A stretch of 36,161 bases of DNA from Flavobacteriia bacterium (lineage in GTDB: Bacteria; Bacteroidota; Bacteroidia; Flavobacteriales_D; Crocinitomicaceae). The translations under genes and the position numbers were made by a program. Below are positions 1 to 36,161 of the stretch, piece by piece. Positions within the stretch are counted from its first letter, which is position 1, and each line of letters begins with the position of its first letter. Under the pieces are notes generated by a model that saw only the letters and a list, made by a program, of their open reading frames with translations, was not told where the DNA came from and made no database searches. The stretch spans positions 1 to 36,161 of the forward strand of contig CANHQP010000038.1 in assembly GCA_947462925.1 (NCBI GenBank), given 5' to 3'.

Positions 1-68
1 ATTTCCTTGAATTTAGATTTACATTCAGCTTCATTCGGATAATTATTGAAAAATTCTACTAACTTCAT
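1..68 (-). CDS. IS1595-family (ISXO2-like) transposase, N-terminal fragment cut by window edge
   Basis: Reading leftward from the ATG at 68, the 22 complete codons give MKLVEFFNNYPNEAECKSKF followed by KE. This matches the usual start of IS1595/ISXO2-type transposases (a short 'LxxFxxxFPxExxCxxxFKE' lead before the zinc-ribbon and DDE-type ISXO2 domain). Only the first residues are inside the window, so whether the gene is intact is unknown. It lies at the left edge of the integrative-element DNA. The family call rests on a short stretch and is moderately sure. Confidence 0.55.
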   Translation of the reverse strand, partial: MKLVEFFNNYPNEAECKSKFKE

Positions 69-145
69 ATTACTAATTTTGTACAAAGTTCGTGTTGGTG
101 GACGTAATCTAATTATGTTCTACTGGTATAGTTTACGATATGCAT

Positions 146-194
146 TTATTCTTATTTTATTAAATAATCCGATTATTTAATAAAATAAGAATAA
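146..194. repeat. Perfect 49-nt AT-rich palindrome (24-bp arms, 1-nt centre)
   Basis: Bases 146-169 are the exact reverse complement of 171-194, with a single C at 170 as centre. All 24 pairs match. It lies about 80 bases upstream of the IS1595-type transposase start. It could form a cruciform or a long hairpin. There is no run of T directly after either arm beyond the arms themselves, so a classical terminator is not the obvious reading. Confidence 0.8.
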
Positions 195-380
195 TATTTT
201 GGGTAAGCTTTTCAAAATCCTTGAATATATCATGGAAACTGAATTGTGACTCTATTTCAATCCTTTAGTCACACTCTCGTTGACGCCAAAAAAACTAATC
301 TATTTTTGGTAACGAATCAATCCCAAGGCTCTGATCATTTATTATAAAACACAATATTCCCGAAAAAAAACGAAAAACCC

Positions 381-547
381 CGAGAAATCGCGAAATTTTC
401 GAAATTTCTCGACAAAGAATAGAATCCTGCGGTTATGTGCTTGTATTTTATTTCGGGATTTCTCGAGAATTTCGAAAAATCCCTACAAAATGAAATTCTT
501 GGTGCCCGATTCCTTGTTTTGTTATTTGGGATTTCTCGAGAATTTTT
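381..547. repeat. Cluster of inverted repeats built on the word ATTTCTCG(A)
   Basis: CGAGAAAT at 381-388 pairs with ATTTCTCG at 404-411. GGGATTTCTCGA at 455-466 pairs, with one mismatch, with the segment ending 483. GGGATTTCTCGAGAATTT recurs at 528-545. Four copies of the same 8-9 base word in both orientations lie within about 165 bases of otherwise non-coding DNA. Possible roles are protein-binding sites such as an origin or transfer site of the integrative element, or a small repeat element; the sequence does not decide. Confidence 0.6.
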
Positions 548-1252
548 GAGATCAAGAAGAAGTATATTTAGAAGCCTTACTTCGTAAAAGTCAATATTGA
601 TCTAAAAAACTTTTTTGTTAATGTGTCGATAAGTTTTCGACTTATTTTTAAGTATGTAAGCTTGGATTTGAGATTTAACCTGCAATAATTTATTTGTTGT
701 ATAAATGGCTCTTTTTTCTGTGTTACCAAATAGAGGTTAATGTCGTAATTCCTATTTCAAGAAAGTCGAAAATAGTAAAATAGAATTAATAGGTAAAATT
801 CAAATTAAACTCGGAAAGAAATGAAATATTCGGTTTATGGTGAAAAAGATAATATCCAACGAGATGAATTGAGATTAAATTGCAAGGTTTTAAGACAGGT
901 TTGTCACTCAAAAAGCTCGTTAAGAAAAACAATTAACCCGAACGGAGTTAGGCGGTTTAGTTGATGAAAAACGAGAATAAATTTCAAGAATTAAGAACAA
1001 TCGAAGTAATATTGCACCTAAAATCTTGTATGATAATGTTGATAAAGGATTGAAAGGGAGAGCAAAAGTTTAAATCTGATTCTCAAGGACGAAAACAATT
1101 TGATAAAAGAGAAAAAGGATTGTATTAAAGTTGAAATAGATAATTCCTTAAAATTTAACTACTAGATAACAAATAGTTATATGTAAAATCATTCAAAACC
1201 CTAAAGTTAGTTGCTAATTGAAAGTACCGAAAAACGTAATTCAAACTCACTT

Positions 1253-1438
1253 TTAACCATGTGTTTTTTCTCTTTCTTGCGTTTCTTTCATTTTAATATG
1301 ATATAAAACGAAGCCAGTAACTATGACGCCTAGTCCGATAAGTAAAATTGGAAGTGCAGACACCTCTTTGCCTTTATTAAATTGATTTTCTGGTAGTTGA
1401 TTTAGTGGGATGATATTAAATTTCTCAATTACATTCAT
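1253..1438 (-). CDS. Small single-pass membrane protein, function unknown
   Basis: 61 aa. One hydrophobic segment (about residues 29-47, LPILLIGLGVIVTGFVLYH) is followed by a short charged tail (KMKETQEREKTHG), so a small inner-membrane protein with a charged cytoplasmic end is likely. The gene ends the leftward row of the integrative element and lies 5 bases downstream of the zinc-ribbon-like gene, so it is probably co-transcribed. I do not recognise the family. Start ATG at 1438 is the only sensible start. Confidence 0.5.
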   Translation of the reverse strand: MNVIEKFNIIPLNQLPENQFNKGKEVSALPILLIGLGVIVTGFVLYHIKMKETQEREKTHG

Positions 1439-1443
1439 TTTGA

Positions 1444-1938
1444 TTAATTTACAAGTTTTATAATTTTTACTTTATTCTCTTCCAACCATATTAATTGGAT
1501 GTTTTTATATACGGGAGACCTTGTTCCGTGCTCATTTTCAATTATTATATCGTAGTCATCAATAGTAAAGCCGAGGTTTTGGAGTCCTTTCCAGCTAATG
1601 ATCTCAGAATCTAATTCTCCGAGTACCTTTTCAAGAATTTTTATTTTTCGATTCAACAAGATATCTTGAATTTCTTCATCAATGTTGCGAAAATTTTTCA
1701 CCGATGGTTCGAAAAACAATTTCAAAGGTGGACGCTCCGGACGTTCGAGTTCAATTCCACATTTCCTTAGTTCGTCAACAAGTCTTTTCTGTCGGTTTTT
1801 GCAGAAATTCTTTTTGCCATTTTTTTCAGGGCAATAAAAACGATTCATGTGCGAAGCAATGAAAGTTTGAAGACAATATGGACACACGCGACGGTATTCG
1901 CCTCGAGGATCTTGAAAATTTTCAGTTTTTATGTTCAT
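1444..1938 (-). CDS. Zinc-ribbon-like protein of the integrative element, function unknown
   Basis: 164 aa. The N-terminal third carries CPYC (C19, C22), then C36 and C46 within a basic stretch (YCPEKNGKKNFCKNRQKR), a plausible four-cysteine zinc-binding fold of the kind that touches nucleic acid. The rest is charged with no clear motif. It sits between the HTH gene and the small membrane protein on the same strand. Similar short cysteine proteins are common beside Bacteroidota integrases, but I cannot assign a function. The zinc site is inferred from cysteine spacing only. Confidence 0.6.
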   Translation of the reverse strand: MNIKTENFQDPRGEYRRVCPYCLQTFIASHMNRFYCPEKNGKKNFCKNRQKRLVDELRKCGIELERPERPPLKLFFEPSVKNFRNIDEEIQDILLNRKIKILEKVLGELDSEIISWKGLQNLGFTIDDYDIIIENEHGTRSPVYKNIQLIWLEENKVKIIKLVN

Positions 1939-2003
1939 TCTTTTAATGGATCTAGTGATATTCGATAATCAAATTCATATTTAAACAGCAAAAAATATAT
2001 TTT

Positions 2004-2369
2004 CTAAATTTTATTTTTTTTGCACTTGGAAATCAAATACTGATTTAGCTCGTTCTCTTCCTCTTTAGAAGTTTTTAGTTTTATTGAATTCATCCAAGCA
2101 ATTAATTCATCCCGTTTGAATCTCAGAAATTTTGTTCCTTTTGGCTTATTATATGGAATTTCGTTAAAATGACATTTCGTTCGAATTGTCGAAACTGCAA
2201 GTCCAGTTATATTGCTGGCTTCTTCAATGAGTATTTCGTTTTTCTCTTGATTAGTTGGAATTTGTTGTTTGTTTAAATTTTTCTCCTGAGAAGAAATCAG
2301 TTGTTTATTTAAATTGATATATTCACCTACAGTGAGAGTGAACAAAGGCTTTTCAAAATCGAAATTCAT
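2004..2369 (-). CDS. Excisionase-like helix-turn-helix DNA-binding protein
   Basis: 121 aa. Residues about 47-95 read as a MerR/excisionase-type HTH_17 domain: IEEASNITGLAVSTIRTKC, a wing with PYNKPKGTKFLRFKRDELIAWM, then a lysine-rich tail. This 'helix-turn-helix with F-x-R/K-x-x-L-x-x-W' pattern is typical of small DNA-binding proteins near Bacteroidota integrases, which either aid excision or regulate. The gene is on the integrase strand. Its upstream gap (2370-2548) carries paired CCGAGT words that could be its binding sites (inference). Confidence 0.7.
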   Translation of the reverse strand: MNFDFEKPLFTLTVGEYINLNKQLISSQEKNLNKQQIPTNQEKNEILIEEASNITGLAVSTIRTKCHFNEIPYNKPKGTKFLRFKRDELIAWMNSIKLKTSKEEENELNQYLISKCKKNKI

Positions 2370-2445
2370 ATTCTTTTGTTATTTAAATTTATGGTTACAA
2401 GATTAGGCGTTTTTTAATAGAATAAAAAGCAGTAATAGCTGCTAT

Positions 2446-2539
2446 CCGAGTGTCCTCCGAGTGCAGAAATGTATATGCTATATGGAATCTAAGAATTTTT
2501 CTATTTTAAAACCCTATTCAATTAACCGAGTCTCCGAGT
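2446..2539. repeat. Two pairs of direct CCGAGT repeats upstream of the HTH gene
   Basis: CCGAGT occurs at 2446-2451 and 2457-2462 (11-base step) and again at 2526-2531 and 2534-2539 (8-base step), all in the same orientation, in the non-coding gap between the HTH gene and the 341-aa gene. GC-containing words stand out in this very AT-rich gap. They may be regulator or excisionase binding sites. Confidence 0.4.
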
Positions 2540-2548
2540 CTTAAAAAT

Positions 2549-3574
2549 TTAAATTTTTTCAAGTATAGAATAAAGTTTAGTTCTTTTTCCTTCATCGCCA
2601 TTCGCTTTAGAAAGTTGATGCACTTCAATTTCTTTTCCATTTTTTGTGAAACAGCAACATGTAGTTTCCCATATGCCATTTTTTAAGGGTTCTATTTTCC
2701 TTAGATCATAATTGATAATAGAAACGAACATATTTAATTCTTTAAAAGACCCTGTCCAATTAATTCGATTCTTGGGTTTAATTTCAGTTCCAGAAAGAAT
2801 ATCCTTTAGTTGCTGAATTTTCGTCGTTTCCTCAATAAATTCCTTTCTTAATTCTTTAATTATTTGAGGGAGAACGATAGCTTTTTTTTCAAAGTAGTCA
2901 TTGAAATCGGGAACATCTTTAAGCTTAAAGGAGAGTTTGGTTACAAAATTACTTTTAATACCTTCCTTGTTCTTTCTATTTTTAGCCGCATATTCATCTG
3001 TTTTTTTATCCAACCATCCTTGTGAGGTTTGTATTACTTTTAAAGGAATAATTTCACTATATTGACGAAAACAAAGTTTTAAAAAAGTAGAAAATTCAGA
3101 CTGATTTTTGTTGAAATTTTTTAATAATTGATAATCTAAAAAGTCGTGAATTTTTCCAATATTCTGTTTAAATTTCCTCAAAAATAAGGTGAACCAGTAA
3201 TCAAAATTTTCATCATTTTTTGATACCTCGATATAATTATTATAACTGAAACAATTCCCTTCCGAATCGAAAAAAAAATCTAATTCAAATATTTTTTTCA
3301 AGTCATTTGTATTTTCGAGAAATAAATTCATTTGCCGATTGTAATAATCTTTATCCTCCTTATTTCCACTATCGAATAACTGAATTCTAAAATTACATTC
3401 TCCCTTCACCTTAATAATATCCCGTAATTTTGAAATTAAATTAATCACCATATCTTCATCCTTGTGCTCTGAATAAAATATTTTACGCTCATCCATCCAA
3501 ATTTCTCCGATGTTGATTGAGTATAAGTTTCTATCGTGTAATGTTGTCTCGGGCATATTTGTTTTGTGTTTCAC
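2549..3574 (-). CDS. Unknown 341-aa protein of the integrative element, possible RteC-like C-terminus
   Basis: 341 aa, soluble, rich in Lys, Phe and Asn, with no signal peptide or membrane segment. The last ~70 residues (from about NRINWTGSFKELNMFVSIIN onward) resemble the 'I-x-W-x-G-s-x-x-x-L' start of the C-terminal region of RteC-type regulators and related Bacteroidota mobile-element proteins, but the match is weak and I do not rely on it. The gene ends 5 bases before... on the leftward strand it lies directly downstream of the integrase (5-base gap), so the two are almost certainly one operon. A role in integration, excision or element regulation is suggested by position only. Confidence 0.55.
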   Translation of the reverse strand: MKHKTNMPETTLHDRNLYSINIGEIWMDERKIFYSEHKDEDMVINLISKLRDIIKVKGECNFRIQLFDSGNKEDKDYYNRQMNLFLENTNDLKKIFELDFFFDSEGNCFSYNNYIEVSKNDENFDYWFTLFLRKFKQNIGKIHDFLDYQLLKNFNKNQSEFSTFLKLCFRQYSEIIPLKVIQTSQGWLDKKTDEYAAKNRKNKEGIKSNFVTKLSFKLKDVPDFNDYFEKKAIVLPQIIKELRKEFIEETTKIQQLKDILSGTEIKPKNRINWTGSFKELNMFVSIINYDLRKIEPLKNGIWETTCCCFTKNGKEIEVHQLSKANGDEGKRTKLYSILEKI

Positions 3575-3579
3575 ATTAT

Positions 3580-4818
3580 TTATATTAAATTTTCGTTTGC
3601 TTCATCTAACACCTCGTTCATAAACGATTGTAAATAGATGCTCGTAGTTTTTTCACTATCATGTCCCATACTTTCGCTTATTATCGAAGTACCGACACCG
3701 TTTTGTTTTTGAATATTCGCCCAACTGTGACGAGCAACATAGTGTGTAATACTATGTGTTGCTTGTATTCCGACGCTTGTAGCAATGTCCTTTAAATCTT
3801 TATTTACTCGCTTGTTTATTTTTTTAATTCGATCAACTTTACTTTGAGGAGTTTTGTGTATTTCTGGGTTTAGAATCGGAAAAATATAGTCTTCGGAATG
3901 TTCATTGCCTTTGGAGTATAAATCCAAAAGCTCTTGAGTTCTTTGATGGATTTTGATGTCAAAATTTTTACCAGTTTTTGATCTTTTATACATGATTCGA
4001 TTGTACAGAATATTCGACCACTTTAGTTGTGCTAAATCCCTGAAATTCATGCCGATATTATAAAAACTAAACACAAAATAATTCTTTGAATGCCAAGAAC
4101 TTGATCCAACCTCAGCATCAAAATTTATTATCCGCAACATTTCTTCTTTCGAAATCGCCCTTTTTTTAGTTTGATTGTTCAACTTTGAGATTTTATATGT
4201 TTTGAAAGCGTAATCATCTTCTTTACAGTGTCCTTCTTTTATGGCCAGATTTACTATCGCTCTTAAAGTTCGCATATAAACACTGATTGAGTTTTCAGTG
4301 ACTCCTCGATGTAAAAAATCTTCTTCATACTTTAAAAGAAATGAATAATTAAGTTCAGAAAAAGCAATATCCTTATTGTTTGTGAATTTCTTTAATGATC
4401 TCAACAAATCTTTTTTAACTGTTGCATCACCAATTCGATTTGTTTTTACTAGTCTATCTATAATTTCTTGGCAATATTTAAAGACTGAAATTTTTTCAAT
4501 AAAGTTCAGGAATTTCTTCTCAATATCATCGACGGTATAACTTTTACCTTCATTTTCAAAATCGAGAATTATACCATCGATTTCACTTTTCTTTTTATGG
4601 ATTAAGTAGTTCGCCTTTTTGAAATTATTGTACCCTTTAAGAAGAGACTTTTCATTATTATCCCAATAAATTGGATTCGTTGAAAACCCTAATGAAATAT
4701 ATTTGATTTTCCTATCAATAATTAAACGAATCATGATTGGATGTTCTCCATTTTTAAGGGTTTTGGAGGTGTAGAGTACTATCTTTGATGACGCCATAAT
4801 AATTCTTGGTTTAAACAT
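3580..4818 (-). CDS. Tyrosine recombinase / integrase of the integrative element
   Basis: 412 aa. An N-terminal Arm DNA-binding domain (about residues 12-55, IVLYTSKTLKNGEHPIMIRL) is followed by a SAM-like core-binding domain (about 110-205) and the catalytic domain (about 220-400). Catalytic residues visible: R260 in MNFRDLAQLKW, the box YVARHSWA with R363 (Tyr360 where many families have His, a form I know from Bacteroidota integrases), H386 in SMGHDSEKTT and nucleophile Y395. The length is normal and the gene looks intact. It lies 130 bases from the tRNA-Arg fragment that marks the element end. The ATG at 4797 (MASSKI) is an alternative start; a tandem repeat overlaps the first ATG. Confidence 0.93.
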   Translation of the reverse strand: MFKPRIIMASSKIVLYTSKTLKNGEHPIMIRLIIDRKIKYISLGFSTNPIYWDNNEKSLLKGYNNFKKANYLIHKKKSEIDGIILDFENEGKSYTVDDIEKKFLNFIEKISVFKYCQEIIDRLVKTNRIGDATVKKDLLRSLKKFTNNKDIAFSELNYSFLLKYEEDFLHRGVTENSISVYMRTLRAIVNLAIKEGHCKEDDYAFKTYKISKLNNQTKKRAISKEEMLRIINFDAEVGSSSWHSKNYFVFSFYNIGMNFRDLAQLKWSNILYNRIMYKRSKTGKNFDIKIHQRTQELLDLYSKGNEHSEDYIFPILNPEIHKTPQSKVDRIKKINKRVNKDLKDIATSVGIQATHSITHYVARHSWANIQKQNGVGTSIISESMGHDSEKTTSIYLQSFMNEVLDEANENLI

Positions 4819-4828
4819 GGTTTAAACA
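4807..4828. repeat. Tandem 11-bp repeat TGGTTTAAACA at the integrase start codon
   Basis: TGGTTTAAACA occurs at 4807-4817 and again, directly adjacent, at 4818-4828. Each copy contains the palindrome GTTTAAAC. The repeat overlaps the upstream candidate start codon of the integrase. If translation starts at 4797 instead, the repeat sits in the leader and would be well placed for auto-regulation. Period of 11 bases is about one helical turn. Confidence 0.6.
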
Positions 4829-4950
4829 AAAGTACATTATTTATCAATACAACACAAAAATTAATAAAACTAAAAAACATATAATAATATAATATACAGA
4901 CATATAAATAAAATAAATAAACTTCACTCAACATATCAAAACAAATAAAA

Positions 4951-4997
4951 TCTGCCTTCTAAGCAGTAGGTCTTTGGTTCGAATCCAAACGGGGTCA
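4951..4997 (+). other. Attachment-site remnant: 3' part of a tRNA-Arg(TCT) gene
   Basis: The fragment runs from the anticodon stem to the discriminator base: stem 4951-4955/4963-4967 (four pairs plus one T-T mismatch), loop CTTCTAA with anticodon TCT, short variable loop AGGTC, T-arm TTTGG-TTCGAAT-CCAAA, then the 3' acceptor strand CGGGGTC and A. CCA is not encoded. No D-arm or 5' acceptor strand lies upstream, where the DNA is almost pure A/T. This is the duplicated 3' tRNA end left by an integrase that uses tRNA-Arg; the intact tRNA should lie at the other element end, left of the window. Confidence 0.85.
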
Positions 4998-5011
4998 CTT
5001 TGTGAAAGTAT

Positions 5012-5053
5012 AAAGCTTTGTAATTTAGATAATTGCAAAGCTTTTTTCTTTTT
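5012..5053 (+). terminator. Rho-independent terminator after the tRNA-Arg 3' end
   Basis: AAAGCTTTG at 5012-5020 pairs with CAAAGCTTT at 5036-5044, followed by a T-rich run to about 5053. It probably was the terminator of the original tRNA gene and supports the placing of the chromosome boundary at the tRNA fragment. Confidence 0.75.
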
Positions 5054-5178
5054 GTGTCAAACATAAGTCAAACAATTACTATACTTCCATGCAGCAATTG
5101 GATTTTATTTCAAATTTTCAAGTTTGATAAATTTCTCTATCTTAGCAATTCATCCAACCACAAAGCTTTCAAATTTCT

Positions 5179-5673
5179 ATGCAGATTTTTAAACTTTCTT
5201 TAAAAGCAATGCTAATTTGCATATTCTTCGGTACATATGCACAGGCACAAGAAGTGGTGGCTAGTGGTGGCGATTTTTTTACCAATCCGAATGGCAGTAT
5301 TTCTTGGACAATGGGAGAACCTATTTCAGAAAGTTTTTTACTCAATCAACACATTTTATCTCAAGGCTTTCAGCAATCAGCACAAAATTACGTTTCAATT
5401 GCGATGGTTGGAAACTCAGACTTAATAGAAATTTTCCCTAATCCTTTTGAAGAAATTGTCTATCTCCAAAATCAAACCAATGAAAAGGAATTATTTGTCT
5501 CTCTTTACGATGAGAAGCTAGCACTTGTTAAAGCATACAAAATTCAAACTGGATTTAGCAATGAAAGTATAATTTCCCTTCAAAACATCGAAGCTGGTGT
5601 TTATTTCTTGCATATTTATTCTGAAAACGGGAAAGTTAAAACAATGCAAAAAATGATCAAAAAAACGTTTTAA
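5179..5673 (+). CDS. Secreted protein with T9SS type A sorting domain
   Basis: 164 aa. Signal peptide about residues 1-23 (cleavage near AQAQE). Residues 25-68 carry the motif seen in many Bacteroidota exported proteins (NPNGSISWTMGEPISESF ... LSQGFQQ). The C-terminus (about 84-164) is a T9SS type A sorting domain: IEIFPNPFEEIVYL, then a beta-strand region with NIEAGVYFLHIYSENGKVKTMQKMIKK. It is therefore exported by the Sec route and carried over the outer membrane by T9SS. The S74 fibre gene begins 1 base after its stop, so the two are co-transcribed. First chromosomal gene after the integrative element. Confidence 0.85.
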   Translation: MQIFKLSLKAMLICIFFGTYAQAQEVVASGGDFFTNPNGSISWTMGEPISESFLLNQHILSQGFQQSAQNYVSIAMVGNSDLIEIFPNPFEEIVYLQNQTNEKELFVSLYDEKLALVKAYKIQTGFSNESIISLQNIEAGVYFLHIYSENGKVKTMQKMIKKTF

Positions 5674-5674
5674 A

Positions 5675-7207
5675 ATGAAAAATATATTTCTCGCATTCAG
5701 TCTTTTAATGTGCTTTTCACTTTTTGGTCAAGCACCAGAAGCATTTAAATATCAGTCAATTTTACGCGACGTAAACGGGGCGGAAATTTCGAATCAAACG
5801 GTCAGTCTGCGCATTTCAGTGCACGATAATACACCTAACGGATTAATTATTTATCAAGAAAGTCACCAAGTAACAACCAATAATTTTGGATTATTTTCAC
5901 TATCTGTTGGTTTGGGAAATCCACTCATTGGAACTTTTACAGCGATAGATTGGGGAACAAACAGCAAGTACATTCAAATTGAAGCAGATCTCACAGGTGG
6001 CACAAATTTTATTTCATTTGGCACTTCCGAATTGTTGAGTGTTCCCTATGCATTGTACGCAAAAAATGCTACCTCTGCCCTATTTCCGTCAGGAACTGCT
6101 ATTGGAAACACACCGTTTTGGGATGGAACAACATGGATTGTTTCAAGCAACAATATTTTCAATAACAATGAAAAAGTAGGGATCGGAATGGATTTACCTT
6201 ACAAAAAATTAGACATCAATGGAGATATCAACCTTGCATTGGATAGCGCTTACTACATCAACAAGAAAAAAGTTTTGTCCTCAAAGGGCAATAATAATAT
6301 TTTTGTAGGAGAAGACGCAGGAAGCGTCAATTCTATCGGTTTTATTAATGCCTTTTTGGGCTACAAGGCGGGTTTCAGCAATGTTTCCGGTTCACAAAAC
6401 ACCTTCATTGGTGGTGAAACTGGGACATCAAACACCGAAGGCGCCATGAATTCATTTATCGGCAGACGTGCTGGAAACTTGAACACCACTGGAAATGAAA
6501 ACACCTTTGTTGGTGCCTATGCCGGACAGTCGAATCAAGACGGATTTCACAATTCATTTTTGGGTGTTTCAACTGGAAATTCCAATACTTTGGGAAATGA
6601 AAATACATTTTTGGGAGCACATGCTGGATACAACAACAACTTGGGAAATAACAATACCTTTGTCGGAAATTTTGCTGGATTAGTCAACACTGCAGGAACA
6701 AACAATACATTCATTGGTTTTTATGCTGGCGCATCTTCAAGTAACTTGACAAATGCAACTGCCATAGGAAATGGAGCTATTGCAAATGCTGATAATTCGG
6801 TGATGATTGGAAATACTGACGTCACATCTATCGGAGGACAAGTTAGTTGGAGTACTTTTTCAGACAGAAGGTTGAAACATTCCTTTCAAGAAAGTGAACT
6901 GGGACTTAACTTTATTTTATTGTTAAAACCTGTTTCTTACGAATATAAAGCAGTTGGTCAAGCAGGAATTCGTTATACAGGACTTATTGCTCAGGATGTT
7001 GAAAAATCATTAAAAAAATTGAACGCACAATTCAGCGGACTAGTTAGACCAAAAAACAAAACCGATTTTTATTCTATTCGATATGGTGATTTTGTTGTAC
7101 CTTTAATTAAATCAATTCAGGAACAGCAAGAACAAATCAACCAACTAAAATCTGAAAATGAATTGCTTTTGGAAAGAATTAAAAAGCTGGAGCAAAAATT
7201 AAAATAG
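5675..7207 (+). CDS. Fibre-like exported protein with GxxNTFxG repeats and C-terminal S74 chaperone domain
   Basis: 510 aa. Signal peptide about 1-18 (LLMCFSLFGQAPEAF). N-terminal ~140 residues are a beta-rich domain common in Bacteroidota surface proteins. Residues about 205-355 are some eight imperfect repeats of the form N-T/S-F-x-G-x-x-A/T-G-x-x-N, a beta-roll/beta-helix pattern like phage tail-fibre or YadA-type head repeats. Residues about 394-480 hold the intramolecular chaperone Peptidase_S74 signature (FSDRRLKHSF and GLIAQDVEKSLKKL). The end is a coiled coil (EQQEQINQLKSENELLLERI...). Known S74 proteins trimerise and may self-cleave at the Ser of SDRRLK; that this one does so is inference. 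Confidence 0.85.
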   Translation: MKNIFLAFSLLMCFSLFGQAPEAFKYQSILRDVNGAEISNQTVSLRISVHDNTPNGLIIYQESHQVTTNNFGLFSLSVGLGNPLIGTFTAIDWGTNSKYIQIEADLTGGTNFISFGTSELLSVPYALYAKNATSALFPSGTAIGNTPFWDGTTWIVSSNNIFNNNEKVGIGMDLPYKKLDINGDINLALDSAYYINKKKVLSSKGNNNIFVGEDAGSVNSIGFINAFLGYKAGFSNVSGSQNTFIGGETGTSNTEGAMNSFIGRRAGNLNTTGNENTFVGAYAGQSNQDGFHNSFLGVSTGNSNTLGNENTFLGAHAGYNNNLGNNNTFVGNFAGLVNTAGTNNTFIGFYAGASSSNLTNATAIGNGAIANADNSVMIGNTDVTSIGGQVSWSTFSDRRLKHSFQESELGLNFILLLKPVSYEYKAVGQAGIRYTGLIAQDVEKSLKKLNAQFSGLVRPKNKTDFYSIRYGDFVVPLIKSIQEQQEQINQLKSENELLLERIKKLEQKLK

Positions 7208-7276
7208 TGCCTAAAAGCAACTAAACACTTAATTATCGAGTCTGCACTCTAATATTAAATAACTAAATTAATATAA

Positions 7277-8977
7277 ATGAACATTTTAAAAATAACATTT
7301 CTACTTTCAATATTTTTCATTGGATTCAACCAAAAAGTCCTTGCTTGTAGTCCTTGCCAAGCTCTTTCAAATGTTACACAAACATTAAATGGAACAAATC
7401 TTGAATTAACTTTTTCAAGCAATGCAGGTTGGGAATGCTGTTACGTTGTTGAAATTGAAATCGTTTGTGCAAATGCAAATTTTACAGGAACACCCAATTA
7501 TTTTTCTCCTGAAATTTGTATTAATGGTGGAACCGCTGCTTCGAATACTTGGAATATAACCGAACCTTACCCTAATACCATCATAGACTTATCTGGCTAT
7601 TGTCCTGGAACATATAAATGGAGAGGTGTAGAAACAGGATGTGGAATATATACTCCAGAATTTGAATTCACACTGGGTGGAAATAGCCCTATTCAAATTG
7701 CATTGAATGCTGTGCAAGATACGATATGCGTAAATCAAAATACAATTCTTAATTCAAATGCATCAAATGGTTGCAATAGCAATAATTTTAACTACGCTTG
7801 GTCTCCAGCAACTGGATTAAATAACCCAAATTTGGCTAATCCAGTAGCTACTCCAACTGTCACAACTACATACACCTTAACAGTTTCAGAGGCTGGTTCT
7901 TGCACACTTCCACAAACTTCAAGTTTGACCATTACAGTCAATCCTTTACCGGTTGCAACCATTAGTGGAACGGTAAGTGTCTGTCAGAATACAGCAAACC
8001 CCTCGGTATCCGTCACTGGTTCTGGTGGAACAGCGCCTTACACGATTAACTATACGCTCAATGGAACAGCTCAAACACCAATTGTAACTTCAGGAACAAC
8101 GACGATACCCGTGTCAACAAGTACACCAGGAATCTATACTTACAGTTTGACTAGTATTCAAGATGCCAGTAGTACACAGTGTATGCAAAATCAAACAGGA
8201 ACAGCCATTGTGACTGTAAATGAATTGCCTGTAATTAACGCAGGATTGGATCAAGTTTTATGTGAACCAAACGACCAAACTCCATCAACAGTAATATTGA
8301 GCGGCTCAGGAGGTGTTAGTTATGTTTGGGACAATGGAGTAACAGATGGAACTGCCTTTACTCCACCGGTTGGACAAACAGTTTATACAGTAATCGGAAC
8401 TGATGCAAATGGATGCACAGGAACAGATCAAGTAATGGTCACTTCATTGACATTGCCTGTTGCTTTTCATGTGCCTAGTGATACTTTAGGTAACGTTTCG
8501 TTCACAGTGAATTTTACCAACTACAGTCAATTTGGAACAACTTATACTTGGGATTTTGGCGATGGTGAAACCTATACCACAAATACAACAGAATCTGTTA
8601 CCCATACTTATGATGAACCAGGAATCTATGTTATCACTGTAGTAGCATCAAATGGAATCTGTTCTGACTCTTGGTCTTCGGAGATAGTAGTTTTACCTCC
8701 AATGATTGTTGAACCACCGAATATTTTCACACCTAATGGAGATGGAGCCAACGACTTTTACTTTGTAAATGTTGAAAATGTAGAGTTTTTCGAAGCAACA
8801 ATTACAAATCGCTGGGGAAATATTATGACGAAATTAAATAGTCCTTTACAAACTTGGGATGGAAAAACAGATGGCAAAGAAGCCGCTGAGAGTGTTTATT
8901 TTATTCAATACAAAGCTGTTGACTATGGTGGAAACATCATTGAAAACCACACTTTCTTCCACTTAAACAGAAAATAA
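7277..8977 (+). CDS. Large exported protein with PKD domain and gliding-motility-type (T9SS type B) C-terminal domain
   Basis: 566 aa. Signal peptide about 1-23 (cleavage near VLACSPC). A Cys-containing N-terminal domain is followed by Ig-like/SprB-like segments (ATPTVTTTYTLTV, VCQNTANPSVSVTGSGG), then a PKD domain about 395-475 with YTWDFGDGETYTT and HTYDEPGIYVITV. The last ~85 residues are the gliding-motility-associated C-terminal domain: PPNIFTPNGDGANDFY ... TNRWGN ... WDGKTDGKEAAESVYFIQYKA. It is a probable cell-surface adhesin or secreted protein carried by T9SS. Third gene of the rightward group; 69-base gap before it. Binding partner unknown. Confidence 0.9.
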   Translation: MNILKITFLLSIFFIGFNQKVLACSPCQALSNVTQTLNGTNLELTFSSNAGWECCYVVEIEIVCANANFTGTPNYFSPEICINGGTAASNTWNITEPYPNTIIDLSGYCPGTYKWRGVETGCGIYTPEFEFTLGGNSPIQIALNAVQDTICVNQNTILNSNASNGCNSNNFNYAWSPATGLNNPNLANPVATPTVTTTYTLTVSEAGSCTLPQTSSLTITVNPLPVATISGTVSVCQNTANPSVSVTGSGGTAPYTINYTLNGTAQTPIVTSGTTTIPVSTSTPGIYTYSLTSIQDASSTQCMQNQTGTAIVTVNELPVINAGLDQVLCEPNDQTPSTVILSGSGGVSYVWDNGVTDGTAFTPPVGQTVYTVIGTDANGCTGTDQVMVTSLTLPVAFHVPSDTLGNVSFTVNFTNYSQFGTTYTWDFGDGETYTTNTTESVTHTYDEPGIYVITVVASNGICSDSWSSEIVVLPPMIVEPPNIFTPNGDGANDFYFVNVENVEFFEATITNRWGNIMTKLNSPLQTWDGKTDGKEAAESVYFIQYKAVDYGGNIIENHTFFHLNRK

Positions 8978-8996
8978 TCGCTAAGGAATAGCGCAT

Positions 8997-9039
8997 AAAA
9001 AAGTCCATAAAACCAAGTGTTTTATGGACTTTTTTATTT
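8997..9039. terminator. Bidirectional terminator between convergent genes
   Basis: A perfect 16-bp stem, 8997-9012 with 9020-9035, loop CCAAGTG, flanked by A-runs on the left and T-runs on the right. It can end both the rightward exported-protein group and the leftward YceI group. Confidence 0.9.
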
Positions 9040-9050
9040 TATTAAAGGGT

Positions 9051-9458
9051 TTACTTTCTGATAAAAAGTGGCTTTACGGCAAACCAAATCAAAGCTGGAA
9101 AGAAATGCAATGTAATGGCAAAAGGCTGAAAATACATCAAAATTTCATCGATTCCTTTTACGTCTAATTCAGGTGGAAATTTGAACATAATTGGACCTAA
9201 AATACTAGCAAATGTTAAAATTACAAATAACATATTGAAAATGATTTCACCAAATTTTGATGACATTTTGGTTAACAACCAATAACCAATAGAAGCCAAA
9301 ATACAACCAAATAAAGTCGCACCAATGATATTAATATTTGAAACTACTGGAGAGAAGTCAACAAACATGACTTCCTTGTATACAATTGTGAAAATGATTC
9401 CTGCGACACCTGATAAGATTCCTGCCGTGACGCCAACTAATAGGGATTTTGTGAACAT
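9051..9458 (-). CDS. Four-helix membrane protein, function unknown
   Basis: 135 aa. Four hydrophobic segments (about 5-26, 43-65, 70-92, 107-131) with short loops; the second loop contains KFGEIIF and the third FPPELDVKG. The gene starts 6 bases after the stop of the YceI gene, so it shares that transcript. I do not recognise the family. Linkage to YceI and a c-type cytochrome lipoprotein hints at an envelope or redox role, which is inference from position only. Confidence 0.6.
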   Translation of the reverse strand: MFTKSLLVGVTAGILSGVAGIIFTIVYKEVMFVDFSPVVSNINIIGATLFGCILASIGYWLLTKMSSKFGEIIFNMLFVILTFASILGPIMFKFPPELDVKGIDEILMYFQPFAITLHFFPALIWFAVKPLFIRK

Positions 9459-9464
9459 ATATAT

Positions 9465-10004
9465 TTATTTTTTGGTTACTGGTACTTCAAACTCAATCTT
9501 CATGATATCTGGAACAGTTTCACTTTTGTGACCCACTTTGAAATCAGATCTTTTTACGTTGAATGTTCCTGAAAAACTCAACTTATCCCCTGAACCTGTT
9601 ACAGCTGCATTGATTTTTGTTGGTTTACTTGTTCCTTTGATTTTTAAATCTCCATAAATTGAAACACCTTTGTCAGTTTTTTCAATTTTTGTTGAAACAA
9701 AAGTAATTTTCGGAAATTTCTCAGCATCGAACCATTCATCAATTTGTGCCTTTTTATTCATCATTCCATTTCCAGTACTGATTGAAGAAACATCAATAGA
9801 CAAATCAAACTTTGAATTTGCTAAATCTTTCTCGTCATACTTGATTGTACCTTTGAAAACCTTGAAAATTCCAGAAGGATCTTTACTGATGAATTTGATT
9901 GAGTAATTGGATGCTATTTTCCATTCTTGCGTTGAAATGGACATGAAAGCTGAAGTTAACAACAACAAACCTGCCAACATTGGATAAATTAATTTTTTCA
10001 TCAT
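9465..10004 (-). CDS. YceI-family periplasmic lipocalin-like protein
   Basis: 179 aa. Signal peptide about 1-25 (MMKKLIYPMLAGLLLLTSAFMS). The mature part is a YceI barrel: KIASNYSIKFISKDPSGIF, FKGTIKYDEKDLANSKFDLSIDVSSIST, KFPKITFVSTKIEK and FNVKRSDFKVG, in the family order. YceI proteins bind isoprenoid-like molecules in the periplasm. The length is normal. Upstream on the same strand are the cytochrome lipoprotein and the DUF5777 barrel, a grouping I know from other Bacteroidota; downstream is a membrane protein 6 bases away. A 100-base gap upstream may hold its own promoter (a TATCTTTA box on the minus strand at 10028-10021). Confidence 0.93.
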   Translation of the reverse strand: MMKKLIYPMLAGLLLLTSAFMSISTQEWKIASNYSIKFISKDPSGIFKVFKGTIKYDEKDLANSKFDLSIDVSSISTGNGMMNKKAQIDEWFDAEKFPKITFVSTKIEKTDKGVSIYGDLKIKGTSKPTKINAAVTGSGDKLSFSGTFNVKRSDFKVGHKSETVPDIMKIEFEVPVTKK

Positions 10005-10104
10005 TTTTTGTTTTAAGAGATAAAGATAATCGAGTTGACTCTCTAATCCAATTCATTAATAAATATTTAACTTAAAAGTATACTCAAAAGATGTACCAAA
10101 ACTA

Positions 10105-10479
10105 TTAATTATTCAGTGCTCCTTGATTAATCCAGCAACTCACTTTTTGAATCAAGGAATCAGCTAACTTATCACCACCTTGAGGCATTGATGATGCTGA
10201 ACCATCTTGCAACATTGAACTCAAAACTTTACCAGGATTTTGAGAAACACCCGTGTAAGTTGATAAATCATAATTACCAGAAGGGTTGGTAGCATTATGG
10301 CAACTGTTACAATTATTCTCCAAAATAGGTAACACATCATTAGCAAATGAAATGGTGTCAATACAAGTAGTATCAGCAACAGCTGGTTGAACCTTATCCT
10401 TTGTGCAAGCACTGAATGTTAAATCAAAGAGAAATAACATCAAAGAACCTGCTAATATATATTTATAACTTCTTTTCAT
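10105..10479 (-). CDS. Small c-type cytochrome-like lipoprotein
   Basis: 124 aa. Lipoprotein signal peptide with lipobox FSAC (C25). Haem-binding motif C57-N-S-C60-H61 follows the typical 'SFANDVLPILENN' lead of Bacteroidota cytochrome-c-like domains, and M98 in SSMPQGG is the probable distal haem ligand. The last helix (DSLIQKVSCWINQGAL) also fits. It is a lipid-anchored electron carrier at the periplasmic face. It lies 33 bases downstream of the DUF5777 barrel gene and upstream of YceI, so it is probably one operon. Electron donor and acceptor are not visible. Confidence 0.9.
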   Translation of the reverse strand: MKRSYKYILAGSLMLFLFDLTFSACTKDKVQPAVADTTCIDTISFANDVLPILENNCNSCHNATNPSGNYDLSTYTGVSQNPGKVLSSMLQDGSASSMPQGGDKLADSLIQKVSCWINQGALNN

Positions 10480-10512
10480 TTGAATTTGTATATTAAATTA
10501 ATGCTTGATTAC

Positions 10513-11421
10513 TTATTCTTTCATATATTTTCTGGCAATACAAAAACCTATTCTAAACTGACCTTTTGCCCAATCTGTATTGGTATATGGGATAAATTGA
10601 ACCTCTCCAAAACCGCCGGAATTTGTCAAATACACTTTAAAATTGTGTCCAAAGGTTACCCAATCAACGGCGATTGAAAGACTATTATGGTATTTTTCTC
10701 TTGTATCTTCTTTTTGAAAATTGTTGTAGTATTCTACAGACAATGAAACTTTTGAATTAATTGCAAAATTGACAGCTGAACCTAATGAAAATAAACCATT
10801 CACGTCATCGGCTGCAACATAATTTCTGTGAACATAAGTTGGCATTAAAGCAAGACTCCATCTTTTACCGAATTTCTTGGCAATATTTAATTGTGAACTG
10901 TAAGAAAATCTGTGTGCTCGCTTTGGAAATGCAGCAATATCTGACAACAAGGAAGAGGAAGGCATGTAAGTATAAAACATTGACCCAATAAGTGTTGCTG
11001 AAATTGGAGATTTGCCAGCTTCTTGATGTAACAGTCTGTATTTTAGAAGTCCATCTATAAGAGAACGATAAGGAAGACTAGTACCTCTGCTTCTTCCCAA
11101 ACCTATCATTAATTTATCTGTGATTCCATATTCAAAAGCAATTCGAATGTCTGACGCATTATCCAGACCATAAAGTGTATTAATTCCGCCATTATCACCA
11201 GCTAAATCACCAAAACGATGTTCAACTCTAAACTCTAAAGTTCCTTTTTTCAATGTTTCTACCGAATGACCATTTACTATTCTTGTCGAATAAAATGTTT
11301 CAATAGGTGTTGCTTCTTCCACTTCTGCATCTGGAATTTCTTCATAAACGACCGTCGTGTCTTGTGAAAAAGAAACAAGGGAGATTAATACAAAGATTTT
11401 AAAAAAAAAGATTTTTTTCAT
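10513..11421 (-). CDS. DUF5777-family outer-membrane beta-barrel protein
   Basis: 302 aa from the ATG at 11421. Signal peptide MKKIFFFKIFVLISLVSFSQ, then an acidic linker (EEIPDAEVEEATP), then the DUF5777 barrel: TRIVNGHSVETLKKGTLEF, HRFGDLAGDNGG, LYGLDNASDIRIAFEYGI, and a final strand ending KGQFRIGFCIARKY. An upstream frame extension exists to 11457 but a TAnnTTTG box (minus strand 11453-11446) lies inside it, so the start at 11421 with a ~20-base leader is preferred. First gene of the barrel / cytochrome / YceI row. Substrate unknown. Confidence 0.88.
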   Translation of the reverse strand: MKKIFFFKIFVLISLVSFSQDTTVVYEEIPDAEVEEATPIETFYSTRIVNGHSVETLKKGTLEFRVEHRFGDLAGDNGGINTLYGLDNASDIRIAFEYGITDKLMIGLGRSRGTSLPYRSLIDGLLKYRLLHQEAGKSPISATLIGSMFYTYMPSSSLLSDIAAFPKRAHRFSYSSQLNIAKKFGKRWSLALMPTYVHRNYVAADDVNGLFSLGSAVNFAINSKVSLSVEYYNNFQKEDTREKYHNSLSIAVDWVTFGHNFKVYLTNSGGFGEVQFIPYTNTDWAKGQFRIGFCIARKYMKE

Positions 11422-11445
11422 GAGTTGAGTTTTTGTTTTAATTGA

Positions 11446-11453
11446 CAAAGTTA
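11446..11453 (-). promoter_or_regulatory. -7 box TAACTTTG of the DUF5777 operon promoter
   Basis: Full match to the Bacteroidota -7 consensus TAnnTTTG on the minus strand, about 25 bases upstream of the barrel-gene ATG. No clear -33 TTG was found at the usual distance. It decides the start codon at 11421. Confidence 0.6.
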
Positions 11454-11588
11454 ACAATTGTCTAGATTTTAACGGAATAAAAGCACTTTCGGTTGGCTCT
11501 AATATTCACAATTAAAGCGAATTTTTAGTAAAATAACAAGAATAATTACGGCTTTATTAACTTAATTTTCCATTTTTTTTAATTTGTG

Positions 11589-11596
11589 TATCTTTG
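11589..11596 (+). promoter_or_regulatory. -7 box TATCTTTG of the ybaB promoter
   Basis: Full match to TAnnTTTG, 20 bases before the ATG at 11617. It lies within the frame extension that begins with TTG at 11584, so that extension is not translated and 11617 is the start. Confidence 0.65.
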
Positions 11597-11616
11597 TAAA
11601 ACAACAAAGTTTTATC

Positions 11617-11916
11617 ATGTTTGGATTAGATCAAAAAGCAATCATGCTTCAAATGCAACAAGCCTTGGAGTTGAGTAAAATGAAATTAGAGCAAACTACT
11701 GTCGTTGGAGAAGCAGGTGGTGGACTTGTTCGCATTGAATTAAATGGAAATAGAAAACTTACTTCTCTTCAAATCAACACTTCTATCAAAGAAATGGAAA
11801 AGGAAGATTTGGAGGATTTATTGACTATAGCTTTGGGTCGTGCCATGGATGAAGCAAACAAAATCAATGAAAATGAGGTTGCCAGTTCAGCTAGACAATT
11901 TATTCCAGGAATATGA
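11617..11916 (+). CDS. ybaB: YbaB/EbfC-family nucleoid-associated protein
   Basis: 99 aa from ATG 11617. The whole length fits the family: an N-terminal helix (QKAIMLQMQQALELSKMKLEQT), the central strands GEAGGGLVRIELNGNRKLTSLQI and a C-terminal helix with DLLTIALGRAMDEANKI. YbaB proteins are dimeric DNA-binding proteins in the cytoplasm. The gene overlaps the following cyclo-ligase gene by 4 bases (ATGA), showing translational coupling. Confidence 0.92.
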   Translation: MFGLDQKAIMLQMQQALELSKMKLEQTTVVGEAGGGLVRIELNGNRKLTSLQINTSIKEMEKEDLEDLLTIALGRAMDEANKINENEVASSARQFIPGI

Positions 11917-12488
11917 GCAAAACAAAAGCTGAATTAAGACAATTTTATCTTTCAAAAAGAAAAGAATTAGCTCCTGGACAGCTTCAACAGTTGTCTGAGC
12001 AAATCTCGGATTTGATTTTTACCCATTTTCAATTAGAAGAAAAATATGTGAGCTTATTTTTGCCTATTGAAAGACAACATGAGATAAACACCTATAGAAT
12101 TTGGGAAAAAGCCATTGAATTTGGTGCCAAAGTAGCCGTTCCAAAATCGAACTTTGAAACCATGGAAATGAAGCACATTCTATTTGAATCAGAAGATCAA
12201 TTGGAATTAAGCGCATGGGGGATTCCCGAACCAAAAAAAGGAAAAGTAATTGCTGCTGATAGATTTGATTATGTCTTTGTTCCAATGATTACTGCTGATA
12301 AAAAAGGAAATCGTGTTGGATACGGCAAAGGATTTTACGATAAATTCCTTAAAAAATGTGCCCCAAACTGTCAATTTATTGGATTGTATTTGTTTGATAT
12401 TGAAAACAAAATTGAAGATACGCATCCAAGTGATGTTCGACTTCATGCTTGTATCACACCTCATGGATTGATTCGTTTTGAAAAATAA
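11913..12488 (+). CDS. 5-formyltetrahydrofolate cyclo-ligase
   Basis: 191 aa. Family motifs in order: an N-terminal KAELRQFYLSKRKEL helix, SLFLPIERQHEINT, the substrate/Mg region AVPKS ... MKHILF, WGIPEPKKG, and the ATP-binding loop RVGYGKGFYDKFL followed by C-terminal GLYLFDIENKI and HPSDVRLHACITPHGLI. It converts 5-formyl-THF to 5,10-methenyl-THF with ATP, in one-carbon metabolism in the cytoplasm. Normal length, intact. Coupled to ybaB (ATGA overlap) and overlapped at its 3' end by the small membrane-protein ORF. Confidence 0.95.
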   Translation: MSKTKAELRQFYLSKRKELAPGQLQQLSEQISDLIFTHFQLEEKYVSLFLPIERQHEINTYRIWEKAIEFGAKVAVPKSNFETMEMKHILFESEDQLELSAWGIPEPKKGKVIAADRFDYVFVPMITADKKGNRVGYGKGFYDKFLKKCAPNCQFIGLYLFDIENKIEDTHPSDVRLHACITPHGLIRFEK

Positions 12489-12654
12489 TCCAAAACACCA
12501 GGGAAAGTTTCATTTATTGGTCATTTTTGCCATTCCTACTTTACTTGTAACCATTTTTTTAGTTCAAAATATCTTTGTTATTTTGGGATTAATCGCCTTT
12601 TTTCTAATAATCTCTTGGTTTCTTTTCTTTTATAAGAACCAAAACTCAAATTAA
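12478..12654 (+). CDS. Small two-helix membrane protein (58 aa), TTG start overlapping the cyclo-ligase gene
   Basis: The frame opens with TTG at 12478, 8 bases after an in-frame TGA, and runs to TAA at 12654: MKNNPKHQGK, then two hydrophobic stretches (about residues 12-30 and 32-51), then a polar tail YKNQNSN. The N-terminus is positive, the two helices are separated by one or two residues, and the overlap of 11 bases with the preceding gene suggests coupled translation. The frame is too short for usual gene finders. No family recognised. The hydrophobic pattern and clean termini make a real gene plausible but not proven. Confidence 0.5.
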   Translation: MKNNPKHQGKFHLLVIFAIPTLLVTIFLVQNIFVILGLIAFFLIISWFLFFYKNQNSN

Positions 12655-12708
12655 TCGTATTACGTTTCAAAGACGATTGAAGAATTTCTTCAATCCCTAA
12701 ATTCGGAT

Positions 12709-13260
12709 ATGTATTTACGGATTTTTTTACTTTTCTGTTGGCTCATTTGCGCATCTGTGATTCAAAATCCTACTTTGAAGCCCGTATTTGGTGTGCAGGT
12801 AAGATTTCAATCAGGAACAACCATGTATTCGCTGGTTGCTTTCCTTGATGATGGGCGCGCATTGACTTACAAAAAAATCCTCACCAAAGAGGACTTCATT
12901 AAAATTGCATCTGGATATTGGCCAAGTATTTACAATCCTACAAAGGAAAATCTATTTGAGAAATACGAAATTTCATGTGGGATGATTAATGACTCCATTC
13001 ACTTAAAACCAATTCCCATGTGTTTTCCTATAGATTCACTCTGGAAATTGAGATTCTCAGATTTTCCCTTTATGAATATAGATGAAAAAGGATGGTCAAG
13101 TGAATTAAACCGACCATCCGCAAGACAAGCTGAATTTTTAAGAATCAATTACAAAGTGGATAACGTAGATCTAAATTATTTTTTAGATACAAACTTCTGG
13201 AACATCCTCAAAGACGTTCAAGATACCACTTGGGTCAATAGTTACAAAGCATTACAATAA
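12709..13260 (+). CDS. Exported protein of unknown function
   Basis: 183 aa. N-terminal signal sequence or anchor about 1-18 (MYLRIFLLFCWLICASVIQNP). The mature part has aromatic and proline-rich strands (FLDDGRALTYKKIL, SGYWPSIYNPTKENLFEKYEI, CGMINDSIHLKPIPMCFPIDSLWKLRF). There are two cysteines in the middle, possibly a disulfide. I do not recognise a domain. It ends 1 base before the stop of the convergent VWD gene with no terminator visible between, so the two transcripts probably overlap at their 3' ends. Confidence 0.6.
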   Translation: MYLRIFLLFCWLICASVIQNPTLKPVFGVQVRFQSGTTMYSLVAFLDDGRALTYKKILTKEDFIKIASGYWPSIYNPTKENLFEKYEISCGMINDSIHLKPIPMCFPIDSLWKLRFSDFPFMNIDEKGWSSELNRPSARQAEFLRINYKVDNVDLNYFLDTNFWNILKDVQDTTWVNSYKALQ

Positions 13261-13261
13261 T

Positions 13262-15007
13262 CTACCTCGGCTTCGCAATCATTGGTTTAGGCGCTGGTGC
13301 GGGAGCTGGTGTTGCCACTTTCACAGGTGTGGAAGGTTGAACTATTGGCTTACTTTCCATCGGTTTTGGTGATGGTGCTGATGGTTTTGGTGCGGGCGCT
13401 GGTTTCACAACAGGTTGACTTTCATATACTGGCTTTGGTTTCTCTATTGGTTTTTGCTCTACCGGTTTTGGGGACACAATAGGCTCCACAACAACGGGAG
13501 AAACGGGAGATTTTGTTTCAGTCGGTTTTGTTGACCCTACAGTTTCGCCAGAACCTACAGGTTTACTTTGAATTACCGGAGTTGGTTTCTCTGTAGGTGG
13601 CGCTTTTGGTTCAGAACCAATAACTACTGGTTTTACAGGCTCGACAACTGGTTGTTTAGTTACTCCACCAATTACGACCGGTTTTGTTGGAGCACTGCCT
13701 ATTTCTGGTTGTCGAGGATTCACATTTAAAACGCGTCCACCACCTTGCACTACTGGCAAAACAACTCCTGCAGTTCTGTCGATAACCTCTGGTTGACGTG
13801 TAGGTGGTAATCCAATATGTCCACGATCAAAAATACAACCTTCCAATTCGTTTCCTCTGATTCCATCGTTTTCGCAATCTCTTCTGGCTGCATCGCGCTG
13901 ATTTTGACTCAAATCTCTCACAGTTCTATGATATCTTGGAAAGGAATAATCAGTAAAATATTCTGTGTTTTGACCTGGTCTATAATCAAATAAAGTATTC
14001 AGTGGTGTAACTCTCCAAGCTGCACCAAATTCTCTAGCCAAATAAAATAAATATTCTTTCTCAGCCTCATTGCTTAAGGTTGAATTTGGAACACCAAACG
14101 CAGTACCAAATCTATTTGCAGATTCCATGTTCGCGTTGCGATTATTTCTTGTATTGATATCATCGCTAGGCGAACCGTTTGCATTGCCTAATAGACCTTC
14201 ATAACCACCATTTGCACAAGGATAAATTTGAGTGGTAATATTCATAAAATTAAATGAGGAACGATTTGTAATTTGAGCTGTAACGCTCTCACCTGTGGGC
14301 CAAGTTACAACATATTGATTTCCTGAATTTCTCACAGTTCCCCCATGCGGCAAATAGTAAACATTTGTTGAAGTGAGTCTCACAACTCTACCGTCCACTC
14401 TTAATGGATTGTTGAATTCATTGTCTGGTTTATCATCAGCATAAATGCAAACTCTATCACCGTTCACATTCATTGCAACCGCTGTATTTAGAGAAAAATC
14501 TTCACCTTCAGGTCTTTGTCTGGTTTGAACTTGCACTTGACCATTTAAAGATTGCGCAAGTATAAATTCTCCCACTGTTTGCAATGAAAAAGATTTTCCA
14601 TCAAAGGTAGACAAATGTGGATCGCCATAACTGCGACCAGTCGAGGGTTGACAATTTGAACGACTAATCATGTCCGACATTTGTGTCCAAACTTCTCCAT
14701 TTAGAGTATTCGCCTGATTAGTTCTATTTGCATTGACAGATGTAGCAATTCTATCTCTAGAAGTGCTTGGAACCATTCTGTACATTTCCGCTGGGGTAAA
14801 ATCTTCTGGAAAGGTTCTATCTGGAATAGGCTGCTTACGAGAAATTGCCAACATACTTTCTGCCAACCATTCACCACGAACAGGATCCCAACTTTGTAAT
14901 TCACTTTTGATTGGGGCAAAATCTTTGGTCAATTGATCTTGAGAAAAAATTGTTGAAGTATTACTTCCAAAAATGATTGCCAAAACGATTAAGTAACTTT
15001 TTCTCAT
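13262..15007 (-). CDS. Exported von Willebrand factor type D domain protein with Lys/Pro-rich tail
   Basis: 581 aa. Signal peptide about 1-23 (IIFGSNTSTIFSQ). A VWD domain begins at about residue 120: GDPHLSTFDGKSFSLQTVGEFILAQS (GDPH at 128-131), then RVCIYADD, VTWPTGESVTAQI and YEGLLGNANGSPSDDINTR, in the family order. Cysteines are few compared with animal VWD. Residues about 300-345 hold an 'aareFgaawRvt' region typical of the segment after VWD. From about 410 the protein is low complexity, with repeated KPVVIGG, EKPxPV and PAPAPKP words and no T9SS sorting domain, ending MIAKPR. It is probably surface- or wall-associated. Role unknown. Confidence 0.85.
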   Translation of the reverse strand: MRKSYLIVLAIIFGSNTSTIFSQDQLTKDFAPIKSELQSWDPVRGEWLAESMLAISRKQPIPDRTFPEDFTPAEMYRMVPSTSRDRIATSVNANRTNQANTLNGEVWTQMSDMISRSNCQPSTGRSYGDPHLSTFDGKSFSLQTVGEFILAQSLNGQVQVQTRQRPEGEDFSLNTAVAMNVNGDRVCIYADDKPDNEFNNPLRVDGRVVRLTSTNVYYLPHGGTVRNSGNQYVVTWPTGESVTAQITNRSSFNFMNITTQIYPCANGGYEGLLGNANGSPSDDINTRNNRNANMESANRFGTAFGVPNSTLSNEAEKEYLFYLAREFGAAWRVTPLNTLFDYRPGQNTEYFTDYSFPRYHRTVRDLSQNQRDAARRDCENDGIRGNELEGCIFDRGHIGLPPTRQPEVIDRTAGVVLPVVQGGGRVLNVNPRQPEIGSAPTKPVVIGGVTKQPVVEPVKPVVIGSEPKAPPTEKPTPVIQSKPVGSGETVGSTKPTETKSPVSPVVVEPIVSPKPVEQKPIEKPKPVYESQPVVKPAPAPKPSAPSPKPMESKPIVQPSTPVKVATPAPAPAPKPMIAKPR

Positions 15008-15096
15008 AATATCCTATTTTGATAGTAGAAAATTAAACAATTATCGTTCCCAATATTGTTAAAATGATGTTATTTAACAAATTCGACTTCATAAAC

Positions 15097-15125
15097 AAAA
15101 AAAGACGCCCAAATAGAGCGCCTTT
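15097..15125 (-). terminator. Terminator of the glycosyltransferase gene
   Basis: On the minus strand AGGCGC (15124-15119) pairs with GCGTCT (15109-15104, one G-T pair) and is followed by a run of seven T. It lies 25 bases after the glycosyltransferase stop, before the VWD gene, so the two are separate units. Confidence 0.7.
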
Positions 15126-15149
15126 CAGTTGAATTTTATTTATTTGAAA

Positions 15150-17141
15150 TTATTTTTTCTGCGTTCTCAATTCACCTAAAGTGTAGAAGAAAACCAAACC
15201 ATAACCGATCGCCAACATCAAATGAAATGGTACCATTCCTAAATCACCATATATTGCGCGGTTTATCGCCGTCCCACCAAAAAGCAACATTAATAAACCT
15301 TCACCTAAAGTTATGAGTGAGATACTTTTCTTATCGTATTTATTTCCCTTAAATTCTCCTTTGCTCAAAACGTTGAATTTTGGCGTTCTAACAAATGAAC
15401 TTTTAATACCTAAATAACCTTCCAAAACAGCCACAGTATTACTCAAGGACAATCCCATTGAAACAATCAAGAATTGGAAAAAACGACCTACAAATTGAAA
15501 GAAAGATTTAAATTTATTGGCTGTTTTATCTCTGTATGCCAACCAATAGTAGTACATTAAGAAAATGGTACTTAAAATAAAGATTGATCCAAATTGAATA
15601 AAGAAATTCAAATCAGAGAAACTGTCTTTGATATGTAAAACTGGTAAGCTCAACAATGACATCATTAGTATAAAAACAAATACTGACGAATTAAATAAGT
15701 GTGACAAACCGTGAACTCGGTCACCAATTTTCACGTTTTTGAAAGTCAAAATTCTCCAAGCCATTTTTCGGAAACATTCTGCTCCACCTTTCATCCATCT
15801 GTGTTGTTGACTTTTTAAAGCCGACATGGTAATTGGCAATTCTGCTGGTGCGATTACATGCTCACAATATTTAAATTTCCATCCTCTTAATTGTGCACGG
15901 TAACTTAAATCCAAATCTTCAGTTAATGTATCATGTTCCCAACCACCCGCATCTTCGATGCATTTTTTTCTCCAAATCCCACCTGTTCCATTGAAATTGA
16001 TAAAGTGACCTGAAGCGGTTCTTCCACCCTGCTCTACTGCGAAGTGACCATTCAAACCAAACGCTTGCAACTGTGTCAATACTGAATATGTTTTGTTGAT
16101 ATGTCCCCAACGCGTTTGCACAACACCAATTTTCTCATCTTCGAAATAAGGCATTGTTTTTTGCAAGAAATCTGGTTCTGGTTCAAAATCTGCATCAAAA
16201 ATAGCGATGAATTCACCTTCCACTTTGTCCATGGCAGCATCCAAAGCACCTGCTTTGTAACCTGTTCTATCAACCCTGTGAATGTGTTTGATGTTTACAC
16301 CTGTTGCAGCCACTTCAGCTACTTTTTTGGCAATTACATCTTTTGTTTCATCTGTTGAATCGTCCAACACTTGAATTTCTAATTTATCCGCAGGATAATC
16401 AAATGCAGCTGCTTTCTCGATGATTCTTTCAGCTACATACAATTCGTTAAACATCGGCAATTGAACTGTTACCTTCGGCGCTTTTGCAGGGTCAAAAACT
16501 GGACGAACTTCCACTTCTTTCTTCTTGCGATTTCTAGCATAAGCGATAGACAATGACAATTGTAAAACACTGTAAAAGAAAACTAAGACCAAACAAGAAC
16601 CATAAACAATCAAAATTATTTTTGCAACCAAATGTGACCAATAGTGTTCTTTTGCCCCTTTATCACCCCAATTGAACATCCAGCTTACTTTCAAAGAAAC
16701 TTTGAATGGTTGCATGTTGTATGCAGTTTCATGTTCATTGTCAATATTTACTGGAAAACCTCTCTTTGAAACCGCTTTTTCAGGATCTCCTGGAAGAATA
16801 TAATCTTTGTCTTCAATTAATAATTGGTATTCACCAACAGGAATACTTTTAAATAAAAAGATTCCATCGTCATCTGATTCAGCCTCGAAGGTTTTGTTGG
16901 AAGACTTGCTTTTTAAAATTACATTGACTTTCTCTGTTGTATTTCCTGTTATCGCATCAATTAAAGTTCCTCGAACATCTCTTTTGGAAAATGTTTTCAC
17001 TACTTGCGTTGAAGATTGCGCAGCTTTCGATACAAAGGTATCTTTTGAATCAATTTTCACATTTGGCTTAGAAACTGCAACTACAGCATAAGACTGAAAT
17101 CCAGCAAAAAAGACAACTAAAATCAACAAAAACTTGATCAT
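15150..17141 (-). CDS. Membrane glycosyltransferase family 2 (cellulose-synthase-like) with exported N-terminal carboxypeptidase-regulatory-like domain
   Basis: 663 aa. Signal peptide about 1-20, then a CarboxypepD_reg-like beta-sandwich (about 54-140: VRGTLIDAITGNTTEKVNVIL ... DDDGIFLFKSIPVGEYQLLI). A transmembrane helix (about 173-200) precedes the catalytic GT2 domain with all expected motifs: VLDDSTDET (D260/D261), FDADFEPEPDF (D316-x-D318), TED (407-409) and QQHRW (445-449). Four or more C-terminal helices follow. This is the bacterial cellulose-synthase-like layout, so a processive beta-glycan synthase is plausible, but no BcsB-type partner or PilZ domain is nearby and the sugar is unknown. 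Single gene with its own terminator. Confidence 0.88.
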   Translation of the reverse strand: MIKFLLILVVFFAGFQSYAVVAVSKPNVKIDSKDTFVSKAAQSSTQVVKTFSKRDVRGTLIDAITGNTTEKVNVILKSKSSNKTFEAESDDDGIFLFKSIPVGEYQLLIEDKDYILPGDPEKAVSKRGFPVNIDNEHETAYNMQPFKVSLKVSWMFNWGDKGAKEHYWSHLVAKIILIVYGSCLVLVFFYSVLQLSLSIAYARNRKKKEVEVRPVFDPAKAPKVTVQLPMFNELYVAERIIEKAAAFDYPADKLEIQVLDDSTDETKDVIAKKVAEVAATGVNIKHIHRVDRTGYKAGALDAAMDKVEGEFIAIFDADFEPEPDFLQKTMPYFEDEKIGVVQTRWGHINKTYSVLTQLQAFGLNGHFAVEQGGRTASGHFINFNGTGGIWRKKCIEDAGGWEHDTLTEDLDLSYRAQLRGWKFKYCEHVIAPAELPITMSALKSQQHRWMKGGAECFRKMAWRILTFKNVKIGDRVHGLSHLFNSSVFVFILMMSLLSLPVLHIKDSFSDLNFFIQFGSIFILSTIFLMYYYWLAYRDKTANKFKSFFQFVGRFFQFLIVSMGLSLSNTVAVLEGYLGIKSSFVRTPKFNVLSKGEFKGNKYDKKSISLITLGEGLLMLLFGGTAINRAIYGDLGMVPFHLMLAIGYGLVFFYTLGELRTQKK

Positions 17142-17357
17142 AAAATAATATTAATAGTTAGTGGACCAGGGTCCTTTTTTAAATTAGTGCAATTAACTCA
17201 AATAAACAATACACAAAAAAACGGCAAAGATAAATTTTATTCTTCATTTTTTTGCATATTTTGAAACATCGATTCAGTTAAAGCAACAAATAATTCAAAA
17301 TCAGAGAACGATATTTGCTAACAAACTAATATTCAAAAGATAGTGACGAGAATATTT

Positions 17358-17852
17358 TTAGTTCAATCTTTGGTATTTGAATTGAATAGCCTCTTGTTTT
17401 CCTTGGTCATTTTTCCCAAAAATTGTTGCGCTTAAAACTGAATCTGAAACTACTTGATAACGAATTTCTGTTGGAAAATCATGCGCTGGATTTTTGAACG
17501 AAATTTGCACATCATTCCAATTTTCTGCTTTGAAAATCACCTTTTCATTGTTATTTTGACCTTTAACCCAATTTTCAAAATTCCAATTTTTATTCAGAAA
17601 ATAAATTTTTGCCATTTCGAGGAAGATTGTGTCTTGTCCATACAATTTATAAACATCCGATGTATAGAGCATTGAATCAGTTTTTCTCCATATTTCAAAA
17701 TGAATTCCATCTTCATTTTTCCATGTACCAACTATTTTATCCAAAACAAATTCAGAAGGGAAATCCTCTTCACAAATTTCATTTTGAGCTGGTTTACAAG
17801 CAAAAAGTTGAATCACCAGAAGAATTAAAGTAACTCTAATAATTTTAATCAT
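17358..17852 (-). CDS. DUF6265-family lipoprotein
   Basis: 164 aa. Lipoprotein signal (LLVIQLFACKPAQ, lipobox Cys about residue 19). The mature domain follows the DUF6265 pattern: KIVGTWKNEDGIHFEIWRKT, FLEMAKIYFLN, KVIFKAENWNDVQISFKNP, AHDFPTEIRYQVV and LSATIFGKN. Many such proteins occur in Bacteroidota; their role is unknown. The gene starts 1 base after the YjbR stop, so it is co-transcribed with it. Confidence 0.75.
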   Translation of the reverse strand: MIKIIRVTLILLVIQLFACKPAQNEICEEDFPSEFVLDKIVGTWKNEDGIHFEIWRKTDSMLYTSDVYKLYGQDTIFLEMAKIYFLNKNWNFENWVKGQNNNEKVIFKAENWNDVQISFKNPAHDFPTEIRYQVVSDSVLSATIFGKNDQGKQEAIQFKYQRLN

Positions 17853-17853
17853 C

Positions 17854-18171
17854 TTACTTTTTTTTCAATACAGTTTGATAAGCTTCTTCAATTATCTCCT
17901 TCAAAAATCCTGTTTCAACCAAATTCAAATCAACCACTGTCCATCCTTGCAATCCCCATTTATTGGGCACAGGATAAACAATTTTAGTATCAAAAAGTGA
18001 AAATAAATCTTGAGCACTTGGAGTCAACTTTAAAGTTGCAATATTTTTCTTCAAGTCTAAGGTGATAAAAATCTTTTGATTAATTCTTATTGAAATTTTG
18101 TCAAAATGAGGTTCTTCAACCGTCTCTGGAAAACTTAATGCGATTGATTTACAAGATTCCAAAAATACCAT
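17854..18171 (-). CDS. MmcQ/YjbR-family DNA-binding-like protein
   Basis: 105 aa from ATG 18171; the frame also extends to a TTG at 18189, but the ATG gives the normal family start (LESCKSIALSFPETVEEPHFDK). The remainder fits: FDKISIRINQKIFITLDLKKN, LKLTPSAQDLFSLFD and NKWGLQGWTVVDLN (the conserved 'kWG-W' region). The fold is a double-wing; DNA binding has been suggested for the family but the role is unclear. First gene of a two-gene unit with the DUF6265 lipoprotein, transcribed away from the response-regulator gene. Confidence 0.85.
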   Translation of the reverse strand: MVFLESCKSIALSFPETVEEPHFDKISIRINQKIFITLDLKKNIATLKLTPSAQDLFSLFDTKIVYPVPNKWGLQGWTVVDLNLVETGFLKEIIEEAYQTVLKKK

Positions 18172-18301
18172 CGAAGAAAAATTAAACAAAACTTAAACCA
18201 AAATTGAAATCAAAAATATTATTTTTTTCAAAATAAGCAACTTGAAAAGAGAAATTCCCTTATCAAAAACAGATTACTAAATAGTTCTTTGATAATCAAA
18301 A

Positions 18302-18350
18302 AATAATCATTAATGATAATAATCAACTGCTTTTTCGACTTATTATTTTG
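18302..18350 (+). promoter_or_regulatory. Operator-promoter of the response regulator-kinase operon (regulon site 1)
   Basis: AATAATCATTAATGATAATA at 18302-18321 matches the palindrome of the 21608 site at 16 of 20 positions, with the core TCATTAATGA intact. The -7 box TTATTTTG (5 of 6 consensus positions) starts 22 bases after the last operator base (18343-18350), the same distance as at the two other sites. The -33 TTG is missing, which fits activator dependence. Confidence 0.65.
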
Positions 18351-18397
18351 TACTTGAATTAAAAGATTAAATTTGTTAGAAATCTAAAAAACACCCA

Positions 18398-19036
18398 TTG
18401 AATTTAACAAAAAAAATACTCATTTGTGATGATCATATTTTGTTTAGCAATGGAATATCGGAGATAATTGAAAAATCTGGAATTACAGCTAAAATTACAG
18501 TCGTCAACACAAGTTCTAGGTGCATTGAAATGATCAAAGCAGAACCAATCGACGTGTTTATTTGCGATTTAAATATTGATGAAACAGATGGATTCTCGTT
18601 AGTTGAATCCTTAAAAAACTACCTTATAGGAGTCAAAATCATTATTTTAACAGCTTACTATGAAGATTTTTTAATTCAAAAAGCAAAAAAATCTGGAGTA
18701 CATGCTTTTTTAAAAAAAGAAAGTACGCCTGAAGAATTATTGTGGGTAATTGAAAACAATGATTTGAGCGAATTTTACTTTCAAAAACCAAAATCAAATA
18801 AATCGATTTTCAATCAGATTGATGAGAGTTTCACCAACCAATTTAAACTTTCAAAACAGGAAAAAGAAATTATCAAACTAATTGTTCGAGGAAAATCAAG
18901 CATTGAAATAAGTGAATTATTATTTATCAGTAAAACTACAGTTTCAACTCATCGAAGAAACATCAATAGAAAACTTGAAATAACCAACGTTGGATCTCTT
19001 ATCAAACTTGTACATGAAAATAATATTTTACTTTAG
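18398..19036 (+). CDS. NarL/LuxR-type response regulator
   Basis: 212 aa. Receiver domain about 5-120: acidic D11/D12, phosphoacceptor D57 in FICDLNIDETDG, T85 in ILTAYYE, K106 in AFLKK. LuxR-type HTH about 150-210 (LSKQEKEIIKLIVRGKSSIE, LFISKTTVSTHRRNINRKL). The start is a TTG: the only start codon after an in-frame TAG 19 bases upstream; the next ATG would remove the phosphoacceptor half. It overlaps the kinase gene by 23 bases, so they form one operon. An operator-like palindrome lies upstream. All receiver residues are present, so phosphorylation by the neighbouring kinase is expected. Confidence 0.93.
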   Translation: MNLTKKILICDDHILFSNGISEIIEKSGITAKITVVNTSSRCIEMIKAEPIDVFICDLNIDETDGFSLVESLKNYLIGVKIIILTAYYEDFLIQKAKKSGVHAFLKKESTPEELLWVIENNDLSEFYFQKPKSNKSIFNQIDESFTNQFKLSKQEKEIIKLIVRGKSSIEISELLFISKTTVSTHRRNINRKLEITNVGSLIKLVHENNILL

Positions 19037-20783
19037 TTTAGTACTTCTATTTTCATCTTTTCAATCATTCGCTGGTGAAAGTATTAAAACAAAGTACAGC
19101 TATATTATTGATAAAGAATCTGTTCTTGATATTTCTACAGTTAAAAACAAGGTGTTTCAAAAAATCAAATGGGAAGAAGATATCAATGTTGGATACAACG
19201 AAAATGATGCTGTTTGGTGTAAAGTTGAACTACAAAATATCGGCAAAAACAAAAGCATATATCTCGACTTCGCAAACATACAACTTGATAGTATCCAGCT
19301 TTTTGATTTAAACAAAATAACAACACAAGGAGATAGAACAACGATAAGTAGTCCATTTTTCCAATCTCATACTTTCAAGATTTCACTAAAGGCAAACCAA
19401 ACGAAAGTGCTCTATTTTAGAGTAAAAAAAACCATTTCTTTTTTCAACTTTTCAATGAGAATTAGAAATTTGAATGACTTAAAATCGGAAACTTTTACCT
19501 CAATGTTTTCAATTGCTATCTTATTGGGAATTGGCTTTATTTTATTTATATTCAATTTATTGATTTTCAGATTTACAAAAAGTAAGATCAATTTATACTA
19601 TCTTTTTTACTCCGTCACATCGATTGCTTATGTTTTAATTACAACTGGATTTCTTAAACATTTCTTCTTCCCAAATTTCTTATACATCAGTGAATTAAGG
19701 ATCTACTCAGGAAGTTTGTGGTTTCTTTTTTTGAGTTTGTTTATTTCGGAACTTCTAAATTTGAGAAATCAACAAAATAAATTCTTCAAGAATATAAGAA
19801 TGCTAGGTTTGATTAATTTAACACTGATGCTTTTGAGCTTTTCATTGCTGGTTTCAGGTCTTGAGTCTTATTTAAGGTATTTTATGTCTGTTGCCTATCT
19901 AAATTTTGCAGCAACCTTAATTGTACTTGTTTATGTCACCTTGAAAAATTACAAGCTTCAAAAAAGCAAAGTAAACTACATTTTATTCGCCTTTTTGCCC
20001 AATTTTATTTGGATTATTATTCTGATTTTAAAGGCGTTTAAATTGACTCCCAAGGAAGCAAACCTTGAATGGCTCATTTATCTTAACATATATGAAATCA
20101 GCCTATTTGGATATGTATTGATCAAAAATTACCTACAAACATTTCAAATAAACAATGATTTAAAACTAGAAATTTTATCTGAAAAGAAAAAAACAAATGA
20201 CTACATCACCCATGCTCAGATTAGGGAAAGAAAGCAAATTTCTAGCATTATTCACGATAAATTTGGAAGCAGATTGGCACATATTTCAAATCTTATCTCT
20301 TTAAAAAATGAACCTTTGGTTTTAAGAAATATTCAAGAATTGGCATCAGAACTGAGACTTGTTTCACATAATATCATGCCTAAATCTCTCGAAAGTGGCG
20401 CTCTTTTATCAAGTTTAAAAACACATGTTGAAAATTTAAATGCTGGTAGAGATGATTTAAAAATTCATATCGATACATACGATTTTCCAGAATTGATTTT
20501 TGAAAAATGGACATTTGATTTATTTTTAATTTCCAATGAAATTATACATAATTCACTCAAGCACGGCCATTCAACTGAAATTTTAATTGAATTATTTGGT
20601 TACGAAAATGACTATGTTTTTCAGTTCACGGACAATGGCCGAGGTTTTGAAGTATCAACATTTATCAAAGGGTTTGGTCTCAGTAATATTGAAAATAGAA
20701 TTAGTTCTTACGGAGGAACTTTCGAAATAAATAGTAAACCAAGCGAGGGCACTGTAGTGCAGATTGAGCTCAAGAGACATTAA
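19014..20783 (+). CDS. Sensor histidine kinase with 7TM-DISM sensor region
   Basis: 589 aa from ATG 19014, which follows the signal-like start MKIIFYFSLVLLFSSFQSFA; the frame could start earlier at 18990 but then the signal would be buried. Extracytoplasmic DISMED2-type beta domain about 25-155 (NENDAVWCKVELQN, LDFANIQLDSIQLFDL), seven hydrophobic helices about 163-375 (7TMR-DISM), then a kinase core of the NarX/DesK type: ERKQISSIIHDKFGSRL with H414, N-box NEIIHNSLKHG, G1 DNGRG (540-544), G2 GFGLSNI. The ligand is unknown; DISMED2 resembles carbohydrate-binding folds. It is the partner of the overlapping response regulator. Confidence 0.92.
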   Translation: MKIIFYFSLVLLFSSFQSFAGESIKTKYSYIIDKESVLDISTVKNKVFQKIKWEEDINVGYNENDAVWCKVELQNIGKNKSIYLDFANIQLDSIQLFDLNKITTQGDRTTISSPFFQSHTFKISLKANQTKVLYFRVKKTISFFNFSMRIRNLNDLKSETFTSMFSIAILLGIGFILFIFNLLIFRFTKSKINLYYLFYSVTSIAYVLITTGFLKHFFFPNFLYISELRIYSGSLWFLFLSLFISELLNLRNQQNKFFKNIRMLGLINLTLMLLSFSLLVSGLESYLRYFMSVAYLNFAATLIVLVYVTLKNYKLQKSKVNYILFAFLPNFIWIIILILKAFKLTPKEANLEWLIYLNIYEISLFGYVLIKNYLQTFQINNDLKLEILSEKKKTNDYITHAQIRERKQISSIIHDKFGSRLAHISNLISLKNEPLVLRNIQELASELRLVSHNIMPKSLESGALLSSLKTHVENLNAGRDDLKIHIDTYDFPELIFEKWTFDLFLISNEIIHNSLKHGHSTEILIELFGYENDYVFQFTDNGRGFEVSTFIKGFGLSNIENRISSYGGTFEINSKPSEGTVVQIELKRH

Positions 20784-20784
20784 A

Positions 20785-20833
20785 AATACCCATTTTTGAG
20801 TATTTTTTTTGGCTGATATTTAAAAGATATTTG
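20785..20833 (+). promoter_or_regulatory. Operator-promoter of the PAS/LuxR regulator gene (regulon site 2)
   Basis: AATACCCATTTTTGAGTATT at 20785-20804 differs from the palindrome at 21608-21627 in three of 20 bases. It starts 2 bases after the kinase stop codon. The -7 box GATATTTG (5 of 6 consensus positions) begins 22 bases after the operator end (20826-20833). A long T-run follows the operator, so weak termination of the upstream operon here is also possible. Confidence 0.75.
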
Positions 20834-20846
20834 CCTCAAAAATCGC

Positions 20847-21605
20847 ATGTTGGAAGAAATTCAGATTACTAAAATGCAAAAACAAACCGACAATTTAATT
20901 GATCACCAGAAACCTTACACTCCATTTGCTTTAAATCAATTGGAGGAAAAAATATTACTTAAATCATCAAGCTATTTTTTCATTTTTGAACATCTAACAA
21001 ATAAGATATCAAACATCAGTGCCTCAATCAAAGAAATTCATGGGCTAGATCCAAAGAATTGCGACTATAAAGATATTGTCAATCGCATCCACTCAGATGA
21101 TTTGGCACAGTATATAATGAGTATACAAGTTCGAACAGCTTTTTTTTCAAATGAAATAAACACTGAAAAAATCAATCAATACAATCAAAGTATTTTTTTC
21201 AGGATTAGGATTAAATCAGGTGAATTTAAAATTATCAATCAGCAATCCTTGATTATCGAGATGCAAGATACTGGACAAGTTTTAAAATCATTAATTGTAC
21301 ACACGCTTTTAGATAATATTTATCCGTCAAAAAAGAACATACAAAAACTGGTTTTCCAGCAAGAAAAGCCCAAATTGATTCCTTTGATTTTAGTTAAAAC
21401 ACAAGCAAATACTTTTAACGTTTCAAAAAGAGAGTTAGAAATTATTCAATTAATCTATGCTGGATTTGAGAATTTAGAAATTTCAAAAAAATTATTCATT
21501 AGCTTAAATACCGTAAAAAAGCACCGCAGTAATATCCTAAAAAAGTCTTCATGCAACAATACTGCACAACTTCTAAACAAATGTATTTCAGAGGGAATAA
21601 TCTAA
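20847..21605 (+). CDS. PAS-like / LuxR-type transcriptional regulator
   Basis: 252 aa. An N-terminal PAS_3-like region about 35-150 (SSYFFIFEHLTNKISNISASIKEIHG, DIVNRIHSDDLAQ, FFRIRIKSGEFKIINQQ) has the F/Y-x-x-x-x-H-S/P-D-D mark of such folds. A C-terminal LuxR HTH about 188-248 reads VSKRELEIIQLIYAGFENLE then LFISLNTVKKHRSNILKKS. No receiver domain, so it is not phosphorylated like its neighbour and probably reads a small molecule or protein signal in the cytoplasm. Its promoter carries the same palindrome as its target operon, so auto-regulation is likely (inference). ATG at 20847 gives a ~10-base leader; ATG 20874 is an alternative. Confidence 0.88.
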   Translation: MLEEIQITKMQKQTDNLIDHQKPYTPFALNQLEEKILLKSSSYFFIFEHLTNKISNISASIKEIHGLDPKNCDYKDIVNRIHSDDLAQYIMSIQVRTAFFSNEINTEKINQYNQSIFFRIRIKSGEFKIINQQSLIIEMQDTGQVLKSLIVHTLLDNIYPSKKNIQKLVFQQEKPKLIPLILVKTQANTFNVSKRELEIIQLIYAGFENLEISKKLFISLNTVKKHRSNILKKSSCNNTAQLLNKCISEGII

Positions 21606-21607
21606 AA

Positions 21608-21656
21608 AATACTCATTAATGAGTATTGACTACAGTTTTTACTAAAGGTAGATTTG
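21608..21656 (+). promoter_or_regulatory. Perfect 20-bp palindromic operator plus promoter of the propeller-barrel operon (regulon site 3)
   Basis: AATACTCATTAATGAGTATT at 21608-21627 is a perfect palindrome 3 bases after the regulator stop codon. The promoter is complete: TTG at 21626-21628 as -33 element, 20 bases, then TAGATTTG (full match to TAnnTTTG) at 21649-21656, 20 bases before the ATG at 21677. The operator overlaps the -33 element and is centred about 42 bases upstream of the expected transcription start, a class II activator position. Confidence 0.85.
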
Positions 21657-21676
21657 CGTTGTAAAATAAGAAGGCT

Positions 21677-22720
21677 ATGAAAATAATACAAATAACAGTA
21701 CTCACTGCAATAGTCAGCAGTTGTGCAGTTAGAGAAAATCTTTATGAAGTTGAGCGAAAAGTTCAATACGTAAAAAAAGAACGTGTAATCGACTATCGTG
21801 ACCTGACTGTTCCTGAAGAAAGTGGAACTCAATTCATTCAATTTTCAACAGAAAGAGATTTTATAAATAATCCTTATGTAGAAAATAAAAAAGGGATTAT
21901 TTATTGGGAAGCCGATTCAAAAATCGATATTAGTCCTGATGGTAATAATGTTGCTTATGTTGGTTTTTCAAATGGAAAGAGCAACATTTACATCAAGTCA
22001 ACAAAAGGCGGTAAAGCAACCATTCAGCGAACCTTTAAGGAGCGTATCAACAATGTTTCCTATTCTATCGACGGAAAATATTTAGCTTATGCTGAAAAAC
22101 TAGACAATGATATGAATGTCAATCAAATTGATGCAAATCAAGGGGCTGCGGTTCAACAAATCACCAATACGACTCAAATCGAAACTTCTCCAATTTATTC
22201 GCCAGATAATAAAAATATCTACTATACAAAAGGAGAATATTCAACTGCCACAGATTCGTATAGATACTACATCTGGAGTTTCGAGCGAGGAACATCGATT
22301 CTTTCACAATTCTGTGAAGGTTTTTCTCCAACGATTAGTTCTGATAGCAAAACCCTCTATTTCGGTAGAAATAATAAGCAAACAGGTTTAGGCGAAATTT
22401 GGTCCGTCAACTTATTATCGGGACAAGAAACGCAGATTTTAGCAGATATTGAGAAGGGCTTCTCAACACCAAAAATTTCTCCTGATGGCAAAACATTGTT
22501 AATCACAGGATCAACTTTGGCAACATCTAAAAGAGTTGAAAATTTGGATGTTTATACTATTAAAACCGATGGCACTAAATTGACTCAACTTACATTTCAC
22601 CCTGGACACGATTTATCACCAGTTTGGAGTCCTGATGGAAATCAAATTTTCTTTATTTCTCAAAGAGGAAATGAAAAAGGAAATTATGGCATTTGGTCTA
22701 TCAACTATAACAAGCAATAA
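21677..22720 (+). CDS. TolB/PD40-type beta-propeller lipoprotein
   Basis: 347 aa. Lipoprotein signal MKIIQITVLTAIVSSC (C16). From about residue 75 PD40 beta-propeller repeats follow: KIDISPDGNNVAYVGF, VSYSIDGKYLAYAEK, PIYSPDNKNIYYTKG, TISSDSKTLYFGRN, PKISPDGKTLLITG and PVWSPDGNQIFFISQRG, about six blades. Such propellers in Bacteroidota are lipid-anchored envelope proteins that often bind other envelope proteins or glycans. It is followed after 2 bases by an outer-membrane barrel gene, so it is one operon; the pair is preceded by the perfect palindrome. Function beyond a scaffold or binding role is not visible. Confidence 0.88.
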   Translation: MKIIQITVLTAIVSSCAVRENLYEVERKVQYVKKERVIDYRDLTVPEESGTQFIQFSTERDFINNPYVENKKGIIYWEADSKIDISPDGNNVAYVGFSNGKSNIYIKSTKGGKATIQRTFKERINNVSYSIDGKYLAYAEKLDNDMNVNQIDANQGAAVQQITNTTQIETSPIYSPDNKNIYYTKGEYSTATDSYRYYIWSFERGTSILSQFCEGFSPTISSDSKTLYFGRNNKQTGLGEIWSVNLLSGQETQILADIEKGFSTPKISPDGKTLLITGSTLATSKRVENLDVYTIKTDGTKLTQLTFHPGHDLSPVWSPDGNQIFFISQRGNEKGNYGIWSINYNKQ

Positions 22721-22722
22721 TC

Positions 22723-23628
22723 ATGAAATATACACACATTATAACAGGGGTAATTTTGACCCAATTTTTTGCATTCAACCACGCAGTTGGGCAATATACC
22801 AAAGGTGGTTCAGAAAAAAACTATGATCGTTTCAATGTTTCTTATGATTCCATCGTCACAGAGAAAAAAATTCCAATTGAAGGAGTTAGTTCTGGTTATG
22901 TTGGTTTTACATTTAGCTTTTTGAAAACTTCAGATGCTTTATCTAGATCACAAATGACTCAGGCTGAATATGCGTCTTCACCCAATTTTGCGGCTCCAAT
23001 TTCAACTGGAAAGATGGGGTTAAAAAATGGTTTTAATTTGGGTTTAAACTTTCAAAGTCCATTGAAAGGAATTAATAAAAATTTAATTCCACAGATTGAC
23101 CTTGGTTTTAACACAAAGTTTAGCGGCTCTTTAATTAAATATGACTGGAAACAAATTTATACTGACCAATCAACCGTTTTTTACGAACTTTTTCAAGGTG
23201 CAACTTATTCTCCAATTGCCATTGTTTCGGCCGGAACAGGACCTTCTATCACTTTCATTCACAATCCTAAAAAACCGATATTCTTTATTGATGGATACTT
23301 AAGATTCAATGTACATGGTGTTTTTGGAGGAAACATGGAGTCTGAATTTACGGATGCTGTAAATACTTATGATCTTTCTATTTACAGAGATCAACCAACC
23401 ATTAGTTTTTCACCAAGTATTGGTTTGAATTTCAGGATTGGACCGTTGATGCTTTTTGTGGAGAAAAATTTTGGCATCAAAGATCAGTCTGCCAATACTT
23501 CCAAATCATTTAGTGAAAGTTACACAGTAGATACAGATTTTGATTATAGCTATTACAGCGGAACCGTTTTTAACTCAAATCTACTAAAATATAGTAATGT
23601 ACAATTCGGCTTTGGTTTGGTGTTTTAA
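22723..23628 (+). CDS. Outer-membrane beta-barrel protein of unknown function
   Basis: 301 aa. Signal peptide about 1-23 (cleavage near HAVGQYT). The rest is amphipathic beta-strands with aromatic ends (SGYVGFTFSFLKTSDA, GFNLGLNFQSPL, QIDLGFNTKFSG, FFIDGYLRFNVHG, ISFSPSIGLNFRIGPLMLFVEKNFG) and ends in ...VQFGFGLVF, a terminal-phenylalanine barrel signal. It starts 2 bases after the propeller stop, so a two-protein envelope complex is likely. No family recognised. A strong terminator follows. Confidence 0.82.
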   Translation: MKYTHIITGVILTQFFAFNHAVGQYTKGGSEKNYDRFNVSYDSIVTEKKIPIEGVSSGYVGFTFSFLKTSDALSRSQMTQAEYASSPNFAAPISTGKMGLKNGFNLGLNFQSPLKGINKNLIPQIDLGFNTKFSGSLIKYDWKQIYTDQSTVFYELFQGATYSPIAIVSAGTGPSITFIHNPKKPIFFIDGYLRFNVHGVFGGNMESEFTDAVNTYDLSIYRDQPTISFSPSIGLNFRIGPLMLFVEKNFGIKDQSANTSKSFSESYTVDTDFDYSYYSGTVFNSNLLKYSNVQFGFGLVF

Positions 23629-23676
23629 AATTTATTGAGGGAATAAACCTTTAAAATTTTAGTTATCAATAAATAG

Positions 23677-23709
23677 ATCCTGATTACGGTAAGGTAATCA
23701 GGATTTTTG
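23677..23709. terminator. Terminator between the barrel gene and the convergent DUF1573 gene
   Basis: An 11-bp perfect stem ATCCTGATTAC (23677-23687) with GTAATCAGGAT (23694-23704), loop GGTAAG, then five T. It closes the regulated operon. Confidence 0.88.
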
Positions 23710-24720
23710 CATTTTAAACTTTATACTAACAACATTTCGATACTTTTTATTGGACTTTTTATGCACCGAATGAAAAGTATTTTTTTCTTCAGGAGGCAAA
23801 GATTCGAAAGATTGATAAGCGACAATCAGTGTTTTTTCACCTTTTGCTGGAATCGTATATTTCTCTCCCTCACTATAGTAAATTTGCTTACTGGGCAACC
23901 AAATCTGTTCTGCATGTTCACCTTTAGAAACCATAAAAACTTCAATTTCTTCATTTCCAGAATTGAAGCATTTGACAGTAAAAAATCTAGTTCCTATTTC
24001 GGATGGTTTCAAGTAAACTGTTGTTGTATCGAAACGCAAGGGTGAAAAATTGATTTTACCTCTAGCTGTTAGTACTTTCGGTTCTTCAGATGCGTTTGAA
24101 AATAACTTCCATTGGTATTCGAAATTAACGGAGTCAACATTTGCCTTGGGGTAAAAATCCAATTTCATATTGTTATTAACAGACAAAGTGTCGTACAAGG
24201 TAACCAAAGGAATTGAATGATTTACTGATTCTATTTTATTGATTTTTAGCAAGGCTGTTCCGTAATTAATCATATTGAAACTTGCAAAATCACCAGCTTC
24301 TAACATGCCAAAATTGACTTCCCTTTTGTCGAAATAAGCAACTGGTGCTGGAGTAATTTCACCTTTAATTCTAATAGACAAATTGGCTTCAACAGCATTA
24401 GATTGAATGTAACCCGATTTGTTGAATGGCCCGATTCGTTTGGTATCGTACAGAAAAATAATTTCTGCATATTTGTTGGGCATAATTGGTTCTCGAGTAT
24501 AAGAATGACACATAAACCCGCCATCACCAGTGGAAACTCTTGTAATGATTAGCGGTTCGTTTCCAGTGTTTGTGACAGTAAAATAACTTTTTAAATTACT
24601 CCCACCATAGGGTATTTTCCCATAATCAATGGATGTTTTATCCAAAGAAATTTTGGGTTGAGCAAAAGCCGAAAAACTGAAACTACAAATGCCAATAAAC
24701 AAAAAAATTACACTTCTCAT
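23698..24720 (-). CDS. DUF1573-domain exported protein
   Basis: 340 aa. Signal peptide about 1-20 (FSFSAFAQPK). Two or more immunoglobulin-like DUF1573/Hydin-type repeats: SLDKTSIDYGKIPYGGSNLKS with TNTGNEPLIITRVSTGDGGFMCHSY, then FDKREVNFGMLEAGDFASF with NYGTALLKI, then a third beta unit with VYLKPSEIGTRFF and FNSGNEEIEVF. Such proteins are periplasmic or surface-exposed; function is unknown. It is transcribed leftward after the T9SS substrate gene with a 60-base gap. Its stop lies under the terminator stem. Confidence 0.85.
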   Translation of the reverse strand: MRSVIFLFIGICSFSFSAFAQPKISLDKTSIDYGKIPYGGSNLKSYFTVTNTGNEPLIITRVSTGDGGFMCHSYTREPIMPNKYAEIIFLYDTKRIGPFNKSGYIQSNAVEANLSIRIKGEITPAPVAYFDKREVNFGMLEAGDFASFNMINYGTALLKINKIESVNHSIPLVTLYDTLSVNNNMKLDFYPKANVDSVNFEYQWKLFSNASEEPKVLTARGKINFSPLRFDTTTVYLKPSEIGTRFFTVKCFNSGNEEIEVFMVSKGEHAEQIWLPSKQIYYSEGEKYTIPAKGEKTLIVAYQSFESLPPEEKNTFHSVHKKSNKKYRNVVSIKFKMQKS

Positions 24721-24780
24721 GCAACGAAAATACGTTGAAAAAGAAGTGTAATTTAAATATTAACAACGATTTAACTTCGG

Positions 24781-27411
24781 CTACTTTACAATCGAAATTC
24801 TTACTGTTTTGGTTTCAAATCCAGAAGAAATTTGTAATAAATAAATTCCTTCACTGAAAATTGAATAGTCCAACTCGAACTTTGATCCATCTAATTTTTG
24901 ATCGGTCAAAGTTTTACCACTCAAATCTAAAAGCTTTAGATTCATCTGTTTCACATCCATTGGAAAAACAAGTTTAAATATTCCATTTGATGGATTTGGA
25001 ACTACATTGAAATTTGCCATTTCCGAATCACTTACCGACATATAATTATCCGTGTTGTCACAATTTTCATCAATTCCGTTGTTCAAAATTTCAGGTGAAC
25101 CAGGATAAGCCCCAGCATTGTCATCATCACAATCATTGTTGTTCAAAGAGTAACCAATTCCCGGATCTGAACAGAAATCTCCCGCACTTCCTTGTCCGTA
25201 AGTATCTCCATCATTATCTATATAATAAACAGTAGTTTGCAATCCTTCATTGGTTTGACCATTGCAATTATTGTCGAAATCATCACAAATTTCTGGCGCA
25301 CCAGGATAAACAGAGTTTTGACTATCATCACAATCGGTATTATTCAAGACATACCCAAATCCTGGATCTTGGCAAAATTCAGCTCCACTGGCAACACCAA
25401 AACCATCAGAATCGTTGTCTTCATAATACATAACAGGAAAAATCGAAGAAGGATCTGAATCATCACAATCTCCAGTAATCAACGCGAAGCCAGAAGGAGG
25501 CTCACAACCTTCAAAAGTTGTACTTTCTACACCAACATTATCACCATCTAAATCTTCGTACCAAACAGTTGTAGGATTAATCGCTGCGTTGTTATCGTCG
25601 CAATCTGTATTGTCAGCAACATATCCAACCGGTGCGCTACATGCAGAAATGGTAACAGCAGCATTTCCATAGGTATCGCCATCTGCATCAGCATAAAATG
25701 TAGATGGTTGAATTGAATTGATGTTTCCTACTATCGTAATGTTGTCATTTCTCCAAGTTGCTTGAATAGAACCCATATTAATGATATAAAACCTAAAAGT
25801 AACTTGTGAAATTGCATCAAAAGAGGCAGGCAAAACAATGGTATCCGTTTTATCTGTTATAATTGAAGTTCCTGTAGCCAAATCACTGGCAAAGTTGTCT
25901 AAACTAGATCGCACGATATAAGTTGGCGCTCCACCTGATGCACTAATTTGGTGCGTAAAAATTAATTTATTTAAATCCAAAGAAAAGCAATCACTGCTTG
26001 AAACTGCAAATTGATTGTATTCATCTAAATCTAAAGTCGTTCCAAGGTTCCATCCGCTTGTACTAAAAACATTAGCAGAACCACTACAATTCGTTCCCAA
26101 GGTAGAAAAATCTCCAAAAACAGCATTTGAAGGTTGCGTAGTAACAGAAACAGCTGTGACTGGACAAGCAGCTGCTTGCGTAAATTCATACAAACCTAAA
26201 TTGGAACCTAGAGCAGAAGCATCAGTACCTGAGCAATCTTCATCTATCCCGTTGTCTGGAATATCCGTAGCATTAGAATTAATATTGAAATCATTGTCAT
26301 TACAATCCAACGAATTCTCAGCGTATCCGTTTGGCACAACGCATCCTAAAGTTGTATTATTTAAATCTCCAAAACCATCTAAATCAGCATCTAAATAATA
26401 AGTTGTATTTCCAATTCCAATGGCAGGACTTTGATCATCGCAATCATTGCTATTCAAAACATATCCTGAAATTGGTGGAACACAAGTATTGATGCTGTTA
26501 TTGATATCTCCAAAACCATCAGCGTCGTTGTCTGCATAATAAACAACGCCTGTTTCAATCGTTAAATTGATTGTTAAAATACTATCGCATAAAGTATAAT
26601 TCGGAATGGTATCATAATAAACACCCGAAGCAGTATAAGTTTCATCGCCACTAGGCACAGTGTATGAATTGCAAGCAGTTTCATTTACTATGCTCGAAGT
26701 ATTGCAACCAATTGTCCAAGCCAATGTAACATCATCAATTCCCAAACCGTCATCATTTCCAGCGTGATTAATATCTTCCCACTTAATCATCATGTAATGT
26801 CCATTTGGAATAGAAAGATTAGGAATTGAAATATTTGAAAGTGAGACTTGATTGACTGCTGAATTTCCGTCTAATGCTCCAGTAGTTGCAGTATTAATTG
26901 GACTTTCAGAAGTCAAAACTGTGACTGGTATCCAACCTGTATTGTCTCCAGGTGTCAAATCAGAAATGGTAGCGGAGCTGATTTTATACCAAACTGTAAT
27001 TTGATCTGGTGTTGTATTTCCTCCATTTCTCCATTGCTCAAGTGTATAACTTACCGATAGTTGATCTAATACAAAACCAGAATTATTCTGTAGCAAAACG
27101 CCATAAGCAAAATTCAATGCAGATGAATTATCCGAACCAACACTTCCAAGTGCGCGTTCATTGCTTCCACTAGAACCAAAACTGTATAAATTTCCGACCG
27201 TTGAAGATCCTGTTCCAGCTTGATAGGTTGCGCCAAACCCAGATCTTTGCGCAAAATAATTTGGAATTGTATTATTGTCATTCCAAGTATTTACCGAGCC
27301 CGTATTTAACAAAGCATCAAAGTTTTGGCTTGAATTTCCTGACGTAGTAATATTAATCTGTGCAGATAATGCCATCGGAAGCAAGCACAGCGCAATTAGT
27401 TTTATTTTCAT
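24781..27411 (-). CDS. Large T9SS substrate with DxDxDG/MopE-type repeats
   Basis: 876 aa. Signal peptide about 1-17 (LLPMALSAQINIT). Two lectin-like beta regions (about 20-235 and 405-570) flank and precede at least six repeats of the type YYxDxDxDGFGD ... DCDDxxxxINPG (e.g. YYADNDADGFGD, YYLDADLDGFGD, YYADADGDTYGN, YYEDNDSDGFG, YYIDNDGDTYGQ), with the full MopE form APEICDDFDNNCNGQTNEG once. These acidic loops probably bind calcium. The last ~75 residues are a T9SS type A sorting domain (FNVVPNPSNGIFKLVFP, YSIFSEGIYLLQIS, KTVRISIVK). A surface or secreted protein; adhesion is a guess. Confidence 0.9.
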   Translation of the reverse strand: MKIKLIALCLLPMALSAQINITTSGNSSQNFDALLNTGSVNTWNDNNTIPNYFAQRSGFGATYQAGTGSSTVGNLYSFGSSGSNERALGSVGSDNSSALNFAYGVLLQNNSGFVLDQLSVSYTLEQWRNGGNTTPDQITVWYKISSATISDLTPGDNTGWIPVTVLTSESPINTATTGALDGNSAVNQVSLSNISIPNLSIPNGHYMMIKWEDINHAGNDDGLGIDDVTLAWTIGCNTSSIVNETACNSYTVPSGDETYTASGVYYDTIPNYTLCDSILTINLTIETGVVYYADNDADGFGDINNSINTCVPPISGYVLNSNDCDDQSPAIGIGNTTYYLDADLDGFGDLNNTTLGCVVPNGYAENSLDCNDNDFNINSNATDIPDNGIDEDCSGTDASALGSNLGLYEFTQAAACPVTAVSVTTQPSNAVFGDFSTLGTNCSGSANVFSTSGWNLGTTLDLDEYNQFAVSSSDCFSLDLNKLIFTHQISASGGAPTYIVRSSLDNFASDLATGTSIITDKTDTIVLPASFDAISQVTFRFYIINMGSIQATWRNDNITIVGNINSIQPSTFYADADGDTYGNAAVTISACSAPVGYVADNTDCDDNNAAINPTTVWYEDLDGDNVGVESTTFEGCEPPSGFALITGDCDDSDPSSIFPVMYYEDNDSDGFGVASGAEFCQDPGFGYVLNNTDCDDSQNSVYPGAPEICDDFDNNCNGQTNEGLQTTVYYIDNDGDTYGQGSAGDFCSDPGIGYSLNNNDCDDDNAGAYPGSPEILNNGIDENCDNTDNYMSVSDSEMANFNVVPNPSNGIFKLVFPMDVKQMNLKLLDLSGKTLTDQKLDGSKFELDYSIFSEGIYLLQISSGFETKTVRISIVK

Positions 27412-27458
27412 TTCTTAAATTTTAGTACGTAAAAATAAGAAAGAAAATTTACAAAATA

Positions 27459-28430
27459 CTATTCTATCAATAAATTACAGCCTCGAATATCTGCATGATC
27501 AAACCTGCCCATCAACTGTAATTGATTGTGGTTTATTTTCCCCAAATCTTGCGTCGAAATGAACGCACAAGAATATAAATTTGCAAGATCGATTACATTC
27601 ACTCCACCCGTTTTACCATTTTCAATGAACTCAAAAGGATCATTTACATCTCGAATTAAAACTTGCATCCAATTTGGCAAATCAAACAATCCATTTTGAT
27701 CACTGTACGCTTGAGAAAGCAATTCACTCATTCCGTATTCAGAGGAAATAAATGGAACTTGAAACGCTTTTTTTAATATTTCATGCAATTCTTCCTTGCT
27801 GAGTTCCTTGCGCCTGCCTTTCATTCCGCCAGTTTCTATAATTCTTGCTTTTGAAAGATTGGGTTTTAAATCGGCTAAATCCAACAAAGCGTAGCTTACA
27901 CCAAAAATCACGACTTCCTTACCTGTTTCAATTGCAGTTTCATATGCTTGGATTAAATCGGTCAAATTATCCAAATAAAATCCAGATAGGTTATTCTTAG
28001 TAGCTTTTATTAAACGATCAACCATGTACACCAAACTTGAATTTCCTTGTTCAATATAATTCGGCAACAAAGCCAAAATAATTTGATCTTCTGGATTCCC
28101 AATCTGATTGCAGTAACTTTTTAAAAATGAAATCTCATACATTTCAAGAGATTCGACGTGATGTTTACTTCTATCTGAACCAGTTGTTCCGCTGCTCATG
28201 AACAAAGTTTCTATTGCTCTTTTTTTAGATCGAACTTCATGAGTTTTAAAAAATGAAATCGGCAAAAATGGAATTTCAGCAACTTTTTGCGGCGTTTTTT
28301 TCTTTAATTGAGCTACGAAATTGCGGTATATTTCACAATTTTCGCGCTGAAAATGATACACTTCCAAGGCTACTTTTTCAAAATCTGCTTGATTTTGTAT
28401 TTCAAAAATAGCTTGCTCGAGTTTTTTCAT
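27459..28430 (-). CDS. LuxE-like acyl-activating (acyl-protein synthetase family) enzyme
   Basis: 323 aa. The adenylate-forming signature SSGTTG is at 79-84, followed by conserved blocks KEVVIFGVSYALLDL, IIETGGMKGRRKELSKEEL, FISSEYGMSELLSQAY and LGKINHNQLQLMGRFDHADIRG, as in LuxE/PaaK-like proteins of the ANL group. The family activates a carboxylate with ATP for transfer to a thiol. No lux or fatty-acid-reductase genes are nearby, so the substrate is unknown. It is 21 bases downstream of the HEAT-repeat gene on the same strand. Confidence 0.82.
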   Translation of the reverse strand: MKKLEQAIFEIQNQADFEKVALEVYHFQRENCEIYRNFVAQLKKKTPQKVAEIPFLPISFFKTHEVRSKKRAIETLFMSSGTTGSDRSKHHVESLEMYEISFLKSYCNQIGNPEDQIILALLPNYIEQGNSSLVYMVDRLIKATKNNLSGFYLDNLTDLIQAYETAIETGKEVVIFGVSYALLDLADLKPNLSKARIIETGGMKGRRKELSKEELHEILKKAFQVPFISSEYGMSELLSQAYSDQNGLFDLPNWMQVLIRDVNDPFEFIENGKTGGVNVIDLANLYSCAFISTQDLGKINHNQLQLMGRFDHADIRGCNLLIE

Positions 28431-28451
28431 TGGTTTTTCAAATTCAAAGAA

Positions 28452-29015
28452 TCAATCGTCGATTGAACGATCCATGTCTTTCAACAACAAAGCAATTTCA
28501 CTGATTAAATGGTCTTTTTGCTCATCTTTTGGATATACACCTTCATGGTAATCTTTCAATAACAATTGTGCTTCTAAAATCGAACTTTCTTCAAAAGGAC
28601 CTTCTAGATTTTCTAAAATTGTCAAGCATTCTAAAGTCACCAAAAAATCTCCCTTTACTGCCAAAGCAATAAATTCAGCTAAATGGGCACTGTAATCGAG
28701 CGGGCTGTTCCAGATCGTAGATAGTATTTTAATTTGTTGATGCGTGTATTGCGGATTTCTTAAGCATTCCATCACAGTTTTTACCGCTTTTGTGCTTTTC
28801 AAGCTTGATAAAAATTCAATAATTTCAGAAACACACTTTTCATCGGTCTGTAAATCTAGTGACTGAATCAAAGGTTCAATAATGCTATCATCTCCATGTA
28901 CTTGCAACGAATCCAAGGCAGTTGTTACTTTCGATGGAATTCCGCTTGCAACATCGCTAAGCAATTTTACAATTTTTAATTTTCTCTGTTTCTGAGGTAT
29001 TTTTTCTTCTGACAC
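28452..29015 (-). CDS. HEAT-repeat protein
   Basis: 187 aa, acidic, soluble, all helical. Repeats of about 30 residues: IPSKVTTALDSLQVHGDDSIIEPLIQSLDLQ, DEKCVSEIIEFLSSLKSTKAVKTVMECLRN, then less regular helical pairs. This is an armadillo/HEAT-type scaffold of the cytoplasm; the ligand is unknown. It starts a two-gene unit with the LuxE-like gene. A full TAnnTTTG box (TACCTTTG, minus strand 29038-29031) lies 16 bases upstream of the start. Confidence 0.78.
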   Translation of the reverse strand: MSEEKIPQKQRKLKIVKLLSDVASGIPSKVTTALDSLQVHGDDSIIEPLIQSLDLQTDEKCVSEIIEFLSSLKSTKAVKTVMECLRNPQYTHQQIKILSTIWNSPLDYSAHLAEFIALAVKGDFLVTLECLTILENLEGPFEESSILEAQLLLKDYHEGVYPKDEQKDHLISEIALLLKDMDRSIDD

Positions 29016-29030
29016 TTTCTGAATTTTTCA

Positions 29031-29038
29031 CAAAGGTA
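29031..29038 (-). promoter_or_regulatory. -7 box TACCTTTG of the HEAT-LuxE-like operon
   Basis: Full consensus match on the minus strand, 16 bases before the start at 29015. The nearest CAA (-33 TTG on the minus strand, 29054-29056) is only 15 bases away, shorter than usual, so -33 is unsure. Confidence 0.55.
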
Positions 29039-29060
29039 CAAAACATCGCATTTCAACTTG

Positions 29061-29068
29061 TATATTTG
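29061..29068 (+). promoter_or_regulatory. -7 box TATATTTG of the substrate-binding-protein gene
   Basis: Full consensus match, divergent from the HEAT-gene promoter within 38 bases. The ATG at 29074 would be leaderless with this promoter, while the ATG at 29110 would have a leader of about 37 bases; this makes the start of the next gene uncertain. Confidence 0.55.
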
Positions 29069-29109
29069 CGAAAATGAATGATTACATTCGCTCAAAGTTT
29101 ATTGTTAAG

Positions 29110-30165
29110 ATGTCAAAAAATTCAAATCAAGTTGCACATATTTCTTTCGTTCAAAAATTTACTTTTGGAACAAAAATGCTGCTTGTTTTTGTTTGTTTTG
29201 CCTTATTGCAATCTTGCTTAGTGAAAGATGCCAAACCAGACAAAAGGCAAACTGTGACAGTTTACACAGATTTTTTGAGTGAGAATGACATGAAAATTTT
29301 CAAGCAATTCAAAAAAACTGAAAAAATCAAAGTTTACTACAAAATTTTACCCGCTGATAGCATATTAGAAATCATCAAATTAGAGAAATACAATTCCCAA
29401 GCAGATTTAATTTTACTTCATGGAGCTGACAAGCTTTTGAATGGTGGAAAAATGAATTTGTTTAGACCAATCAACCCCTCTGAGATTAATCCTTCGATTG
29501 ATGGGAACTACTTTTCAAAAAACAATTTTTGGTGTGCAATTTCAAAATCTCCCATCGTGATGATTTACAACAAAAATTTATTGAAAGGAGACACGATTAA
29601 GTTTTACAACGAAATCAATCAGCCGAAATGGAAAGGGAAAATTACATTACAAGAACATGCAAATTCAACAATTAAAGTACTTGGAATAAGTATGACGAAT
29701 CTAAAGTCTAAAAAACACAAAAACTTTTTATCGCATTTATACCAGCAGGCTCAAGGAAATCCGAAAGGAAATGACTTGACTCAAATCAAAAAAATCAATG
29801 CCGTTGAAGCGCAGTTGGCTTTCATCGAACTTTCTTCTTTGGTCGAAGCACAACAGTTAAAAGACACCGTGAATAAAAAATTGTATCGCAACGTGGAGGT
29901 TATATTTCCTGGTCAAACGCAGAAAGGGACTTTTTACAACATCACAGGAGCTGGAATTTATAAGTATGCCAGAAATCCCGAAAATGCACAAAAATTATTG
30001 CAATACTTGACTAGTAAAAAAGCACAATATTCTTTTGCTTCCGGAAGGTTTGAATTTCCTGTTTTGACAGATGTAAAAGCAGATCCAAGATTAGCACAAT
30101 TTGGCAACTTTAGAGGTCGATTTGTTGCGAATCGTTTGGGAAACAAGGTCAAAAAAAAGAGTTAA
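29110..30165 (+). CDS. Iron-type ABC transporter substrate-binding lipoprotein
   Basis: 351 aa from the ATG at 29110; ATG 29074 and 29176 are alternatives, all keep the lipobox LLQSC (C36 in this numbering). Domain: VTVYTDFLSENDMKIFKQFKK, LILLHGADKLLNGGKM, KSPIVMIYNKNLLKGDTIKFYNEINQPKWKGKI, GNDLTQIKKINAVEAQLAFIELS, FYNITGAGIYKYARNPENAQKLLQYLTSKKAQYSFASGRFEFPV. This is the order of FbpA/AfuA-type Fe(3+) binding proteins. No permease or ATPase gene is next to it, so it is an orphan that would use transporter subunits encoded elsewhere. Confidence 0.85.
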   Translation: MSKNSNQVAHISFVQKFTFGTKMLLVFVCFALLQSCLVKDAKPDKRQTVTVYTDFLSENDMKIFKQFKKTEKIKVYYKILPADSILEIIKLEKYNSQADLILLHGADKLLNGGKMNLFRPINPSEINPSIDGNYFSKNNFWCAISKSPIVMIYNKNLLKGDTIKFYNEINQPKWKGKITLQEHANSTIKVLGISMTNLKSKKHKNFLSHLYQQAQGNPKGNDLTQIKKINAVEAQLAFIELSSLVEAQQLKDTVNKKLYRNVEVIFPGQTQKGTFYNITGAGIYKYARNPENAQKLLQYLTSKKAQYSFASGRFEFPVLTDVKADPRLAQFGNFRGRFVANRLGNKVKKKS

Positions 30166-30190
30166 CGTCTAAATTGAACATTAACTCTTC
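30150..30190 (-). terminator. Terminator of the Nfu-type gene, overlapping the end of the convergent gene
   Basis: AAGAGTTAA (30157-30165) pairs with TTAACTCTT (30181-30189). On the minus strand the stem is followed by eight T (30158-30151), so it ends the leftward Nfu-type gene; on the plus strand no T-run follows. Confidence 0.7.
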
Positions 30191-30212
30191 AAAAAATTCT
30201 TAGAAATAAAAA

Positions 30213-30815
30213 CTACTCAGCATCTTCTGCCACAACTGAAGTTACAGCTGGCAAATGTTGTTTTAATAAATTTTCAATTCCACCTTTCAGAGTGGCAGTT
30301 GAAGAAGGACAACCAGCGCAGGAACCTTTTAACAAAACGGTTACTACACCATTATCAAAACTTCTAAAATCAATTGCTCCACCATCCGTTTCCACCGCGG
30401 GACGAACGTATTCATCTAGCAAATCACGAATTGCATTATCGTATTCTGACGGTAAATATTCTTTTGCTGGACCATCTGTTTTCTTAGGTTCTACAGGTTT
30501 TGGAGCTGGCATTTGGATTAAAACATCTTTGCTGTCTGCAATCCAATTCTTAATGAATTCACGCAATTCCATGGTCACAAAATCCCATGAAAGTGATTCA
30601 TTTTTGGTGATGGTAACAAAATTACTAGCTATAAAAACACCTTTTACAAAAGGAAATTGGAACAATTGTTCTGCCAATGGCGAAAATCCTTTTGCTTCAG
30701 AAGCACTTGTGAATTCAACAGATTCTCCTGTTAATAATAAATACTTATTGGCTACAAACTTCATTGTGGTTGGGTTTGGAGTCATTTCTGCGTATACATT
30801 TACTGGAACTTGCAT
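30213..30815 (-). CDS. NifU/Nfu-type iron-sulfur cluster scaffold protein
   Basis: 200 aa from ATG 30815; the frame runs further upstream to 31037 but that part lies beyond the promoter and in the duplicated non-coding segment. N-terminal Nfu_N domain (about 8-95: EMTPNPTTMKFVANKYLL, FPLAEQLF-like region, FVKGVFIASNFVTITKN), linker, then the C-terminal NifU domain (about 126-192: VRPAVETDGGAIDFRSFDNG, GSCAGCPSST with C166-x-x-C169). The two-domain layout is that of Nfu1 proteins, which carry a 4Fe-4S cluster from the assembly system to target enzymes. The missing residues are none; it looks functional. Divergent promoter box TAATTTTG lies 27 bases upstream. Confidence 0.93.
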   Translation of the reverse strand: MQVPVNVYAEMTPNPTTMKFVANKYLLLTGESVEFTSASEAKGFSPLAEQLFQFPFVKGVFIASNFVTITKNESLSWDFVTMELREFIKNWIADSKDVLIQMPAPKPVEPKKTDGPAKEYLPSEYDNAIRDLLDEYVRPAVETDGGAIDFRSFDNGVVTVLLKGSCAGCPSSTATLKGGIENLLKQHLPAVTSVVAEDAE

Positions 30816-30835
30816 CTTTTTTCGAAAATTAATTT

Positions 30836-30872
30836 GTGATACAAAATTACGGATAAGATTTTTAAATAGGTT
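30836..30872. repeat. 37-bp direct repeat, copy A
   Basis: GTGATACAAAATTACGGATA and the following 17 bases (to GGTT) recur at 31675-31711 with 35 of 37 bases identical. Copy A lies in the Nfu / small-lipoprotein intergenic region and contains the minus-strand -7 box of the Nfu-type gene. Confidence 0.8.
30842..30849 (-). promoter_or_regulatory. -7 box TAATTTTG of the Nfu-type gene
   Basis: Full TAnnTTTG match on the minus strand, 27 bases before the ATG at 30815; a minus-strand TTG (CAA at 30873-30875) lies 23 bases upstream as -33. This fixes 30815 as the start. The box lies inside the duplicated segment and is altered (GTCATTTTG) in the second copy at 31675-31711. Confidence 0.65.
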
Positions 30873-30913
30873 CAAAGAAATTTCATCTTGAAAACTTCCC
30901 AAAAAAAAATAAA

Positions 30914-30921
30914 TATATTTG
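30914..30921 (+). promoter_or_regulatory. -7 box TATATTTG before the decayed lipoprotein copy
   Basis: Full consensus match with TTG at 30888-30890 (23-base spacing), 25 bases before the ATG at 30947. The same box at the same distance from ATG is found before the intact copy (31802-31809). Confidence 0.6.
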
Positions 30922-30946
30922 GTGAAACTTAAATAAAAATTAACCG

Positions 30947-31015
30947 ATGAAAAAATTAGCCGCAAGTGCAGCTTTAGGAGTTTTAACTTTGACTTCTTTC
31001 GAAAAAGATTTCTAA
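30947..31015 (+). pseudogene. Decayed copy of the small lipoprotein gene at 31835
   Basis: 22 codons, MKKLAASAALGVLTLTSFEK-DF, then TAA. Against the start of the intact gene (MKKFIAIAALGVLTLTSCKKDY) the signal peptide is nearly identical, but the lipobox Cys is replaced by Phe and a stop follows four codons later where the intact gene goes on for 45 residues. The upstream region is also duplicated. It cannot make a lipoprotein. A short secreted peptide is possible but less likely than a broken gene. Confidence 0.8.
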
Positions 31016-31026
31016 AATTTGTAGGT

Positions 31027-31581
31027 ATGTTGATCAAGCTCTATTGGATTGTTCTTTTTGACTTCGCGTTTGCGATCTCCTTGGTATATTTTGTTCCGCG
31101 TATCTTCCGGAAGAGGAAGGTAAAACACGCTCTTTTGTGGGGACTTTTTACCGCAGCTTTCGTAGCAATTGCCGTTGAGACCAGCATAGACAAATTGATT
31201 CAGGGAAAAGTCTACATTGTGAACCGCGATGGAGAAACGAATGTTTATCGATTATTAAGCAGAAGTCCGTACCACAAAACAAAGGACGGAAAACGTCTAT
31301 ATGCTTCAGATTATCAAGTTGTTGTAATCAATGAAATGAATCAGGATTTAGTGCTCGAAAAAATATTATATGGAAGCAGTTTTCTCGGAGAAATTGACGA
31401 AAATGCAACCAATGAAATAATTCCTATCAATAGTGTTTACACTTCCCCTGTAGACAATATTGATTATTTTCTCGAAGACACACCTCCTGAATCCGTTGGT
31501 GGAAATACAAGCTATAGCTCCGAAGTTAGGGTCTGGCTTCGAACTTTTGATTCCTATCAAAAAGAATTTGGGGATAAGTAA
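31027..31581 (+). CDS. Membrane protein of unknown function between the two lipoprotein copies
   Basis: 184 aa. Two hydrophobic helices at the N-terminus (about 4-26 and 34-55) separated by the basic RKRKVKH, then an extracytoplasmic beta-rich domain (VYIVNRDGETNVYRLLSR, RLYASDYQVVVINEMNQDLVLEKILYGSSFLGEI, VYTSPVDNIDYFLEDTPPESV). I do not recognise it. Its 5' third has more G and C than its neighbours, and it is bracketed by the 37-bp direct repeats, so insertion into, or capture by, the duplicated segment is possible. It starts 12 bases after the pseudogene stop and probably uses that promoter. Confidence 0.6.
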   Translation: MLIKLYWIVLFDFAFAISLVYFVPRIFRKRKVKHALLWGLFTAAFVAIAVETSIDKLIQGKVYIVNRDGETNVYRLLSRSPYHKTKDGKRLYASDYQVVVINEMNQDLVLEKILYGSSFLGEIDENATNEIIPINSVYTSPVDNIDYFLEDTPPESVGGNTSYSSEVRVWLRTFDSYQKEFGDK

Positions 31582-31674
31582 ATACCGTTTATAAGGTTAT
31601 TAAAGAAACTAGCTCATGCAATTCAACTAATTCCACAAGCAAAAAATCCTAATAAAGCGTTTCAGTTTTAGATA

Positions 31675-31711
31675 GTGATACAAAATGACGTATAAGATTT
31701 TTAAATAGGTT
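31675..31711. repeat. 37-bp direct repeat, copy B
   Basis: 35 of 37 bases identical to 30836-30872. It lies 160 bases upstream of the intact small lipoprotein gene, while copy A lies 111 bases upstream of the decayed copy, so promoter and gene were duplicated together. Confidence 0.8.
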
Positions 31712-31801
31712 TTAATCGGTTCAGAAATAATAGGTTTTTGAAAGAAATGAAAATTAATTTGTAAATAATTATGATTTTTTATGATTTCTCCAATTTTTGG
31801 A

Positions 31802-31809
31802 TATATTTG
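31802..31809 (+). promoter_or_regulatory. -7 box TATATTTG of the intact small lipoprotein gene
   Basis: Full consensus match 26 bases before the ATG at 31835, giving a leader of about 20 bases. No -33 TTG at a usual distance was found, unlike in the decayed copy. Confidence 0.6.
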
Positions 31810-31834
31810 TCAAAACTTAATTAAAATTTAAATT

Positions 31835-32044
31835 ATGAAAAAATTTATTGCTATTGCCGCTTTAGGAGTTTTAACATTGACTTCTTGTAAAAAAGATTAC
31901 ACATGTACTTGTACTGCTACTTCTGGTGGAATTTCAGTTTCTTCAAGTGTAGTAATCAATGATACTAAATCTAAAGCTGAAGATGCTTGTACAGCTAAAG
32001 CAACAAACACTGGTGGAGCATCTACAACTTGTTCAATTAAGTAA
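31835..32044 (+). CDS. Small lipoprotein, cysteine/threonine/serine-rich
   Basis: 69 aa. Signal peptide with lipobox LTSC (C18), then KKDYTCTCTATSGG, a Ser/Thr-rich stretch, SKAEDACTAKATNT and a final TTCSIK. Four cysteines in the mature part could form two disulfides. Such small 'KKDYTCTC' lipoproteins are common in Flavobacteriales and have no known role. A very strong terminator follows, so it is a single-gene unit probably expressed at a high level. A decayed copy lies at 30947. Confidence 0.8.
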   Translation: MKKFIAIAALGVLTLTSCKKDYTCTCTATSGGISVSSSVVINDTKSKAEDACTAKATNTGGASTTCSIK

Positions 32045-32061
32045 AAAATTCTTTGCACTGA

Positions 32062-32088
32062 GGGGAAGCCTAGGCTTCCCTTTTTTTT
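32062..32088 (+). terminator. Strong Rho-independent terminator of the small lipoprotein gene
   Basis: GGGAAGCC-TA-GGCTTCCC (32063-32080) is a perfect stem of eight pairs rich in G and C, followed by eight T. It is the strongest terminator in the window. Confidence 0.93.
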
Positions 32089-32112
32089 GTTTTAAACATT
32101 TACAAAAATTTT

Positions 32113-32793
32113 ATGAAATATTTTTTGATTTCCTTTTACACTTTAACTTCGGTACTTGTCTTATATTTCTTTACTTCAATCGAGCAATGGGTTATCAACT
32201 CCAATTTCTCATGGACAAGCGCCAAAATAGCTCCGTACTTACTTTTAGTCATTTTTGGAATTTTAATTGCCCGATGGTTCAGCAAATTTTTCATTTACAA
32301 AATCATTTCAAATAGACTGAAATTTTTAAGACCCATCGTCTTTGTTGTAATTACTGCAATCCCTTTTGTCATTGGATTTGTATTAAATCCCATTTATGAA
32401 GGTGATTTTTCAAAACAGGGAACTGAAATACAGAATTCTGAGTCTATTACAGAATTCAAGAATGTAGATTTGGCTGTAATTGCCATTCCTGGTTGTCCAT
32501 TTTGCTATCATTCAATTTCGAAATTGAAACAATTGAAAGCTAGAAATCCTGAAATGAAGATTAAGTTCATAGTTTGCACCAGCAATAAAAATGACTTGAA
32601 AGATTATATTGCTGAAGGAGGAAAGGATATCACTGTAATCAAGACTGATAAGATTGAATTTTTAGGAAAAATGGCTGAAGGAAAATTTCCTACCTTTGTA
32701 ATGGTTAAAAATAATAAAGCCGTGTATAGCTGGTCAAATGATCAATTTGGATGCTTGGCTTTGGATCAACTTGAAAGTGAATTTTCCAAATAA
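32113..32793 (+). CDS. Membrane-anchored thioredoxin-like protein
   Basis: 226 aa. Three hydrophobic helices (about 3-22, 40-60, 72-92) anchor a C-terminal thioredoxin-like domain. Its active site is IPGCPFCYHS with C128-x-x-C131, and the cis-proline loop is KFPTFVMV (P193). The domain is probably periplasmic and acts in disulfide exchange or reduction; target unknown. CPFC is an unusual active-site dipeptide, closer to DsbA/glutaredoxin-like types than to CGPC thioredoxin. The gene starts 25 bases after the lipoprotein terminator and has no clear promoter. Confidence 0.78.
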   Translation: MKYFLISFYTLTSVLVLYFFTSIEQWVINSNFSWTSAKIAPYLLLVIFGILIARWFSKFFIYKIISNRLKFLRPIVFVVITAIPFVIGFVLNPIYEGDFSKQGTEIQNSESITEFKNVDLAVIAIPGCPFCYHSISKLKQLKARNPEMKIKFIVCTSNKNDLKDYIAEGGKDITVIKTDKIEFLGKMAEGKFPTFVMVKNNKAVYSWSNDQFGCLALDQLESEFSK

Positions 32794-32854
32794 TAGTCCA
32801 TCAAGAATCCAATATTTCACTTAAATGATGTAAATCTGTTTAAATTTTTAGTTT

Positions 32855-32862
32855 TACTTTTG
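32855..32862 (+). promoter_or_regulatory. -7 box TACTTTTG of the metal-uptake cluster
   Basis: Full TAnnTTTG match only 5 bases before the GTG start at 32867; it would give a leaderless or nearly leaderless mRNA. Chance match in AT-rich DNA is possible. Confidence 0.4.
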
Positions 32863-32866
32863 TTGC

Positions 32867-33298
32867 GTGAAATTTGTTCGTCCCATACTAATTGTTTTTT
32901 TCGCCGTTTCGCTTTTTATCGGATCGTCTGGAATTCATGTGTTTGAACATTTTTGTAAAGTGGATGGAACAGATTATAGTTTCTTCATCCCCCCGACACA
33001 TTCTTGCAAAACAATCACCAAAGTAAAAAGCTGCTGCGAGGAGCAAAATGAAAAAGAAGATTCATTTAAAGACAACTGCTGTGATGAAGATTTAATCTCC
33101 TTTCAAATCACCTCAGATTTCATTCAGAAAGAATTTCAAAAACACGCTGAAATTTACTTTTCTTCAAACGTTAAAACTTTCAATTTGAGTGAAAATTTTT
33201 CACTCAAGCAAGAACAAATTTGTCAATTTCCTACCAATCGACCTCCTCCCAAAACAGGACAAGAAATCCTTATTTTACACCAAGTATTTAGAATCTAA
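32867..33298 (+). CDS. HYC_CC_PP-family protein
   Basis: 143 aa, GTG start (no other start codon fits before the signal peptide). N-terminal signal or anchor (VRPILIVFFAVSLFIGSSG), then the family marks: H24, H28-F-C30 (the 'HYC' site, here HFC), C47, CC at 56-57 and 71-72, and the C-terminal NRPPPKTG (124-131). These Cys/His residues suggest metal binding at the periplasmic side. The family is nearly always found beside a TonB-dependent receptor and an HMA protein, as here, and is linked to heavy-metal handling by that context. The gap to the receptor gene is 64 bases. Confidence 0.85.
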   Translation: MKFVRPILIVFFAVSLFIGSSGIHVFEHFCKVDGTDYSFFIPPTHSCKTITKVKSCCEEQNEKEDSFKDNCCDEDLISFQITSDFIQKEFQKHAEIYFSSNVKTFNLSENFSLKQEQICQFPTNRPPPKTGQEILILHQVFRI

Positions 33299-33362
33299 AA
33301 GTTTGTTTTAAATCGACTATCAAAAAAGATGGTCAGCATGATTATTAAACAAACTTATCCAA

Positions 33363-35573
33363 ATGAAAATATTGCAAATCATTGCTTTACTATTGATTGT
33401 ATCACCAAGTTACGGTCAATTAAAAGGCATCATTTATGGGAAAAATATAAATGAAATAAAAATGCATCTCGCTGATGCAAAAATCACTTCACTGAAAACC
33501 AACGAATTTGTTGAAACAGATGAACATGGTGTTTTTGAAATCACTTTGGGAAGAATTCTGCCAGACACTTTGATTTTTAGTGCCAATGGCTTCAGGAATG
33601 ACACATTGATTGTCAATAATAAGGACCGATTTTCTCTTGTTGAAATTGTCTTATATGAAAATCAAATTTTAGATGAAATTGTAGTCGCTTACAAAAAGAC
33701 AACTCACAGTATTTCAAAGTTAAAAACGCTACTGGTAGAAGAATTGGGCGAAGGAGAATTGCGCAAAGCAGCATGTTGCAATTTATCAGAATCTTTTGAG
33801 ACAAATGCTTCAGTTGATGTAAACATGACTGATGCCATTTCAGGCGCCAAAAAAATCCAGATGATGGGATTAGACGGTGTCTATACCCAAATTCAAATGG
33901 AGAACATTCCCTATATGCGCGGATTGGAAAGCGCCTTTGGATTGGGTTCTATGCCAGGCACTTGGGTGGAATCGATTCAAATTACCAAAGGAACAGGAAA
34001 TGTGGTGAATGGGTATGAATCAATGGCGGGTTTGGTAAACCTAGAACTCAAAAAGCCGCAATCGATGGAAAAATTCTATATCAATGCCTATGGAAATCGC
34101 TTTGGAAGAGGAGAATTGAATGCCCATGGAAAATCAAATGTTGGTAAAAAATGGCAAACTGGACTTTTTGGACATGCTTCAGGTTTGTTTTCAGAAGTTG
34201 ATAATAATAATGATGGTTTCAGAGATATTCCAATGTCTAAAAATGCATCTTATTTAAATCGATGGAATTACAATGGAAAACGCATGGAAGCGCAAATCGG
34301 TGTCAATGCTTACTACGAATCGAAAGAAGGTGGTCAAACAGGATTTTCAGCAAACAAAACAAACAATTTGTATGGAGTAACAATCGAAAATAAGCATGTA
34401 GATGTGTTTGCAAAAACTGGATTTCTATTTGAGAAGAAACCATATCAATCGATTGGGGTCGTTTACAATTTGAAGTACCAAACTACCCATGCACAGTTTG
34501 GAAAACGTTTCTTTGATGGGGAAGAAAAACGTGGTTACATCAACGCAATTTATGATGGAATCATAGGGAATACCAACCATGGAATCAAAGGCGGTTTGAG
34601 CTTTATCTTTGTCGATTTGACCCAAAAATTAGATTCGCTCATTTTGCCAAGAATTGAATATGTACCAGGTGCATTTACGGAATACACCTACAAGGGATTG
34701 CGCTTCACTGGCGTTTTGGGTGCTCGAGGAGATTACCACAATTTATATGGATTTCAATTTTCTCCACGCTTCCATGGAAAATTTAGTTTGACAGAAAAGT
34801 TAGATTTACGTTTCACTGCGGGACGCGGATTCAGGGTTCCGAATGTAATAATAGACAATGTCAGTTTGTTGGCAACTTCTCGAAATTGGGTAATTGAAAA
34901 AAACATACAAGCTGAAGTTTCTTGGAATGTTGGTGGTTCTGTTGTTCAAGAATTTAAATTTTTCAAAAGAAAAGCCATTATTACTATAGACTTTTACCAT
35001 ACTTTTTTCGAAAATCAATTAATTGCAGATCGGGATATTGATATGAATAATTTCTATTTCAGCAATTTGACAGGAAAATCTTATTCCAATAGTTTTCAAA
35101 CCGAAATTAGTTTGCCTGTTTTGCCTCGATTCGATGTACGTTTGGCATTCAAATACTTAGATGTAAAAGCTGAATATGGAGGAAAAATGCAACAACAAGT
35201 AATGATTCCAGCGCAACGAGGATTTATAAATTTGGCCTACAAAACAAGAAACAAACGATGGGAATACGATGCAACACTATCTGTCTATGGCAAGAGCAGG
35301 TTGCACATGGTGCATTATTCAGAGACAGGTCATTCGAATGACAATATGTCCAAAGTTTATCCTATTTTAAACGCTCAAATTACGCATATTTTTAAACGAT
35401 GGGATTTCTATATTGGAGGTGAAAATTTGACCAACTACAAGCAGAAAGATGCGTTGGTTGATCCACAAAATCCGTTTGGTTCGTATTTTGATGCTACCAG
35501 AGTTTGGGCGCCGATTCAGGGAGTCAATATCTATATTGGGGTGAGATGGAAAGTGAAAGGTGGAAAGAGTTAA
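33363..35573 (+). CDS. TonB-dependent receptor of the heavy-metal (copper-type) cluster
   Basis: 736 aa. Signal peptide about 1-19, CarboxypepD_reg-like domain (about 20-100, DEHGVFEITLGRILPDTLIFSANGF), then the plug: KAACCNLSESFETNASVDVN (C138, C139), SGAKKIQMMGLDGVYTQIQMENIP, and the TonB-plug end. The 22-strand barrel ends IYIGVRWKVKG. The CC pair with the following NLSESF-E motif marks the receptors linked to HYC_CC_PP and HMA proteins. It imports a substrate, probably a metal or metal chelate, across the outer membrane using TonB energy. Full length, intact. Confidence 0.93.
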   Translation: MKILQIIALLLIVSPSYGQLKGIIYGKNINEIKMHLADAKITSLKTNEFVETDEHGVFEITLGRILPDTLIFSANGFRNDTLIVNNKDRFSLVEIVLYENQILDEIVVAYKKTTHSISKLKTLLVEELGEGELRKAACCNLSESFETNASVDVNMTDAISGAKKIQMMGLDGVYTQIQMENIPYMRGLESAFGLGSMPGTWVESIQITKGTGNVVNGYESMAGLVNLELKKPQSMEKFYINAYGNRFGRGELNAHGKSNVGKKWQTGLFGHASGLFSEVDNNNDGFRDIPMSKNASYLNRWNYNGKRMEAQIGVNAYYESKEGGQTGFSANKTNNLYGVTIENKHVDVFAKTGFLFEKKPYQSIGVVYNLKYQTTHAQFGKRFFDGEEKRGYINAIYDGIIGNTNHGIKGGLSFIFVDLTQKLDSLILPRIEYVPGAFTEYTYKGLRFTGVLGARGDYHNLYGFQFSPRFHGKFSLTEKLDLRFTAGRGFRVPNVIIDNVSLLATSRNWVIEKNIQAEVSWNVGGSVVQEFKFFKRKAIITIDFYHTFFENQLIADRDIDMNNFYFSNLTGKSYSNSFQTEISLPVLPRFDVRLAFKYLDVKAEYGGKMQQQVMIPAQRGFINLAYKTRNKRWEYDATLSVYGKSRLHMVHYSETGHSNDNMSKVYPILNAQITHIFKRWDFYIGGENLTNYKQKDALVDPQNPFGSYFDATRVWAPIQGVNIYIGVRWKVKGGKS

Positions 35574-35603
35574 GAGTGAAAGAGTGAAAAGTTAAGAGTG
35601 AAA
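35568..35603. repeat. Short direct repeat AGTTAAGAGTGAAA over the receptor stop codon
   Basis: AGTTAAGAGTGAAA occurs at 35568-35581 and 35590-35603, with GAGTGAAA between. The receptor stop codon lies in the first copy. Such purine-rich 'agtgaaaagt' tracts are common between genes in Bacteroidota and may expand by slippage. Confidence 0.6.
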
Positions 35604-35631
35604 AGTAATAATTGTAAAACAATATATATCT

Positions 35632-35967
35632 ATGAAAACGATTTTAATAATATGCATCGCCTTTATGGCATTTAGTTTCAAGCAGGATGCGAAAACACAG
35701 TTGGTAACAATCAAAACTTCTGCGGAATGTGGTGAATGTAAGGAACGAATTGAATCGAAATTGAATTATACGAAAGGAATTGTTTTTTCTGAATTGGATT
35801 ATAAAACACAAGTATTGACCGTTAAATTTAAGCCGAGCAAAATTACACTGGATCAAATCAAGCAAATTGTTTCTGATTTAGGATATGATGCAGATGATGT
35901 GAAAGCAAATGTTGACGCAAAGAAAGCATTGCCAAGTTGCTGTCAACCTCATGGAATGGACAAGTGA
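35632..35967 (+). CDS. Periplasmic heavy-metal-associated (HMA) domain protein
   Basis: 111 aa. Signal peptide about 1-17 (LIICIAFMAFSFKQ). HMA fold about 23-90 with metal site C33-G-E-C36 (TSAECGECKERIE), strands VTIKT, GIVFSELDYKTQVLTVKF, ITLDQIKQIVSDLGYDADDV. A C-terminal SCCQPHGM (C103, C104, H107, M109) adds likely metal ligands. It is the third gene of the HYC_CC_PP / receptor / HMA row and probably accepts or chaperones copper-type ions in the periplasm. It is followed by a terminator that ends the cluster. Confidence 0.9.
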   Translation: MKTILIICIAFMAFSFKQDAKTQLVTIKTSAECGECKERIESKLNYTKGIVFSELDYKTQVLTVKFKPSKITLDQIKQIVSDLGYDADDVKANVDAKKALPSCCQPHGMDK

Positions 35968-35975
35968 ATTTAAAT

Positions 35976-36007
35976 AAAAAAAGCTCCAAAATTTGGAGCT
36001 TTTTTTA
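35976..36007 (+). terminator. Terminator of the metal cluster
   Basis: AAAAAAGCTCCAAA pairs with TTTGGAGCTTTTTT (stem around 35977-35990 and 35993-36006), with a T-run at the end. It closes the operon just before the insertion sequence. Confidence 0.9.
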
Positions 36008-36017
36008 TTTAAATCTA

Positions 36018-36161
36018 TGTCTAGTCCTGAAATAGCGATACACAAAATTTATCGTTATGGAAAAAAGAGAAAAAGTTGTTTATGAAAAACGCAGCCAAAA
36101 GGATTATTCAATGTCCTTTAAGTTAGAAGTTGTTAAAGAGATTGAATCTGGATTAATTTCG
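36018..36161 (+). mobile_element. IS3-family insertion sequence, left end, cut by window edge
   Basis: The sequence TGTCTAGTCCTGAAATAGCG begins at 36018 and runs up to a transposase gene start at 36057, as expected for the left inverted repeat of an IS3-group element (TG first). The exact end and any target duplication cannot be seen because the right end is outside the window. Confidence 0.55.
36057..36161 (+). CDS. IS3-family transposase OrfA, N-terminal fragment cut by window edge
   Basis: 35 codons: MEKREKVVYEKRSQKDYSMS then FKLEVVKEIESGLIS. 'YSMSFKLEVVKEIESG' matches the start of the IS3/IS911-type helix-turn-helix OrfA, which with OrfB (by -1 frameshift) forms the DDE transposase. It runs off the window, so completeness is unknown. 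Confidence 0.8.
   Translation, partial: MEKREKVVYEKRSQKDYSMSFKLEVVKEIESGLIS

What the first reader, a model, noticed from the sequence alone, without database searches (positions are those of the whole stretch)
18302..21656. Three copies of one palindrome at identical distance from three promoters: a compact, undescribed-looking regulon
Seen: AATACTCATTAATGAGTATT (21608-21627, perfect palindrome), AATACCCATTTTTGAGTATT (20785-20804, 17/20) and AATAATCATTAATGATAATA (18302-18321, 16/20). In each case the -7 box TAnnTTTG (or a 5-of-6 match) starts exactly 22 bases after the last operator base: 21649, 20826 and 18343. The three sites lie before the response regulator-kinase operon, the PAS/LuxR regulator gene and the propeller-barrel operon, and nowhere else in the window with that spacing. 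Inference: one LuxR-type regulator encoded here binds all three, which gives auto-regulation plus control of the envelope pair.
Basis: partly seen in the sequence, partly recalled or inferred. Interest (0 to 1): 0.85.

Follow-up and report, generated by a model that had tools for sequence, protein, structure and literature searches.

The report
Fixed-distance LuxR switch before envelope genes
Two of the three reported palindromes are copies of one DNA site lying exactly 21 bases before a promoter-type box, an arrangement that recurs beside LuxR-type regulator genes in about two dozen related genomes, so the regulator encoded next door likely binds both copies and would switch on itself and a pair of predicted cell-envelope genes; the third palindrome does not match the set.

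Summary
A (21608) and B (20785) fit the NarL-type "7-2-7" operator (TACYYMT-N2-AKRRGTA), 21 bases before a -7 box. Sites and spacings are kept in the syntenic locus of a second species (A 20/20, B 19/20). C (18302) scores at background against a matrix from 22 sites in other genomes, and its box is lost in the second species.

The spacing is a real rule. Beside 53 PAS-LuxR genes chosen by protein homology alone (window excluded), 17 sites lie in narrow flanks (1.35 expected), 10 with the box exactly 21 bases away; other distances have 0-2. 20 control LuxR genes have no site; nor do 37 of the 53. The architecture gave 59 matches in 399 order genomes and 56 in 296 class genomes (reversed controls 8 and 6), about a third of those examined next to LuxR-type genes with PAS, receiver or TPR-SpoIIE domains. 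The predicted centre, -43.5, is close to a known NarL activating position.

Best reading: the PAS-LuxR protein binds A and B and activates itself and the propeller-barrel operon. Binding and activation are inferred. New variant of a known kind.

The parts
21608..21627 (+). Site A: perfect palindrome AATACTCATTAATGAGTATT (TACTCAT-TA-ATGAGTA), proposed operator before the propeller-barrel operon
   Evidence: 20/20 in G001; matrix score 29.6 = maximum
21626..21628 (+). TTG at predicted -35 to -33, overlapping the last two operator bases
   Evidence: first spacer base is G in 27 of 43 matches of a pattern that did not specify it
21649..21656 (+). -7 box TAGATTTG; predicted start 21661
   Evidence: box position -12 to -5 from PMC9723704 (passages)
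20785..20804 (+). Site B: AATACCCATTTTTGAGTATT, proposed operator before the PAS-LuxR gene
   Evidence: AATACTCATTTTTGAGTATT in G001; matrix score 26.6
20826..20833 (+). -7-like box GATATTTG (5/6), identical in G001; predicted start 20838
20847..21605 (+). PAS-LuxR-type one-component regulator, 252 aa, GerE helix-turn-helix; proposed binder of A and B
   Evidence: Pfam GerE; relative of solved 3CLO; 53 relatives examined
21677..22720 (+). TolB-like beta-propeller protein with lipoprotein-like N-terminus, 347 aa; proposed target
   Evidence: 94.5% identical in G001
22723..23628 (+). 301-aa strand-rich (barrel-like) protein; second gene of the proposed target operon
   Evidence: no Pfam match; low-confidence model (mean pLDDT 58.8) with many long strands
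18302..18321 (+). Site C: AT-rich palindrome AATAATCATTAATGATAATA; does not match the A/B operator
   Evidence: matrix score 7.3, rank 10; 17/20 in G001
18343..18350 (+).
18368..18375 (+). TAAATTTG, perfect and conserved box, a likelier -7 box of the receiver-kinase operon
18398..19036 (+). NarL/LuxR-type response regulator (receiver + GerE), TTG start
19014..20783 (+). 7TMR-DISM sensor histidine kinase
23675..23706 (.). Terminator-like repeat (listed on both strands) after the barrel gene
   Evidence: conserved in G001

Best explanation
Sites A (21608-21627) and B (20785-20804) are two copies of one NarL-type 7-2-7 palindrome lying exactly 21 bases before a -7 box (6/6 at A, 5/6 at B), and the PAS-LuxR protein encoded between them (20847-21605) likely binds both as a dimer at a predicted -43.5 and would activate its own gene and the propeller-barrel operon. 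Shown: the sites, the exact spacing, conservation in a second species, recurrence of site + spacing beside LuxR-type genes across the class, and, at A and in most strong matches elsewhere, a TTG made with the operator's edge (absent in B). Inferred: that this protein is the binder, that it is a dimer, that it activates (a position-invariant site just upstream of the polymerase footprint fits contact-activation better than blocking), that the N-terminal domain senses a signal, and the transcription starts. Site C and the receiver-kinase operon lie outside this circuit, or under another regulator.
For: Both sites and boxes keep their spacing in G001 (A 20/20, box 7/8; B 19/20, box 8/8) while the surroundings of B change (112 of 187 aligned columns identical). 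53 PAS-LuxR genes chosen by protein alone: 17 sites vs 1.35 expected (maximum 6 in 300 Markov sets); 10 of 17 have the box at 21 (two of the ten are G001's), other gaps 0-2; 0 sites in the same flanks of 20 control LuxR genes. Symmetry alone (9 of 10 pairs) also peaks at gap 21: 6 of 53 genes, against 0-1 at every other gap from 10 to 35. Genome scans: 59 vs 8 reversed-control matches, 56 vs 6; a 26-base gap gives 15 rows (reversed control 6), 8 of them on palindromes already found at gap 21. 22 of 65 distinct matches in 59 loci adjoin a LuxR-type gene (four of the 22 are the window's and G001's), ten of those lie 0-15 nt after its stop. Unspecified first spacer base is G in 27 of 43. Half-site TACGCA goes with helix TVRKHVE/TIRKHIE in three genomes, TACTC mostly with HRR/YRR/HRS-type helices. 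NarL activates from a site centred -44.5, 32 bp from its -10 element (PMC9314961 passages); here it is 31.5 bases from centre to box.
Against: 37 of 53 PAS-LuxR relatives show no such site in the flanks scanned. No binding, expression or start-site data. B lacks the -33 TTG and has a 5/6 box; its predicted leader is only 9 nt. The receiver-GerE protein of the same locus could bind the same format. Pfam finds no PAS domain in this protein; the model behind the PAS match has mean pLDDT 60.9. Helix/half-site pairing has exceptions: G689 (TVRKHVA beside TACTCCT) and G126 (TVRTHWR beside TACTCAC). Direct locus conservation rests on one other species. Most pattern matches (43 of 65) have no LuxR-type gene in the flanks scanned.
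Confidence: 0.74

Rival explanations
1. The NarL-type response regulator (18398-19036), activated by the 7TMR-DISM kinase, binds A, B and perhaps C; the PAS-LuxR gene is only a target. The locus would be a two-component cascade.
For: It carries the same GerE domain, and receiver-GerE regulators elsewhere sit next to 7-2-7 sites at the same gap (G143, G644, G015, G159, receivers confirmed). C is a palindrome before its operon.
Against: A-type sites follow PAS-LuxR genes in loci where tblastn with this receiver and kinase hit nothing but the PAS-LuxR gene's own HTH (G052 L045, G069 L070; G135 L056, only 3 kb held). C scores at background.
Confidence: 0.15
2. A or B are repressor sites: the dimer overlaps the -33 element and blocks polymerase, giving negative autoregulation and repression of the envelope pair until a signal arrives.
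For: At A the operator overlaps the TTG at -35 to -33.
Against: A repressor would work at many positions, whereas the distance is nearly fixed to the base. The position is that of known NarL activation.
Confidence: 0.18
3. The palindromes are transcription terminators of the genes that end just before them, and the spacing is incidental.
For: A and B start 2 and 1 bases after stop codons; B is followed by a T run in the window.
Against: A has no T run and neither site is on the terminator list. B's T run is broken in G001 while the palindrome improves. Sites also occur upstream of divergent genes (G004, G143, G178, G644). A terminator does not predict a box at exactly 21.
Confidence: 0.04
4. 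All three sites, C included, form one regulon.
For: C is a palindrome with a 5/6 box at the same distance and is 17/20 conserved.
Against: C scores 7.3 vs 26.6 and 29.6, below other window positions (part of the matrix sites were found with a pattern built on A, which favours A-like sites); its box is lost in G001.
Confidence: 0.07

Closest known systems
E. coli NarL/NarP 7-2-7 sites (ogt1052, yeaR, napF)
   Same: Inverted heptamers of TACYYMT type (consensus recalled) two bases apart, read by GerE domains; an activating site centred -44.5, 32 bp upstream of the -10 element (ogt1052, PMC9314961, passages). The engineered site quoted in PMC4549865 (passages) has the same format.
   Different: The Bacteroidota-type promoter is TAnnTTTG with a -33 TTG, not -10/-35; many of the regulators beside the sites are one-component or large TPR/SpoIIE proteins; the spacing is nearly invariant and the operator edge supplies part of the -33 element; nothing links it to nitrate.
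3CLO, LuxR-type regulator of Bacteroides thetaiotaomicron (solved)
   Same: Best sequence match (residues 73-241, E 2.8e-11) and best fold match to the window's PAS-LuxR protein.
   Different: About 19% identity in the fold alignment; the listed titles give no operator or function.
VqmA, PAS-LuxR one-component receptor of Vibrio cholerae
   Same: PAS sensor plus LuxR-type domain (fold match).
   Different: Its ligand (DPO) and operator belong to another system (recalled); ligand genes were not sought here.
Bacteroidota sigma-A promoters (F. psychrophilum start-site map, PMC9723704)
   Same: TAnnTTTG at -12 to -5 (passages read).
   Different: The word LuxR does not occur in the main text held, so no such operator is described there.

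Membership tests
NarL-type 7-2-7 operator | Two inverted heptamers TACYYMT/AKRRGTA (consensus recalled) | tested here: met
   A 14/14, B 13/14; C 11/14
NarL-type 7-2-7 operator | Two-base spacer between heptamers | tested here: met
   Sequence of A and B
NarL-type 7-2-7 operator | Site at an activating distance from the promoter | tested here: met
   31.5 bases from centre to box; 32 bp for ogt1052; activation itself untested
NarL-type 7-2-7 operator | Bound by a GerE-domain dimer | not testable with these tools
   No binding assay; adjacency and half-site/helix pairing only
GerE/LuxR DNA-binding regulator | GerE helix-turn-helix | tested here: met
   Pfam PF00196, 4.2e-14
PAS-LuxR one-component regulator | PAS-fold sensor before GerE | tested here: inconclusive
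   No Pfam PAS hit, but relative L189 has PAS_3 at 3e-11 and PAS folds match a low-confidence model
Two-component response regulator (for 20847-21605) | Receiver domain | tested here: not met
   Only GerE found
Quorum-sensing LuxR | Autoinducer-binding domain | tested here: not met
   Not among Pfam matches
Intrinsic terminator | Hairpin followed by a conserved T run | tested here: not met
   A none; B's run broken in G001; neither listed
Regulon of three sites as proposed | All three sites match one matrix with conserved spacing | tested here: not met
   C at background, box lost

The most novel reading that the evidence does not exclude
Bacteroidota use a common promoter grammar for LuxR/GerE-type regulators: the regulator gene is followed, often within a few bases of its stop codon, by a 7-2-7 operator whose edge is fused to the -33 TTG and which lies exactly 21 bases before TAnnTTTG of the target, often an exported protein; the central heptamer bases change together with the recognition helix. 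This would let targets and operators of many orphan LuxR-type regulators (PAS, receiver, TPR-SpoIIE) be read straight from sequence.
Probability: 0.62. Interest if true: 0.8.

Novelty: new variant of a known kind. Interest (0 to 1): 0.68.

Why it matters
Bacteroidota carry many orphan LuxR-type regulators whose targets are unknown and whose promoters differ from those of E. coli. A base-exact operator-promoter format, found here from one locus and seen again across the class, gives a direct way to predict regulator, operator, start site and target together, and shows how a proteobacterial-style activator position may be fitted to the Bacteroidota sigma factor. The two-site circuit of this window (self plus one envelope operon) is a minimal test case.

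Tried and rejected
One regulon of three sites: rejected for C. Terminators: rejected. Mobile repeat: the 20 spacer positions after the first are unconserved among 43 matches (information 0.17 or less), so it is not a copied element. The third match (C40:29447) lies at the start of another open frame and has no box within the limits; set aside. The five g22-genus matches (TACTCCTGCAGAAGTA) are near-identical to each other and look like conserved coding sequence; I did not translate them. Exported-target enrichment is modest: 32 of 47 downstream ORFs pass a crude signal test, against 104 of 244 genes in 24 other loci (Fisher p 0.002) and 19 of 29 in the window itself. Structure models of the PAS-LuxR and barrel-like proteins were of low confidence. 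Literature: among the titles listed none is about LuxR-type operators at a fixed distance in Bacteroidota; lists were capped and the library lacks most subscription papers.
Full report
The observation. The three 20-mers and boxes are at the stated places. A and B are the only matches (up to 3 mismatches) to the perfect palindrome in the held genome, 3.36 Mb and 92% complete, and the only ones with the box at 21 bases. C is weaker: in a matrix built from 22 sites of other genomes A scores 29.6 (the maximum), B 26.6, the best other window position 9.5 and C 7.3. Part of those 22 sites was found with a pattern built on A, so the matrix favours A-like sites; it still says that C is not of A's kind. 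C fits the 7-2-7 consensus in 11 of 14 positions.

The second species. G001, which matches in contig length a MAG contig that names CANFUT010000011.1 (Flavobacteriia bacterium isolate Jr-16oct17-197), holds all 12 proteins tested from this neighbourhood in the same order (62-95% identical). A is 20/20 with TAGTTTTG at the same distance. B is 19/20, its one change making it more palindromic, with GATATTTG unchanged. Around B only 112 of 187 aligned columns are identical (126 of 161 around A, 166 of 231 around C). So A and B with their boxes are conserved units; C with its box is not.

What the site is. TACTCAT-TA-ATGAGTA is the NarL/NarP 7-2-7 format (heptamer consensus TACYYMT recalled; format and an engineered example in passages of PMC4549865). 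With the Bacteroidota box at -12 to -5 (PMC9723704 passages), the centre of A is at a predicted -43.5. E. coli NarL activates ogt1052 from -44.5, 32 bp from the -10 element (PMC9314961 passages); here it is 31.5 bases from centre to box.

Test by protein homology. I took 53 genes (52 full-length hits of that search plus G003; the window's own gene left out, G001 kept) and 20 LuxR-type genes that match only in the HTH as controls. In narrow flanks, 17 sites of at least 12/14 were found in 16 genes (G001 has two); 37 genes had none. Markov sequences gave 1.35 on average, at most 6 in 300 sets. Ten of the 17 have a box of at least 5/6 at exactly 21 (seven perfect); the next best gap, 18, has 2. 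Controls: no site in the same flanks of 20 genes; in wider flanks one control (G340) has a 12/14 match without such a box. With symmetry alone as criterion, 6 of 53 genes have a 9/10 palindrome with the box at 21, against 0-1 at every other gap from 10 to 35.

Test by pattern. Palindrome + 21 + box, up to 3 mismatches: 59 rows in 37 of 399 order genomes against 8 for the reversed pattern; 56 rows (two of them the window's) in 37 of 296 class genomes against 6. A 26-base gap in 240 family genomes gave 15 rows (reversed control 6), 8 of them on palindromes already found with gap 21; one search had 49 rows in that family from a somewhat different draw. Of 46 rows with at most 2 mismatches, I dropped three (an opposite-strand reading in G069 and the window's two repeats). 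In the remaining 43 (window A and B included; one G007 palindrome counts in both directions) the first spacer base, not specified in the pattern, is G in 27, T in 15 and A in 1; with G it makes a TTG at -35 to -33. The other 20 spacer positions carry almost no information.

Who binds. Of 65 distinct matches in the 59 loci held from these two scans (loci were given for 30 of the 59 rows and about half of the 56), 22 adjoin a LuxR-type HTH gene, four of them the window's and G001's own; ten lie 0-15 nt after its stop. 43 of 65 had no such gene in the flanks scanned. Counting and the variant scan, about two dozen genomes have a match beside a LuxR-type gene. The regulators differ in architecture: PAS-GerE, receiver-GerE, TPR-SpoIIE-GerE, and a 1280-aa SpoIIE-GerE protein. 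The variant half-site TACGCA (50 rows in 296 genomes, many of them shared or of other half-sites such as TACGTA) lies next to receiver-GerE proteins with helix TVRKHVE or TIRKHIE in three genomes (G143, G644, and G015, where one half is TACGAA), while TACTC sites mostly have TVDTHRR, TVDTYRR or TVKKHRS neighbours; G689 and G126 are exceptions. This pairing supports binding by the neighbour. In the window the neighbour of both sites is the PAS-LuxR gene; its best solved relative is 3CLO.

How it would work. Inferred: on a signal sensed by the N-terminal domain, a dimer fills A and B just upstream of, and touching, the -33 region and recruits polymerase. Product: more of itself and of a TolB-like propeller protein with a strand-rich partner. 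Repression is possible but does not explain the near base-exact spacing. In this genome the set is just two promoters; in G007 seven rows on six palindromes suggest a larger set.

Limits. 

Noticed in passing
G632 places (locus L229 held): Six matches of AATACGTATAAATACGTATT-like palindromes 21 bases before TAnnTTTG in one genome: a larger set of a related half-site.
   Followed up: no
L191:4653-6947, L185:1682-3964, L187:4082-6703, L174:4114-7956: Large regulators joining TPR repeats and/or a SpoIIE-like phosphatase domain to a GerE domain, with the same operator format beside them.
   Followed up: partly
L174:10114-10191 (G007:C133): One palindrome serves two divergent matches; that genome has seven rows on six palindromes and a 1280-aa SpoIIE-GerE gene.
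   Followed up: partly
L160, L217, L231: TACGCA-type half-sites beside receiver-GerE regulators with helix TVRKHVE/TIRKHIE: a possible operator-helix code.
   Followed up: partly
23675-23706: Terminator-like repeat on both strands between convergent genes, conserved in the second species.
   Followed up: no
18415-18434: A left half-site AATACTCATT lies inside the start of the response regulator gene, over a coding stretch (KKILICDDH); probably chance.
   Followed up: no
24781-27411: Large protein with MopE-type metal-binding motifs and a Por secretion tail.
   Followed up: no
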